DNA of 64,000 bases from Blattabacterium cuenoti (GTDB taxonomy: Bacteria; Bacteroidota; Bacteroidia; Flavobacteriales; Blattabacteriaceae): positions 434,001 to 498,000 of the forward strand of contig NZ_CP059181.1 in the NCBI RefSeq assembly GCF_014251235.1. Direction: 5' to 3'. This document shows, one piece after another, positions 1-64,000 of this stretch. The notes below the pieces were generated by a model. It was not told where the DNA came from, searched no databases, and worked only from the letters and a program-made list of their open reading frames with translations. Position 1 is the stretch's first letter; every line of letters starts with the position of its first letter. Position numbers and translations under genes: made by a program.

Positions 1-74
1 TAATTTAATAATTAAAATTAAAATATATAAATATATATTTATAGGTTATAACTTGGTAAGTCAAACTTTTAACC

Positions 75-1358
75 ATGAATATTCCAACAAAAAATAATCT
101 AAAAAGAGTTGTTATTATTGGTTCCGGATTTGCTGGTTTACAAGTTGCAAAAAAATTAAAAAGAAATAAATTTCAAATAGTCCTTATAGATAAAAATAAT
201 TATCATACTTTTCAACCTTTATTGTATCAAGTAGCTACAGCTGGTTTAGAACCAGATTCAATTGCACATTCTATCAGAACAATTATTAAAAAAACTGAAA
301 ATTTCTTTTTTAGATTAGCTAATGTTCATTATATAAATACAAAAGAACAAAAAATATATACTTCTGTAGGATATTTACAGTATGATTACTTAATTATTGC
401 TACTGGTTCTATAACGAATTATTTTGGTAATAAAAATATAGAATATTTTTCATTTCCTATGAAATCTATTCCAGAAGCATTAAACTTAAGAAGTTTAATA
501 TTACAGGATTTTGAATCAGCTTTAATTTCTAAAGATCCACTGGAAAAAGATAGACTTATGACTTTTGTTATTGTAGGAGGGGGACCTACCGGAGTTGAAT
601 TAGCAGGAGCTCTAGCTGAAATGAAAAAATTTGTATTACCTCATGATTATCCTGATTTAGATATAGAACGTATGAATATTTATTTATTACAAGCATCTCC
701 AAGATTGTTAGATGGAATGTCCGAAATATCTGCTAAACATGCATTTAAAAATTTAAAAGAATTAGGAGTAAAAATTTGGTTAAATTGTTTTGTTAAAGAT
801 TATAATGGTAAAATTATTTTTATAGACAAAAATAAAAAGATAGAAACTTCTAATGTGATATGGGCCGCAGGAGTTAAAGGCGCAATGATAAAAGGGTTTC
901 TAAAAAAAGATATGGAAGGACAAAGATTATTAGTAGATAAACATTTAAAAACTTTAAATTATCATAATATTTTTGCAATAGGAGATATTGCTTGCATGGT
1001 TGAAAATAAAATGTATCCAAACGGACATCCTATGATGGCTCAAACCGCTATTCAACAAGGAAATTTTCTTTCTGAAAATTTTGATCTTATTTTAGAAAAT
1101 AAGCTTAAAAAGTCTTTTAAATATAAAAATTTTGGAGTAATGGCGACTATCGGTAGAAATAAAGCTGTTTGTGATTTTTCTTTTTTTAAACTAAAAGGAT
1201 TCTTAGCATGGATTATTTGGATGTTTGTACATTTAATTAGTCTGATTAGTTTCAGAAATAAAGCAATAGCCTTAATGAATTGGGTTATTCAATATTTTCA
1301 ATATAATAAAAGTGTACGATTAATTATAAGACCATTTAGAAGAAAAAAAATTAATTGA
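75..1358 (+). CDS. ndh: Type II NADH dehydrogenase (NDH-2)
   Basis: Single-subunit, non-proton-pumping NADH:quinone oxidoreductase on the inner face of the cytoplasmic membrane; it passes electrons from NADH through FAD to the quinone pool. The 427-residue product has an N-terminal FAD Rossmann motif (G16-x-G18-F-A-G21), an ATGS motif near 109-112, a second NAD-binding motif (GGGPTG, 168-173) and the FAD-contacting AIGD at 301-304. A hydrophobic, Trp-rich stretch at about 376-392 fits the C-terminal membrane anchor of this family. Length is normal. The ATG at 75 sits just before the Rossmann fold. Its 3' end overlaps the opposing isochorismate synthase gene by 8 bp. With sdhCAB in the same window, it is probably a main entry point to menaquinone. 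I see no clear promoter in the 74 upstream bases. Confidence 0.93.
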   Translation: MNIPTKNNLKRVVIIGSGFAGLQVAKKLKRNKFQIVLIDKNNYHTFQPLLYQVATAGLEPDSIAHSIRTIIKKTENFFFRLANVHYINTKEQKIYTSVGYLQYDYLIIATGSITNYFGNKNIEYFSFPMKSIPEALNLRSLILQDFESALISKDPLEKDRLMTFVIVGGGPTGVELAGALAEMKKFVLPHDYPDLDIERMNIYLLQASPRLLDGMSEISAKHAFKNLKELGVKIWLNCFVKDYNGKIIFIDKNKKIETSNVIWAAGVKGAMIKGFLKKDMEGQRLLVDKHLKTLNYHNIFAIGDIACMVENKMYPNGHPMMAQTAIQQGNFLSENFDLILENKLKKSFKYKNFGVMATIGRNKAVCDFSFFKLKGFLAWIIWMFVHLISLISFRNKAIALMNWVIQYFQYNKSVRLIIRPFRRKKIN

Positions 1359-2421
1359 AAATAAATTTTGAAAGAATACTTTTTATTTTTTTTTCCGTTT
1401 CTATATATTCTTTTTCTATTTCACTTTTTTTAGTGATTCCACTTCCTGCATATAAAATTATTTCTTTCTTATCCATTTTTATTCTTGCACATCTTAAATT
1501 TACATATAGTTCTATCTTATTTTCATTTTCACACAATGGACCAAAAAAGCCTGAATAAAACTCTCTTTTAAATCCTTCATTTTCTTGAATAAAAGAAAAA
1601 GATTTTTTTTTTGGAAAACCACAAACAGAAGGAGTTGGAAATATTTGATTGATTAATTGATAACAATTAGGTTTTTTTGAAAAAGAAAAATAAATAGGTG
1701 TTTTTAAATGATATAATTTTCCTAAGTTCATAACTCTGGTTTTTTCTACAGAAAGAAATCCAGAATATTTCTTTAAAAAATTAGTGATATAGTTAACAAC
1801 TATATAATGTTCTTCTGATTCTTTAAAAGTCCATTTTTTATCTTTTTTATTTCCCCAAATAGTACCAGCAATTGCTACTGTTTCCAATTGATTATCATCT
1901 AATTTAATTAATAATTCTGGTGTAGCACCTATCCAGAAACCATAATTTAAATCATACCATAAACTAATAAATGCATTAGGATAAGAAAAGATTAGTTTTT
2001 GAAAAGTTCTTTTCAAAAAAAAATTATGAAATGGTATTTTCAAATATCTAGATATCACTACTTTTTTCATAAATCCATTTTCTATAGCTTTATAAGCCTT
2101 ATTAAGTAATGATTTATATTTACATGTATCATTAAAAATAAAATTAGATTTTGATATTTTATTTGTTAATTTTCCATAATAATCAATATTATTTTTTATG
2201 TTAGATAAATAAATTTCTTTTGTGTTAATTTTTACAATAGTTTTTTGATCAAAACTACAAATTATGAATAAATTTTTGTCTTTATCAATATTATTTTCTT
2301 GAGATTGAGAATAAAAAAAAATTCTGTTTTCATATGGTTTTTTAAATAGAATAAAACTATTCTGATTCCAATAATTTTTTATTATTTTTTTATATAATTT
2401 TATTATACTAATTTTTATCAT
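1351..2421 (-). CDS. menF: Isochorismate synthase (chorismate-binding family)
   Basis: Converts chorismate to isochorismate, the first committed step of menaquinone synthesis. The 356-residue protein has the C-terminal chorismate-binding fold: VVISR at 121-125, GATPE at 165-169, AIAGT at 183-187, PTPSVCGFP at 262-270, REFYSGFFG at 286-294 and AGSGI at 325-329. The N-terminal third is poorly conserved, as usual. It overlaps the upstream hotdog thioesterase gene by 14 bp, so the pair forms an operon with a shared menaquinone theme. An in-frame poly(A) tract of ten (plus-strand T run 1603-1612) encodes the Lys triplet after PTPSVCGFP. An entC-type role in siderophore synthesis is possible by sequence but unlikely here, as no siderophore genes are present. 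Confidence 0.88.
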   Translation of the reverse strand: MIKISIIKLYKKIIKNYWNQNSFILFKKPYENRIFFYSQSQENNIDKDKNLFIICSFDQKTIVKINTKEIYLSNIKNNIDYYGKLTNKISKSNFIFNDTCKYKSLLNKAYKAIENGFMKKVVISRYLKIPFHNFFLKRTFQKLIFSYPNAFISLWYDLNYGFWIGATPELLIKLDDNQLETVAIAGTIWGNKKDKKWTFKESEEHYIVVNYITNFLKKYSGFLSVEKTRVMNLGKLYHLKTPIYFSFSKKPNCYQLINQIFPTPSVCGFPKKKSFSFIQENEGFKREFYSGFFGPLCENENKIELYVNLRCARIKMDKKEIILYAGSGITKKSEIEKEYIETEKKIKSILSKFIFN

Positions 2422-2842
2422 TAATTTTTGGGATAATTATATTTGTCATTTTACAATAACTTATTGTATCTTTCTTTTCGTTATAAATTTTTGTTTTCAA
2501 AAAATGAATTCTTCTTCCTTTATAAACAATTTTTGCCATTGCGAATATAAATCCACTTTTAATTTTTCGGATATGATTTGCTGAAATTTCAATATTAAAA
2601 ATGTTAAATTTTTTTTGATCTATATTAATATTTGATAAGGAACTACTAACGCTTTCAGCTAAAGATAAAGTTGCTCCACCATGAAGAAACCCTATAGGTT
2701 GAAGTTTATTTTGATCTATTGCCATTTTTGCTATCAAAAAATTTTTACCTAAATCAATATATTTTATTTTTAAAAAACTTATAAATGTATTTTTATTCAA
2801 AAAATTTAATTCTTTTAATATTTCCTTATTACTTTTTTTCAT
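2408..2842 (-). CDS. Hotdog-fold thioesterase, probable DHNA-CoA hydrolase
   Basis: Small acyl-CoA thioesterase of the PaaI/YdiI hotdog family, 144 residues. The active-site signature is HGGATLSLAES, with the HGG at 54-56 and the likely catalytic Glu at 63, the position expected for the YdiI type. Because it is upstream of and overlaps isochorismate synthase, the most economical role is release of 1,4-dihydroxy-2-naphthoate from its CoA ester in menaquinone synthesis. That substrate is inferred from context; the fold alone does not decide it. The start codon opens an A-rich leader with no Shine-Dalgarno, as is usual in Bacteroidetes. Confidence 0.78.
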   Translation of the reverse strand: MKKSNKEILKELNFLNKNTFISFLKIKYIDLGKNFLIAKMAIDQNKLQPIGFLHGGATLSLAESVSSSLSNINIDQKKFNIFNIEISANHIRKIKSGFIFAMAKIVYKGRRIHFLKTKIYNEKKDTISYCKMTNIIIPKINDKN

Positions 2843-2922
2843 CTTTATTTACAATAATAAAAAAAATGTAATAAATCATAAATCTATACAATTATGTATT
2901 TATATTTATTTTATATTTTATT

Positions 2923-2930
2923 TACATTTG
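2923..2930 (+). promoter_or_regulatory. Probable -7 promoter element for idi
   Basis: TACATTTG matches the Bacteroidetes -7 consensus TAnnTTTG and lies 20 bases before the ATG at 2951. No good TTTG is found 19-21 bases further up, so this is a partial match. Its position supports idi starting at 2951, upstream of the frameshift, instead of at 3103. Confidence 0.4.
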
Positions 2931-2950
2931 TCCGTCGAAAAAAATAAAAT

Positions 2951-3495
2951 ATGGAAAAAAAAAACGATTGTATTCCTTTAATAGGAAAAAACAATAAAAT
3001 AATAGGTTTTGAAGAAAAAAAAAAATCCACAAAAATGGTTTATTACATAGTGCAGTATCTGTTTTTATTTTTAAAAAAAGTAGAATTTTAAAAAAAAAGC
3101 CTATGTTAATGCTGCAAAGAAGATCATCCAAAAAATATCATTCTTCACTTTTATGGACAAATACTTGTTGCACACATCCAATAAAAAATGAAACGATTTT
3201 ATCAGCAGCACATCGTTGTTTAATAGAAGAAATGGGTTTTGATTGTTTTTTAGAAAAAAAATTTTTTTTTACTTATTATAAGTTACTTAATAATGGATTA
3301 ATAGAAAATGAATTAGATCACGTTTTTGTAGGTTATTATGATTACTCCCCTATTATAAATACCAAAGAAGTAGATAATTGGAAATGGATCACTTTAAAAG
3401 AGTTAATAGAAGATATCAAAATATACCCTGAATCTTATACCATTTGGTTTAAGATAATCATGAATAATTATTTAAGAAAAATTATAAATTATTAA
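2951..3495 (+). pseudogene. idi: Isopentenyl-diphosphate isomerase (type I), frameshifted at a poly(A) tract
   Basis: Interconverts IPP and DMAPP for isoprenoid synthesis (quinone side chain, undecaprenyl carrier). Two frames together give a normal Idi of about 181 residues. The first runs from ATG 2951 to the A11 tract at 3015-3025. The second continues with IHKNGLLHSAVSVFIF, LLWTNTCCTHP (catalytic Cys) and IENELDHVF (metal/catalytic Glu). Restoring the frame needs one extra A or two fewer. As written, the upstream frame stops at 3089-3091. The downstream frame has no ATG before 3103, and a product starting there would lack the two N-terminal metal-binding His of the IHKNGLLH segment. Everything else is intact, so transcriptional slippage may yield active enzyme. 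A sequencing error in the homopolymer is the main alternative. It heads an idi-queD-gcvT run. Confidence 0.82.
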
Positions 3496-3497
3496 TA

Positions 3498-3908
3498 ATG
3501 AAGGCTACTATAAATAAAAAAGGTATTTTTTGCGCAGCTCATAGACTTTATAATCATCAATGGAGTAACGATAAAAATATTGAAATTTTTGGAAAATGTG
3601 CATATTTAAATTATCATGGACATAATTATGAATATATTGTAAGTTTAACTGGAGAAGTTGATTTAATAACGGGTTTTGTTTTTAGTTTACATGAATTAAA
3701 AAACATTCTATTTGAAGAAATAGAAAATGTTTTAGATCATAGAAATATAAATATTGACATTGAATATTTTTCTAAAAAAAACCCAACAGTAGAAAATATT
3801 GTTATCTATATATGGAATAAAATTAGAAAAAGAATATCTAATAAATTTTCTGTAAAAGTAACTTTATATGAAACTAAAAATAATTTTGTAGAATATGATG
3901 GATTTTGA
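3498..3908 (+). CDS. queD: 6-pyruvoyl-tetrahydropterin / 6-carboxytetrahydropterin synthase family
   Basis: Zinc enzyme acting on dihydroneopterin triphosphate. The 136-residue product has the family's Zn-binding His residues in AAHRL (H15) and HGHNY (H40, H42), the catalytic Cys at 34 just ahead of them, and the C-terminal Glu motif in LYETKNNF. It starts two bases after idi and overlaps gcvT by 14 bp, so the three are co-transcribed. In a reduced genome the enzyme may serve queuosine or supply a pterin for folate. The sequence does not separate these; folate fits the other folate genes nearby (folC, the cyclo-ligase, gcvT). Confidence 0.85.
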   Translation: MKATINKKGIFCAAHRLYNHQWSNDKNIEIFGKCAYLNYHGHNYEYIVSLTGEVDLITGFVFSLHELKNILFEEIENVLDHRNINIDIEYFSKKNPTVENIVIYIWNKIRKRISNKFSVKVTLYETKNNFVEYDGF

Positions 3909-5013
3909 TTTTTTAAAAAAAACAACTTTATATAAAAATCATATAAAATTAGGAGCAAAAATGGAACCATTTTCTGGTTTTCTTATGCCTTTTCAATATG
4001 ATTCATCATTAGTCGAACATATGTCTGTAAGAAAAAATGTAGGAATATTTGATATAAGTCATATGGGAAAGTTTTTTTTACATGGAAAAGATTCCAAATC
4101 ATTACTTCAATACATCACGACAAACAATTTATCAGAAATAAAGTCTGGTCAAGCACAATATTCTTGTTTAATTAATAAATTAGGAGGAATTATTGATGAT
4201 TTAGTTATTTATAAATTTTCAGAAGAAAAATTTCTACTCATCATAAATGCTTCCAATATTGAAAAAAATAAAAAATGGATAAAATATCATATAAAAAATG
4301 ATAAAAAAAATATACAATTTTTAGATAAATCTAATGATTATTCTATTATATCAATACAAGGACCGAATTCTTTTTTTTCCATTCAAAAATTAACAGATAT
4401 TTCTTTGAAAAAAATTCCTTTTTATTCTTTTAATATTGGAAAGTTTGCAGGAATAAAAGATATTTTAATATCTTATACAGGATATACAGGATCAAAAGGA
4501 GTAGAAATTTATATTCCTAATGAATATGCAGAATATATATGGAAAGAAATACTAAGAATAGGATCCTCTTTTTCTATACAACCTTGTGGTTTATTGAGCA
4601 GAAACTCTTTAAGACTAGAAATGGGATACCGTTTATATGGACAAGATTTAGATGAAAATACAACACCTATAGAAGCCGGTTTATCCTGGATTACAAAATT
4701 TAAAAAAGATTTCTTAGCAAAAGAAATATTACAAAAACAGAAAAAAGAAGGAAATCATAAAAAATTTCTATCTTTTCTTATAGAAGAAAAAGGAAAAATA
4801 CCAAGATTTGGTTACCATTTAAAAGATAAAAATGGGAAAATTCTTGGTAAAGTTACTTCTGGTGTATACTCCCCTATCCTAAAAAAAGGAATAGGACTAG
4901 GTTTTATTTTTAAAAACGTTAAAGAAGAAAAACATATATTTATTTCTATACGTAATAAAAACATACCTATAAAAATAGTGAAATTACCATTCGTCGATAT
5001 ATGTAATTCATAA
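3895..5013 (+). CDS. gcvT: Glycine cleavage system T protein (aminomethyltransferase)
   Basis: Transfers the methylene group from the aminomethyl-lipoyl arm of H protein to tetrahydrofolate, releasing ammonia and forming 5,10-methylene-THF. Full length (372 residues), with the conserved N-terminal DISHMGKF (53-60), a GQAQYS segment, and the catalytic Asp at 101 in GGIIDDLVIY. The C-terminal beta-barrel motif is also present (SGVYSPILKKGIGLGFI). The start at 3895 overlaps the end of queD by 14 bp, so translation is probably coupled. Its place next to a pterin enzyme links one-carbon supply with cofactor synthesis. The lipoamide dehydrogenase (L protein) is encoded elsewhere in the window at 47113. 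Confidence 0.95.
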   Translation: MMDFDFLKKTTLYKNHIKLGAKMEPFSGFLMPFQYDSSLVEHMSVRKNVGIFDISHMGKFFLHGKDSKSLLQYITTNNLSEIKSGQAQYSCLINKLGGIIDDLVIYKFSEEKFLLIINASNIEKNKKWIKYHIKNDKKNIQFLDKSNDYSIISIQGPNSFFSIQKLTDISLKKIPFYSFNIGKFAGIKDILISYTGYTGSKGVEIYIPNEYAEYIWKEILRIGSSFSIQPCGLLSRNSLRLEMGYRLYGQDLDENTTPIEAGLSWITKFKKDFLAKEILQKQKKEGNHKKFLSFLIEEKGKIPRFGYHLKDKNGKILGKVTSGVYSPILKKGIGLGFIFKNVKEEKHIFISIRNKNIPIKIVKLPFVDICNS

Positions 5014-5061
5014 TATTATATATATCATTTTATTATTAAATAAATAATAAATTTCTCTACA

Positions 5062-6429
5062 ATAGAAAAAACAAGTACAACATATTTAGACCATTTCAAA
5101 AAAAATATTTTATTAGCTTTTCCTATACTTTTTACTCAACTTGGAGTTATATCTATTGGTTTTTCTGATAATATAATGGTTGGATTTCTAGGGAAAAAAG
5201 CCTTAGCTTCCGTCTCATTGGCTAATGCTGTTTTCTTTATTATAATCATTTTTGGTTTGGGGATATCTACTGGTTTCTCTTCTCTAATAGCATCTATTGA
5301 TGCTAAAAAAGAATATAAAAAAGGAATTACAATTTTTTATCATGCTTTAATTCTTAATTTTTTTTTGTCAATAATAATGTTTATTTGTGTACATATTTTT
5401 TTCTATATTCTTCCGTATTTAGGACAACCTAAAGAAATTTTAAACGACACTATTTCTTTTTTAAATATAAATTCTATATCCATGATTCCTTGGATGATAT
5501 TTGAAGTTTTCCGAAAATTTTCAGAAGGATTATCTTTAGTTTATCCTAGTTTATTTATTACATGGATTTCTGCTTTTGTTAACATTATTTTAAATTATTT
5601 ATTTATTAATGGTTTATTTAATTTTCCTAAATTAGGAATAAAAGGAGTTGCATATGCTACTTTAATATCTCGTATAACTATGTTAATAGGGATTAATTTT
5701 ATATTATATCAATATAAAAAAGTTCGTAATTATTATAATTCTTTTTCTTCTTTTCTATCCATTTTTATTTTAAAGAAAAAATATTTTGAAGAAATATTAA
5801 AAATAGGAGTACCTTCTGGTTTACATATGTTATTTGAAATGAGTACTTTTTCTATATCTTCTTTTATAACAGGAAAATGTGGAATAAAAGATTTAGCTGC
5901 TCATCAAATAGTTCTAAGCTTAGTTTCATCTACTTTTCTTTTAAGTACAGGGTTTTCTTTAACTGCAACAATAAGAATAGGAAACCAATTAGCATTAAAA
6001 AATTATTATGAACTAAGAAAAATTGGATGGTCTATCATATTGATGGGTACCATTTTTATGCTAATATGCAGTTCTATTTTTATTTTATTTAGAAATTATA
6101 TACCCTATATGTATATAAAAAATGATATGGAAGTCATCGATATAACTAAAAAAATCATTGTTATAGCTAGTATATTTCAATTATTCGATGGAATACAAGG
6201 ATTCATACTTGGAGCTTTAAGAGGAATACAGGATGTTAAAATACCTATGAGAATAAGTTTTTTTTCTTATTGCGTTATTGCATTACCTATAGCTTGGTTT
6301 TTATCTATTCATCTTAAATTTGGAGGAATAGGAGTCTGGATAGGTCTATCTTTAGGTATTATTATCTCATCTATACTTCTTCTCATAAGATATGAAAGAA
6401 TAACTAAAAATCTTCTGAAAAAAGAATAA
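5062..6429 (+). CDS. MATE-family multidrug/Na+ antiporter, no canonical start codon
   Basis: Polytopic membrane exporter of the MATE family. The first ATG (5176) begins inside the first conserved block, MVGFLGKKALASVSLANA. The frame is open further upstream and encodes the missing first helix (LLAFPILFTQLGVISIGFSDN). Between the stop at 5041 and 5176 there is no ATG, GTG or TTG in that frame. The best start by alignment is ATA at 5062 (ATA-GAA-AAA-ACA), which looks like a mutated ATG and gives 455 residues, normal for MATE proteins. About twelve hydrophobic segments follow, with the mid-protein GVPSGLHMLFE at the start of the second half. If translation really begins at 5176, helix 1 is lost and the protein is probably inactive. 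Substrate unknown. Confidence 0.72.
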   Translation: MEKTSTTYLDHFKKNILLAFPILFTQLGVISIGFSDNIMVGFLGKKALASVSLANAVFFIIIIFGLGISTGFSSLIASIDAKKEYKKGITIFYHALILNFFLSIIMFICVHIFFYILPYLGQPKEILNDTISFLNINSISMIPWMIFEVFRKFSEGLSLVYPSLFITWISAFVNIILNYLFINGLFNFPKLGIKGVAYATLISRITMLIGINFILYQYKKVRNYYNSFSSFLSIFILKKKYFEEILKIGVPSGLHMLFEMSTFSISSFITGKCGIKDLAAHQIVLSLVSSTFLLSTGFSLTATIRIGNQLALKNYYELRKIGWSIILMGTIFMLICSSIFILFRNYIPYMYIKNDMEVIDITKKIIVIASIFQLFDGIQGFILGALRGIQDVKIPMRISFFSYCVIALPIAWFLSIHLKFGGIGVWIGLSLGIIISSILLLIRYERITKNLLKKE

Positions 6430-6473
6430 AATTTTTTCTTTATTTTTTTCTTCTGAGGACTGAATTAAATACA

Positions 6474-6509
6474 TATATTTGTTATTTATAATTTTTTGAT
6501 TATAAATAA
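6474..6509 (+). promoter_or_regulatory. Promoter -7 element and perfect 11-bp hairpin in the leader of the DEAD-box helicase
   Basis: TATATTTG at 6474-6481 fits TAnnTTTG. Directly after it, TTATTTATAAT (6482-6492) and its exact reverse complement (6499-6509) flank a TTTTTG loop. The hairpin would sit at the 5' end of the helicase mRNA, 30-60 bases before the ATG at 6542. No clear -33 TTTG element is seen. A cold-responsive or autoregulatory role is only a guess. Confidence 0.35.
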
Positions 6510-6541
6510 ATTCTCTTTATTTTTTAATATCGTATGTTTCT

Positions 6542-7915
6542 ATGAAAACATTTAAAGATTATCATTTTTTAAATGATAAAATTCTTCTTGCCCTAGAAGA
6601 TATTGGTTTTATATCTCCAACTCCTATACAAGAAAAAGTAATTCCATATTTACTTAAATCAGAAAAGGATATCATAGCTTTATCTCAAACAGGAACTGGA
6701 AAAACAGCTGCTTTTGGTTTACCAATTATTCAAAAAATAAATTTAAAAATACATTTTCCTCAAGCTTTAATATTATGTCCAACCAGAGAACTTTGTGTAC
6801 AAATCACACGTGATATTTTTCGTTTTTCTAAACATATGTCATTAATAAAATCCATATCACTATATGGAGGGGTAAGTATTGAAAATCAAATTATTTCTTT
6901 AAGAAAAAAAGTCCATATTGTAGTAGGAACTCCTGGAAGAGTGATCGATTTAATACAAAGAAAAAAATTTTATCTATCTAAAATACGATTTTTAGTTTTA
7001 GATGAATCAGATGAAATGTTAGATATGGGTTTTAAAGAAGAAATAGATTCTATTATAAATAGATTACCAAAAGAACGGCAAAGTTTACTTTTTTCTGCTA
7101 CGATGTCTAAATATATGAATAAGATAGCTCATACTTATTTAAAAAATCCTATAGAAATTATCATAGGAAAAAAAAATATAGGACCTAATAATGTTAAACA
7201 CTCATATTTTATAGTAAATGATCAAAATAAATACCTTTCTCTAAAACGAATTCTAGATATCAATCTAGGTATCTATGGTATTATATTTTGCAAAACAATA
7301 AAAGAGACTATAAGAATAGCGGAATACTTAGTCAAAGATGGATATAATGCAGAAGCTCTTTATGGAGATCTTCCACAAAAAAAACGTGAGTATGTAATGA
7401 ATAGATTTAGAAAAAAAATTACACAGTTTTTAGTAGCTACAGATATTGCCTCCAGAGGTATAGATGTAAAAGACATTACTCATATAATTAATTATAATAT
7501 ACCAAATGAATGTAAAACTTATGTACATAGAAGTGGTAGAACTGGAAGAGCAGGAAGTTATGGAACTTCCATTTGCATAATACATTCTAAAGAAACTAAA
7601 AATTTACGTCAATTTGAAAAAAAGATAGGAAAAAATTTTGAAAAAATAAAAATTCCTTCTGAGAAAGAAATATGTAAAAAAAAACTTTTCTATTTTATAG
7701 AAAAAGTAAAAAAAACTGTTGTAGATGAAAAATCTATGAGACCTTTTTTACCTGAAATACAAAGAGAATTAGAACTTTTTAATAAAGAAGAATTGATTAA
7801 ACGTTTTTCTTGGATAGAAATTCATCGTTTTCTTTCTTCTTATAAAAATTCTAAGGATCTTAATCCTCCTATTTTTTCATCTAAAAAAAATGTTTTTTTA
7901 ACTAGAAAAAATTAA
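6542..7915 (+). CDS. deaD: DEAD-box ATP-dependent RNA helicase (DESD variant)
   Basis: RNA helicase for ribosome assembly or mRNA turnover. The 457-residue protein carries the Q motif (PTPIQ), Walker A QTGTGKT (49-55), PTREL (80-84), motif II as DESD (154-157) instead of DEAD, SAT (185-187) and HRSGRTGRAG (319-328). A C-terminal extension of about 100 residues is rich in Lys and lacks a recognisable RNA-binding module. It looks complete. The Ala-to-Ser change inside motif II keeps both acidic residues, so activity is probably retained. It stands alone, with a 112-base upstream gap that holds an AT hairpin. Confidence 0.93.
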   Translation: MKTFKDYHFLNDKILLALEDIGFISPTPIQEKVIPYLLKSEKDIIALSQTGTGKTAAFGLPIIQKINLKIHFPQALILCPTRELCVQITRDIFRFSKHMSLIKSISLYGGVSIENQIISLRKKVHIVVGTPGRVIDLIQRKKFYLSKIRFLVLDESDEMLDMGFKEEIDSIINRLPKERQSLLFSATMSKYMNKIAHTYLKNPIEIIIGKKNIGPNNVKHSYFIVNDQNKYLSLKRILDINLGIYGIIFCKTIKETIRIAEYLVKDGYNAEALYGDLPQKKREYVMNRFRKKITQFLVATDIASRGIDVKDITHIINYNIPNECKTYVHRSGRTGRAGSYGTSICIIHSKETKNLRQFEKKIGKNFEKIKIPSEKEICKKKLFYFIEKVKKTVVDEKSMRPFLPEIQRELELFNKEELIKRFSWIEIHRFLSSYKNSKDLNPPIFSSKKNVFLTRKN

Positions 7916-8037
7916 AAATAGAATCTTTATCTAAACTTTTCCTAAATTTATAGAATTAAATAATCTTTAATAGGATCTTTTTTACATACAAGAAAATCTT
8001 TTTTTTTGAAAAAAATTTAAAAAATTATAAATGATTT

Positions 8038-9117
8038 ATGGCAGGTAATATTTTTGGAAACTTATTTAGAATTACAACCTTTGGAGAAAGCCATGGAGAA
8101 GCTTTAGGAGGAATCATAGATGGATGTCCTGCTGGAATAGAACTAAATTTTGAAGAAATACAAAATGAACTAAATAGAAGAAGACCTGGGCAATCTTCTA
8201 TTGTTACTCAAAGAAATGAACCTGATAAAGTTAATTTTCTTTCAGGAATTATAGGTAATAAAACTACAGGGACCCCTATTGGTTTTATTATTTATAATAA
8301 AGATCATAAATCTGAAGATTATAAACATATTCAGGATATTTATCGTCCTTCTCATTCTGATTTTACATATGAGAAAAAATATGGAATAAGGGATTATAGA
8401 GGAGGAGGACGTTCATCTGCTCGTGAAACTATATCTAGAGTTGTAGCTGGATCAATAGCAAAGCAATTAATCAAAGATATGAAAATTATATCTTACGTTT
8501 CTTCAGTTGGAAATATATCTATAAATAAATCTTATCAAGACTTAGATTTGTCTAAAATTGAAGAATCAACGATAAGATGTCCAGACACATATACTTCAAA
8601 TAAAATGATATCATTAATTCAAAAGGTAAAGAAAAAAGGAGATACAATAGGAGGAACTATTACTTGTGTAATTAAAAATGTACCTGTAGGAATAGGTGAA
8701 CCTATTTTTGATAAACTCCATGCAGAATTAGGTAAGGCTATGCTTTCTATTAATGCTGTCAAAGGATTTGAATATGGAAGTGGTTTTTTTGGATCAGAAT
8801 TAACAGGTTCTAAACATAATGATTTATTTAATAGTGATGGAAGTACAAAAACAAATTTCTCTGGAGGTATTCTAGGAGGGATATCAAATGGAATGGATAT
8901 TTACTTTAGAGTAGCTTTTAAACCTGTAGCTACTATTATACAAAAACAAAAAACTTTAGATAAACATGGAAATTTAGTTTTTATGAAAGGAAAAGGAAGA
9001 CACGATCCATGTGTTTTACCTAGAGCTATTCCAATTGTAGAATCTATGACGGCTTTAGTTCTTGCAGACTACTGGATGTATAGAAAGTTATCTAAATATT
9101 CATTAATAAGAAATTAA
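8038..9117 (+). CDS. aroC: Chorismate synthase
   Basis: Last step of the shikimate pathway: EPSP to chorismate, using reduced FMN. The 359-residue product has the three family signatures: GESHG at 16-20, RRRPGQ at 47-52 and [10 protein letters not shown] at 121-130. Full length. It feeds the isochorismate synthase at 1351 and aromatic amino acid synthesis; shikimate dehydrogenase (aroE) is at 51749. The next gene, miaA, begins six bases after its stop, so the two form an operon. The 122-base upstream gap has no promoter I would call. Confidence 0.96.
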
Positions 9118-9122
9118 AATCA

Positions 9123-10037
9123 TTGTTTTTAGTTTTAATATTGGGTCCAACAGGAATAGGAAAAACATCTTTATCCATTTTTTTAGCAAAAAAATTAAAA
9201 ACACAAATTTTATCTTGTGATTCTAGACAATTTTTTAAAGAATTGAAAATAGGAACTTCTATGCCTAATCTAAAAGATAGAAAATCTATTCCACATCATT
9301 TTATTGGTCATTTAAGTATACATGATAATTATAACGCTAGACTTTTTGAAATAGATTCCTTAAAAAAAATGCAAAAATTATTTCTAATACATCCTATTTT
9401 GATTATGGTAGGAGGTTCTGGTTTATATGAAAAATCCGTTACTGAAGGATTATCGGAAATACCAAAAATTGATGTGAATATAAGAAATGATCTAATTTTT
9501 AACTTTAAAAAAAAAGGAATTTCCTTTCTTAAAGAAGAATTGAATAAAATAGAAAAAAAAAATATACCCTTAATAGATCTAAATAATCCTAGACGTTTAA
9601 TTAGATTTTTAGAAATAATAAAATCAACAGGAAAACCCCCCCATGTTTTTTTCAAAAAAAAAAGAAGAAATTTTTCTATTATAAAAATAGGATTAACATT
9701 ACCTAGAGATGAATTATATTCCAAAATTAATACAAGAGTGGAAAAAATGATAAAAATGGGGCTTTTTGAAGAAGCAAAGACGTACTACATATTTAGACAT
9801 TTAAACAGTTTACAAACTATAGGGTATAAAGATATTTTCGATTTCTTATCCAAGAAAAAATATTCATCTTCATTTGTTGATGTTATAGAAAATATAAAAA
9901 AAAACACTAGAAGATATGCAAAAAGACAAATATGTTGGTATAAAAAAGATTTTTCAATTACTTGGTTTCATCCAAAAAATAGAGAAGAAATATTTTCATT
10001 TATTTTAAGAAAAACAAATGGGCAATACTGGATTTGA
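9123..10037 (+). CDS. miaA: tRNA dimethylallyltransferase, TTG start
   Basis: Adds the dimethylallyl group to A37 of tRNAs that read UNN codons. Walker A GPTGIGKT lies at 8-15 and the substrate motif SCDSRQF at 31-37; the C-terminal KNTRRYAKRQICWYKKD segment is typical. The only plausible start is TTG at 9123, six residues before the P-loop, as in most MiaA proteins. Length (304) is normal. Its last 19 bases lie inside the tRNA-Val gene on the opposite strand, so the final residues are encoded by the complement of the tRNA 3' half. Its DMAPP substrate depends on idi or the upstream pathway, which links it to the broken idi gene. Confidence 0.93.
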   Translation: MFLVLILGPTGIGKTSLSIFLAKKLKTQILSCDSRQFFKELKIGTSMPNLKDRKSIPHHFIGHLSIHDNYNARLFEIDSLKKMQKLFLIHPILIMVGGSGLYEKSVTEGLSEIPKIDVNIRNDLIFNFKKKGISFLKEELNKIEKKNIPLIDLNNPRRLIRFLEIIKSTGKPPHVFFKKKRRNFSIIKIGLTLPRDELYSKINTRVEKMIKMGLFEEAKTYYIFRHLNSLQTIGYKDIFDFLSKKKYSSSFVDVIENIKKNTRRYAKRQICWYKKDFSITWFHPKNREEIFSFILRKTNGQYWI

Positions 10038-10094
10038 ACCAGTGACCCCCTGCTTGTAAAACAGATGCTCTAAACCAGACTGAGCTAATTACCC
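10019..10094 (-). tRNA. tRNA-Val (UAC)
   Basis: 76-base cloverleaf read on the minus strand. The acceptor GGGTAAT pairs with ATTGCCC with one wobble. The D-stem is GCTC/GAGC, the anticodon loop TTTACAA gives anticodon TAC, and the T-arm is ACTGG-TTCAAAT-CCAGT. The discriminator is A and no CCA is encoded. It overlaps the 3' end of miaA by 19 bases. TACATTTG at 10128-10135 (minus strand) is a possible -7 promoter element. Confidence 0.93.
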
Positions 10095-10153
10095 TTCTAT
10101 TAAAAAATAAAATATCAATTCAAAAGTCAAATGTAAAGAAAAAAAATACAATT

Positions 10154-11395
10154 TTAGAATAAAGCTTCGGATACTATAAAAGTACTTCCAGTTATTAAAA
10201 TTAAATCTCCTTTTTTGGATTTTTTTTTAGCTGAATAAAAGGCCTCTTTTACCGATGAAAAAAAATATTTTTTATTATTATTAATAAATAATTTTTGTAT
10301 TAATTGTTTAATTTTTTCTATGGATAATTTTCTTTTTATATTAGGTTCACAAAAATAAAAGAAAGCATTAACAGGAAGAAGTTTTAATATATCTTCTATT
10401 TTTTTACCTTTTACAAAACCTAAAACTAAATGTAATTCTTCATAATATTCTTTCTCTAATTGTTTTTTAATCATAAAAAAACCGCCCTCGTTATGAGCAA
10501 TATCCAAAATTATTTTTGGATTTTCACTTTTAAATATTTGCCACCTTCCTTTAAAAAAAGGATTTAGTATTACTTTTTTTAATCCATTTTTTATAGATTC
10601 ACTTGAGATAAAAAAATTTTTTCTTTTCTGTAAAATATCTATAGTTTTTAATACAACACTTTTATTATATATTTGATAATCTGCTTCAAAAGGAATTTTA
10701 TATATCGAATAATTATTCATTTTTTTTACAAAATATATAGGAGAATTTTTTATTAATGCTTTTTTAAAAAAGATAGATCGGACATCTTCAGATATTTGAC
10801 TTCCAATTATAACTGATTTATTACTTTTTATAATACCCGATTTTTCTAAAGCTATTTTTAATAAATTATCACCAAGAGATTCGGTATGATCTAAGCTTAT
10901 ATTAGTAATAATAGATATTTCAGGATTAATAATATTAGTTGAATCTAAACGTCCACCCATGCCTACTTCAATAATAGCTATATTTACTTTTTTTTCTTTA
11001 AAATATTGAAAAGCCAAAGCAGTATTCATTTCAAAAAATGTCATTTTTTCCTTTTCTATAATTTTTTTATTATCCGAAATAAAACTTACAATAAAATCTT
11101 TTTCTATCAGAAGACCATTAAAACTTATTCTTTCTCTATAATCTATCATATGAGGAGAAGTATATTTTCCTATATTATATTTTTCTTCTTGTAAGATAGA
11201 AGATAACATATGTGTAGTAGATCCTTTTCCATTCGTTCCTCCAATATGAATGCTTTTGAAAAAATTTTGTGGATTTCCTAAATAAGAACAAAAATTTTTT
11301 ATTCTTTCTAATCCAGGTTTATAATCTTTGATTCCATTTTTTTGATAAAATGGAAGATGATTAAAAATCCATTGAATTGTTTCAGTATAATTCAC
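10154..11395 (-). CDS. folC: Folylpolyglutamate / dihydrofolate synthase
   Basis: Adds glutamate to dihydropteroate or folates, in the Mur-ligase fold. P-loop GGTNGKGST is at 52-60. The family segments KYTSPHMIDYRERI, IIEVGMGGRLDSTNI and NISLDHTESLG follow, then a C-terminal domain with ILDIAHNEGG. The 413-residue length is normal for FolC. It works with the pterin synthase at 3498, gcvT and the cyclo-ligase at 63013 in folate metabolism. On the minus strand TAATTTTG (11418-11425), about 25 bases upstream of the ATG, fits the -7 promoter consensus without a clear -33 partner. Confidence 0.93.
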   Translation of the reverse strand: MNYTETIQWIFNHLPFYQKNGIKDYKPGLERIKNFCSYLGNPQNFFKSIHIGGTNGKGSTTHMLSSILQEEKYNIGKYTSPHMIDYRERISFNGLLIEKDFIVSFISDNKKIIEKEKMTFFEMNTALAFQYFKEKKVNIAIIEVGMGGRLDSTNIINPEISIITNISLDHTESLGDNLLKIALEKSGIIKSNKSVIIGSQISEDVRSIFFKKALIKNSPIYFVKKMNNYSIYKIPFEADYQIYNKSVVLKTIDILQKRKNFFISSESIKNGLKKVILNPFFKGRWQIFKSENPKIILDIAHNEGGFFMIKKQLEKEYYEELHLVLGFVKGKKIEDILKLLPVNAFFYFCEPNIKRKLSIEKIKQLIQKLFINNNKKYFFSSVKEAFYSAKKKSKKGDLILITGSTFIVSEALF

Positions 11396-11489
11396 TTTTT
11401 TTCTTATTTTTATAAAACAAAATTAGACTTTTTTAAAAAAAATCATTAAATTTATTTTTTTAATCTACACAATCATAAGCATCCAACAT

Positions 11490-13157
11490 TTGCATTTTAT
11501 TGAAAGGATAATAGAAGAGGATTTAAAGAATGGTTTTCCTATAAAAAAAATAAAATTCAGATTTCCTCCTGAACCAAATGGTTTTCTTCACATTGGACAT
11601 GTTAAAGCTATATACCTAAATTTTGAACTTGGAAAAAAGTATAATTCTCCAGTAAATCTAAGATTTGATGATACAAATCCTTTGAAAGAAAATAAGGAAT
11701 TTATAGAATCTATTAAAAAAGATATAAAATTTTTGGGTTTCAAATGGAATAAAGAATGTTATACTTCTGATTATTTTCAAAAATTGTACGAATTAGCCAT
11801 AAAACTTATTAAAAAAAATAAAGCTTATGTAGATGAACAAACTAAAGAAAATATAAAGTTTCAAAGAAAAAATCCTTTTGAAGATGGAATAAAAAGTTCC
11901 TATAGAGATAGGTCTATAGATGATAATCTATATTTTTTTGAAAAAATGAAAAATGGTTTTTTTAAAGAAGGTTCTTGTGTATTAAGAGCTAAAATAGACA
12001 TGAAGTCATCCAACATGAACATGCGTGATCCAATTATGTATAGAATCTTAAAGAAAAAACATTTTAGAACTAAAAATGAATGGTGTATTTATCCTACTTA
12101 TGACTGGAGTCACGGTCAAAGCGATTATTTTGAACAAATATCTCACTCTTTATGTTCTTTGGAATTTGAAAATAAAAGACCATTATATAATTGGTTTATT
12201 AATCAAATACATGATGAAAATCATATTCATATGATAAAACCTAAACAAATAGAATTTTCTCGATTAAATTTAAGTGATAGTATAACAAGCAAAAGAAAAA
12301 TTCAATATTTAATTGAAAAAAATATCATTCAATCTTGGGATGATCCAAGACTATTAACTATATCAGGTTTACGTCGTAGAGGATATCCATCTTTATCTAT
12401 AAAAAGATTTATTCAAAAAATAGGAATTTCAAAAAGAAAAAATACTATTGATACATCTCTTCTTGAATTTAGAGTTAGGGAACATTTAAACAAAATTTCC
12501 CCTAGAGTAATGGTAGTTTTTAAACCTATAAAACTAGTTATAGATAATTATTCTGAAAATCATACTGAATGGATGGATGCAGAAAATAATCCAGAAGATC
12601 CAAATTTTGGATATAGAAAAATTCCTTTCTCAAAATTTTTATATATAGAAGAAAATGATTTTTTAGAAAAAAAAATAGATAACTTTTTTAGACTTTCTAT
12701 TGGACATGAAGTCAGACTTAAAAATTCCTACATTATAAAGGCTCATTCTATCAAAAAGGATGATAAATCAAAAAAAATATTAGAAATACACTGTTCCTAT
12801 GACCCATCAAGTCAATCTTCTCTTCAAAAAAACAAAAAATATACGGGAAAAAAAAGGATCAAAAGTACTTTACATTGGGTTTCTATAAAACACTCTATTC
12901 CTATAAATATAAATTTATATAATCATCTTTTTTTAAAAGAACCAAATAAAAAAAATATTTTAAATTTAAAATCTATAGAAAAAGTCATAGGTTATGCAGA
13001 ACCATCTTTGCACAAAGCTAAAAAAGGAGATCATTTTCAATTTCAAAGAATTGGATATTTTTATGCAGATGGAGAGAATAATGAAAAATTAATTTTTCAT
13101 CAGACTGTATCCATTAAAAATCGGTGTAATGATAATATTAAAAAAATTCAGGATTAG
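11490..13157 (+). CDS. glnS: Glutaminyl-tRNA synthetase, TTG start
   Basis: Class I synthetase charging tRNA-Gln. [12 protein letters not shown] (HIGH motif) is at 26-37 and the KMSKS-type loop reads ITSKRK at 265-270. The anticodon-binding beta-barrels fill the C-terminal half. At 555 residues it matches bacterial GlnRS. No ATG is available near the conserved N-terminus ([10 protein letters not shown]). TTG at 11490 is the closest recognised start, and a few residues might be added upstream by a rarer codon. The 3' end runs 20 bp into the 3' end of the convergent rpoC, leaving no room for a terminator. Confidence 0.93.
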
Positions 13158-16100
13158 AATTTTCATATTCTCTCAATCCAGTTCCAGCAGGAATTTTATG
13201 TCCAACTATCACATTTTCTTTTAATCCATATAAATTATCTGTTTTGCTGCTTATAGCTGCTTCACTTAAAACTTTTGTTGTTTCTTGAAAAGAAGCTGCG
13301 GATATAAAAGATTTAGTTTGTAAAGCGGCCTTAGTTATTCCTTGTAATATAGGTCTAGCAGTAGCTGGTATAGAATTTCTTGTTTTTATTAATTTTTTAT
13401 TTTTGTACTTCAAAACTACATTTTCATTTCTAATTTCTCTAGATGTAACAATATCTCCAATCTTAAAATTTGTAGATTCTCCGGAATCTTCAATAACTAT
13501 CATTTGAGAGATTCTATCGTTTTCTTCTATAAAATCATCTTTATATTCTATATGTCCTTCTAAGAATCGAGTATCTCCAGCTTCAATTACTTCTACTTTT
13601 CTCATCATTTGCAAAACAATCACTTCAAAATGTTTATCATTAATTTTTACACCTTGTAAACGATAAACTTCTTGTATTTCTTTTATTAAATACTCTTGAA
13701 CAGATCTAGGTCCTCTAATATTTAATATATCATTTGGAGTTATAGCTCCATCAGATAAAGGCATTCCTGCTTTTATATAATCATTTTCTTGAACGAGAAT
13801 TTGATTAGTTAATTTCACTAAATACTTTCTTATCTCTCCTGTTTTAGATTCAACTATAATTTCTCTATTCCCCCTTTTTATTTTTCCATGACTAACTATA
13901 CCATCCATCTCCGATACTACAGCAGGATTAGAAGGGTTACGAGCTTCAAACAATTCAGATAAACGAGGTAATCCACCTGTAATATCTCCAGATTTAGCAG
14001 ACATTCTTGGTACTTTTACTAAAATTTTTCCTAATTTTATTTGTTCTTTATCTTCTACCATTAAATGCGCTCCTACAGGTAAATTATAAATTTTCAACTC
14101 TTTATCATTTTTATCGCTAATTTTTAATGCAGGTACTATATTTTTATTTCTTACTTCCGTTACAACTTTTTCTTTAAATCCTGTTTGTTCATCTGTTTCT
14201 ACTTGAAAAGAAATTCCTTGTTCTAAATCTTGATAAGATATTTTACCAGAATATTCTGATACTATAACAGCATTATATAGATCCCATTGACATATTTTAT
14301 CTCCTTCTTTTAACTCATCTCCATTTTTCACATATAAAGTAGATCCATAGGGAATATTTTTTACCATTAAAATGGATGTTTGATCTTTACTCAATAATTT
14401 CATTTCTGCAGAACGAGATACTACTATATCTACTTTTTTTCCAGAATCATTTATAATATTAACAACCTTTAAATCTTCAAACTCTATAAAACCATTATAT
14501 CTTGCTCTTATTTGTGAAGATTCTGTAATATTTCCAGCAGTACCTCCAACATGGAAAGTCCGAAGAGTTAATTGTGTTCCAGGCTCTCCAATTGATTGAG
14601 CGGCAATAACACCTACCGCTTCTCCTTTTTGTACTATTTTTCCAGATGAAAGATTCCTACCATAACATTTAGAACAAATACCCATTTTAGCTTCACAAGT
14701 TAGAGGAGAACGAACTTTTACTATATCTATTCCCGATTTATCAATTAAATTTGCTATTTGTTCATCTATCATTTCTCCGGAAGAAACTATTAATTTATTC
14801 TGATCTTTTGGACAAAAAATATCATTTAAAGATATCCGTCCTAAAACCCTTTCAGATAAAGTTTCAACTATTTCTTCATTTTGTTTTAATGCAGATATTT
14901 TTAAACCACGTAAAGTTTTACAATCTTCTATTTTTATAATAACATCTTGTGCTGCATCTACTAAGCGTCTTGTTAAATATCCAGCATCTGCTGTTTTCAA
15001 AGCTGTATCAGCTAAACCCTTTCTAGCTCCATGAGTAGATATAAAATACTCTAAAATAGAAAGACCTTCTCTAAAATTAGACAATATTGGATTTTCAATA
15101 ATTTCTCCACTAGAAGATCCTGTTTTTTGAGGTTTTGCCATTAATCCACGCATACCAGACAATTGACGTATTTGTTCTTTAGATCCTCTAGCTCCAGAAT
15201 CTAACATCATATATACAGGATTAAAACCATGTCTATCTTCACGCATATATTTCATTACTTTTTCTGTAAGCATTGCATTTGTATTAGTCCATATATCAAT
15301 TACTTGATTATAACGTTCATTATTCGTTATTAATCCCATATTGTAATTTGATTTTACATTGTCTACTTGTTTTATTGCATGATTAACCATTTTTTCTTTA
15401 TCATCTGGAATGATTATATCTCCCAATCCAAAAGAAAGACCTCCTTTAAAAGCATTAAAAAAACCTAAATCTTTAATATCGTCTAAAAACTTTGCTGTAG
15501 TGGGAACATCTGTCAAATGCAAAATTTGTCCTATAATATATCTTAAAGATTTTTTTGTCAATGATTCATTTATAAATCCTACTTTTTCTGGAACAATTTG
15601 ATTAAATAAAACTCTACCAACTGTAGTTTTCACTAATTTATTAGTTAGTAATCCTTTTTCTAAAATATTTACTTTTACTTGAATTAAAGAATGTAATTCT
15701 ACTATATTTTGATTATATGCAATTTCTACTTCTTCAGATGAATAGAAAATCATTCCTTCTCCTTTTATTTTTCTAGTTTTATTTGAAACTAAAGATTTAG
15801 TCATGTAATATAAACCTAAAACCATATCCTGAGATGGAACAGTAATAGGAGAACCATTAGCCGGATTTAATATATTTTGAGAAGCTAACATAAGAATTTT
15901 AGCTTCTAAAATAGCTCCAGGGGATAAAGGAAGATGAACAGCCATTTGATCTCCATCAAAATCAGCGTTAAAAGCTGCACAAACTAAAGGATGTAATTGT
16001 ATTGCTTTTCCCTCTATTAATTTAGGCTGAAAAGCCTGTATTCCTAACCTATGTAAAGTTGGTGCTCTATTTAATAAAACAGGATGACCTTTTAATACAT

Positions 16101-17388
16101 TTTCCAGAATATCCCATATCATAGAATCTCTTTTATCAATAATTCTTTTAGCGGATTTAACTGTTTTAACTATTCCTCTCTCAATCAATTTTCGTATAAC
16201 AAAAGGTTTATAAAGTTCTGCCGCCATATCTTTAGGAAGTCCACATTCATGTAATTTTAAATGTGGGCCAACTACAATAACAGATCTGGAAGAATAATCT
16301 ACTCTTTTTCCAAGAAGATTTTGTCTAAAACGACCCTGTTTCCCTTTCAAAGAATCAGATAAAGATTTTAAAGGACGATTACCTTCTGATTTTACTGCAG
16401 AAATTTTCCTAGAATTATCAAATAAAGAATCAACAGCTTCTTGTAACATTCTTTTCTCATTACGTAAAATAACTTCCGGAGCTTTAATCTCTATAAGTCT
16501 TTTTAAACGATTATTTCTTATTAAAACACGTCTATATAAATCAGTCATATCAGAAGCAGCATAACGTCCTCCATCCAGAGGAACAAGAGGTCGTAATTCT
16601 GGTGGTATAACAGATAAAATATGAATAATCATCCAAGAAACATTTCCACCATTTTTTTTACCATCTCTAAATGATTCAACAACTTGCAAACGCTTTAAAG
16701 CCTCAATTCGTCTCTGTTTAGAAGTTTCATTATTCGCTTGATTTCTTAATTCAATTGATAATTGATCCAAATCTATACGATTCAAAAGATCCTCTATACA
16801 TTCAGCTCCCATTTTTGCTATAAATTTATTTGGATCAGTGTCTTCTAAAGAAAGATTACCTTTTGGTAATTTTTCTAAAATAGATAAATAATCTTCTTCC
16901 GTAAGAAAATCTCCTTTTTGAATAGGATTAACTCCACTATCTGAACGAAAAGCTTCACCTACCTGAATGACTACATATCTCTCATAATAAATAATCATTT
17001 CTAACTTTTTTGATGGAATACCTAGCAAATAACCTATTTTATTAGGTGAAGAACGAAAATACCATATATGAACAATAGGAACAACTAAACTAATATGTCC
17101 CATACGTTCTCTCCTTACTTTTTTATCAGTTACCTCTACTCCACATCTATCACAAATAATTCCTTTGTAACGAATTCTTTTATATTTTCCACAAGCACAT
17201 TCATAATCCTTTACAGGACCAAAAATACGTTCACAAAAAAGACCATCTCTTTCCGGTTTATGAGTTCTATAATTTATAGTTTCTGGTTTTAATACTTCAC
17301 CATGAGATTCTTTCAATATAACCTCTGGAGAAGAAAGTCGGAGAGTTATTTTATTAAATTTATTATTTCTTTTTATAGTAGTAAACAT
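13138..17388 (-). CDS. rpoC: RNA polymerase subunit beta'
   Basis: Catalytic-clamp subunit of RNA polymerase, 1416 residues. The N-terminal zinc ribbon Cys are at 64, 66, 79 and 82. The Mg-binding NADFDGDQ lies near residue 472, the second zinc site ([13 protein letters not shown]) near 900, and the bridge-helix/trigger-loop region is intact. It starts six bases after the rpoB stop, in the usual rpoB-rpoC operon. Any slippage on A tracts in this genome (see idi and ung) would be a property of this enzyme. Confidence 0.98.
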
Positions 17389-17394
17389 TTGTTC

Positions 17395-20300
17395 CTATTC
17401 TTCTAACTTAATATCTAATCCTAACCCCTTCAATTCATAACATAATACTTGAAAAGATTCAGGGTTATTTGGTTCTGGCATAGGTTCTCCTTTCACTATA
17501 GCTTCATAAGTTTTTGCTCTTCCTATTACATCATCTGATTTAACAGTCAATATTTCACGTAAAATATTAGAAGCTCCAAAAGCTTCTAAAGCCCAAACCT
17601 CCATTTCACCAAAACGTTGACCTCCAAATTGTGATTTTCCACCTAAAGGTTGCTGAGTTATCAAAGAGTAAGGTCCAATAGAACGAGAATGCATTTTATC
17701 ATCCACCATATGACCTAGTTTTAATATATATATAACACCAACGGTAGCTGGTTGATCAAATCTTTCTCCTGTTCCTCCATCAAACAAATAGGTAGTTCCA
17801 AAACGAGGAATTTCAGCTTTTTCTGTAAATTTTGTTATTTGATCTATAGTAGCTCCATCAAATATTGGAGTAGAAAATTTAATTTTCAAATTATATCCAG
17901 CCCAACCTAACACTGTTTCATATATTTGTCCTATGTTCATTCTGGAAGGGACACCTAATGGATTCAAAACAATATCTACAGAACTTCCATCTTCTAAAAA
18001 AGGCATATCTTCTTCACGAAGAATTCTAGCTACAACTCCTTTATTTCCATGTCTTCCTGCCATTTTATCTCCTACTTTTAATTTCCTTTTTTTTGCTATA
18101 TATACTTTAGCAAGTTTGATAATACCAGAAGGCAATTCATCTCCAACTGTAATAGAAAACTTCTTGTGTTTTAAAAAACTAATTAAATCATTAACAGCTA
18201 TTTTATAATTATGTAGGATTTCGGATACTATGTTATTTGTTTTTATATTATCCGTCCAATCAAACGAATCTACTTCTAGATAATCAGATATCTCACTGAG
18301 ATTTTTTTGACTAAAAAAAACTCCTTTTTCTAAAAACTCTTTCTTTTTTTCATTAAATACTATTTTTCTAGAAGTTTCTTTTCCATTTAATACAGTATTC
18401 AATTTATTTAACAATAAATGTTTTAAATCATGAAATTTTTTTTCATACTCTTTTTCCATTTTATCGATCATAAGTTGATCTATTATTCTAGATTTTTTAT
18501 CTTTTATACTACGAGTAAATAATTTTGTATCAATAACAACTCCAAATAATGATGGTTCAGCTCTTAAAGAAACATCTTTTACATTTCCAGCTTTATCACC
18601 AAAAATAGCCCTTAATAATTTTTCTTCTGGTGTAGGATCGGATTCTCCTTTAGGAGTTATTTTACCGATTAAAATATCTCCAGGTTTTACTTCTGCTCCT
18701 ACCCTGATAATACCATTTTCATCCAAGTTCCTAGTTGCTTCTTCACTAACATTAGGTATGTCATTTGTTAGTTCTTCCATACCCAATTTAGTATCACGTA
18801 CATCTAAAGAATATTCATCTATATGGATAGAAGTAAACCAATCTTCACTTACCACCTTTTCTGATATTAAAACAGCATCTTCAAAATTATATCCGTTACA
18901 AGGAATAAAAGCAGCCCTTAGATTTCTTCCTAATGCTAATTCTCCATTTTCTGTTGCATATCCTTCACATAAAATTTGTCCTTTCATTACTTTCATCCCT
19001 TTTTTAACTATAGGTTTTAAATTAATACATGTATTTTGATTTGTTTTTCTAAATTTAATTAAATCATAAGTCTTGATTTCACTATCAAAACTAACTAATT
19101 TATCTCTTTCAGTTTGATTATAACGAATAACAATTTTTTTCGAATCAATATACTCTACTACTCCGTTTTTTTCTGCATTAATTAAAATACGTGAATCCTT
19201 TGCTACCCTTTCTTCCAATCCTGTTCCTACAATAGGAGCCTCTGGTTTTAACAATGGAACAGCTTGACGCATCATATTAGATCCCATTAATGCTCTATTT
19301 GCATCGTCATGTTCTAAAAAAGGAATTAAAGAAGCAGAAATAGAAGCTATTTGGTTAGGAGCTACATCTATATAATCTACTTTATCAGGTGTAACAACAG
19401 GAAAATCTCCATCTTCCCTGGATATAATTCTGTCATTAATAAAATTACCATATTTATCTATAGCATTTGCCTGAGCTATAATTTTACCTTCCTCTTCTTC
19501 TGCACTCAAATATCTAACTTTTGATGGAAATTTAACCTTTCCACTATCATTTTGAATAGCAGAAATGTAAGGTGTTTCTACAAAACCCATATCATTAACT
19601 TTAGCAAAAACAGACAGTGATGATATCAAACCTATATTTGGGCCTTCTGGTGTTTCAATAGGACATAATCTTCCATAATGAGAATAATTAACATCTCTAA
19701 CCTCAAACCCTGCTCTTTCTCTAGATAACCCCCCAGGGCCTAAAGCAGATAATCTTCTTTTGTGTGTAAGTTCCGATAATGGATTGGTTTGATCCATAAA
19801 TTGAGATAATTGATTAGTTCCGAAAAAAGTATTAATGACAGAAGATAAGGTTTTTGCATTAATTAAGTCAACAGGCATGAAAACTTCGTTGTCTCGAACA
19901 TTCATTCTCTCTCTGATAGTTCTAGACATCCTTGCTAAACCAATACTAAATTGTGTATAAAGTTGTTCTCCAACAGTTCTAACGCGTCTATTAGATAAAT
20001 GATCTATATCATCCACTTCTTTTTTAGAATTGAATAAAGCATTTAAATGTTCTATTATTGCTATAATATCTTCTTTAGTAAGAACTAGATAATCAGGATC
20101 AATATTTAATCCAAGACGTTTGTTAAGACGATATCTTCCTACAGGACCTAAACTATATCTTGTATCAGAAAAAAAAAGTTTATCTATAACCCCCCTAGCT
20201 ATTTCTTCATCTGGTGGTTCTGTATTTCTTAATTGTCTATATATAAATTCTACTGCTTCTTTTTCAGAATTAGTAGGATCTTTTTGCAAAGTATTATATA

Positions 20301-21228
20301 TAATAGAATAATCTTTCTTTTTTCCACTTTTTTTATGTAACAAGATTTTTTCTATTTCATTTTCTATTATTAGATCAATATGTTCTTGTGTTAATTTTAT
20401 ATCCCTATCTATTAATATTTCATTTTTTTCGATAGATACAACTTCTCCTGTATCTTCATCAACAAAATCTTCATGCCAAATATTCAATATCCTAGCTGCT
20501 AATGTTCTACCAAAAATAGAAGAAAGATTATTTTTTTTTATGTTGACTTCTTCTGCTAAATCAAATATTTCTAATATATCTTTATCTCTTTCATATCCAA
20601 TAGCACGAAGTAATGTTGTCATTGGAAGTTTCTTCTTTCTATCAATGTAAGCATACATGACATTATTGATATCTGTAGCAAATTCAATCCAAGATCCTTT
20701 AAAAGGAATAATTCTTGCTGAATATAACTTAGTTCCATTTGCATGATGAGATTGTCCGAAAAAAACACCAGGAGAACGATGTAATTGAGAAACAATTACA
20801 CGTTCTGCTCCATTAAATATAAAAGAACCAGAAGGTGTCATATAAGGATATGTCCCCAAATAAACATCTTGAGTAACAGTTTCAAAATCTTCATGTTCAG
20901 GATCAGTACAATACAATTTTAATTTAGCTTTTAAAGGAACACTGTAAGTTAAGCCTCTTTCTATACATTCTTCTATAGAATATCTCGGAGTATCAATAGA
21001 ATAACCTTTAAATTCTAAAACAAAGGAATTCCTAGCATCCGAAATAGGGAAATTTTCCATAAAAGCTTTAAACAAACCTTCATTTTTTCTGTCTTTCGGT
21101 TTTGTGTCTAATTGAAAAAATTCTTTAAAAGATTTTATTTGAATATCCAGAAAATCTGGATAATCTACTTTTTTATCTACAGAGGAAAAATTTATCCTTT
21201 CCGAAATTTCTTTTTTTGTATTTACCAA
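17395..21228 (-). CDS. rpoB: RNA polymerase subunit beta
   Basis: Second large RNA polymerase subunit, 1277 residues, the size usual in Bacteroidetes. Clear family segments include the rifampicin-region block ([21 protein letters not shown]), [31 protein letters not shown] and the C-terminal [20 protein letters not shown]. It sits between rplL (41 bases upstream) and rpoC. Within the rifampicin region the usual Ser/His/Arg residues appear wild type, so no resistance allele is visible. Confidence 0.98.
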
Positions 21229-21269
21229 ATTTAATAGTTATTTAAATTTTTATAAAAAAAATGAATTTT

Positions 21270-21650
21270 TTATTTTAATTCAACTTCAGCTCCTATATTT
21301 TCAAGTTTATTTTTTATATCTTCTGCTTCTTTTTTTTCAATAGATTCTTTAATAATAGTAGGGACACTATCCACTAATTCTTTAGACTCTTTTAAACCCT
21401 TTCCCGTTATATCTTTCACTAATTTAACTACAGATAATTTAGAATTTCCAGATGATTTTAAAATAAGATTAAATAATTTTTGTTCTTCTTTATTATCAAT
21501 TTTTTCATTCTTATTTATTGAAAAAAGTTTAGAAGAATCCAAAATATGATTAGAGGGTTCTATTCCATATTTTTCTTTCAAAAAAAGTGTTAATTCATTA
21601 ACTTCTTTCACTGTTAAATTAACCAATTGTTCTGCTAGCTTTTTTATCAT
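21270..21650 (-). CDS. rplL: Ribosomal protein L7/L12
   Basis: Stalk protein that recruits translation GTPases. The 126 residues show the N-terminal dimerisation helix (LAEQLVNLTVKEVNEL), a Lys/Glu-rich hinge and the C-terminal domain with VKDITGKGLKESKELVD. The hinge is poorer in Ala than in free-living relatives, in line with A-rich codon drift. It follows rplJ directly in the rplKAJL operon. Confidence 0.95.
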   Translation of the reverse strand: MIKKLAEQLVNLTVKEVNELTLFLKEKYGIEPSNHILDSSKLFSINKNEKIDNKEEQKLFNLILKSSGNSKLSVVKLVKDITGKGLKESKELVDSVPTIIKESIEKKEAEDIKNKLENIGAEVELK

Positions 21651-21673
21651 TATTATTTTTTTTTAAATAAAAA

Positions 21674-22207
21674 TTATTTTTTTTTGGATAATATTTCTGT
21701 GATTCTAAAAAAATTATTCTGAAAAATATTCAGAGAAGAAATAACATTTCCGATTGGATTTTTAAGAGAATTTAAAATATCTGTTATAAGATCTTTTTTA
21801 GACTTCAAATTAATTAATTTATCTAAATCTTTGTTTCCAAAATAAAAAGATCCATCTACATATACTCCTTTTAAATAAGGTTTATCCATTTTTCCCTCTA
21901 TATGAAATTTCTTTATAATTTTTGATGGAATATTAACTGAACCTGAATTAGAAGTCAAAATAGTTGTATTCCCTTTTAAAATAGAAAAAAATGGGTCCAT
22001 TTTTTTCTTGATACTACTTAACGCATTTTTTAATAAAGTGTTTTTTACTACCTTCATTTGAAAACGATTTTCATAAAAAGTTCTTCTCAAAAAAGAGATT
22101 TGATTAGAATTTAAATAAGATACATCAATAATGTATATTATTATATTATTATCTGATAATAAAGAAATCAATTTTAATAATTCTTCTTTTTTCTTTTCCT
22201 TCTTCAT
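21674..22207 (-). CDS. rplJ: Ribosomal protein L10
   Basis: Base of the L7/L12 stalk. The 177 residues carry the N-terminal KEELLKLI helix and the KVVKNTLLKNAL segment of the RNA-binding domain, followed by the C-terminal helix that binds L12 dimers. It overlaps rplA by 4 bp (ATGA type), implying coupled translation. The protein ends in a Lys run encoded by an A9 tract. I see no L10-leader hairpin; rplA leaves no space for one. Confidence 0.94.
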   Translation of the reverse strand: MKKEKKKEELLKLISLLSDNNIIIYIIDVSYLNSNQISFLRRTFYENRFQMKVVKNTLLKNALSSIKKKMDPFFSILKGNTTILTSNSGSVNIPSKIIKKFHIEGKMDKPYLKGVYVDGSFYFGNKDLDKLINLKSKKDLITDILNSLKNPIGNVISSLNIFQNNFFRITEILSKKK

Positions 22208-22905
22208 TTTTTTACAAGACTTTTTAAATCTACTAATAACCCAAAACTCATAGTAGTAGACAAATAAATACTTTTTATATAAGTACCCTTAGAAGATGAA
22301 GGCTTATTTTTAATAATTTGATTCATAAATGATTGAACATTATCCAATAAATCTTTACAATTAAAAGAAATCTTTCCTATAGAAGAATGAACAATACCAT
22401 AACGATCCGCTTTAAAAATAATTTTTCCCAATCGAATAGCTCTAATTAATTCTTTAGGATTCATAGAGATTGTCTCCATTTTAGGATTAGGCATCAATCC
22501 TATTGGCCCCAATATTTTACCTATAGGACTTAACTGACTCATAACAGTAGGCATAGCTACTATTATATCCATTCCTTTCCATCCGGATTTAATTTTTTCT
22601 ATATAATCATCTAATCCTACATAATCAGCTCCAGCTTTTTTAGATTCCAATTCCTTATCTTTTGTTACTAAAGCTAAAATTTTAATTTTCCTTCCTGTTC
22701 CATGTGGTAACAAAACAGAACCTCTTAACATCTGATCGGGTAATCGTGTATTTATATTAAGACGAACAGAAATATCTACAGAGGAATCAAATTTTACAAA
22801 ATTTGTTTCTTTTAGAAGTAAGAAAGCTTCTTCAAAAGAATATTTTTTATTTTGAATAATTTTATCTAAAAAAATTCTTTTATTTTTTGTTATTTTTTTT
22901 GACAT
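22204..22905 (-). CDS. rplA: Ribosomal protein L1
   Basis: Large-subunit L1, which controls the tRNA exit stalk. The start chosen is ATG at 22905 (MSKKITKNKRIF), giving 233 residues, the usual L1 length. An in-frame ATG at 22941 would add 12 hydrophobic residues without family support and would overlap rplK. Conserved blocks are LLPHGTGRKIKI, GADYVGLDDYIEKIKSGW and GKILGPIGLMPNPKMETIS. Operon position is between rplK and rplJ. Confidence 0.94.
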   Translation of the reverse strand: MSKKITKNKRIFLDKIIQNKKYSFEEAFLLLKETNFVKFDSSVDISVRLNINTRLPDQMLRGSVLLPHGTGRKIKILALVTKDKELESKKAGADYVGLDDYIEKIKSGWKGMDIIVAMPTVMSQLSPIGKILGPIGLMPNPKMETISMNPKELIRAIRLGKIIFKADRYGIVHSSIGKISFNCKDLLDNVQSFMNQIIKNKPSSSKGTYIKSIYLSTTMSFGLLVDLKSLVKK

Positions 22906-22933
22906 GAGCAAAGAATAATGTAAAATTAATTTT

Positions 22934-23368
22934 TTAATCAAAAATTTCTATCCCCATAGAACGTGCCGTTCCTAATATCATAGATATAGCAGATTGAATA
23001 GAAAAACAATTCATATCTTCCATTTTATTTTTTGCAATTATCTTAATCTCATCCATACTAATTTTACCAATTTTTGAACGATTAGACTCACTAGACCCTT
23101 TTTTTTCTTTTATATTCTTTAACAAAAGGACTGATACTGGAGGTTTTTTAATTAAAAAATCAAATGATTTGTCTTCATAAACAGTAATAATAACTGGACA
23201 GTTTTCTCCATGAGAATTTTTTGTTTTAGAATTATATTTTTTACAAAAATCCATAATATTTACTCCAGAACTACCTAAAATAGGACCGATAGGAGGCGAA
23301 GGATTAGCTTTCCCTCCTATTATTTTTTGTATTTTAATTTTTTTTATAATTTTTTTACGATGATTCAT
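22934..23368 (-). CDS. rplK: Ribosomal protein L11
   Basis: GTPase-centre protein. In the 144 residues the N-terminal domain shows GGKANPSPPIGPILGSSGVN with KKYNSKT after it, and the C-terminal rRNA-binding domain ends MILGTARSMGIEIF. The only departure is the spelling of the first line (PSPPIGPILGSSG, usually PAPPVGPALG), a drift expected in endosymbionts. First ribosomal gene after nusG. Confidence 0.95.
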   Translation of the reverse strand: MNHRKKIIKKIKIQKIIGGKANPSPPIGPILGSSGVNIMDFCKKYNSKTKNSHGENCPVIITVYEDKSFDFLIKKPPVSVLLLKNIKEKKGSSESNRSKIGKISMDEIKIIAKNKMEDMNCFSIQSAISMILGTARSMGIEIFD

Positions 23369-23408
23369 TTTATATTATATACTATATACGTTATATATAT
23401 CTATTTTT

Positions 23409-23957
23409 CTATATTTTTTCTATTTGTGTAAAATTAAGTTCTAATGGAGTTTTTCTTCCAAAAATTAAAACCGATAATTCCAATTTTCTTTTTTCTTCAT
23501 TAATTTTTTCAATAGTTCCATTGAAACCACTAAATGGTCCGTCTATAACTTTGATAGTTTCTCCAACTAAAAAAGGAATACTGATATTTTCATAAGTTTC
23601 GGATAATTGATCTATTTTTCCTAACATTTTATTTACTTCTTCTTTTCTCATAGGGATTGCAGATCCTTTTTTCCCTTCACTTAAAAAATTTATAACTCCA
23701 GGGACATTTTTAATTACATGAGCTGCTTCTCCATCTAAATTAATTTCTATCATAACATATCCAGGATAATAAACTTTATCCCTATGAATCCTTTTTCCTT
23801 TTCTCATTTGTATAACTTTCTCTATAGGTACTAATACCTTACCTATATAATCTTTAAATCCATTATCTCTAATCTCATTTTCAATATATGATTTTACTTT
23901 TTTTTCTTTACCGCTAATAGTTTTTAAAACATACCATTTTTTTTCCAAATTATCCAT
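23409..23957 (-). CDS. nusG: Transcription antitermination/elongation factor NusG
   Basis: Binds RNA polymerase clamps and links transcription with translation. The 182 residues comprise an NGN domain (KKWYVLKTISGKEKKV at 5-20, YPGYVMIEI) and a KOW domain at about 129-150 (VIDGPFSGFNGTIEKI). Full length. The order secE-nusG-rplK is the common bacterial arrangement. Confidence 0.96.
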   Translation of the reverse strand: MDNLEKKWYVLKTISGKEKKVKSYIENEIRDNGFKDYIGKVLVPIEKVIQMRKGKRIHRDKVYYPGYVMIEINLDGEAAHVIKNVPGVINFLSEGKKGSAIPMRKEEVNKMLGKIDQLSETYENISIPFLVGETIKVIDGPFSGFNGTIEKINEEKRKLELSVLIFGRKTPLELNFTQIEKI

Positions 23958-23978
23958 ATATATTATTATTATATTTTT

Positions 23979-24164
23979 TTATAAGGAAAAAAATTTTTTG
24001 ATCAAAAAAATCAATAAACCATCTACACCATATAAAAATATGGATAAAAATATAGAAAAAATAGACACTGTAATTGTAGTAATTAGCAAATCCAACCATT
24101 TAGGCCATGTTATATTATAAATAAATTCATCGTAAATTTCTAAAAAATAATTTTTTATCTTCAT
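23979..24164 (-). CDS. secE: Preprotein translocase subunit SecE
   Basis: Short single-helix form of SecE (61 residues), which clamps SecY. The amphipathic KNYFLEIYDEFIYNITWP segment precedes one membrane helix at about 25-50. The Trp-Pro pair before the helix is the family hallmark. It lies between tRNA-Trp and nusG. Confidence 0.92.
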   Translation of the reverse strand: MKIKNYFLEIYDEFIYNITWPKWLDLLITTITVSIFSIFLSIFLYGVDGLLIFLIKKFFSL

Positions 24165-24185
24165 AAAATTTACGAATTTTTATTG

Positions 24186-24258
24186 CACGGATGGTAAGAA
24201 TCGAACTTACGACCTTCGGTTTTGGAGACCGATGCTCTACCAGCTGAGCTACACCCGT
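24186..24258 (-). tRNA. tRNA-Trp (CCA)
   Basis: 73-base cloverleaf: acceptor ACGGGTG/CATCCGT, D-stem GCTC/GAGC, anticodon stem-loop TCGGT-CTCCAAA-ACCGA, T-arm GTAAG-TTCGATT-CTTAC, discriminator G. No CCA is encoded. It lies between tuf and secE, as usual in Bacteroidetes. Confidence 0.96.
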
Positions 24259-24290
24259 TCTCTTATTTTTTTCTCTTATTTAAAAAATAA

Positions 24291-25478
24291 TTAATCCATT
24301 ATTTGAATGACTTGTCCAGCTCCTACAGTTTTACCTCCCTCACGAATAGCAAAACGTAAATTTTCACTTAAAGCTACTGGCTGATGTAATTCTACTTCCA
24401 TAGAAATATTATCACCAGGCATTACCATTTCTATTCCATCAGATAAATGAATCTCTCCAGTCACATCCGTAGTTCTCAAATAAAATTGAGGACGATATTT
24501 ATCATGAAAAGGAGTATGTCTTCCTCCTTCTTCTTTTGTTAGAATATATACTTTAGCTTTGAACTTTTTATATGGTTTCAAAGATCCTGGTTTACCAATA
24601 ACCATACCACGTCTAATGTCATTTTTTTCTATTCCACGCAATAATAAACCTACATTATCACCAGCTTGTCCTCTATCCAAAATTTTACGAAACATTTCTA
24701 CTCCTGTAACAGTAGAAGATAATTTATTTTCTACCATACCAATAATATCGACAACTTCTCCTGTATTAATAATTCCACTTTCTATACGACCTGTGGCTAC
24801 AGTTCCTCTTCCCGTTATAGTAAATACATCTTCTATAGGCATTAAAAATGGTTTATCCATTTCTCTAATTGGTTCTGGTATGTATTCATCCAGAACTTTC
24901 ATAAGTTCTTTAATTTTTTCAATCCATTTTTTTTCCCCATTTAATGCTCCTAACGCAGAACCTTTAACAATAGGTATATTATCTCCATCGTATTCATACT
25001 TAGAAAGTAATTCTCTTATTTCCATTTCTACTAATTCTAATAATTCTGGGTCATCAACTTGATCTACTTTATTCATAAAAACAACTATTTTAGGAACACC
25101 AACTTGACGTGCTAATAAAATATGTTCTCTTGTTTGAGGCATAGGTCCATCTGTAGCAGCAACTACTAAAATAGCACCATCCATTTGAGCTGCTCCAGTT
25201 ATCATATTTTTAACATAATCTGCATGTCCAGGACAATCTACATGTGCATAATGTCTGTTTATAGTTTCATATTCAACATGAGAAGTATTAATTGTTATTC
25301 CTCTAGCCTTTTCTTCAGGAGCATTATCTATTGCATCAAAACTTTTTTCTTCGGCTAATCCTATTTCTGATAAAACTTTTGTTATTGATGCAGTCAAAGT
25401 CGTTTTTCCATGATCAACGTGACCTGTTGTTCCTATATTCAAATGTGGTTTGTCACGTTTAAATTTTTCTTTTGCCAT
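24291..25478 (-). CDS. tuf: Elongation factor Tu
   Basis: GTPase delivering aminoacyl-tRNA to the ribosome. The 395 residues carry GHVDHGKT at 19-26, DCPGH at 81-85 and NKVD at 136-139, then domains 2 and 3 to a C-terminal [11 protein letters not shown]. It is flanked by four tRNA genes upstream and tRNA-Trp downstream, all minus strand, and is probably one transcript from the promoter at 25985-26015. It is one of the most conserved sequences in the window. Confidence 0.99.
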
Positions 25479-25519
25479 GATAATAGTTTATAAAATTTTT
25501 AATAAATCATATAAATAAA

Positions 25520-25591
25520 AGCCAAAGTCGGGATTTGAACCCGTGACCTCTTCCATACCAAGGAAGTGCTCTTCCTCTGAGCTACATTGGC
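25520..25591 (-). tRNA. tRNA-Thr (GGU)
   Basis: 72 bases. Acceptor GCCAATG/CTTTGGC has a T:T mismatch at the sixth pair. D-stem is GCTC/GAGC with a 7-base loop. Anticodon arm CTTCC-TTGGTAT-GGAAG gives GGT. T-arm ACGGG/CCCGA has an A:A at its outer pair. Discriminator T. The mismatches suggest a decayed but functional tRNA. Confidence 0.92.
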
Positions 25592-25619
25592 TATTATTGG
25601 TATATTATAATAATAATAG

Positions 25620-25692
25620 AGCGGAAGACGGGATTCGAACCCGCGACTTTCAACTTGGAAGGCTGATGCTCTACCAACTGAGCTACTTCCGC
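25620..25692 (-). tRNA. tRNA-Gly (UCC)
   Basis: 73 bases. Acceptor GCGGAAG/CTTCCGC pairs perfectly, the anticodon loop CTTCCAA gives TCC, and the T-arm is GCGGG-TTCGAAT-CCCGT. Second of the four tRNAs upstream of tuf. Confidence 0.96.
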
Positions 25693-25704
25693 TTTCCAAA
25701 AAAA

Positions 25705-25788
25705 TGGGGAGAGCAGGATTCGAACCTGCGAAGGCAAAGCCAACAGATTTACAGTCTGTCCTCGTTAACCAAACTTGAGTATCTCCCC
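25705..25788 (-). tRNA. tRNA-Tyr (GUA)
   Basis: 84 bases, class II. Acceptor GGGGAGA/TCTCCCC, anticodon arm ACAGA-CTGTAAA-TCTGT gives GTA. A long variable arm (GGCTTTGCC) is followed by a normal T-arm. Discriminator A, no encoded CCA. Confidence 0.96.
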
Positions 25789-25833
25789 TTTTCCTTTTTA
25801 TTTCTATCATCAAACCAAACAAAAACAAAGAAG

Positions 25834-25910
25834 AGCCGGTGGAGGGATTCGAACCCACGACCCCGAGATTACAAATCACGTGCTCTTTATACCAACTGAG
25901 CTACACCGGC
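25834..25910 (-). tRNA. tRNA-Thr (UGU)
   Basis: 77 bases. Acceptor GCCGGTG/CACCGGC is perfect. Anticodon arm CGTGA-TTTGTAA-TCTCG gives TGT, with a T:T mismatch in the stem centre. The T-stem GTGGG/CCCTC has a second T:T, and the D-loop is long (12 bases). It is first in the tuf cluster, about 75 bases after the promoter at 25985-26015. Confidence 0.93.
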
Positions 25911-25984
25911 AATTATATATACGAAAAAAAATAGATTCCATAATAATTTACTAACCATGAATATCAGGTATGTAGTAGTGTTTA

Positions 25985-26015
25985 CAAATCTATAGAGATT
26001 TTTATAAATCTCAAA
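25985..26015 (-). promoter_or_regulatory. Bacteroidetes-type promoter of the tRNA-tuf-secE operon
   Basis: On the minus strand TTTG is followed by exactly 19 bases and then TAGATTTG, a full match to TTTG-N19-TAnnTTTG, the established Bacteroidetes housekeeping promoter. The spacer holds a perfect inverted repeat (GAGATTT/AAATCTC, plus-strand 25995-26012). Transcription should start near 25978, about 70 bases before tRNA-Thr(UGU). The same hairpin lies just after lspA and may also mark its transcript end. Confidence 0.72.
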
Positions 26016-26028
26016 AAAATAATGAATT

Positions 26029-26673
26029 TCAAAAAATTTTTATATGTTTAATTTTTTTATTAAAAATTAATAAAAAAAGGATACCAAAGAATATTATCAC
26101 ATCAGAAAAATTAAATACTGGTTTAAATAATTGAAATTTACATCCACCAAAAAAAGGAAACCAATTAGGAATATTGGTATTAATTATAGGAAAATAGAAC
26201 ATATCAACAACACATCCTTCTAGAAAAGAAGCATATCCATTTTTATTAAAAGGATTTTGGATTTTAGATAATCCAGTATAAGGAATCCATTTATGAAATT
26301 TTTTATAGTAAATAGTCCCCTTATTAAATAATAAACCATATAAAGCACTATCTATTAAATTCCCTATAGCTCCGGATAAAATAAAAATACTAGGAATAAT
26401 TAAGTAATTAGATGATTTTTTTTTAATTTTATTGCAAATAAAAATAAATAGAAAGAAAACAAAAATTAAACGAAAAATACTCAAAAGTATTTTTCCCTTA
26501 TTTCCGGGAAATAGAGAAAGACCATAAGCCATCCCCGGATTTTCTACAAAAAAAATCCAAAAAAATGGAAAAATAGGAATACCGTTTCCTAACTCAAAAT
26601 GAGTTTTTATATAAATTTTAAAAAATTGATCAATCAATAAGATTGAAAAAATACCTAGAAAAATTTTCTTCAA
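26029..26673 (-). CDS. lspA: Lipoprotein signal peptidase (signal peptidase II)
   Basis: Aspartic membrane protease that cleaves prolipoproteins ahead of the lipid-modified Cys. The 214 residues contain four hydrophobic segments, the motif ENPGMAYGL (44-52), the first catalytic Asp in GNLIDS (D108) and the second in FNFSD (D191). The usual Arg after the first Asp is Ser here. A long loop between the two catalytic motifs makes it bigger than E. coli LspA, as in other Bacteroidetes. One likely client, the small lipoprotein at 34775, lies in this window. It lies downstream of ileS on the same strand, 51 bases away. Confidence 0.92.
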   Translation of the reverse strand: MKKIFLGIFSILLIDQFFKIYIKTHFELGNGIPIFPFFWIFFVENPGMAYGLSLFPGNKGKILLSIFRLIFVFFLFIFICNKIKKKSSNYLIIPSIFILSGAIGNLIDSALYGLLFNKGTIYYKKFHKWIPYTGLSKIQNPFNKNGYASFLEGCVVDMFYFPIINTNIPNWFPFFGGCKFQLFKPVFNFSDVIIFFGILFLLIFNKKIKHIKIF

Positions 26674-26724
26674 AAAATTAAGATTTTACTTATGTTATTA
26701 TTTTCTATAAAAATTGAAAAATTT

Positions 26725-29700
26725 TTACAAATTTTTTTTTGATACTCTTTGTATAAATATATAGATCTCTTCTTCTCCAAAAGGAATTTTAATTCCTTTT
26801 CCTATTTTTTCTTCAAAAAAAAGTCTTTCAGAAAGTGTTTCCTTACAGATATGATCCTTATTATTCTGAATAAAAAATTTCATTTTTCTATTAAGAGGAC
26901 TTATATAGGTTAATATTCTATCTACTATATTATATTTACTCTTTTTTCTCAACTGTTGTATAGTTCTAATTAATTCCCTTATCATATAATCCTCTCTAAG
27001 AGAATCTGTAATATTTAAGTCTAATGCTATTGTTAATTCATTATCAAATAAAATAGACCAATTTTTTATAACTTCAGTAGTTATTTTAACATCTTTTATA
27101 GAAAGAACAATTTTTTCTCCATCTATAAAAAAAGAACAATTTTTTCCTGATTCTATTTCCTGTATTTTTTTTGGAGAAAAATTTTTAATATAATCAGATA
27201 TTTGATGAGTCTTATTTCCAAATTTTGGTCCAATCATTTTATAATTAGGATGAACACGTTTTATAAATTCTAAAGAATTCTGAGGAGAATCTAAAAATTC
27301 AATTTTTTTTACATTAATCTCTTTTAAAAGAATATTGGATAAGTTTTTTAATCCAATAAGTATTTTTTTCTCTTTTAAAAAAACAAGAATTTTTTGTAAT
27401 GGTTGACGTATTTTTATTCCATTTTTTTTTCTAATAGAAAAAGCCATTTTTGTTATTCTTTGAACTATTATCATCAACTTTTCTAAAGTTGAATTAACCA
27501 GATTAGAATCATATCTTGGAAAAGATGACAAATGAACACTTTCAAAAGTTTCTTTTTTCGTTATTGAATTTAAATCAATATATAATTTTTCTGAAAAAAA
27601 TGGAGTAATGGGAGAAATTAATTTTGATATAGTAATTAAACAGTTATAAAGTATTTGATAAGCTGATATTTTATCGTTATTATATTCTTCTTTCCAGAAT
27701 CTTCTTCTGCATAATCTTATATACCAATTACTTAATTTATCTACAACAAAAGAAAATATTAAACGAGCCGCTTTAGTTGGATTATAAACAGCATAATATC
27801 CATCCACTTTTTTAATCATTGTATTTAATTCAGAAAGAATCCATACATCTAATTCTATTTTACTTTCCATGTAACAATTTTTTTCTTTATAAGAAAAATC
27901 ATCTATGTTAGCATATAAAACAAAAAAAGAATAAATATTATAAAGAGTTCCAAAAAATTTCTTAATTCCTGTATCAATTTCTCTTTTGTTAAATTTTAAA
28001 TTATCCCATGGTTCTGAGTTAAAAATAATATACCAACGTATAGAATCTGCACCGTAATTATCTATTAAAGAAATAGGATCAATAGTATTTCCTTTACTCT
28101 TAGACATTTTTTGTCCTTTTTCATCTAAAACAAGGCCTGTTGATACTACATTTTTATATGCAATAGAATTAAATAATATAGAACTGATAGCATGCAATGT
28201 AAAAAACCATCCTCTTGTCTGATCTATTCCTTCTGCAATAAAATCTGCAGGAAAAAATATATTATTATCTATCAACTTTTTATTTTCAAAAGGATAATGA
28301 AATTGAGCATAAGGCATTGATCCTGAATCAAACCATACATCTATTAAATCTGGTTCTCTCATCATAGGTTTTCCACTAGAGGAAACCAATATAATTTGAT
28401 CCAAAAAATGTTTATGTAGATCTAATTGATCATAATTTTTATTTTCCATATCATTTGGAACAAAATTTTTTAATAAATGAATAGACATAAAACCATGTTT
28501 AATAGACTTATTTATTTCTACAAACAATTCCTGAATAGATCCTATAATTAATTCTTCTTTTCCATTTTTAGTCCTCCAAATAGGTAAAGGAGTCCCCCAA
28601 TATCTAGAACGTGATAAATTCCAATCTTTTAAATTATTTAACCATGATTCAAAACGTTTTTTTCCTACATTTTTAGGAAACCAATTAATTTTTTTGTTTA
28701 AAAAAACCATCTTATCTTTCATCTTTTTTGTATTTATAAACCATGAATCTAAAGGATAATAAATAATTGGTTTTTCTGTTCTCCAACAGTGTGGATAAAA
28801 ATGTGTATATTTTTCTACTTTAAAAATCTTATTTTCTTTATTAAGAAATGTAACTAAATCTTGATCTACGGATCTATTTTTCGTATTTTTTTCTTCAAAA
28901 CTGTTCTTAATATATCTACCACCAAATTGATGAGGATAAGATTTTAAAAATCGACCTTGAACATCTACTAATGGAATAGGTCTCTTATCCTGATTTAGAA
29001 TTAACATAGATGGAATATTATATTTTTTTGCTAATTTTAAATCTTCTATTCCAAAAGTAGGAGCAATATGAACAATACCTGTCCCTTCCTTTGTATTAAC
29101 ATATTCATCTCCTTCTATTATTTGAAAAGCTCTTTCCTTATTTTTATAAGGTTTAAACCATGAAATTAATTGTTCATATCGACTTTTAACTAAATCTTTT
29201 CCTTTAATTATACCTATGACGAAATAAGGAATTTTATCTTCTTTTACTTTTACTTTAAAATTATAAAAATCAAAATAATTTGATACAGAATAAAATTTAT
29301 TAGGTTGTAATATCTTATGAATTAATTTTCTAGCAAAAAGAATATATTCTATTAAATAAGAAGAAGAAAAAAAATTATAAATTTTAACTAAAACATAGTC
29401 TATATTCGATCCAATAGCTAAAGCTGTATTAGATGGAAGAGTCCAAGGCGTTGTTGTCCAAGATAACAAAAATAAATTACTTGTTTCTTCTAACAATTCC
29501 TGAATTTTTTTTGACAAAGTTTCTTTTTTTACTTTAAATTTTAAAATAGGAGAAATCTGTTCTATTTTTTTATAAGCTCCAGGCATGTTTAACTCATGAT
29601 GACTTAATCCTGTTCCTGCTGCTGGAGAATAAGGTTGAATAGTATAATCTTTGTACAAAATCTTTTTTTGATAAAGTTTTTTAATCAACCACCATACACT

Positions 29701-30183
29701 TTCTATATATTTTGTTTTATATGTAATAAAAGAATTCTCCATATCTATCCAATAACCTATCTTATCTGTAAACTCTATCCATTCTTTCATTGATTCTTGA
29801 ACAAAAGAAAAACAAATTTTGTTATAATCTTTTACACTAATATTTTTCCCTATATCATTCTTAGTTATTCCTAGTTTTTTTTCCACATTGATTTCTATAG
29901 GTAAACCGTGAGTATCCCATCCAGCTTTTCTAATCACTTTTTTACCTTTTAATGTATGATATCTTCCGAAAATATCTTTTATAGTTCTTGCTACTATATG
30001 ATGTAACCCTGGCTTTCCATTCAAAGAAGGAGGACCTTCATATAAGGTATATATGGATATATTTTTATTTTTTTTAGATTGAAAACTTTTTTTAAGAATT
30101 TTATTTCTTTTCCAGTATTGATAAATTTCTTTATCTATTTCATTAAGATTCAATGTTTTATATTCTAAAAATTTTATTGACAT
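26725..30183 (-). CDS. ileS: Isoleucyl-tRNA synthetase, eukaryote-like type
   Basis: Class I synthetase, 1152 residues. The HIGH-equivalent reads GLHH at 59-62 within PPSLNGKPGLHH, WDTHGLP follows, and KMSKS is near residue 692. The long C-terminal part, without the bacterial zinc finger, and the PPSxNGxPGxHH signature mark the eukaryote-like IleRS found in Bacteroidetes, a type linked elsewhere to mupirocin insensitivity. The editing domain between the motifs is present. Complete. Confidence 0.95.
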   Translation of the reverse strand: MSIKFLEYKTLNLNEIDKEIYQYWKRNKILKKSFQSKKNKNISIYTLYEGPPSLNGKPGLHHIVARTIKDIFGRYHTLKGKKVIRKAGWDTHGLPIEINVEKKLGITKNDIGKNISVKDYNKICFSFVQESMKEWIEFTDKIGYWIDMENSFITYKTKYIESVWWLIKKLYQKKILYKDYTIQPYSPAAGTGLSHHELNMPGAYKKIEQISPILKFKVKKETLSKKIQELLEETSNLFLLSWTTTPWTLPSNTALAIGSNIDYVLVKIYNFFSSSYLIEYILFARKLIHKILQPNKFYSVSNYFDFYNFKVKVKEDKIPYFVIGIIKGKDLVKSRYEQLISWFKPYKNKERAFQIIEGDEYVNTKEGTGIVHIAPTFGIEDLKLAKKYNIPSMLILNQDKRPIPLVDVQGRFLKSYPHQFGGRYIKNSFEEKNTKNRSVDQDLVTFLNKENKIFKVEKYTHFYPHCWRTEKPIIYYPLDSWFINTKKMKDKMVFLNKKINWFPKNVGKKRFESWLNNLKDWNLSRSRYWGTPLPIWRTKNGKEELIIGSIQELFVEINKSIKHGFMSIHLLKNFVPNDMENKNYDQLDLHKHFLDQIILVSSSGKPMMREPDLIDVWFDSGSMPYAQFHYPFENKKLIDNNIFFPADFIAEGIDQTRGWFFTLHAISSILFNSIAYKNVVSTGLVLDEKGQKMSKSKGNTIDPISLIDNYGADSIRWYIIFNSEPWDNLKFNKREIDTGIKKFFGTLYNIYSFFVLYANIDDFSYKEKNCYMESKIELDVWILSELNTMIKKVDGYYAVYNPTKAARLIFSFVVDKLSNWYIRLCRRRFWKEEYNNDKISAYQILYNCLITISKLISPITPFFSEKLYIDLNSITKKETFESVHLSSFPRYDSNLVNSTLEKLMIIVQRITKMAFSIRKKNGIKIRQPLQKILVFLKEKKILIGLKNLSNILLKEINVKKIEFLDSPQNSLEFIKRVHPNYKMIGPKFGNKTHQISDYIKNFSPKKIQEIESGKNCSFFIDGEKIVLSIKDVKITTEVIKNWSILFDNELTIALDLNITDSLREDYMIRELIRTIQQLRKKSKYNIVDRILTYISPLNRKMKFFIQNNKDHICKETLSERLFFEEKIGKGIKIPFGEEEIYIFIQRVSKKNL

Positions 30184-30268
30184 ATTTCAAAAAAAATTTT
30201 ATCTATTTATTAATAAAACTTTATTTTCATAAAATACCATATTTTACTTTTTTTTCTATCCATAAAAC

Positions 30269-32812
30269 ATGATAAATAAAAATAAAAATTCTCATTCAAA
30301 AAATGAAGAAACACCATTATTAAAACAATATAATAATATAAAAAACAAATATCCGGATACTATTTTATTATTTCAAGTAGGTGATTTTTATGAAATATTT
30401 GGAGATGATGCTGTTAAATGTTCTAAAATACTAGATATAGTTTTAACTAAACGTTCAAATACAATCCATTTAGCTGGTTTTCCTTATCACTCGTTAAATA
30501 ATTATTTGCCAAAATTAGTAAAATCAGGATGCAGAGTTGCTATTTGTGATCAATTAGAAGAAGCTAAAAAAGGAGGAAAAAATATTGTAAAAAGAGGTGT
30601 TATAGAATTAGTTACTCCAGGAATCACTATAAATGAAAGTATTTTACATACTAAATCAAATAATTTTTTGGCTTCTATTTATATAGAAAAAGAAAACTTT
30701 GGTTTAAGTTTTTTAGATATTTCCACAGGTGATTTTTTTGTTGTAGAAGATAGAAAAAAAAACATATTGCATTATTTAAAACACTTTAACCCAAGTGAAA
30801 TTCTTTTTCGTAGAAAAGAAAAAAAATTTTTTGAAAAAATTTTTAAAGAAAAATATTATTCTTTTTTAATGGAAGATTGGATGTTTAATTATTCATACAC
30901 ATATGAAAAATTGATTTCTCATTTTCAGACAAGTTCATTAAAAGGTTTTGGAATAGAAGATTTGAAATTAGGAATCATAGCTTCTGGAGTTATCTTAAGT
31001 TATTTATATGAAACAAAACATCATAATATAAAACATATTTCTAGTATCAAAAAAATAAAAAAAGAAGAACACATGTGGATTGATGATTTTACTTTTAAAA
31101 ATCTAGAAATATTTCATGGTTTAAATAAAAAGGGAGTTACTCTAATAAATATTATTGATAAAACAATAACCCCAATGGGTTGTAGATTATTAAAACATTG
31201 GATTTATTTTCCTCTTATTCATATTCATTCTATAAAAAAACGTCATAAAATAGTAGAAGAATTTCTCTCTAATTTTTTTAATCGTTGTTTACTGAAAAAA
31301 AAATTAAAAAAAATATATGATATAGAAAGAATTATTTCTAAAATAGCTATTGGAAAAATTACTCCACGTGAAATTTTCACATTACAAAAATCTTTAGAAG
31401 CTATTCATGAAATAAGAAAAATTTTACTAATACAAAAATCTAATAATTTATTGGAGATAGGAAAAAAACTTCACAATTGTTTAATTATATCTAATATAAT
31501 AAAAAAGACTATACATTATGATCCTCCACATCAAATTGATAAAGGTAATATTATTGCAAAAGGATTCTCTAAAGAATTGGATAAAATTCGTCATATATGT
31601 TCATCAAAAAAAGAGTATTTAGATAAACTTTGTTCCAAAGAACAAACAAAAACAGGTATATCCAATTTAAAAATTGGATATAACAATATTTTTGGTTATT
31701 TCTTCGAAATTAAAAAATCTAAAAAAAAACAAATTCCATCCAATTGGATAAAGAAGCAAACATTAACTAATTCTGAACGATATATCAATGAAGAATTAAA
31801 AAATTATGAGGTGCAAATTTTAAATTCTGAACAAAAAATTTTTTCTCTAGAAAAAGAATTATTTCACAACTTAATTCATCAATTATTGAATTATATCAAA
31901 TTTTTACAACAAAATGCAAAAATAATAGCGGAAATAGATGTTCTTCTTTCTTTTTCTATTTCCGCTTCAGAAAATAATTATGTTAAACCAGATATCAATC
32001 ATTCCTTTGAATTACATATAAAGGAAGGAAGACACCCAGTTATTGAAAGACAATTCATTTCTAAATCATCATACATTCCAAATGATATTATATTAAATAA
32101 ATATGATCAACAAATAATGATAATAACAGGACCAAACATGTCTGGAAAATCAGCTATCTTACGTCAAACTGCAATTATCATATTAATGTCCCATATTGGA
32201 AGTTTTGTTCCTGCTAAATCTGCAAAAATTTGTTTAATAGATAAGATATTTAGCAGAATAGGGGCTTATGATAATATTTCTCTAGGGGAATCTACATTTA
32301 TGGTAGAAATGAATGAAACAGCAAATATATTAAATAATATATCTCAAAGAAGTTTTATCATACTAGACGAAATAGGAAGAGGAACAAGTACATATGATGG
32401 TATATCTATAGCTTGGGCTATTACAGAATTTTTACATGAAAATTCTTTTAAACCTTTAGCATTGTTTGCTACTCATTATCATGAATTAAATGAAATGAAT
32501 TTGTTTTATAATAGAATAAAAAACTTTCATCTTTTTATAAAAGAAAAAAATGAAAATATACTTTTTATGAGAAAACTTGTAAGTGGAGGATGTAAACACA
32601 GTTTTGGAATTCATGTAGCAAAAATTTCAGGTATGCCTATAAAAATAATTCATAGAGCTTTAAAATTATTAAAATTATTAGATAGTAAAAATAAAATTTT
32701 TGAAAAAAAAGAAAAACCTAAAAAAAATTTTTTTCACATGTTTTCTATTATAAAGAAAAAATTTATTAATAGAATAATTAATTCTTTTTATAAAGAACAT
32801 TCTGAAAAATAA
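30269..32812 (+). CDS. mutS: DNA mismatch repair protein MutS
   Basis: Recognises mispairs and small loops. The 847 residues include the mismatch-wedging F-Y-E (40-42, in GDFYEIF), core and lever domains, then the ATPase with Walker A GPNMSGKS near 620, the DEIGRGTSTYDG block and a helix-turn-helix near the C-terminus. Full length, including the clamp. It retains a function that would limit homopolymer length changes if mutL is also present; mutL is not in this window. The 85-base gap to divergent ileS shows no clear promoter. Confidence 0.95.
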   Translation: MINKNKNSHSKNEETPLLKQYNNIKNKYPDTILLFQVGDFYEIFGDDAVKCSKILDIVLTKRSNTIHLAGFPYHSLNNYLPKLVKSGCRVAICDQLEEAKKGGKNIVKRGVIELVTPGITINESILHTKSNNFLASIYIEKENFGLSFLDISTGDFFVVEDRKKNILHYLKHFNPSEILFRRKEKKFFEKIFKEKYYSFLMEDWMFNYSYTYEKLISHFQTSSLKGFGIEDLKLGIIASGVILSYLYETKHHNIKHISSIKKIKKEEHMWIDDFTFKNLEIFHGLNKKGVTLINIIDKTITPMGCRLLKHWIYFPLIHIHSIKKRHKIVEEFLSNFFNRCLLKKKLKKIYDIERIISKIAIGKITPREIFTLQKSLEAIHEIRKILLIQKSNNLLEIGKKLHNCLIISNIIKKTIHYDPPHQIDKGNIIAKGFSKELDKIRHICSSKKEYLDKLCSKEQTKTGISNLKIGYNNIFGYFFEIKKSKKKQIPSNWIKKQTLTNSERYINEELKNYEVQILNSEQKIFSLEKELFHNLIHQLLNYIKFLQQNAKIIAEIDVLLSFSISASENNYVKPDINHSFELHIKEGRHPVIERQFISKSSYIPNDIILNKYDQQIMIITGPNMSGKSAILRQTAIIILMSHIGSFVPAKSAKICLIDKIFSRIGAYDNISLGESTFMVEMNETANILNNISQRSFIILDEIGRGTSTYDGISIAWAITEFLHENSFKPLALFATHYHELNEMNLFYNRIKNFHLFIKEKNENILFMRKLVSGGCKHSFGIHVAKISGMPIKIIHRALKLLKLLDSKNKIFEKKEKPKKNFFHMFSIIKKKFINRIINSFYKEHSEK

Positions 32813-32816
32813 AATT

Positions 32817-32847
32817 TTTGATATTAAAGTATATATATTTAACTTTC
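32817..32847 (+). promoter_or_regulatory. Probable promoter of the tRNA-Gly/tRNA-Leu pair
   Basis: TTTG at 32817-32820, 19 bases, then TAACTTTC at 32840-32847: seven of eight fixed consensus positions of TTTG-N19-TAnnTTTG, with the last base C instead of G. The predicted start lies about 45 bases before tRNA-Gly. The -33 element begins five bases after the mutS stop. Confidence 0.55.
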
Positions 32848-32898
32848 TAGTATTTTACTTTATAAGTACTAAATTCTATTTAAATTAGATTTATTATT

Positions 32899-32971
32899 GC
32901 GAGAATAGCTCAGTTGGTAGAGTACGACCTTGCCAAGGTCGAGGTCGCGGGTTCGAATCCCGTTTCTCGCT
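32899..32971 (+). tRNA. tRNA-Gly (GCC)
   Basis: 73 bases. Acceptor GCGAGAA/TTCTCGC is perfect, the anticodon arm CGACC-TTGCCAA-GGTCG gives GCC, and the T-arm is GCGGG-TTCGAAT-CCCGT. Discriminator T. It complements the UCC tRNA-Gly at 25620. Confidence 0.97.
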
Positions 32972-32988
32972 TTTTAAATTTTTTAAAA

Positions 32989-33073
32989 ATCCGGGTGGTG
33001 GAACTGGTAGACACACAGGACTTAAAATCCTGTGATCTTTAAGATCGTACGGGTTCAAATCCCGTCCCGGGTA
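32989..33073 (+). tRNA. tRNA-Leu (UAA)
   Basis: 85 bases, class II. Acceptor ATCCGGG/CCCGGGT, D-region GTGGAACTGGTAGAC, anticodon arm CAGGA-CTTAAAA-TCCTG gives TAA. The variable arm GATCTTTAAGATC is followed by a normal T-arm. Discriminator A. It reads UUA, expected to be the dominant Leu codon in such AT-rich DNA. Confidence 0.97.
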
Positions 33074-33083
33074 TTCTTTTTTT

Positions 33084-34550
33084 TTATGAATCATAATTAA
33101 AATAATTAGTAGATTCTTTAGTAATACTTACACTATGTGGATGGTTTTCTTTTAATCCGGAATTAGTTATTCTTACAAATTTTCCATTTTTCATTAATTC
33201 TTGAATAGAGGAAACTCCACAGTAACCCATACCTGAACGTATTCCTCCACATACTTGATAAATAACGTCTTTCATTTTTCCTTTGTAAGGAACTCTAGCC
33301 TCTATTCCTTCTGGTACCGTTTTTTCGTTAAATTGAAAATAACGATCTTTGCTTCCTCTTTTCATAGCAACTAAAGATCCCATTCCTACATAAGTTTTAA
33401 ATTTTCTTCCCTGAAAAATAATTTCTTCTCCCGGAGCTTCTTCTGTACCGGCGAATAAACTTCCAATCATGACACAACTAGCTCCGGCTGCTATAGCTTT
33501 TACTACATCACCTGAATATCTAATTCCACCATCGGAAATAACATTTACATTTTTAGTCTTAGCATACTCATATACATCATTTATAGCTGTTATTTGAGGC
33601 ATTCCTACTCCAGCTATTACTCTTGTTGTACAAATAGAACCAGATCCTATTCCTACTTTTAAAATATTAGATCCAGCATCTATTAAATCTTTTGCTGCTT
33701 TCATAGTAACTATATTTCCAGCTAATAATACAATTTTAGGAAAAAAACTTTTAATGGTTTTTATCATTTTTAATACACTCATAGTATGCCCATGTGCTGA
33801 ATCTATAGAAATTAAATCTGCTCCTACTTTTACTAAAGATTCAACTCTTTCCAAGGTATTTTTGTCTATTCCTATTGCTGCTCCTACACGAAGACGTCCT
33901 CTATCATCTTTACATGCATTTGGATACTCTATTAGGTTATCTATATCTCTAATGGTTATTAAACCTACAAGTCTCTTAAAATTATCTATAATAGGTAATT
34001 TTTCTATTCTTTCTTTTAATAAAATTTTTTTCGCTTCTTCCAGTGTTATATCTTTTTTAGATGTGATTAATTTCTCTTTTGTCATCACATTCTCAACTGA
34101 GGTTTCTAAATCTAAACGATATTTAATATCTCTATTCGTTATAATTCCTACTAAAGTTTTATCTTCTTCTATAACAGGAAGTCCAGAAATATGATATTTT
34201 TTCATAAGATATTGAGCATCTCTAAGTGTAGAACACCTAGATAATGTAATAGGATCATCTATCATTCCACTTTCACTCCTTTTAACTTTATAAAGTTCTT
34301 CAGATTGATCTTTTATATTCATATTTTTATGAATAATCCCCATTCCTCCTTCTCTAGCTATGGAAATAGCTAGAGAAGATTCTGTTACAGTATCCATTGC
34401 CGCACTGATTATAGGTATATTTAACGTAATTTCCGATGTAAGAAATGTATTAAGAGAAACATCTGATGGTATAACAGAAGAAAAAGAAGGAACAAGTAAA
34501 ACATCATCAAAAGTTAAAGCTTCTTTTATAATTTTTTTATTTAAAGACAT
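33084..34550 (-). CDS. guaB: IMP dehydrogenase
   Basis: Oxidises IMP to XMP with NAD+, the committed step to guanine nucleotides. The 488 residues show the barrel start [14 protein letters not shown], two CBS domains at roughly 95-205, the catalytic loop [14 protein letters not shown] (Cys near 307) and the flap RxVPYKG-type segment ARVPYKG. Complete. Its 3' end lies 10 bases from tRNA-Leu on the opposite strand. No promoter is evident in the 218-base upstream gap, which it shares with the divergent lipoprotein gene. Confidence 0.97.
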
Positions 34551-34709
34551 ATTATTAAATTTTTTATATAAAAATATAAATGAATTTTTATTTGTAGAAA
34601 TAGATAAAAAAATTATAACATCCTTATTATCAAAATAAAATATACATAATCAAATAAAAGATAAATATATTTATCTTCTATAAACAATCAAAAATCCGAT
34701 AATAATATA

Positions 34710-34740
34710 TTTTTTCATTCCGAATTTTTATATAAATTTG
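34710..34740 (+). promoter_or_regulatory. Candidate promoter of the small lipoprotein gene
   Basis: TAAATTTG at 34733-34740 matches the -7 consensus fully. Nineteen bases further up is TTTT (34710-34713), three of four bases of the -33 element. The predicted start lies about 30 bases before ATG 34775. Confidence 0.45.
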
Positions 34741-34774
34741 TTCAGAATATGTTATAACTGAAATACTATTGATT

Positions 34775-35065
34775 ATGATGAAAAAATTAAGAATCACAGT
34801 CACCACTATTTTTTTAGCAATATTTTTATTAACAAGTAGTTGTAATAACAAATCTAAAAACGAAAATAGCTCTCCTTCTACAGAAGAAGAAAAAGCAGCA
34901 AATAGCAATGAAAATCAATCAAATTCAACGACGGATACTCCTCCTTCATCTGCTGCTAATACACCTAATGAGGAAGACTCTTCAAATTCAAAAAATGAGG
35001 ATTCTACGTCTTCTAAAGAGAAGGATAATAAGGTGAATACAGAAGAAAATGACAAAAAACAATAA
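34775..35065 (+). CDS. Small, highly hydrophilic lipoprotein of unknown function
   Basis: I do not recognise this protein. ATG 34775 gives 96 residues (a second ATG follows; a TTG at 34769 is also in frame). Residues 1-22 form a lipoprotein signal peptide: MMKK, a hydrophobic core ITVTTIFLAIFLL and the lipobox-like TSSC with Cys 23. The 74-residue mature part is almost entirely Ser, Asn, Glu, Lys, Thr, Asp, Pro, Ala and Gln. It has one Val and no Leu, Ile, Phe, Tyr, Trp, Met, His, Arg or Gly, so it should be disordered. It has its own candidate promoter and terminator, so it is likely a single-gene unit. Codon content is visibly richer in G+C than its neighbours. LspA at 26029 would process it. 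Confidence 0.7.
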   Translation: MMKKLRITVTTIFLAIFLLTSSCNNKSKNENSSPSTEEEKAANSNENQSNSTTDTPPSSAANTPNEEDSSNSKNEDSTSSKEKDNKVNTEENDKKQ

Positions 35066-35086
35066 ATTTTTATTGAAAAACAAAAA

Positions 35087-35125
35087 AATAAGCAAGAATG
35101 ATGAATTATCTCAATCTTGCTTATT
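35087..35125. terminator. Bidirectional terminator between the lipoprotein gene and rplS
   Basis: AATAAGCAAGA (35087-35097) and its exact complement TCTTGCTTATT (35115-35125) form an 11-bp stem with a 17-base loop. A T run follows on the plus strand and an A run precedes it (T run for the minus strand). It sits between the convergent lipoprotein gene and rplS, so it can stop both transcripts. Confidence 0.8.
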
Positions 35126-35135
35126 CTAATTTTTT

Positions 35136-35486
35136 TTAAAGACTTTTAACTCTAGCCTTTTTTCCTTTAAATAATCGAAAATAATAAATTTTCGATCTTC
35201 GAACTTTTCCTTTTTTATTTACTATTATTTTTTTTAAATTAGGTTGATTAAAAATAAATATACGCTCCACTCCTATTTCTCCACTCATTTTTCGAACAGT
35301 AAAAGTTTTAGTTAAACCTTTTCCTTTTTTTTTTATAACTATTCCTTTAAAAGATTGTACTCTTTTTTTTTCTCCTTCTCTAATTTCAAAGAAAATAGTG
35401 ATAGAATCCCCAGATTTAAATGGTGGAAAATGATTTTTTTTTATATATTTTTTTTCTATACTTTCTATTAAATTTTTTTCTGACAT
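35136..35486 (-). CDS. rplS: Ribosomal protein L19
   Basis: Large-subunit protein at the subunit interface. The 116 residues carry FKSGDSITIFFEIREGEKKRVQ, FKGIVIKKKGKGLTKTFTVRK and the C-terminal RRSKIYYFRLFKGKKARVK, all typical L19 blocks. One base separates it from glmM upstream, so it is the last gene of that transcript, ending at the terminator at 35087-35125. Confidence 0.96.
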   Translation of the reverse strand: MSEKNLIESIEKKYIKKNHFPPFKSGDSITIFFEIREGEKKRVQSFKGIVIKKKGKGLTKTFTVRKMSGEIGVERIFIFNQPNLKKIIVNKKGKVRRSKIYYFRLFKGKKARVKSL

Positions 35487-35487
35487 A

Positions 35488-36873
35488 TTAATTATTATTT
35501 TTTAATTCATATAGAATTTTTTTTGTCAGTAAATTTAACCTCTTTTTTGAAAAGCTTTCTATATGTAATCGAATGATATTTTCAGTATTGGATTTTCTAA
35601 TATGTATCCATTCATTATTTAGAAAAAATATTTTAATTCCATCTTCTAAGTTCATATCCTCTCTTTTATATTTATTTTTTATTTTTTCCAAAATTTTTTC
35701 TATTTCTTGATTAGAAGAAAATTTAATTTTCTTTTTTGACATAACATAATTAGGATATTTCTTTTTTAATTCAGTTAAAGAAATTTTAGAAAATTTAGCT
35801 AAATAAGTTAAAAATAAAGCAATCCCAACTAAGGCATCTCTTCCGTAACGTAAATCTGGATATATGATTCCTCCATTTCCTTCTCCTCCGAATATAGCAT
35901 GAACTTCCTTCATTTTTTTCACGACATGAACTTCCCCAACGGATGTAGAATAATAAGAAGCTCCTATTTTATTAGATAAATCTCTTAAAGCATTAGATGA
36001 TGAAAAAGTAGAAACAATAGGTCCTATTTTATTTTTTAAAATATAATCGGCAATAGATACTATTGTATATTCTTCTCCAAAAAATCTTCCATTTTCACAA
36101 ATAAAAACAACTCTATCTACATCAGGATCAACGGAAATTCCTAAATCGGCTTTTACTTCCGGTACTCTCTTACAAATTTCTTTTAAATTTTTTTCAATAG
36201 GTTCTGGATTATGAGTAAAATCACCATTTGGATCACAATACATTTTCATTACATCTTTCACTCCCAATGATTTTAAAAGAAGAGGAATAGCAATCCCTCC
36301 AGTAGAATTAATCCCATCTACAACTATTTTGAATCTAGCTTTTTGAATAATATTTTTATCTACTAAAGGTAAAGTTAAAATCAACTCTATATGCTTCAAA
36401 ATATAATTTTCTTTATATATAGAATTTCCGATTTTTCTAAAAGGAACAAAATGAAAATATTTTTTATCTACTATAGAAGAAAATTTTTTAAAATCTTTTT
36501 CAGATAAAAATTCTCCTTTAGAATTAAACATTTTTAATCCATTCCAACTCTTTGGATTATGACTTGCTGTTAACATTATTCCACCATCGGCTTTCTCATT
36601 TAGAATAGCTATTCCAACAGTTGGTGTCGTAGATAATCCAATATCAATTACATTAACTCCAAGACTTTGAAAAGTAATAATCAAAAATTTTTGAAAAATA
36701 GAGGATGATATACGTCCATCTCTTCCTAAGATAACTGTATACTTCTTTTTTTTATATTTTCTTTTCATCCAAGAAACATATCCTGCTGAAAATTTTATAA
36801 TTTCTATAGGAGAAAAACCATCCCTTCCTCCTAAAGTCCCTCTTATTCCAGATAAAGATTTTACAAGTATCAA
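35488..36873 (-). CDS. glmM: Phosphoglucosamine mutase (phosphohexomutase family)
   Basis: Converts glucosamine-6-phosphate to glucosamine-1-phosphate for peptidoglycan and lipid A precursors. The 461 residues show SGIRG at 8-12, the phosphoserine loop TASHNP at 102-107 (Ser 104), the Mg loop DPDVDR at 249-254, the sugar loop GGEGNGG and a C-terminal phosphate-binding domain (RKSNTENIIRLHIES). The fold is shared with phosphomannomutases, but the amino-sugar role fits the MurA in this window. It precedes rplS. Its leader contains the unusual 275-base gap described separately. Confidence 0.87.
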   Translation of the reverse strand: MILVKSLSGIRGTLGGRDGFSPIEIIKFSAGYVSWMKRKYKKKKYTVILGRDGRISSSIFQKFLIITFQSLGVNVIDIGLSTTPTVGIAILNEKADGGIMLTASHNPKSWNGLKMFNSKGEFLSEKDFKKFSSIVDKKYFHFVPFRKIGNSIYKENYILKHIELILTLPLVDKNIIQKARFKIVVDGINSTGGIAIPLLLKSLGVKDVMKMYCDPNGDFTHNPEPIEKNLKEICKRVPEVKADLGISVDPDVDRVVFICENGRFFGEEYTIVSIADYILKNKIGPIVSTFSSSNALRDLSNKIGASYYSTSVGEVHVVKKMKEVHAIFGGEGNGGIIYPDLRYGRDALVGIALFLTYLAKFSKISLTELKKKYPNYVMSKKKIKFSSNQEIEKILEKIKNKYKREDMNLEDGIKIFFLNNEWIHIRKSNTENIIRLHIESFSKKRLNLLTKKILYELKNNN

Positions 36874-36917
36874 AAATTAATTGGATTTTATATAAAAAAA
36901 ATTAATTTTTCGAATCA

Positions 36918-36945
36918 CTCAAATTTTATTTGAGCGTTTTTTTTT
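36918..36945 (+). terminator. Hairpin plus T run reading on the plus strand, upstream of glmM
   Basis: CTCAAAT-TTT-ATTTGAG (36918-36934) followed by CG and nine T (36937-36945) is an intrinsic terminator pattern for plus-strand transcription. No plus-strand gene ends here; the flanking genes are both on the minus strand. It may stop antisense transcription out of glmM, or act as a minus-strand leader hairpin. Confidence 0.4.
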
Positions 36946-36980
36946 AAATAAAAAAAGAAAAAAAATAATACAAAAACATA

Positions 36981-37043
36981 TTAATAATAATTAAATGAAT
37001 TAACAATATTGATATAATGTCCAGACTCTTTTAAAAGTCTCAT
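36981..37043 (-). CDS. Possible 20-residue peptide (MRLLKESGHYINIVNSFNYY)
   Basis: A short reading frame in the 275-base gap between dnaB and glmM, opened by ATG and closed by TAA on the same strand as both. It lies about 55 bases after the promoter-like sequence at 37102-37132. The ATG overlaps an imperfect hairpin (AGACT/AGTCT). No Shine-Dalgarno is present, which says little in this phylum. It could be a leader peptide, a small protein or chance. I know no family for it. Confidence 0.2.
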   Translation of the reverse strand: MRLLKESGHYINIVNSFNYY

Positions 37044-37075
37044 TTTATTTAATGATAAACAATCTGTTTTTTAAC

Positions 37076-37099
37076 AAAAAAAAACAGAAATAGTTCTGT
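37076..37099 (-). terminator. Intrinsic terminator of dnaB
   Basis: Read on the minus strand, ACAGAA-CTAT-TTCTGT forms a perfect 6-bp hairpin (37084-37099), followed at once by a run of nine T, of which the first belongs to the stem end. It lies 50 bases after the dnaB stop. It overlaps the predicted start site of the promoter at 37102-37132. Confidence 0.65.
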
Positions 37100-37101
37100 A
37101 A

Positions 37102-37132
37102 CAAAGATAAATAAAACTATTTAAAATACAAA
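37102..37132 (-). promoter_or_regulatory. Full-consensus Bacteroidetes promoter between dnaB and glmM
   Basis: Minus-strand TTTG, exactly 19 bases, then TATCTTTG: all eight fixed positions of TTTG-N19-TAnnTTTG. It lies 17 bases after the dnaB stop and would drive the 20-codon frame and glmM-rplS. The dnaB terminator hairpin overlaps the predicted start, so new transcripts would begin inside or just after it. Confidence 0.62.
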
Positions 37133-37148
37133 CCGTTACTTAATAAAA

Positions 37149-38633
37149 TTAATAATTTTCATCTTTTTTATCTTTAAAGAAATTTTTTTCATAATCTTCC
37201 TCCCATTCTAAAGAAGGTTTTTTCTTTTTATCAAGATCTATAAACTTTGCCTGATTACTTATAAACTCCAATCTAAATTTACCTAAACTTCCATTTCTAT
37301 GTTTAGAAACTATAATTTCTGCTTGACCATAACAAGATTCATTATCTTCTGTATCCCAGTTATTAAATCCATAATATTCAGGTCTATAAAGAAACAAAAC
37401 AATATCTGCATCTTGTTCTATCGCTCCAGACTCTCGTAAATCAGATAATAACGGTCTTTTGCTTCCTCCTCTTGTTTCTACTGCTCTAGATAATTGAGAT
37501 AACACTATTATAGGTACATCTAATTCTTTAGCTATAGATTTTAAACTACGAGAAATAATGGATATTTCTTGTTCTCTATTAATCAATTTTGTTCCAAGAT
37601 TACCATGAGTCCCCATTAATTGCATATAATCTATCATAATTATCTTCACTCCGTGTTGTGATATAAAACGACGACATTTAGCTCTTAAATTAAAAATGGA
37701 TAAAGAAGGAGTATCATCTATAAACAATGGAAGACTTTTTAAATTATTGGTTTTATCTATTAATATTTTCCAATCTAAATCAGTAAGTCCTCCAACCCTC
37801 AATTTTTCTGATGGAATTCCAGTTTCCGAAGACATTAATTTAGTTATTAATTGTATAGACGACATTTCTAATGAAAAAACAACAACAGGTACTTTTTGTT
37901 TAACAACTATATTTCTAACCATAGATAACATAAAAGTTGTTTTTCCCATTCCAGGTCTAGAAGCAAGTACAATCAAATCTGAATTTTGCCATCCTGATAT
38001 CAATTTATCCATTTTACAAAAACCAGAAGGAATTCCACTCATTCCTTTTTTATCTACCTCTTTTATTCTATTTAGGGCTCTAACTATAATAGATTGAGTT
38101 GTTTCATATTTTTTCGTTCTTAAATATTTTTGACTTATTTCAAAAATACTAGACTCTGCTTTATCTAGAAGCTCAAAAACATCGGTACTTTCATCATAAC
38201 AATTTTCTATAATATCTGATGATATACTTATCAATTTTCTTAAAATAAATTTTTGTTGTACTATACGACTATGATATTCTATATGTGCAGAAGAGACAAC
38301 TTTTTGTGTTAATTTTATAAGATACAATTCTCCACCAGCCATTTCTAATTTTCCAACTTTACGAAGTTGACTAGATATAGTATAAAGATCAACAGGTTTA
38401 GAATTATGATATAAATATTGAACAGAACGAAATATTTCTTGATGTTCTTTCTTATAAAAAACTTCAGGAAAAAGGATGTCTATCACTTCATCTAATCCCT
38501 TTTTATCTATCATAATAGAACCTATTATAGCTTCTTCCAAATCTAATGCTTGAGGTGGAATTTTAACGTTTTCTAAATCAGAAGAAAATTTTCCGTTTCT
38601 GTTATTTGGAATTAAATGATTTGTTTCTCTCAT
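37149..38633 (-). CDS. dnaB: Replicative DNA helicase
   Basis: Hexameric helicase of the replication fork. The 494 residues have the N-terminal DnaB domain (PPQALDLEEAIIGSIM, 26-41), a linker, then the RecA-like ATPase with Walker A SRPGMGKT at 225-232, IMIDYMQLM for Walker B, and the SDLRESGAIEQDADIVLFLYR block. No intein is present. The acidic/Lys-rich C-tail is short. Downstream is a hairpin terminator. Confidence 0.97.
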   Translation of the reverse strand: MRETNHLIPNNRNGKFSSDLENVKIPPQALDLEEAIIGSIMIDKKGLDEVIDILFPEVFYKKEHQEIFRSVQYLYHNSKPVDLYTISSQLRKVGKLEMAGGELYLIKLTQKVVSSAHIEYHSRIVQQKFILRKLISISSDIIENCYDESTDVFELLDKAESSIFEISQKYLRTKKYETTQSIIVRALNRIKEVDKKGMSGIPSGFCKMDKLISGWQNSDLIVLASRPGMGKTTFMLSMVRNIVVKQKVPVVVFSLEMSSIQLITKLMSSETGIPSEKLRVGGLTDLDWKILIDKTNNLKSLPLFIDDTPSLSIFNLRAKCRRFISQHGVKIIMIDYMQLMGTHGNLGTKLINREQEISIISRSLKSIAKELDVPIIVLSQLSRAVETRGGSKRPLLSDLRESGAIEQDADIVLFLYRPEYYGFNNWDTEDNESCYGQAEIIVSKHRNGSLGKFRLEFISNQAKFIDLDKKKKPSLEWEEDYEKNFFKDKKDENY

Positions 38634-38679
38634 ACAATTTCTTATTCATAATAGAGTGAGTGATTAACTTTATTATCTA

Positions 38680-39642
38680 TTAAAAGCTATCATTAAAAAA
38701 ACCTATAGCAATATACTTATTTTTTCTATCTATAATAAGTTCTTCTTCTCTTATAGATGATAATTCTTTATAATACGTTATTACTTTTTTTTTAATAATT
38801 TGATAAGCTTTTTCTGGACAAAAATGAGCTCCACCTAAAGGTTCTTTAATAACCTCATCTACAAGATTTAACTGATACATATCCTCTGCCGTTAATTTTA
38901 ACGATTCTGCTGATTTTTCTTTATTTTTCCAATTTCCCCAAAGAATAGTAGAACAACTTTCAGGTGAAATAACAGAATACCAAGAATTTTCCATCATAGA
39001 AACTTTATCTCCTATACCAATACCTAAAGCACCTCCACTAGCCCCCTCTCCTATAATGAGGACTATAATAGGAACTTTAATAGACATCATTTCATAAATA
39101 TTTTTTCCAATAGCTTCTCCTTGACCTCGTTCTTCTGCTTCTATTCCTGGAAATGCTCCTGGAGTATCAACAAAAGAAACTATCGGTTTACGAAATTTTT
39201 CTGCTAATTTCATAAGACGTAAAGCTTTTCTATATCCTTCAGGATTAGGCATACCAAATCTTCTATATTGTCTATCCTTCGTATTTTTACCTTTTTGTGT
39301 ACCTATAAACATAAATGTATTTTTTCCTATTTTTCCAAATCCACCCACTATAGCTTTATCATCTCCAATATAACGATCTCCATGAAGCTCAATAAAAGAA
39401 TTTTTTTCTGTAATAGAATAAATATAATCTAAAGTATAAGGTCTATTTGGATGTCTAGATAATTGAACTCTTTGCCAAGGTGTAAGTTTACTATGTAATT
39501 TCTTAATAGTCACTTCCAATTTACGTTTCAATTGAAAACAAACTTCTTTCATATCTATACCACTCTTTTTTTCTATCATCAAACAATTGATATATTGATC
39601 ATATATTTCTTGTATAGGTTTTTCAAAATCCAAATACTCCAT
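38680..39642 (-). CDS. accA: Acetyl-CoA carboxylase carboxyltransferase subunit alpha
   Basis: Alpha half of the carboxyltransferase that makes malonyl-CoA. The 320 residues match E. coli AccA in length. They include [36 protein letters not shown] and [26 protein letters not shown] (given in parts; the glycine-rich segment forms the oxyanion region). It begins one base after the sdhB stop and appears to be the last gene of the sdhCAB-accA run. Confidence 0.96.
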
Positions 39643-39643
39643 A

Positions 39644-40399
39644 TTAAAAAAAAGATTGAATATACTCTTTATTCATAAAAGAAATATGTTCTGTTGATAT
39701 TCCTTTTGGACAGTCTATTTCACAGGATTGTGTATTAGTACAATTACCAAAACCTTCTTCATCCATTTTTTTTACCATATTTAATACACGTTGTTTTCTT
39801 TCTATTTTACCTTGTGGTAATAAAGAAAATTGAGCTATTTTAGCTGAAACAAACAACATAGCAGATCTATTTTTACATGCAGCAACACATGCTCCACAAC
39901 CTATACATATAGCAGCATCAAAAGCTTTATCAGCTTTATCTTTCGGAATAGGAATTAGATTTCCATCTATAGTTTTTCCAAATGTATTTACAGAAATAAA
40001 TCCTCCAGATATAATGATTCTATCCAAAGAAGATCTATCAACTACAAGATCCTTAATAACAGGAAAAGGTTTGGCCCTCCATGGTTCTATATATATTACT
40101 TCTCCATTATTAAAATGACGCATATGTAATTGACAAGTAGTAACTAAATTTTCAGGACCATGAGGTCTTCCATTAATATATAAAGAACACATACCACAAA
40201 TACCTTCACGACAATCATGATCGAAAGAAATAGGAATTTCTTCTCTTTTAGATAAAATTTGATTGTTTAATAAATCTAACATTTCTAAAAAAGAACTATC
40301 TGGAGATATATTATAAACTTTGTAAGTTTTAAATTTTCCCGTATTTTCAAAACATCCTTGTCTCCAAATTTTCAATACAAAATTAAGTGAACTTTTCAT
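39644..40399 (-). CDS. sdhB: Succinate dehydrogenase / fumarate reductase iron-sulfur subunit
   Basis: Carries electrons from the flavoprotein to the b-type cytochrome. The 251 residues hold the [2Fe-2S] ligands C63, C68, C71 (CREGICGMC) and C89, a ferredoxin-type motif with C165, C168, C171 and C175 ([11 protein letters not shown]), and a further Cys set near the C-terminus ([14 protein letters not shown]). It is placed between sdhA and accA with short gaps in the sdhC-sdhA-sdhB operon, the order found for the menaquinone-linked b558 type in Bacteroidetes. Confidence 0.96.
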
Positions 40400-40411
40400 G
40401 ATGATATTTTT

Positions 40412-42466
40412 TCATTTATAAGAACGTGATTGTACTTTAACAAAGTTAAAAGTTAACTTTTCTTTATGATGGATCTCTTCACTAATTGATTTTTCCTCTT
40501 TATATTCCCATAAAGAAACATGTTTATAATGATTATCATTACGAATTGCTTCCCCCTCTATTGTCTTATATTCATCTCTAAAATGACTTCCACAAGATTC
40601 TTTTCTATTTAATGCATCTATAGCTATCAGTTCTCCTAATTCTAGAAAATCAGCAACACGTCCTGCTTTTTCTAGTTCTGAATTAAATTCACTATCCTTT
40701 ATAATATTTCCTGGAATAAAAACATTGTTCCAAAAATCATTACGGAGTTCTTGTATCTTTTTTATAGCTTTATTCAATCCATTTTTATCTCTACTCATTC
40801 CAACATATTTCCACATAATATTTCCAAGTTTTTTATGGAAAAAATCAACAGATATTTTACCATGATTAGAAAATAATTTCTGAATTCTTTCTCTTACTTT
40901 TTTTTCCGACTTATGAAATTCCTGATGTTTTACAGATACAATATCTTTTTTACCTCTTTTTATATATCTAGATAGATAATCTGCTATAGTATATGGAAGA
41001 ATAAAATAACCATCAGCTAAACCTTGCATTAATGCAGATGCTCCTAGACGATTAGCTCCATGATCAGAAAAGTTCGCTTCTCCTATAACATAACAACCTT
41101 TTACAGAAGACATTAAATTATAATCTACCCATAAACCTCCCATAGTATAATGAATAGCAGGATAAATTTTCATAGGTGTTTCATATGGATTTCTATTTGT
41201 AATTTTTTCATACATATGAAATAAATTACCATATTTAGAATCTATAACCTCTTTACCATATTTCATAATAATTATATGGCTAGATTTTTTTATTCCAACT
41301 TCATGTAATTTTTCTTTTCCATATTTTTCTATAGAAGTGTTAAAATCTAAAAAAACACCTTCTTTATTTTCATTATTTTCTATCCCAAAACCTTTATCAC
41401 AACGTTCTTTTGCTGCTCTTGATGCTACATCTCTTGGAACTAGATTTCCAAATGAAGGATATCTCCTTTCAAGATAATAATCTCTTTCTTCTTCTTTTAT
41501 ATCTTCAGCTTGTTTCTTTCCTTCTCGTATAAGAATAGCATCTTCTATCTTTTTTGGAACCCATATCCGACCATCATTTCTCAAAGACTCTGACATTAAT
41601 GTTAATTTAGATTGAAAATCTCCATGTATAGGAATACAGGTAGGATGTATTTGAGTAAAACAAGGATTTGCAAAAAAACCTCCTTTTTTATGAACTCTCC
41701 ATATAGCACTAGCGTTTGATCCCATAGCGTTAGTTGATAAAAAAAATACATTTCCATATCCACCAGAAGCTATTATTATAGCATGTGCAACATGACGTTT
41801 TATTTCTCCAGAAATAAGATTCCTAGATATTATTCCTCTAGCTTCTCCATCTATAATTACTAAATCTAACATTTCATGACGGTTATACATTTTTATTTTA
41901 CCTTTTCCTATTTGTCTTGACATAGCGGAATAACAAGCGAGCAATAACTGTTGTCCAGTTTGTCCTTTGGCATAAAAAGTTCTTGATACTTTTGTTCCAC
42001 CAAAAGATCTGTTTTCAAGATAACCAGCATAGTCACGAGCAAATGGAACACCTTGAGCTACGCATTGATCTATAATATTGGAAGATATTTCAGCTAAACG
42101 ATATACATTCGCTTCACGAGATCTATAATCTCCTCCTTTTATGGTATCATAAAAAAGTTGATAGATAGAATCATTATCTCCTTTGTAATTTTTAGCAGCA
42201 TTAATCCCACCTTGAGCCGCAACAGAATGAGCTCTTCTGGGAGAATCTTGAAAACAAAAAACTTTCACTTGATATCCTAGTTCAGCTAAACTAGATGAAG
42301 CAGATGCTCCAGAAAGGCCTGTTCCAATTACAATAATCTCTAGATTAGATCTATTATTAGGAGAAATTAAATCCAAATTAGATTTATGATGTCTCCATTT
42401 ATCACTTAATGGACCATTTGGTATTTTTGAATCTAATTTCAAATAATTATTATTTTGATTACACAT
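40412..42466 (-). CDS. sdhA: Succinate dehydrogenase / fumarate reductase flavoprotein subunit
   Basis: Oxidises succinate with covalent FAD. The start chosen is ATG at 42466 ([12 protein letters not shown]), giving 684 residues. An ATG 60 bases upstream adds a hydrophobic leader with no family counterpart and overlaps sdhC. The FAD motif GTGLSG is at 48-53 and the flavin-linking His (H80) stands in [12 protein letters not shown]. The active-site Arg/His region ([11 protein letters not shown], then RGxAR-like segments) is retained. It starts six bases after the end of sdhC. Confidence 0.95.
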
Positions 42467-42471
42467 AAAAA

Positions 42472-43104
42472 TTAATGAAAAAAAAACCAGATAGCAATAA
42501 TGCAAAAACCAAAACAAACAAACCAAAAATAAAAAAAACCTAACTTACGTATCCAAAATAATCTTTTTTTATTGGAAAGGCCTATTGATTGAAAAGAGGA
42601 TTGAAAACCATGATTTAAATGAAAGCCTAAAACAAAAAAAGAAAAGACATATATAAATGTATATATAGGATTTTTAAACAAAGATATAACTAAAACATAA
42701 TCTGAAACATGTTTATATTTCATAGGAATCATGAAGTTCATTAAATGAATAATTAAAAAACAAAGGATTAAAAATCCTGTATAAATCATTGTTCTGCTTC
42801 CGAAAGAAGAAGTCGTATTTTTGATAGCGTAATCAATATTTCCCTTTGATTTATTATTCCTTATGTGTAATAAAAATCCAAATATTATATGAATAATAAA
42901 TCCTGAAGCAAGAACATACTCTAATATTTTCACTAAAATATTCCTCCTCATAAAAGACACTGCATTATTAAATGATTCTTCTCCATAAAAAAGACAAAGA
43001 TTTACACTTAAATGTAATAACAAAAATGACATAAGGAAAATTCCTGTAACAGCCATAATTGTTTTTTTACCAATAGAAGATTTAATAAATCTAGAATGAA
43101 TCAT
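42472..43104 (-). CDS. sdhC: Succinate dehydrogenase cytochrome b558 subunit
   Basis: Membrane anchor and quinone site of complex II, di-haem b558 type. In the 210 residues about five membrane helices are visible, with His residues in [28 protein letters not shown] and [10 protein letters not shown] as likely haem ligands. It heads sdhC-sdhA-sdhB. A -7 element with a TTG 20 bases upstream (43127-43157) gives the operon its own start. No separate sdhD is needed for this type. Confidence 0.93.
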
Positions 43105-43126
43105 CTATTAATTTTTGTATCTTTAT

Positions 43127-43157
43127 CAAAGATATTTTTTTTTTGAAAAATTATCAA
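43127..43157 (-). promoter_or_regulatory. Probable promoter of the sdhCAB-accA operon
   Basis: Minus-strand TATCTTTG (plus 43127-43134) matches TAnnTTTG. A TTG (plus 43155-43157) stands 20 bases upstream, which fits the flavobacterial TTG-N17-23-TAnnTTTG form. The predicted start is about 17 bases before sdhC. The -33 element overlaps the last codons of the cysteine desulfurase gene. Confidence 0.5.
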
Positions 43158-44314
43158 TTTTTTATTTTTTTAAGAGCATCTATTAACATATTTATATCTT
43201 TTTTTTCATTAAAAATACCAAAAGAAATTCTTACAGGAGTTACTTTTTTTAACAAAAATTTATCTTTTGTTATCTCCTTAATTACATGAGATATCTCTTT
43301 TAAATTATTAGAATGACATGAACTTCCTTTGGAGATAGCAATACCCATTAGATCTAAATGAAAATAAAATAGATGATCCTTTTTAGGAAAAAAAAAATTT
43401 AGGATATTAGGAAGGCTTTGATCCATAGAATCAGATAATCCATTAAAAATTATGCTTGGTATAATTTTTTTCAATTCTGAAATACAATAAGTTTTTAAAT
43501 TTCTTATTTTTTTCTTATAATTTTGAAAATTATCACAAGATAAACGTAAAGCTTCCGACATCCCTGCAATTCCATAAATATTTTCCGTACCTGAACGAAA
43601 ACCGAATTCGTGACTACCTTTTCTTATTAAGAATAATTTTATTTTTTTCATTACCTTTTTTCTAATAAAAATAAAACCAATTCCTTTAGGACCATAGAAT
43701 TTATGTGCACTAGCAGTAGCAAAATCAAAAGGTGATTTTTCCATGTTAAAAGAATAATTTCCAATAACTTGAATTGTATCCGAATGAAAATATGCATTAT
43801 ATCTTTTACAAAGAAACCCTACTTTATCAATATCTAATAAATTTCCTATTTCATTATTAGCATACATTAGACTAACAAGCTTTTTTTTTGAATAATTTCT
43901 TTTCAATATCATTTCAAGATGATTTAAATCTATAACCCCTTTTTCTTGTATTCGAACTAATTCTAAATTAACTATATCCCTGTTTACAAACTCTAAAACG
44001 GTTTTCAATATAGATTCATGTTCTAAAGGAGAGGTTATAATATTATGAATATTCAAGTTTATAATAGAATATTTCAAAACAATATAATTAGCTTCTGTTC
44101 CACCAGAAGTGAAAATAATTTCTGATGGATATGCATTTATATTTTTTGCTATTTTTATTCTAGATTCTTCTATTATAGAACGAGCTTCTCTTCCATAACT
44201 ATGTTGTACAGAAGATGGATTTCCAAATGAATTTTTTAATGTTTTCAGCATTACTTTTATTACTTCATTTCTTACAGGAGTAGTAGATGCATTATCTAAA
44301 TAAGCTCTTTTCAT
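43154..44314 (-). CDS. iscS: Cysteine desulfurase (NifS/IscS type)
   Basis: PLP enzyme moving sulfur from cysteine to Fe-S assembly and tRNA thiolation. The 386 residues have YLDNASTTP at the start, the PLP Lys in SAHKFYGPKG (K205) and the persulfide Cys in GSSCHS (C333). The usual spelling is SACSS, so His replaces one small residue, a minor change. The C-terminus is short. The sequence suits class I (IscS/NifS) better than SufS. It serves the Fe-S proteins seen here (sdhB, the ferredoxin). Confidence 0.9.
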   Translation of the reverse strand: MKRAYLDNASTTPVRNEVIKVMLKTLKNSFGNPSSVQHSYGREARSIIEESRIKIAKNINAYPSEIIFTSGGTEANYIVLKYSIINLNIHNIITSPLEHESILKTVLEFVNRDIVNLELVRIQEKGVIDLNHLEMILKRNYSKKKLVSLMYANNEIGNLLDIDKVGFLCKRYNAYFHSDTIQVIGNYSFNMEKSPFDFATASAHKFYGPKGIGFIFIRKKVMKKIKLFLIRKGSHEFGFRSGTENIYGIAGMSEALRLSCDNFQNYKKKIRNLKTYCISELKKIIPSIIFNGLSDSMDQSLPNILNFFFPKKDHLFYFHLDLMGIAISKGSSCHSNNLKEISHVIKEITKDKFLLKKVTPVRISFGIFNEKKDINMLIDALKKIKN

Positions 44315-44510
44315 AAAAGATAAAATAGATTTTACTTGTTTTTATTAAAAATATTTTAATTTCCTAATTTTTTATAATATACTCGTTATTAATTTTGTAT
44401 ATCTTACTATGTTATTAATATAGTACTTTATTCATGATTATTTACATGATTTTTTTTGTTTTAAAATGTTATTAAAATGTCTATTTTATTTTTATTTAAA
44501 TTGAGTAAAT

Positions 44511-46085
44511 ATGATGAAAATAAATGTTGTAGTTTGGCTTTTAATGGGGCTTATGATTGGATTTATCACATGTTATTTTTTTGTAAAAAAAACAATATTG
44601 AAAAAATATATTCAATTATTAGAAAAAACTAATATTAAAGTAAAAAAAATTATAAAAAACGCAGAAAAAGAAGGGGAAACCATCAAAAGAAAAAAAATAT
44701 TTCAAGCAAAAGAAAAGTTTACAGAACTTAAGTCTAAACATGAAAAAAATATTCATCTTAGAGAAAAAAAAATAGTAGATACAGAAAAGAAAACAAAAGA
44801 AAAAAAAATTAGACTATCCAAAGAAATTGAAATTTATTTTCAAAGAAATCATCGTTTAGAAAATCAAATACACGATTATGAAAAAAAATTCAAAATTCTT
44901 CAAAGAAAAAAAGAAAATTTTCATAACGTTCATTTAAAACAAATAGAATTACTTGAAAAAATATCTAATTATTCCTCTGAAGAGGCAAAAAATAAATTAA
45001 TAGAAAAACTTAAAGAAGAAGCTAAAATAAAAGCACAAGCACATATACAAAATATTATAGAAGAAACGGAACTAACTGCAAAAATAAAAGCTAGAAAAAT
45101 AATTATTCAAGCTATTCAAAGACTAGGGACAGAACAAGCTGTAGAAAACGCTGTTTCTGTTTTTCATATAGAATCAGATGATGTTAAAGGTCGAATTATT
45201 GGAAGAGAAGGTAGAAATATAAGAGCTCTAGAAAAAGCAACAGGTGTAGATATTATAGTAGATGATACACCAGAAGCTATCCTTTTGTCTTGTTTTAATC
45301 CAATAAGAAGAGAAGTAGCCAGGTTATCCCTTCACAAATTAATAATAGACGGACGTATACACCCAGCAAAAATTGAAGAGATAGTAGAAAAAACAGAAAA
45401 ACAAATAGAAGAAGAAATAATAGAAATCGGAAAAAAAAATATTATTGATTTAGGAATACATGGAATACATCCAGAATTAATTAGAATGATAGGAAAAATG
45501 AAATATCGATCATCTTATGGACAAAATCTATTACAACATTCTAAAGAAGTCTCAAATTTATCAGGAATATTAGCTTCAGAATTAGGATTAAATTCTAAAT
45601 TAGCTAAACGTGCAGGTTTATTACATGATATAGGAAAAGTACCAGAAAAAGAATCAGAATTTCCTCATGCTATTTTAGGAATGCAATGGGCTGAAAAATA
45701 TGGAGAAAATATAGAAGTTTGTAATGCAATAGGATCTCATCATGATGAAATAGAGATGAAAAATCTTATATCTCCTATTATTCAAATATCAGATTCAATT
45801 AGTGGGGCTCGACCTGGAGTAAGAAGAAATTCTTTTGAATCTTATTCTAAGAGATTAAAAAATTTGGAAAACTTAGCTTTAAGTTTTAAAGGGGTTAATA
45901 AAGCTTTTGCTATACAGGCGGGAAGAGAATTAAGGGTTTTAGTAGAAAGCGAAAAAATAGATGATAAAAAAGCCTTTCAATTATCTTTTGATATAACAGA
46001 AAAGATAAAAAATGAAATGACTTATCCCGGACAAATAAAAGTAACCGTCATACGAGAAACTAGAGCCGTACAAATAGCCAGATAA
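44511..46085 (+). CDS. rny: Ribonuclease Y
   Basis: Membrane-anchored endoribonuclease that starts mRNA decay. The 524 residues show one N-terminal helix ([20 protein letters not shown]), a Lys/Glu coiled coil to about 200, a KH domain ([19 protein letters not shown] near 226-244) and an HD domain with LLHDIGK near 370. Full length. It stands upstream of the deoxyhypusine synthase homologue with a 15-base gap, so the two may be co-transcribed. No canonical promoter is found in the 196-base gap before it. Confidence 0.95.
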
Positions 46086-46100
46086 AAAAAATAAAAAATT

Positions 46101-47072
46101 ATGAAAGATTCTATTACTTCATTTATTGATAAATATTTTTTACATTTTAATGCTTTAGCCTTGTCAGAAGCTTCTAAAGCTTATAAAGCTCACATTGAAA
46201 ATGGAGGAAAAATGATGATTACATTAGCAGGAGCTATGAGCACTGCAGAATTAGGAAAAATATTAGCTGAAATGATAAGAAAAGATAAAGTTCATATCAT
46301 TTCTTGTACCGGAGCTAATCTGGAAGAAGATATTCTGAATTTAATAGCCCATTCTCATTATAAAAAAATTCCTAATTATAGAGATTTAACACCGGATGAG
46401 GAGGTCGTTTTTTTAAAAAAAGGATTTAATAGAATTACGGACACATGCATTCCAGAAAAACAGGCTTTTAAATTGTTACAAAATAACATTTTCAATATTT
46501 GGAATAGGGCTAAGAAAAGCTCAAAAAGATATTTTCCACATGAATATATTTATCAATTATTATTGGAAAATACTTTAGAACCATATTATAATATTTCTTC
46601 AAAAGAAAGTTGGGTATTAGAATCTGCAAAAAAAAATCTTCCAATTGTTGTTCCAGGTTGGGAAGATAGTAGCTTAGGTAATATTTTTACTTCATATTGT
46701 ATAAAAAAAATATTTCAACCTAATCTTGTTAAAAATGGAATAGAATATATGATTTATTTGGCTAAATGGTATCAGAAAGTATCCAAAAAAAATAAAATAG
46801 GTTTCTTTCAGATAGGTGGGGGTATATCAGGAGATTTTCCAATCAGCGTTGTTCCCATGTTATCGCAAGATATAGGATGCAAATATACACCTTTATGGGC
46901 TTATTTTTGTCAAATTTCTGATTCAACAACAAGTTATGGGTCTTATTCAGGAGCTATTCCAAATGAAAAAATTACCTGGGGGAAACTAAACAAAGAAACA
47001 CCTAAATTTATTATTGAATCGGATGCAACCATTGTTGCTCCATTAATTTTTTCCTACATACTTAATATGTAA
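46101..47072 (+). CDS. Deoxyhypusine synthase family protein
   Basis: In eukaryotes and archaea this family moves the aminobutyl group of spermidine to a lysine of eIF5A/aIF5A. The 323 residues contain GGKMMITLAGAMSTAELGKIL with NAD-binding features, HIISCTGANLEEDIL, FFQIGGGISGDFPI, and WGK at 293-295 with the lysine in the place of the catalytic Lys of the human enzyme, followed by ESDATIVAPLI. So the active-site framework looks complete. Bacteria have no eIF5A, so the acceptor is unknown; polyamine metabolism (homospermidine-like chemistry) is a possible alternative. Retention in a reduced genome argues for a useful role. Confidence 0.85.
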   Translation: MKDSITSFIDKYFLHFNALALSEASKAYKAHIENGGKMMITLAGAMSTAELGKILAEMIRKDKVHIISCTGANLEEDILNLIAHSHYKKIPNYRDLTPDEEVVFLKKGFNRITDTCIPEKQAFKLLQNNIFNIWNRAKKSSKRYFPHEYIYQLLLENTLEPYYNISSKESWVLESAKKNLPIVVPGWEDSSLGNIFTSYCIKKIFQPNLVKNGIEYMIYLAKWYQKVSKKNKIGFFQIGGGISGDFPISVVPMLSQDIGCKYTPLWAYFCQISDSTTSYGSYSGAIPNEKITWGKLNKETPKFIIESDATIVAPLIFSYILNM

Positions 47073-47112
47073 TTATATAATATATTTGTATGAAAAAAAT
47101 ACTTGATTTACA

Positions 47113-48540
47113 ATGAATAATTTTTATGATCTTGTAGTTATCGGATCTGGTCCTGGAGGTTATATTTCTGCTATTCGAGCTAGTCAACTAGGACTTCGCA
47201 CTGCTATTATTGAAAAATATAAAGACCTAGGTGGAACATGTTTAAATATAGGATGCATTCCTTCCAAAACACTTTTGTATTCTTCTAAATATTTTTTTTT
47301 AGCTAAAAATTATTATTCATCACATGGAATTTTTTTTGAAAATCTATCTTTAGATTTTATAAAAATGATGGAAAGAAAAAATAATATAATAAAAAGGATA
47401 AATAATGGTATAAAATATCTAATGAAAAAAAATCATATTGATTTATATAATGGATTAGCTTCTTTTAAAAAAAAGAAAGGAATTATCTCTATCACAGATG
47501 AAAATTTTTTGAAAGAAAAAAAAGAAGTTTTATACAAAAATTGTATCATAGCAACAGGATCTAAACCTTTAAGTTATCCATCTCAAAATTTTAATCACAA
47601 AAAAAAAATTATTTCATCTACAGAAGCTCTTTCTCTAGATAAAATTCCAAAAAAATTAATAGTAATAGGGGGAGGAGTTATAGGATTAGAATTAAGTTCA
47701 TTATTCCATCAGTTAGGAAGTCACGTTACAATTATTGAGTCTATGGATAGAATTATTTTCAATATGGATAATTCTTTAAGTATTGAAATGAAAAAAATAT
47801 TCAAAAAATATTCCATTCAAATAGAAACTTCTTCAATTGTAAAAAAGATAATTACATTAGAAAATAATGAAGTGTTAGTTCTCATTGAGAATAAAAATAA
47901 CGGAAAAGAAACAAAATATGTTGGAGATTTTTGTCTTATTTCAATTGGAAGAATCCCATATACAAAAAATCTTGGATTAGATAATTTAGGAATAAAAACA
48001 GATAAAAAAGGATTTATTACAGTTAATGATTCACTACAAACATCAGAAGAAAATATATATGCTGTAGGAGATGTTATAGGAGGTAAAATGCTGGCACATA
48101 AAGCAGAAGAAGAAGGTTTATATGTTGCGGAATTATTAGCTGGAAAAAAACCAAACAAACCTAATTATAATTTAATTCCATCCGTAATATACACTTATCC
48201 GGAAGTATCTAGTGTTGGAGATACAGAAGAAGAAGTTAAAGAAAAAAAAATAGAATATAATAAAGGTATTTTTCCTAATAAAATATTAGGAATAGCTCTT
48301 GCTAATGGGAATACAGATGGTTTTGTAAAAATCTTATCCAATAAAAAAACAGATGAAATATTAGGAGTTCATATGATAGGAAGTCATGTTTCAGACATGA
48401 TTATGGAGGCTACTATAGCTATGGAATTTAGAGCTTCTTCAGAAGATATATATAGGATTTGTCATCCTCATCCAACCTATAGTGAAGCTTTTAAAGAATC
48501 AGCTTTACTTAATTTTGAAGGACAATCTATACACATGTAA
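47113..48540 (+). CDS. lpdA: Dihydrolipoamide dehydrogenase
   Basis: E3 component of the pyruvate and 2-oxoglutarate dehydrogenases and L protein of glycine cleavage. The 475 residues hold the FAD motif GSGPGG at 11-16, the redox disulfide GGTCLNIGC (C43, C48), the NAD motif GGGVIGLE near 198-205, AVGDVIGG, and the C-terminal HPHPTYSE at 451-458 with the catalytic His-Glu pair. Complete. It works with gcvT at 3895. Its stop lies three bases from the stop of the opposing ung. Confidence 0.97.
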   Translation: MNNFYDLVVIGSGPGGYISAIRASQLGLRTAIIEKYKDLGGTCLNIGCIPSKTLLYSSKYFFLAKNYYSSHGIFFENLSLDFIKMMERKNNIIKRINNGIKYLMKKNHIDLYNGLASFKKKKGIISITDENFLKEKKEVLYKNCIIATGSKPLSYPSQNFNHKKKIISSTEALSLDKIPKKLIVIGGGVIGLELSSLFHQLGSHVTIIESMDRIIFNMDNSLSIEMKKIFKKYSIQIETSSIVKKIITLENNEVLVLIENKNNGKETKYVGDFCLISIGRIPYTKNLGLDNLGIKTDKKGFITVNDSLQTSEENIYAVGDVIGGKMLAHKAEEEGLYVAELLAGKKPNKPNYNLIPSVIYTYPEVSSVGDTEEEVKEKKIEYNKGIFPNKILGIALANGNTDGFVKILSNKKTDEILGVHMIGSHVSDMIMEATIAMEFRASSEDIYRICHPHPTYSEAFKESALLNFEGQSIHM

Positions 48541-48543
48541 AAA

Positions 48544-49208
48544 TCACCACACTATAGGTTTTTTTCCATGATGAATTAAAAATTTATTAGCATTTAAAAA
48601 ATGTTTAGACCCTAAAAAACCTAAATTAGCGGAAAATGGTGAAGGATGTGAAGTTTTCAAGATATAATGATTGTTATTAGCATTAATTAAAAATGCTTTT
48701 TTCTTTGCAAAAGTACCCCACAACAAAAAAATAACATTTTTTTTTTATTTGAAATGATTTGAATAATTTTATCTGTAAAAATTTCCCATCCTTTATCTTT
48801 ATGAGATCTTGGAATACCTTCTCTTACAGTTAGAATAGAGTTAAGCAATAATACTCCTTGTTTAGCCCAACGAATTAAGGAACCACTTTTTGGTAATGAT
48901 TTTTTTCCGGGAAAACAATTGCTAACTTCTATAAAAATATTTTTTAAAGTAGGAGGAAACAAAATTCCATCGGGAACAGAAAAAGATAAACCGTCAGCTT
49001 GATGATCCCTGTAATATGGATCTTGTCCTATGATGACTATTTTTAATTTATTGAAAGAACAATAATGAAAGGATGAAAAAATATTATTTTTGTTTGGAAA
49101 ACAAATATGATTTTTATATTCATTTTTCAAAAAGATTAATAATTTTTTAAAATAATTCTGATTAAACTCAGATTTAATAATAAATCTCCAATTATCATTT
49201 TTTTCCAT
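48544..49208 (-). pseudogene. ung: Uracil-DNA glycosylase, frameshifted at a poly(A) tract
   Basis: Removes uracil from DNA after cytosine deamination. Frame one (from ATG 49208) carries the water-activating Asp in GQDPYYRDHQADGLSF and runs to an A10 tract (plus-strand T run 48737-48746). There the frame breaks, and it stops soon after at 48687-48689. The next frame continues LLWGTFAKKKAFLI and HPSPFSANLGFLGSKHF, the second catalytic motif, to the normal end (KKPIVW). One added A (or two fewer) restores about 221 residues, the usual Ung length. The motif is GQDPYY where GQDPYH is usual. Either a young pseudogene, slippage-rescued, or a sequencing error in the homopolymer. Confidence 0.85.
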
Positions 49209-49244
49209 AAAAAAAATATAATTTTATCATCTTATCAAATAACA

Positions 49245-49262
49245 ATACAATAATCATTGTAT
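49245..49262 (-). other. Hairpin between the ferredoxin gene and ung
   Basis: ATACAAT-AATC-ATTGTAT is a perfect 7-bp inverted repeat, 19 bases after the ferredoxin stop on its coding strand. No T run follows, so it is at best a weak terminator or mRNA end stabiliser. Confidence 0.3.
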
Positions 49263-49280
49263 AATAATGATCCCTTATTT

Positions 49281-49628
49281 TTATCTTAATGAAGAATTTT
49301 CATGTAAAAATATTTTCTTCTGAAGGAGTTCTTCTTTAGATTCTAAAGTATTTGGTATACAACAATTTACTGGGCAAATACTGACACATTGTGGTTCATC
49401 ATAGAAATCTACACATTCTGTACATTTTTCTTCTACTATAAAATAGAAATCATTTTCCTTTGGTTCATGAAAAAGATTAGGATCTATAAGTAATTTTATA
49501 TTCTTTCTTTTTAAAGATGTTCCATCAGACATTCTCCATTTTATACCTCCTTCATAAATAGCATTGTTTGGACATTCAGATTCACAAGCTCCACAATTAA
49601 TACACTCTTCTGTGATTTTTATAGACAT
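49281..49628 (-). CDS. 2[4Fe-4S] ferredoxin, Allochromatium type
   Basis: Low-potential electron carrier of 115 residues. The first cluster motif is C9-x2-C12-x2-C15-x3-C19. The second is C69-x2-C72-x8-C81-x3-C85, then PVNCC. The eight-residue insert between the second and third Cys is the mark of the Alvin-type ferredoxins. About 50 residues separate the motifs, longer than in clostridial ferredoxins. It is divergent from the acyl-CoA reductase gene with only 31 bases between, an arrangement that suggests shared control. The redox partner is unknown; the acyl-CoA reductase is a neighbour but normally uses NADPH. Confidence 0.9.
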   Translation of the reverse strand: MSIKITEECINCGACESECPNNAIYEGGIKWRMSDGTSLKRKNIKLLIDPNLFHEPKENDFYFIVEEKCTECVDFYDEPQCVSICPVNCCIPNTLESKEELLQKKIFLHENSSLR

Positions 49629-49659
49629 TTGTTTAATTGTTTAAATTAATATTAAAAAA

Positions 49660-50706
49660 ATGAATACATTAATTCGAACTTTTGATAAGTTAGGTTTTTT
49701 ACTTAAAGAATTTAAGGAATTTTATACAGAAAAAAATAATTTTTCTGAATCTAAAAAAAATTTTTTTTTATTCATGAATTATTTGAAAAAAATATCTGAT
49801 AAAAATACTTGGTTTAGAATAGAAGATCTATTGATAACCATTGAAGAATGGAGTATTTTGTTGAGAATTGAAAGGTTAGAAGAATGGATAAATAAATATT
49901 CCTTCGAAAAAAAGAAAAAAAAAACTGTTTTAGTTATAATGCCCGGAAATATTCCAATAGCAGGATTCCATGATTTTTTATGTGTTATTTTATCAGGACA
50001 TCGTATTTTAATAAAATTATCTAAAGAAGATGATTTATTATTTCCTTTTTTATGTAATATAATTACTTATATAAATCCATCATTAAAAAAAATGATAAAA
50101 TTTTCAAAAAATTTTTCAAAAGAAAAATATGATATCGTTATAGCAAGCGGAAGCACTAATACAGCTCGTTATTTTGAATACTATTTCAGAGATTATCCTC
50201 TTTTACTTAGAAAAAGTAGAACCTCTATAGCTATTTTACAAGGGGACGAAAGTAATAAAGATTTGGTTTCTTTAACAAAGGATATATTAACTTATTCTGG
50301 AAGAGGATGTAGAAATGTAGGAAAAATATTTGTTCCTAACAATTATGACTTTCGTTTACTATTAGTAAATATGACATCTTCTTATATAATGAAAAATCCT
50401 AAATACGTTAACAATTATAATTATTATCATTCTATTTATACTATGAATAATATTCCAATGAAAAAAAATAATATTATTATTTTAATAGAAAATAAAAAAT
50501 TATTTAGCCCTATTTCCGTTATTTATTATGAATTTTATTCAAATCTAAATAAATTAAAAAATAATATCTCTAATAATAGAGAACATTTACAATGTATCGT
50601 ATCAAAAAATATTTTTCCATATGAAACTTACTTCGGAAATACCCAATATCCTAATTTACTAAATTATTCAGATGGTTTTGATACTATGAAATTTATCAAT
50701 CAATAA
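49660..50706 (+). CDS. Acyl-CoA reductase, LuxC family
   Basis: LuxC-type proteins reduce acyl-CoA or acyl thioesters to aldehydes. In the 348 residues PGNIPIAGFHDFL (95-107) forms the nucleotide-binding region, IASGSTNTARYF lies at 161-172, and YSGRGCRNVGKI places a Cys at 217 that is the likely acyl-accepting thiol. The C-terminal NTQYPNLLNYSDGFDTMKF is typical of the Bacteroidetes branch. No luxD/luxE or luciferase genes are present, so light production is excluded. In flavobacteria this family often sits beside a ferredoxin gene, as here. Substrate and role are unknown. It ends 17 bases from the convergent ribD. Confidence 0.82.
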   Translation: MNTLIRTFDKLGFLLKEFKEFYTEKNNFSESKKNFFLFMNYLKKISDKNTWFRIEDLLITIEEWSILLRIERLEEWINKYSFEKKKKKTVLVIMPGNIPIAGFHDFLCVILSGHRILIKLSKEDDLLFPFLCNIITYINPSLKKMIKFSKNFSKEKYDIVIASGSTNTARYFEYYFRDYPLLLRKSRTSIAILQGDESNKDLVSLTKDILTYSGRGCRNVGKIFVPNNYDFRLLLVNMTSSYIMKNPKYVNNYNYYHSIYTMNNIPMKKNNIIILIENKKLFSPISVIYYEFYSNLNKLKNNISNNREHLQCIVSKNIFPYETYFGNTQYPNLLNYSDGFDTMKFINQ

Positions 50707-50723
50707 TAGACGATCAAAACGAT

Positions 50724-51746
50724 TTAAATTTTTTTATAAAAAAAAACTTTATCTTTTCCTAAATAAAAATATTTTATAATCTTTCCATTAATTAAAGGAG
50801 AATGTATCCCTTTTTTTAAAAAGAAATGAAAAATAAAAATTCTAGATTCATCCCAATAATTATTTTTTATAAAACTATTTAAAGTTTTTTGATCTCCTTC
50901 TACAATTAAGGATAAAATATTTTTTTTATATAAATAATTTATAATATCCTTTATTTTATCTCTATTAAAAGAGATTTGAACAAAGTTTATATTTGTTTTA
51001 TTTTCTTTCTTTTTTTTTGTAAAAACTATTGTTTCTTTTTTTTCTTTTAAAGAAAATGTAGAGATTTTTAAATCTCTATCTAATATAATTCTAATAGAAT
51101 TATTTCCAAAATATTTATAATCAATTAATTGATTATCATTTAATAATGATTCTCCTTCTACTAAAAAACTATCTTCTTCAGTCCTCCATTTAAAATTTAA
51201 TTGTCTAGAAAAAGAAATATTTTTAACCATAGGAAAATCTGTTTTTTTTTTCATAAAAGAATACATAAAACCATTATAACTTTGACCCCATTTTAATATG
51301 ATATAAGGTCTCTTTTTTTCATGAAAAGAAAAAAAACGTTTATTTAAAATACGACACTGATTTTCTAATAAATTTTCTATTACTTCTATTCCAAAATATT
51401 TTAACTTTTTTATTCCTAATCCTGCATTTTTTTTACAAGGATTTTTTATTCCTATCACAACCCTAGGTATCTCATTTCTAATGATTAAGTCAATACAAGA
51501 TAAATTATTATTAACATAATAACATGGTTCTAATGTTACATAAAGAGTAGATTTAGTTAACAATGATTTATGTTTTACCCTATTAATCGCTTCAATTTCT
51601 GCATGATCTCTTCCTCTATACCATCCTTCTGATATAATATATCCATCCTTTTCTATAACACATCCAATCATAGGATTAGGACTAGTGTATCCTAATCCAT
51701 TTTTTGCTATTTGAATAGCCCTTTGCATAAAGAAATTTTTTTTCAT
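50724..51746 (-). CDS. ribD: Bifunctional riboflavin biosynthesis deaminase/reductase
   Basis: Second and third steps of riboflavin synthesis from GTP. The start at 51746 (MKKNFFMQRAIQIAK) aligns with E. coli RibD and leaves two bases after aroE; an ATG eight codons earlier would overlap aroE by 22. The deaminase domain has zinc ligands H48 (HAE), C75 and C84. The C-terminal reductase starts near RPYIILKWGQS. 340 residues. The reductase half is more diverged than the deaminase. An in-frame A10 tract (plus T run 51242-51251) encodes MKKKTD. I see no FMN riboswitch upstream. Confidence 0.92.
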   Translation of the reverse strand: MKKNFFMQRAIQIAKNGLGYTSPNPMIGCVIEKDGYIISEGWYRGRDHAEIEAINRVKHKSLLTKSTLYVTLEPCYYVNNNLSCIDLIIRNEIPRVVIGIKNPCKKNAGLGIKKLKYFGIEVIENLLENQCRILNKRFFSFHEKKRPYIILKWGQSYNGFMYSFMKKKTDFPMVKNISFSRQLNFKWRTEEDSFLVEGESLLNDNQLIDYKYFGNNSIRIILDRDLKISTFSLKEKKETIVFTKKKKENKTNINFVQISFNRDKIKDIINYLYKKNILSLIVEGDQKTLNSFIKNNYWDESRIFIFHFFLKKGIHSPLINGKIIKYFYLGKDKVFFYKKI

Positions 51747-51748
51747 TT

Positions 51749-52528
51749 CTAAGAATTCCAAATTTTCCAAGATTCTTCCGCTTGAACATGTAACATTTCT
51801 AATCCATTTCGAATCATAGAACCCTTTTCTTCTCCTTTTCTTAAGAATAAAGTTTTGGAAGGATTATAAACTAAATCATAAAAGTAATGTTGAGAAGAGA
51901 TATATTGGTATGGCAATAATGGACATGAATTGATTGATGGATAAGTTCCCAAAGGGGTACAATTAATGATAATTTTATAATTATCTATTATATCCTTATT
52001 AATATTTTCATAAATAAAAACATTTCCATTTTTATTCCTAGAAACATATTTATGTGGTATTTTAAATTTGTTTAAAACATATGATATAGATTTAGATACT
52101 CCACCAGTTCCAAGAATTAAAGCTTTTGGTTTTTTTTTAAATGATAATCGATTAAAATCTTTTCTAAACGTGTATTCAAAACCAATAAAATCGGTATTAT
52201 AACCAATCCGATATCCATCTTGATCTATTTTTATTACATTAACAGATCCAATAGATTTAGCTTCCATCGAAATATCATTCAAATAAGGAATAATTTTTTC
52301 TTTATATGGAATTGTTATATTACATCCTTTTAATGATTTATTTGTGAAAATAGACAAAATATTTTCTATTTTCGGAATATCAAATATTTCATAAGATGAA
52401 TAATGATGGATAGATTCTCTTTTGAATTTATCCATAAAAAATTCTTTTGAAAAAGAATAACCAATACTTTTTCCTATCAATCCAAAAATACATTTATCTT
52501 TTTTACGATGATTATTACTACTTATCAT
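51749..52528 (-). CDS. aroE: Shikimate dehydrogenase
   Basis: Reduces 3-dehydroshikimate to shikimate with NADPH. The 259 residues hold FGLIGKSIGYSFSKEFF (shikimate site Ser residues), the catalytic Lys in NITIPYKEK (K76), NTDFIGF and the NADP motif GTGGVSKSIS near 139. It is upstream of ribD in a probable rpsU-aroE-ribD run on the minus strand. It works in the same pathway as aroC at 8038. Confidence 0.94.
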   Translation of the reverse strand: MISSNNHRKKDKCIFGLIGKSIGYSFSKEFFMDKFKRESIHHYSSYEIFDIPKIENILSIFTNKSLKGCNITIPYKEKIIPYLNDISMEAKSIGSVNVIKIDQDGYRIGYNTDFIGFEYTFRKDFNRLSFKKKPKALILGTGGVSKSISYVLNKFKIPHKYVSRNKNGNVFIYENINKDIIDNYKIIINCTPLGTYPSINSCPLLPYQYISSQHYFYDLVYNPSKTLFLRKGEEKGSMIRNGLEMLHVQAEESWKIWNS

Positions 52529-52564
52529 ATATATATAGGAAAATGATCAATTAATTATTTATAT

Positions 52565-52765
52565 TTATTCCTCTCTTTTTAAACGCATACGTTCTCTATA
52601 TCTTGCTCGTAAAATTTCATTCCTCCTATCTTCGGAAGGTTTTATATATTGTTGTTTTTCTCTATACTCTTTTAAAACACGTGTTTTATCAAACTTTTTC
52701 TTGCATTTTTTTAAAGCTTTATCAATAGATTCACCTTCTCTAACTGTCGTAATTATTAAAACCAT
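52565..52765 (-). CDS. rpsU: Ribosomal protein S21
   Basis: Small-subunit protein of 66 residues. EGESIDKALKKCKKKFDKT and the basic REKQQYIKPSEDRRNEILRA segment are the S21 hallmarks. It lies downstream of tRNA-Val(GAC), which probably shares its promoter. Confidence 0.96.
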   Translation of the reverse strand: MVLIITTVREGESIDKALKKCKKKFDKTRVLKEYREKQQYIKPSEDRRNEILRARYRERMRLKREE

Positions 52766-52796
52766 AAGTAATATAAAAAAATAATAATAGATGTGG

Positions 52797-52872
52797 TGGA
52801 CACTACCGGATTTGAACCGACGACCTCTACTCTGTCAAAGTAGTGCTCTAAACCATACTGAGCTAAATGTCC
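52797..52872 (-). tRNA. tRNA-Val (GAC), CCA encoded
   Basis: 76 bases. Acceptor GGACATT/AGTGTCC, D-stem GCTC/GAGC, anticodon arm CTACT-TTGACAG-AGTAG gives GAC, T-arm GTCGG-TTCAAAT-CCGGT. Discriminator A is followed by an encoded CCA (52794-52796), which no other tRNA in the window has. It complements the UAC tRNA-Val at 10019. Confidence 0.92.
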
Positions 52873-52893
52873 TTTTTTTTTATGTGATAAAAA

Positions 52894-52901
52894 CAAAATT
52901 A
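52894..52901 (-). promoter_or_regulatory. Probable -7 element for tRNA-Val(GAC)-rpsU
   Basis: Minus-strand TAATTTTG matches TAnnTTTG, 22 bases before the tRNA 5' end. The -33 region is A-rich without TTTG, so this is a partial match in the shared gap with recG. Confidence 0.4.
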
Positions 52902-52946
52902 AATTAAATATTTTTATTTTTTTATGAAAAATTCACATTTTAAAAA

Positions 52947-55094
52947 ATGTTAAATAATATTTTAAACAAATCTATAGAAGATTTAAAAGAATTCAACTTA
53001 AAATTGAAAAATTTATTTAATATAGAATTACATGTCCATACATATGAAGATTTTCTTTTTTTATATCCTAAAAAATATATCCGTCTTTTTATATTAAAAA
53101 ATATATCAGAATTAATCAAACATCAAAATATATATAATAACATTATTGTCCAAATAATAGGTAAAATTACAAATATTGAAGAAATTGACTGTAAAAATAA
53201 AAAAGGGAAGATATTGATAGCACGTTTAGAAGATCATACAGGTTTTATTCAATTAGTATGGTTTCATTCTGTTTTCTTTATGAAGAAAAAAATTCAAAAA
53301 AATATTTTAATAACAGTTTCAGGTAAAATAAAATGTTACCAAAAAAAGATTCAAATTATACATCCAAACATTCAAAAATTTCAAAAAATTGAAAAAAAAT
53401 ACACCATATGTCCTATCTATCATATACCTAAAAAACTTCAAAAAAATGGAATAGATAACTCTTTTATGATAAAAATTTTAAAAAAAATAATAAAAGAATC
53501 AAAAAATGAAATAGAAGATATTTTTACTAATAAGTATATAAAGGAAAAATTAAACATAGAAAGAAAAGAAGCATTGACTCAAATACATTTTCCAGAATCT
53601 TTAGATAAATTAACAAAGGCTAAATATTTTTTAAAATTTGAAGAATTATTTTTTTTCAAACTAATTCTTTTATCTATCCAAAACAGAAAAAAAAACTCTT
53701 ATGAAAAAAGTTATTCTTTTTCGAGAATAGGAAAAAAGTTTAATACTTTTTATAAGTATTTTCTTCCATTCTCTTTAACAGAAGAACAAAAAAAAGTATT
53801 TAAAGAAATACGTTTTGATCTAAAAAAATCTATACAAATGAATAGACTTTTACAAGGAGATGTTGGATGTGGAAAAACTATAATAGCTATTTTAGCTATG
53901 TTGTTAGCTATAGATAACGGAGTTCAATCCTGTCTTATGGTTCCTACTGAAATTTTAGCTATACAACATTATTTATCTATACAAAAAATGTTTTCTAAAA
54001 TTGGAATTAAAATAGCACTTTTAACTCGTTCTACCTCTCTTAAAAAGAAAAAAAACATATATCATGATGTACTGACAGGTAAAATTTCTATAATTATAGG
54101 AACTCATTCATTAATTCAAGATTCTGTAAATTTTAAAAAATTAGGATTAGCTATAATAGATGAACAACAACGTTTTGGTGTAGAACAAAGGGAAAAAATT
54201 TGGAAAAAAAATAAAAAATTACCCCATATATTAGTAATGACTGCTACCCCTATTCCTAGAACTTTAGCTTTGATCCTCTATAAAGATCTTAATCTTTCCA
54301 TAATAAAAGAATTTCCCATAAATAGAAAACCTATAAAAACTATTCATTGTTTTGATAAAAATAGATTTAAAGCATTCGAAATCATACAAAATCAAATCAA
54401 AAAAGGAAGGCAAATATATATAGTTTATCCTACTATTAATCCTACTATTAAAAAATATAAAAAAGATGAAAATGAATATAAAAATTTAACAAAAGGATAT
54501 GAATTTATTAAAAAAAATTTTCAGTATTTAGAAAATAAAATAGGAATTTTACATGGAAAGATGAGTTATGAAGAAAAAAATATTCAAATGAATCTATTTT
54601 TTCGTGGAGAAACTAAAATTATGGTTTCTACAACTGTTATTGAAGTAGGAATAGATATTCCTAATGCTTCAGTTATTTTAATAGAAAATGCAGATTATTT
54701 TGGTTTATCTCAATTACATCAGTTGAGAGGAAGAGTTGGACGTGGCCCTCATCAAAGTTATTGCATCCTTATGACTGATGAAAAAATTGGTAAAATAGGG
54801 AGTTTTAGAATAAAAGTCATGTGTGAAACTAATAATGGTTTAGAAATAGCAAAAAGAGACCTTACCTTAAGGGGAAGTGGAGATATCATAGGAACGAAAC
54901 AAAGCGGAAAATCTATTTTTTTTAAAATTGCAGATCTTGTAAAGGATTTTTCCTTAATAAAAGAAGCAATTTCTATTGCTAAAAAATTTTTTTACGAAAA
55001 TCCTGATTTTGTTCTAAATGAACAAATGAAAAAAAACCATTTTTATAAATACTATAAATCTTTCTTAGAAAAGAATAAAAAGATGAAAATATGA
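52947..55094 (+). CDS. recG: ATP-dependent DNA helicase RecG
   Basis: Remodels stalled forks and Holliday junctions. The 715 residues have an N-terminal wedge (OB-fold) domain with ILIARLEDHTGFIQLVWF, Walker A GDVGCGKT near 304-311, motif II DEQQ near 405, the MTATPIPRTLAL block and the C-terminal TRG motif (QLRGRVGRG followed by the GRG-type block RDLTLRGSGDIIGTKQSG). Complete. It overlaps uvrD by 4 bp, so the repair helicases are translationally coupled. Confidence 0.96.
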   Translation: MLNNILNKSIEDLKEFNLKLKNLFNIELHVHTYEDFLFLYPKKYIRLFILKNISELIKHQNIYNNIIVQIIGKITNIEEIDCKNKKGKILIARLEDHTGFIQLVWFHSVFFMKKKIQKNILITVSGKIKCYQKKIQIIHPNIQKFQKIEKKYTICPIYHIPKKLQKNGIDNSFMIKILKKIIKESKNEIEDIFTNKYIKEKLNIERKEALTQIHFPESLDKLTKAKYFLKFEELFFFKLILLSIQNRKKNSYEKSYSFSRIGKKFNTFYKYFLPFSLTEEQKKVFKEIRFDLKKSIQMNRLLQGDVGCGKTIIAILAMLLAIDNGVQSCLMVPTEILAIQHYLSIQKMFSKIGIKIALLTRSTSLKKKKNIYHDVLTGKISIIIGTHSLIQDSVNFKKLGLAIIDEQQRFGVEQREKIWKKNKKLPHILVMTATPIPRTLALILYKDLNLSIIKEFPINRKPIKTIHCFDKNRFKAFEIIQNQIKKGRQIYIVYPTINPTIKKYKKDENEYKNLTKGYEFIKKNFQYLENKIGILHGKMSYEEKNIQMNLFFRGETKIMVSTTVIEVGIDIPNASVILIENADYFGLSQLHQLRGRVGRGPHQSYCILMTDEKIGKIGSFRIKVMCETNNGLEIAKRDLTLRGSGDIIGTKQSGKSIFFKIADLVKDFSLIKEAISIAKKFFYENPDFVLNEQMKKNHFYKYYKSFLEKNKKMKI

Positions 55095-57253
55095 TTCTTT
55101 CTATAAATAATCATCAACGTAAAATAATAGAAACAATTAATGGACCAATATTAGTAATTGCTGGGGCAGGATCAGGAAAAACACGAATAATTACATATCG
55201 TATTATTCATATGATTAAAAATCTAAAAATAGATCCTTCTAAAATATTAGCTTTAACTTTTACTAACAAAGCTGCAAGAGAAATGAAAAATAGAATTTCT
55301 AAATTAATAAACCAAAGGGACTTAAATAAAATGTATTTGGGAACTTTTCATTCCATATTTTCAGGAATCCTCCGTAAAGAATCTCATTGGCTTGGATATA
55401 AATCCAACTACACTATTTATGATCAAAAAGATTCAGAAAATGTAATCAAAAAAATATTGATGGAGCTTAATTTTAAAATTTCTCTCAGTCCTGAAAAAAT
55501 TAGAAGAAAAATATCTGAGTATAAAAATAACTTATTTAAAAAAATGATAATAGACGGAAACTTATACCAAGATATAAAAAAAATATATAAATTTTATGTA
55601 CAAAAATGTTTAAAAGCAGAAGCTTTAGATTTTGATGACATCTTACTTCATACAAATTATTTATTTAATCATTTTCCAAATGTATTACAAAAATATCAAG
55701 AAAAATTCAATTATATATTAATTGATGAATATCAAGACACTAATATATCTCAAAATTCTATTATTAAAAATTTATCATCAAAACATAAAAATGTTTTTGT
55801 AGTAGGAGATGATGCACAAAGTATTTATGCTTTCCGTGGTGCTAATATATCAAATATATTAAACTTTGATACAGACTATTATGGAGCAAAAATTTTTCGT
55901 CTTGAACAAAATTATCGTTCAACTAATCACATCGTGGAGGCTTCTAACAATATTATTTCTTTTAATGAAAATCAACTTTTTAAAAAAGTATGGACTAATA
56001 ATGAAAAAGGAGAAAAAATTAAGATATATAGAGCTTCTTCAGATAAAAAGGAAGCAAAATATATTGCATCGTATATCAATTTAAAAATTGTAAAAAATGA
56101 CGCAAAATTTAGTGATTTTTCTATTTTATATAGAACAAATACACAATCAAATATTTTAGAACTTGCTCTAAAAGAAGGAAAAATACCATATAAAATATAT
56201 GGATCTATATCGTTATATCAAAGAAAAGAAATAAAGGATTTATTATCCTATTTTAGAATTATAACTAATCCAAATGAAGAAGAATCTTTGTTACGAATTA
56301 TCAAAAATCAAATAAGAAGTAAAAAAACTGTTAAATTATTATTAGAATCATCTAAAAATAATAAGGATAAAAATATATATGAAATACTAAAATTTTTAAT
56401 AAAAGATCCTAAATTTTTTTTAAACATAAATAGAAAAACAAAAGATCGTTTAAATAATTTAATTTTTTTAATAGAAGAAATACGTCTAAAATTGAATGAT
56501 AAAAATACATGTAAAATAGCAAAATATATAATTGATTTTTTATTAAAAGAATATGAGGATAAAAAAAATAATTATCATGAAAATGATTTCCAATCAATAT
56601 TAGATAATATATTCTTCTATGTTGAAGAACAAAAAAAATTAAAAAATGGAGATACTAGTTTATCTGGATTTTTAGGTTTTTTTTCTCTAAAAGAAGGTAT
56701 AGATGAAGTGGATAAAAGTCATGAAAAAATTGAAAATAAAGTTTCTCTAATGACAATACACTTGTCTAAAGGTTTAGAATTTCCTATTGTATTTATTTCT
56801 GGATTAGAAGAAAATTTATTTCCATCAAAATCCAGTTTGAATAATCAATTAAAACTTGAAGAAGAACGCCGATTATTCTATGTAGCTTTAACTAGAGCTA
56901 AAAAAAAAGCTATATTAACATGCGCAAAATATCGTTTTATATGGGGAAAAAAACGAAAACATTTTCCAAGTCGTTTTATTCATGAAATAAATAAAACAAT
57001 TACTGATAGTGAAAATATAATTGATAATTATTATAAAGTTAATAAAAAAAAATTCATAAATCTGTTGAATTATGAAAAAAAATCGTCATCTATCATATCA
57101 AACATAAAAAAGGGAGTAAAAGTATTTCACAAAAATTTTGGAATCGGAACAATATTAGATATCCAGGAAAATGAGATAGCTATAATTAAATTTAAAGAAT
57201 CAGGAATCAAAAAAATTTTATTAAGTTTAGCTAAACTTATTTTTTATTCATAA
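55091..57253 (+). CDS. uvrD: UvrD/PcrA-type DNA helicase
   Basis: Superfamily 1 helicase for excision and mismatch repair. The 720 residues carry Walker A GAGSGKT at 25-31, DEYQDTN near 211, GDDAQSIYAFRGA, QNYRST, TIHLSKGLEFP and VALTRAKK. The C-terminal end has FGIGTILDIQ and a small beta-domain as in PcrA. It is somewhat shorter than E. coli UvrD (720), mainly in the 2B region. The start overlaps the recG stop (ATGA). Confidence 0.94.
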   Translation: MILSINNHQRKIIETINGPILVIAGAGSGKTRIITYRIIHMIKNLKIDPSKILALTFTNKAAREMKNRISKLINQRDLNKMYLGTFHSIFSGILRKESHWLGYKSNYTIYDQKDSENVIKKILMELNFKISLSPEKIRRKISEYKNNLFKKMIIDGNLYQDIKKIYKFYVQKCLKAEALDFDDILLHTNYLFNHFPNVLQKYQEKFNYILIDEYQDTNISQNSIIKNLSSKHKNVFVVGDDAQSIYAFRGANISNILNFDTDYYGAKIFRLEQNYRSTNHIVEASNNIISFNENQLFKKVWTNNEKGEKIKIYRASSDKKEAKYIASYINLKIVKNDAKFSDFSILYRTNTQSNILELALKEGKIPYKIYGSISLYQRKEIKDLLSYFRIITNPNEEESLLRIIKNQIRSKKTVKLLLESSKNNKDKNIYEILKFLIKDPKFFLNINRKTKDRLNNLIFLIEEIRLKLNDKNTCKIAKYIIDFLLKEYEDKKNNYHENDFQSILDNIFFYVEEQKKLKNGDTSLSGFLGFFSLKEGIDEVDKSHEKIENKVSLMTIHLSKGLEFPIVFISGLEENLFPSKSSLNNQLKLEEERRLFYVALTRAKKKAILTCAKYRFIWGKKRKHFPSRFIHEINKTITDSENIIDNYYKVNKKKFINLLNYEKKSSSIISNIKKGVKVFHKNFGIGTILDIQENEIAIIKFKESGIKKILLSLAKLIFYS

Positions 57254-57327
57254 AAACCTATATTTTTTTATCCTTCATACATACATAAGACTACCAATAT
57301 TTTTACTGTAAAAATAAAAAATAAATA

Positions 57328-58272
57328 ATGGAGAAAAAAAAAATGGAAATAAATTTTTTTCTACAAAAAATAATTTGTTTTGTAGCTATTTTTTTGTTTA
57401 TCATAAAGTTAACTTCTTGGTATCTTACCTCTTCTCTATCTATATTTAGTGATTCAATGGAGAGTTTAACTAATATTATTAGTGGATTTATGGGTTTGTA
57501 TAGTCTTTACATATCTTCTTTGCCAAAAGATAAGAATCATCCGTATGGTCATGGTAAAATTGAATTTTTATCAACTGGAATAGAAGGTTTTTTAATTCTT
57601 ATTGTAGGAATTATTATTCTTGCAAATTCTTTTTTACATAAAAATAACAATCATTTATTAAAATTAGATTATGGCCTTTTTTTAATGTCTTTTACCGCTA
57701 TTATTAACTATGTATTAGGTTCCCTTTCTTGCAGAATAGGAAATAAAAATGGTTCTTTAACGTTAATAGCTAGTGGAAAACATTTACAAATAGATACGTA
57801 TTCTACTTTTGGAATAATAATAAGTTTAATATTACTAGATATTACAAAATATATATGGATAGATTTTATCATTTCTATTATTTTTTCTTTGATCATTTCA
57901 TATACAGGATTAAAATTTCTTAGACATGCAATAGCAGGAATTATGGATGAATCAGATAAAAAACTTTTAAATAAATTATCCTTTTATCTCTTGAAGAAAA
58001 AAGATGTCCATTGGATGAATCTTCATCATTTAAAAATAATTAAATATGGGAATGCATTACATGTTGATTGTCATTTAACTATTCCATGGTTTTTTACCGT
58101 TAGAGAAGCAAATAAAGAAGTTCGTAAATTGACAAATTTAACTAAAAAAAAATTTGGAGAAAAAGTAGAATTATTTGTACATGTGGATGCTTGTAAGGAT
58201 AATCATTGTTCTACCTGTTTTAATACATCATGTAAAGTTAGACAAAATTTTTTTTCAAAAAAAAACTACTAA
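57328..58272 (+). CDS. Cation diffusion facilitator (Zn2+/Fe2+ efflux)
   Basis: Membrane antiporter exporting divalent metals. In the 314 residues there are about six helices, the metal-site motifs SDSMES (first helix) and HPYGHGKIEF, and a second D site IQIDTY. The cytosolic C-terminal domain follows, with a final Cys/His-rich tail (ACKDNHCSTCFNTSCKV) that is common in Bacteroidetes CDF proteins. An in-frame A10 tract (57334-57343) follows the start, and a second ATG comes right after it. Metal specificity cannot be told from sequence. It begins 74 bases after uvrD. Confidence 0.9.
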   Translation: MEKKKMEINFFLQKIICFVAIFLFIIKLTSWYLTSSLSIFSDSMESLTNIISGFMGLYSLYISSLPKDKNHPYGHGKIEFLSTGIEGFLILIVGIIILANSFLHKNNNHLLKLDYGLFLMSFTAIINYVLGSLSCRIGNKNGSLTLIASGKHLQIDTYSTFGIIISLILLDITKYIWIDFIISIIFSLIISYTGLKFLRHAIAGIMDESDKKLLNKLSFYLLKKKDVHWMNLHHLKIIKYGNALHVDCHLTIPWFFTVREANKEVRKLTNLTKKKFGEKVELFVHVDACKDNHCSTCFNTSCKVRQNFFSKKNY

Positions 58273-58342
58273 ACATTTTAGGTGATGAGAATCACACATT
58301 TTCATGAATTAAATAAATTTTTATTTTTATAAAAAAGTCAAT

Positions 58343-58936
58343 ATGGAATATAATACTAATCGTTTAAAATTGGTTATACCAGAATATGGAAGAAATATTC
58401 ATAAAATGATAGATTATGCGATACAAATAAAAAATAGAAAAAAACGTAATCGTTGTGCATGGAGTATCATAAAAATTATGACGGATTCTAACTCTAGATT
58501 AAATCAACCTTTTTTTTCACAAAAATTATGGAATCAATTGTTTATCATGTCAAAATATAAATTAGATGTTGATTCTCCTTTTCCTAAACCAAATCCAGAA
58601 AAAATAAAAATAGACTATTCTAAAAAAGTAGAATATCCAAAATATTTAACTAATTTCCGGTATTATGGAAAAATAATAAGAAATATGATCCATGTAGCTA
58701 TAAACTGTACAAATAAACAGAAAAGAGAAGGTTTATTTTATGCTATAGCTAATACTATGAAAAAAAATTATTTAAGATGGAATAAAAATATTGTAGAAGA
58801 TCTCGTTATTTTTAAAGATTTAAAAGAACTTTCAAATGGAAAGATATGTTTAATGAATAACACTGATCCATTATTACAATGTTCTCATCTTCTGAATACA
58901 AAAAGAAGAAGAAATTATATGAGAAAAAAAAAATAG
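58343..58936 (+). CDS. DUF4290 protein, Bacteroidetes-specific, unknown function
   Basis: A 197-residue cytosolic protein without signal or membrane segments. The N-terminal block MEYNTNRLKLVIPEYGRNIHKMI and a repeat-like later block (YPKYLTNFRYYGKIIRNMI...) are the recognised DUF4290 pattern. The protein is basic, with many Tyr and Trp residues, and ends in a Lys run coded by an A10 tract before the stop. The murA ATG follows the stop directly, so the two genes are one operon, as is usual for this family. That context hints at a cell-wall link; no biochemical role is known to me. Confidence 0.85.
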   Translation: MEYNTNRLKLVIPEYGRNIHKMIDYAIQIKNRKKRNRCAWSIIKIMTDSNSRLNQPFFSQKLWNQLFIMSKYKLDVDSPFPKPNPEKIKIDYSKKVEYPKYLTNFRYYGKIIRNMIHVAINCTNKQKREGLFYAIANTMKKNYLRWNKNIVEDLVIFKDLKELSNGKICLMNNTDPLLQCSHLLNTKRRRNYMRKKK

Positions 58937-60250
58937 ATGGCTACATTTAAAATTAAAGGAGGTAAATTTCTAAAAGGAGAAATAAAACCACAAGGAGCAA
59001 AAAATGAAGCATTACAAGTTTTATGTGCCGTTTTATTAACAACAGAAAAATTAAGGATAAAAAATATCCCAGAAATAGGTGATGTAAAATGTATGATTCA
59101 AATACTTCAACATTTAGGAGTTTCTATTAAAAAAAATGGTGTGGGTGATTTCTTTTTTCAAGCTAAAAATATTCATCTTGAATATTTAAATACGAAAAAA
59201 TTTAGAGAATACGGAAAATGTATTAGAGGTTCGATTATGATAATAGGTCCATTATTGGCTAGATTTGGAAAAGTATCTATTCCGATTCCTGGAGGTGATA
59301 GAATAGGTCGTAGACGTTTGGATACTCATTTAAAAGGTTTTGAATCTTTAGGTAGTCGTATATCTTATAATAAAAATAATCAATCCTTTTCTTTCTTTTC
59401 TACTACCACTCTAAAAGGAAGTTTTATTCTTTTAGAAGAAGCTTCTATAACGGCTACAGCTAATGTTATTATGGCTTCAACTTTAGCAAAAGGAAAAACG
59501 ACTATTTATAATGCAGCTTGTGAACCTTATATTCAACAATTATGCAGATTATTGAATAAAATGGGGGCAAAAATAAAGGGAATTGGTTCCAATTTAATTA
59601 ATGTTATTGGAGTGACACAATTAGGTGGTTGTAGTACTCATACTATATTACCTGATATGGTAGAAATAGGAAGTTGGATAGGTTTAGCTGCAGTTACTAA
59701 TTCTGAAATAAAAATTCATAATGTAAGTTGGAATAATTTAGGAATTATTCCAAATATCTTTAAAAAGATGGGAATTTTTATAGAAAAAAGAAATGATGAT
59801 ATATATATTCCATCTCAAAAATCTTATCAAATAGAAAAATTATTAAACAATTCCATACTAACTATATCTGATTCTCCATGGCCAGGTTTAACCCCAGATT
59901 TATTAAGCATTTTAATAGTAGTTGCAACTCAAGCTAAAGGAAGTGTTTTAATTCATCAAAAAATGTTTGAAAGTAGATTATTTTTTGTGGATGATCTGAT
60001 TGAAATGGGAGCTCAAATCATTTTATGTGACCCTCATAGAGCAACTGTTATTGGTTTAGATCGTAAATCTTATTTAAGAGGTTCTATATTAAATTCTCCA
60101 GACATTAGAGCTGGAATATCGCTTCTTATAGCAGCTCTTTCTGCAAAAGGTACTAGTATTATAAAAAATATAGAGCAAATAGATAGAGGATATGAAAATA
60201 TAGATGAAAGATTACGTATTTTGGGAGCAAATATTACACGTATACAATGA
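58937..60250 (+). CDS. murA: UDP-GlcNAc 1-carboxyvinyltransferase, Asp active-site type
   Basis: First committed step of peptidoglycan synthesis (PEP + UDP-GlcNAc). The 437 residues have KN at 22-23 in PQGAKNEAL and the catalytic loop reads PGGDRIGRRRLDTH, with Asp 121 where E. coli has Cys 115. The Cys-to-Asp form is known from Chlamydia, Mycobacterium and Bacteroidetes and is insensitive to fosfomycin. RxLx loop and DxxR-type residues (ERLRILG, GISLLIAALSA) are kept. It directly follows the DUF4290 gene. Confidence 0.96.
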   Translation: MATFKIKGGKFLKGEIKPQGAKNEALQVLCAVLLTTEKLRIKNIPEIGDVKCMIQILQHLGVSIKKNGVGDFFFQAKNIHLEYLNTKKFREYGKCIRGSIMIIGPLLARFGKVSIPIPGGDRIGRRRLDTHLKGFESLGSRISYNKNNQSFSFFSTTTLKGSFILLEEASITATANVIMASTLAKGKTTIYNAACEPYIQQLCRLLNKMGAKIKGIGSNLINVIGVTQLGGCSTHTILPDMVEIGSWIGLAAVTNSEIKIHNVSWNNLGIIPNIFKKMGIFIEKRNDDIYIPSQKSYQIEKLLNNSILTISDSPWPGLTPDLLSILIVVATQAKGSVLIHQKMFESRLFFVDDLIEMGAQIILCDPHRATVIGLDRKSYLRGSILNSPDIRAGISLLIAALSAKGTSIIKNIEQIDRGYENIDERLRILGANITRIQ

Positions 60251-60387
60251 TTTTTCTTAAAAAATTTTATTTGAAAAGATCGAAAATAGATCTTAAAATC
60301 ATCTTATACTCAAAATCAATTAACTTTACATAAAAATAACAAAGTGAGATAATCAATGAAAGAAATCTAAACCTATAAGAAAAAATT

Positions 60388-60870
60388 ATGGAAAAATTCG
60401 AATATATAACTAGAGAAGGATTAAAAATTCTACAAAAAAAGATTGAAAGATTAGAAAATATAGAAAGACAAAAAATATCTATGCAAATAGCTGAAGCAAG
60501 AGATAAAGGAGATCTTTCTGAAAATGCAGAATATGATGCTATAAAAGAAGCACAGGGGTTTTTAGAAATGAATATAGCTAAATTAAAAAAAAAATTATCT
60601 AATGCAAGAGTTATAGATGGTAAACAAATAAATAAAACAAGAGTTTCTATTCTATCTACAGTAAGAGTGAAAAATCTAACATGTGGAGGAGAACAAATAT
60701 ATACTTTGGTTCCAGAAGGTGAAGCTGATTTAAAATCAGGAAAAATTTCTATTAATACACCCATTTCTACAGGTTTATTAGGAAAACAAGTAGGGGAAAT
60801 TGCCCATATTCAATTACCTAATAAGATGATACTTGATTACGAAGTTTTAGAGATTGCATTTAGCGAATGA
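60388..60870 (+). CDS. greA: Transcription elongation factor GreA
   Basis: Stimulates transcript cleavage by backtracked RNA polymerase. The 160 residues show the N-terminal coiled coil (about 1-75) with the tip acidic residues in DKGDLSENAEYDA, and the FKBP-like C-terminal domain ending LPNKMILDYEVLEI. Start and length match the family. It overlaps the HIT gene by 4 bp. The 137-base gap upstream contains nothing I can name. Confidence 0.96.
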   Translation: MEKFEYITREGLKILQKKIERLENIERQKISMQIAEARDKGDLSENAEYDAIKEAQGFLEMNIAKLKKKLSNARVIDGKQINKTRVSILSTVRVKNLTCGGEQIYTLVPEGEADLKSGKISINTPISTGLLGKQVGEIAHIQLPNKMILDYEVLEIAFSE

Positions 60871-61283
60871 GAAAAATAAAAAAAAATAACATTTTTACAA
60901 AAATCATTAAAAATGAGATACCTTTTTATAAGGTAGCTGAAAATTATGATCATCTAGCTTTTTTAGATATTTATCCAATAAAAATTGGGCATACGTTGAT
61001 CATTCCAAAAAATAAAAATGTAGATAAAATATTTAATCTAACAGAAGAAGAGTTTATTTCTATCATGTCCTTTTCAAGAAAAGTAGCTATAGGAATTGAA
61101 AAAGTAATTCCTTGTAATCGCATAGGAATATTTGTTCTTGGATTTGAAATTCCTCATGTTCATATTCATTTGATTCCTATGGATCAAGAAAGTGATGGAG
61201 ATTTTTCTAAAAAAAGAATAGTTATACCTGAAAAAAATCTTCAGATTTTATCAAAAAAAATTTATAATTCTATCAAAATATAA
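60867..61283 (+). CDS. HIT family protein (histidine triad hydrolase)
   Basis: Nucleotide phosphoramidase/hydrolase of 138 residues. The catalytic HVHIHLI is at 97-103. IFTKIIKNEIPFYKVAEN and FLDIYPIKIGHTLIIPK are the usual N-terminal lines. It is co-translated with greA (4-bp overlap), a pairing seen in other Bacteroidetes. The physiological substrate is unknown. It meets the coaX stop end to end at 61283/61284. Confidence 0.93.
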   Translation: MRKIKKNNIFTKIIKNEIPFYKVAENYDHLAFLDIYPIKIGHTLIIPKNKNVDKIFNLTEEEFISIMSFSRKVAIGIEKVIPCNRIGIFVLGFEIPHVHIHLIPMDQESDGDFSKKRIVIPEKNLQILSKKIYNSIKI

Positions 61284-62069
61284 TTATTTATTATTCCAAT
61301 AAAATAGGATTTTTAATCCTTTTATTGTATGTAATTTATCTTCATAATGGATTGAATTTGTTAAAGGAGAATAAATATGTGATAAACCTCCAGTAGCTAT
61401 CACAAAACAATTCTTTTTTAATTCTTTATTAATACGATTTATTAATCCTTCCACCATGCTCAGATATCCATAAATAATTCCACTTTGTATACATGTTTCT
61501 GTATATTTACCTAATATATTTGAAGGTTTTTTTAATTCTACTTGTGAAAGTAGAGCTGTATTTCCTATCAAAGAAAATAAGGAATTTTTTACTCCTGGGG
61601 CAATTACAACACCTTGAATAAGTCCATTTTTATCAATACATGTAAAACTTAAAGCTGTTCCAAAATCTATTACAAGTAGAGCTTTTTTCTTCTTTTTATG
61701 ATATAAGGTATAAGCGGCTATAGCATTAGCATATAGATCTGTACCCAATTGATGAGAAAAATGTTTTACTGGAGATATAGAATATCTATCTACTACAATT
61801 GGTTTTTTTTTATGTATCTTATACAAAGATAGTTCCACAATATTTGTTAGAGAAGGAACGACAGAACCTATAACAATATTTTTTATTAATTGAGATAAAA
61901 TTCCATTTTGATGATAAATACTTTTAAACAAAAAAATATATTCATCTAAAGATCTATGTGGATTCGTATTAATAATCCAAGATCTATCACATTCTAAATG
62001 ATGATGATTATTATTCTCAAATAAACCAAAACGAATACTTGAATTTCCAATATTTACTGTCAACAACAT
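61284..62069 (-). CDS. coaX: Type III pantothenate kinase
   Basis: Phosphorylates pantothenate, the first step of CoA synthesis, in an ASKHA fold. The 261 residues match CoaX in length. The pocket motifs GTDLYAN (D111) and VIDFGTA (D135) are retained, as are GGLSHIY and the TALLSQVEL segment. The first phosphate motif reads VNIGNSS, with Asn 6 in place of the Asp common in this family. Activity may be lower or Mg binding changed. Convergent with the HIT gene, divergent from the hydrolase. Confidence 0.9.
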   Translation of the reverse strand: MLLTVNIGNSSIRFGLFENNNHHHLECDRSWIINTNPHRSLDEYIFLFKSIYHQNGILSQLIKNIVIGSVVPSLTNIVELSLYKIHKKKPIVVDRYSISPVKHFSHQLGTDLYANAIAAYTLYHKKKKKALLVIDFGTALSFTCIDKNGLIQGVVIAPGVKNSLFSLIGNTALLSQVELKKPSNILGKYTETCIQSGIIYGYLSMVEGLINRINKELKKNCFVIATGGLSHIYSPLTNSIHYEDKLHTIKGLKILFYWNNK

Positions 62070-62162
62070 TGTAAACTTCGTTTTTTAAGAAAAAAAAACG
62101 TATTTTTCATGATCCGTTATTTAAGTGCTATATTTCATCTAATATAAGATATAATAAGTAAT

Positions 62163-63008
62163 ATGTTCATTTATTTTCATAATAAGGAAAATGTCTATTA
62201 TAAAAAAAAAGGAAATGGAATTCCTATTGTTTTTTTACATGGATTTATGGAAAGTTCAGAAATTTGGAATGATGTATATGAATTAATATCTAATAAATAT
62301 AAAGTACTTTTAATTGATTGTCCAGGTCATGGAAAAAGTCTTCTTTCAAAAAAAAGAGAAACCATTTATACAATGGAAGAGGCTGCTGATTCTATCAAAA
62401 CTATTTTAGAGAAAGAAAATATAAAAAAAGCAGTTTTTGTAGGTCATTCCATGGGAGGATATATAGCTTTAGCTCTTTCGGAGAAATATCCAGAAATATT
62501 TTTAGGTTTATGTTTGCTACATTCCACAGCGGAATCAGATACAAAAGAAAAAAGAAAAAAACGTTTCCAATCCATTAAATTGGCAATAGATCATTATCCA
62601 TTATTTGTTTCTTCTAATATTAGTAAATTATTTAATCCTGAAAAATTAGATTTTTTTCAAAAAAAATTCATTTTTTTAAAAAAAATAGCTTTTTCCACTA
62701 CAATTCATAGTGTTGTTTCTTTTTTACGAGGTATGTCTATACGTAAAGATAGAAGGTTTTTATTAAAAACGACAACATTTCCAAAATTATACATTATAGG
62801 AATGTATGATTCGATTCTTCCATATAAAAAACTACGTGAAGAAGCCAAACAAGGATATAAAAGTTTTTATGCAGAAATACCAACCGGTCATATAGCACCA
62901 ATAGAAGATCCTACAAAAATAGTAAATATTTTAGAAAATTTTATAAGAAATAATATAGTAAAAAATAAAACAACAGATGATCATGAATTCATAAATCATA
63001 TACCATAA
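62163..63008 (+). CDS. Alpha/beta hydrolase
   Basis: Serine hydrolase of 281 residues. HG at 26-27 supplies the oxyanion hole, the nucleophile Ser 96 is in GHSMGG, and the triad is completed by Asp 216 (GMYDS) and His 243 (TGHIAP). No signal peptide, so it is cytosolic. BioH- or MenH-like roles are possible by fold, and a menaquinone gene set exists here, but nothing in the sequence fixes the substrate. It is four bases before the cyclo-ligase gene. Confidence 0.88.
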   Translation: MFIYFHNKENVYYKKKGNGIPIVFLHGFMESSEIWNDVYELISNKYKVLLIDCPGHGKSLLSKKRETIYTMEEAADSIKTILEKENIKKAVFVGHSMGGYIALALSEKYPEIFLGLCLLHSTAESDTKEKRKKRFQSIKLAIDHYPLFVSSNISKLFNPEKLDFFQKKFIFLKKIAFSTTIHSVVSFLRGMSIRKDRRFLLKTTTFPKLYIIGMYDSILPYKKLREEAKQGYKSFYAEIPTGHIAPIEDPTKIVNILENFIRNNIVKNKTTDDHEFINHIP

Positions 63009-63012
63009 AAAA

Positions 63013-63600
63013 ATGGAAAATGATAAAATAAAATTACGAAAAAAATACCTTTTTTATAGAAAAAAACTATCTAAAATAGAAGTAATAAAAATGAGTCATG
63101 ATATCTTTCATCTTTCTAAAAAATTATCATTCTGGAATAAAAATTTTTATCATATTTTCTTACCTATAAAAAAATATAACGAAATAAACACTTTTATTAT
63201 TACTGATTTTCTTTTAAAAGAAAGAAAAAAAATCACAATACCTTGTTCTGATTTTATTAAAAATTCCATAGAAAATTGTTTGTTTCATGAAAAATCTTTT
63301 TTAAAAAAAAATAGATATGGAATACTTGAACCAGTTGATAAATATATTATTCATCCTTCATTAATTGAAGTTATTTTTATTCCCTTATTAATTTTTGATT
63401 TAAAAGGATATCGGATCGGTTATGGAAAAGGTTTTTATGATAAATTTATTACAAAATGTAATAAAAATGTTATCAAAATTGGGTTAAGTTTTTTTCCTCC
63501 TATAGAAAAAATTGGATCTATACATAAAAATGATCTTATAATAGATATAGGGATAACCATAAATAAAATTTTCTTTTTTTCTAAGAAAAAAATACTTTGA
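63013..63600 (+). CDS. 5-formyltetrahydrofolate cyclo-ligase
   Basis: Converts 5-formyl-THF to 5,10-methenyl-THF with ATP. The 195 residues have LRKKYLFYRKKLS at the N-terminus and the signature RIGYGKGFYDKFI at 134-146, with KKNRYGILEP in the substrate region. Complete. It belongs with gcvT and folC in the folate network. Its last 20 bases overlap the 3' end of the opposing rseP. Confidence 0.92.
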   Translation: MENDKIKLRKKYLFYRKKLSKIEVIKMSHDIFHLSKKLSFWNKNFYHIFLPIKKYNEINTFIITDFLLKERKKITIPCSDFIKNSIENCLFHEKSFLKKNRYGILEPVDKYIIHPSLIEVIFIPLLIFDLKGYRIGYGKGFYDKFITKCNKNVIKIGLSFFPPIEKIGSIHKNDLIIDIGITINKIFFFSKKKIL

Positions 63601-64000
63601 AGATATCCCAAATAATTACCATCATCATCATTAAACTTATTGTGATAAAACCAATGATAGTAAAACGTTCAAAAATTTTTTCTTTAATTTTTCTTCTAGT
63701 TATAATTTCTATAATTAAAAATAGAATATAACCACCATCTAATGATGGAATAGGAAGTAGATTTAGAAAGGCTAACCATATAGATAAAGAAGCTGTTAAA
63801 GTTAAAAAAACATCCAAATTCCATTGATTAGGAAATTCTTTAGCCATAGAAAATATACTACCTAAATGTTTATAAGCTTTAGTTTCTAAATGAAACATGT
63901 TTTTCATGAAAGAAATATGATGATTTAAAACATTCCAAGTCCTTTGAACGCCATAAGAAAAACTTTCCATTATAGAATATTTTTTTTGATCAAATAAAAA
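63581..64000 (-). CDS. rseP: Site-2 protease RseP (M50), C-terminal part, runs off the window
   Basis: Membrane zinc metalloprotease that cleaves anti-sigma factors and other membrane proteins. Only the last 140 residues or so are present; the frame stays open through the right edge (…FDQKKYSI before the internal Met at 63970). The C-terminal motif LPIPSLDGGYIL and the final membrane helix (FTIIGFITISLMMMMVIIW) identify the family. The HExxH and PDZ parts lie outside. Its 3' end overlaps the cyclo-ligase gene by 20 bp. Confidence 0.9.
   Translation of the reverse strand, partial: FLFDQKKYSIMESFSYGVQRTWNVLNHHISFMKNMFHLETKAYKHLGSIFSMAKEFPNQWNLDVFLTLTASLSIWLAFLNLLPIPSLDGGYILFLIIEIITRRKIKEKIFERFTIIGFITISLMMMMVIIWDIFKVFFS

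Follow-up and report, generated by a model that had tools for sequence, protein, structure and literature searches.

A one-base split at a poly(A) tract in the idi gene of a Blattabacterium genome, and the case for rescue by slippage

Frameshifted genes rescued by slippage at poly(A) tracts have been described in the insect symbionts Buchnera and Blochmannia (Tamas et al. 2008; Wernegreen et al. 2010; as described in PMC3017870 and PMC5009743), and polymerase slippage on A runs of at least nine is established in bacteria and in both of these symbionts, with 12-50% of transcripts corrected (PMC5009743, PMC3017870). Nearer to the organism considered here, the Blattabacterium strains BPfu/BPja carry annotated "pseudogenes" of metG, lolD and mvaK, and of gltX, atpG and dnaN (PMC6039017), and the authors of the Candidatus Walczuchella genome remarked that genes with homopolymer frameshifts may still function (PMC3971599).

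The genome analyzed here (G000), from the cockroach symbiont Blattabacterium, carries a split idi gene that resembles the Buchnera and Blochmannia cases in its single indel within an A/T run of at least nine, in its AT-rich, obligate insect symbiont setting, and in being otherwise intact and constrained; cell-wall genes are again among those affected, and the relatives are either unbroken or split in parallel. It differs in that Buchnera and Blochmannia are Gammaproteobacteria with transcript evidence, whereas G000 belongs to the Bacteroidota and is known here from sequence alone, and in that idi and a mevalonate-pathway gene are affected. The BPfu/BPja genes belong to the same genus, are expected to be essential, and include one from the mevalonate pathway; the text of PMC6039017, however, makes no mention of frameshifts, and their link to the present splits is one that we infer. 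Candidatus Walczuchella is likewise a flavobacterial symbiont with homopolymer frameshifts, but of a different lineage, and the comment on its genes was a remark without a comparative test. The best explanation of the splits described below is that slippage rescue, already known in Buchnera and Blochmannia, would extend to the Bacteroidota.

Layout and identity of the idi gene

The window, a stretch of 64,000 bases, covers positions 434,001-498,000 of the 613,216-base single-contig genome, whose assignment to Blattabacterium is based on the named close relatives of its idi. In window coordinates, the features of idi are as follows.

2923-2930, plus strand: TACATTTG, a putative -7 element of the Bacteroidota type (TAnnTTTG), matching the literature consensus, 20 bases before the idi ATG
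2951-3014, plus strand: 5' part of idi, read from the ATG (MEKKNDCIPLIGKNNKIIGFEE) as far as the A tract; aligns with the N-terminal end of intact Idi from relatives
3015-3025, plus strand: A11 tract at which idi is split; one further A would bring it to an in-frame length
3013-3495, plus strand: downstream frame of idi, open to the stop at 3493-3495, with both His ligands and the WTNTCCTHP and ENE motifs
3103-3495, plus strand: longest ATG-started ORF of the downstream frame, 130 aa, without either N-terminal His ligand

The original prediction, made from the sequence of this locus, was of an idi gene split by one base at an A11 tract and free of other lesions, with a -7 element 20 bases before the ATG of its upstream frame, the catalytic Cys and Glu kept in its downstream frame, and no single-frame ATG product containing both N-terminal His residues; all of these points held. 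The run lies exactly at 3015-3025 and the ATG frame exits there, such that the upstream frame, which opens at the ATG (2951-3091, 46 aa), departs from the family sequence after the A11 and ends in an unrelated tail. The codons for the N-terminal His residues, CAC at 3028-3030 and CAT at 3046-3048, directly follow the tract and are read in the downstream frame only; because the first ATG of that frame, at 3103, comes after both of them, no ATG-started single-frame product can contain both ligands. Both frames read through, and no stop or frameshift was found in G000 idi besides the A11 split. The putative -7 element also recurs upstream of idi in G045 and G017, as TACATTTG/TATATTTG.

On its own, the downstream frame scores best against isopentenyl-diphosphate delta-isomerase models, namely PRK03759 (106 bits, cut-off 127) and TIGR02150 (75 bits, cut-off 106), and thus falls below both cut-offs, as a partial gene product may. 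The WTNTCCTHP (Cys/His), ENE (Glu), and LLH motifs align to solved Idi chains, and the catalytic Cys and Glu and the His metal ligands of type-1 enzymes are all present. Judged by these residues, idi encodes a genuine type-1 isopentenyl-diphosphate isomerase. The 130-residue ORF from the ATG at 3103 is available as an internal start, and the downstream frame might then be translated alone as a shorter working enzyme; we consider this highly improbable, as the product would lack the beginning of the fold as well as the two N-terminal His metal ligands, and the upstream frame has also been retained.

The presumed need for Idi and the constraint on its gene

Using searches with working controls, IspH (PF02401) was absent from all 49 Blattabacterium genomes, and IspG was not found in G000; an MEP pathway that would render Idi dispensable was rejected on these grounds. 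HMG-CoA reductase was likewise found in none of the 49. Genus-wide, with neither IspH nor HMG-CoA reductase in 49 genomes, the isoprenoid pathway would begin at mevalonate. Such a mevalonate-fed pathway directly yields IPP only. G000 carries a mevalonate kinase, a GHMP kinase, an mvaD-like gene, and an intact polyprenyl synthase, and a metabolic model of Blattabacterium proposes that host mevalonate is imported (PMC3819652). No type-2 isomerase scored above the cut-off in G000; the only candidate substitute for Idi, a partial match of 19.6 bits in a 521-aa ORF, was rejected as far under the cut-off of 281 bits. Since IspH, IspG, and a type-2 isomerase above cut-off are all missing from G000, Idi is its sole recognized route to DMAPP, one of the two isoprenoid building blocks, and from what is known of the pathway the enzyme would be required.

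The original prediction also proposed comparing the tract among related strains. In all 48 other Blattabacterium genomes idi is uninterrupted, as a single open frame with 63-78% identity, leaving G000 as the only genome in which it is split; Candidatus Shikimatogenerans, another flavobacterial symbiont, also retains an idi relative. At the site of the tract, the relatives mostly read GAA AAA AAA GAA AAA ATT CAT, in which the longest A run is 8, whereas in G000 the last Glu codon of the stretch has become all A, giving an unbroken run. The likely history, going by this alignment, is that the interrupting base was lost, turning a Lys/Glu-rich stretch into one long A run, and that the run then lost one A through replication slippage. 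Long idi tracts also occur in frame elsewhere, as A12 in G032, A15 in G003, and A10 in G012. In G042, a compensated pair of indels places some 12 residues ahead of the first His in another frame, after which the frame is restored; the rewritten residues are GKKIRLLDLKKKNKIH, versus GKKNQIIGFEKKEKIH in relatives.

Between G000 and six relatives, idi dN/dS values were 0.10-0.20, not above those of intact pairs (0.07-0.32, with the G006/G013 pair, at 0.56, left out). Purifying selection on the G000 gene is thus evident, although a very young lesion would look alike; by the same token, neither relaxed selection nor further lesions were found in G000 idi, as would also be the case in a very young pseudogene. 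Because dN/dS is not raised, an unrescued lesion must be very young or non-existent. Recent true inactivation, with idi a young pseudogene and DMAPP either supplied by the host or unneeded, would account for a lesion confined to a single genome; poly(A) indels do cost obligate symbionts genes, and in this genus HMG-CoA reductase is already gone while import of host mevalonate has been modeled. Even so, we judge it quite unlikely: beyond the dN/dS values and the retention of idi both in all 48 relatives and in Candidatus Shikimatogenerans, it would have idi, murE, murB, and mvaD dying together while mevalonate kinase, polyprenyl synthase, and the other genes of the cell wall are unaffected.

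Split genes elsewhere in the genome and the genus

All tracts of at least A11 in G000 were listed and, together with the contig end, inspected with their flanks; the scan of shorter tracts covered 245 kb (the window, the regions flanking the A>=11 tracts, the terminal portion of the contig, and the cell-wall cluster). Among the coding tracts of at least A11, about 51 in number, four were split: those in idi, in the mvaD-like diphosphomevalonate decarboxylase gene (G000:C1:286103-287146, split at an A12 at 286298), in murE (A11, G000:C1:256650), and in murB (A11, G000:C1:270993). A fifth split, at an A10, lies in the window itself.

48547-49223, minus strand: ung; the N part (48690-49223) and the C part (48547-48744) match adjoining pieces of one family profile
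48737-48746, minus strand: A10 tract (in the sense direction) splitting ung, uracil-DNA glycosylase, the second such gene in the window

Each of the five would need one more A to reach an in-frame length, and 12 of the 14 splits seen genus-wide are likewise one A short. Four of the four A>=11 splits fall in a cell-wall/isoprenoid module, versus about 8 of 45 tract-bearing genes (p ~5e-4), but this grouping was post hoc and the figure is a lead only. Splits occurred in 5 of 88 A-sense and 0 of 14 T-sense tracts, a comparison that is powerless. Around the split murE, the genes ftsI, mraY, murD, ftsW, murG, murC, ftsQ, ftsA, and ftsZ are intact; the cell-wall pathway is therefore not decaying as a block, and pathway decay as the main cause of the splits was rejected.

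An undercall during assembly or base calling has to be weighed, in which the true tract would be in frame and idi, with some or all of the other split genes, intact. The confinement of the G000 splits to A10-A12, and the preponderance of tracts one base short both there and genus-wide, are what a systematic undercall would give. However, G000 has about 47 further A11-A14 tracts in coding sequence that were called in frame, including those of prfA, dnaE, secD, and yidC at A12. The split fraction also fails to climb with length, at 3/31 for A11 and 1/20 for A>=12, where base-calling error would tend to yield an increase (Fisher p = 1; powerless, so suggestive only), and none of 114 A9 tracts was split in the 245-kb scan. 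Moreover, mvaD is split at one spot in seven different genomes. We regard an undercall as the main rival to slippage rescue, a possibility to be taken seriously, albeit a doubtful one.

By comparison among the assemblies, the idi split is one instance of a pattern found across the genus, and that pattern is of greater interest than the single case. In 7 of 49 genomes (G000, G005, G028, G018, G040, G043, and G047) mvaD is split, always at an A10-A13 within one common Lys-rich stretch, and is otherwise intact; a split murE occurs in G003 and G019 as well, and a split murB in G000 only. A tree of Idi plus MvaD groups G018 and G040 as sisters with full support, and their split mvaD genes have a common -1 state, with a dS of 0.47 and a dN/dS of 0.11 over 239 codons, lower than the 0.26 of their intact idi. 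An inherited split would mean that selection has maintained the gene despite its broken frame. Independent origins are possible for the two splits because split and intact states are mixed at one site within both the G005/G028/G030 and the G043/G047/G001/G041 groups.

Probable slippage rescue and its possible consequences

The original prediction left a choice between slippage on the A tract and a very recent lesion, and the comparison favors the former, with recent true loss the less likely. Slippage is favored over plain loss by the position of Idi as sole DMAPP source, the dN/dS values, the parallel splits, the intact cell-wall cluster, and the recurrence of splits in mvaD. Slippage-rescued expression of idi is thus our best explanation, unproven but with a probability of roughly 0.55. 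RNA polymerase would slip on the A11, adding one A in part of the idi transcripts; alternatively, ribosomes would slip by -1 on the run. Either way, a fraction of full-length Idi would be produced, and the same process would leave murE, murB, mvaD, and ung usable in G000. Because idi and several further cell-wall and isoprenoid genes with splits look fully constrained, the proteins are probably still made via slippage; that enough full-length protein results, and by which kind of slippage, is our inference.

A -1 ribosomal shift on the A run (A_AAA_AAA), a sub-case of rescue, would bring each of the five split G000 genes back into frame, and 12 of the 14 splits genus-wide are of that sign. The mvaD genes of G005 and G028 are shifted in the opposite direction, however, and the precedents in symbionts are transcriptional; a ribosomal mechanism in place of transcriptional slippage seems unlikely. 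We offer tentatively, and with some doubt of our own, that Blattabacterium as a genus lives with slippage-rescued poly(A) splits in the low-demand cell-wall and isoprenoid genes mvaD, murE, murB, and idi. A partial loss of dosage might be tolerated or even favored in this linked pathway, which would explain why splits keep arising in it and not in genes under high demand.

Should the splits prove real, insect symbionts of a second phylum would rescue broken genes by slippage, and interrupted reading frames would sustain cell-wall and isoprenoid synthesis, though at reduced dose. Blattabacterium genes filed as pseudogenes, and the metabolic models that use them, would then need re-reading. For all of this mvaD, split in so many genomes, provides a ready comparative test. 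A further tract concerns miaA, encoding tRNA dimethylallyltransferase, a user of DMAPP: the gene is intact in the G000 window (9096-10034), and it is split at an A11 in G020 (locus L191, ~9990-10060).
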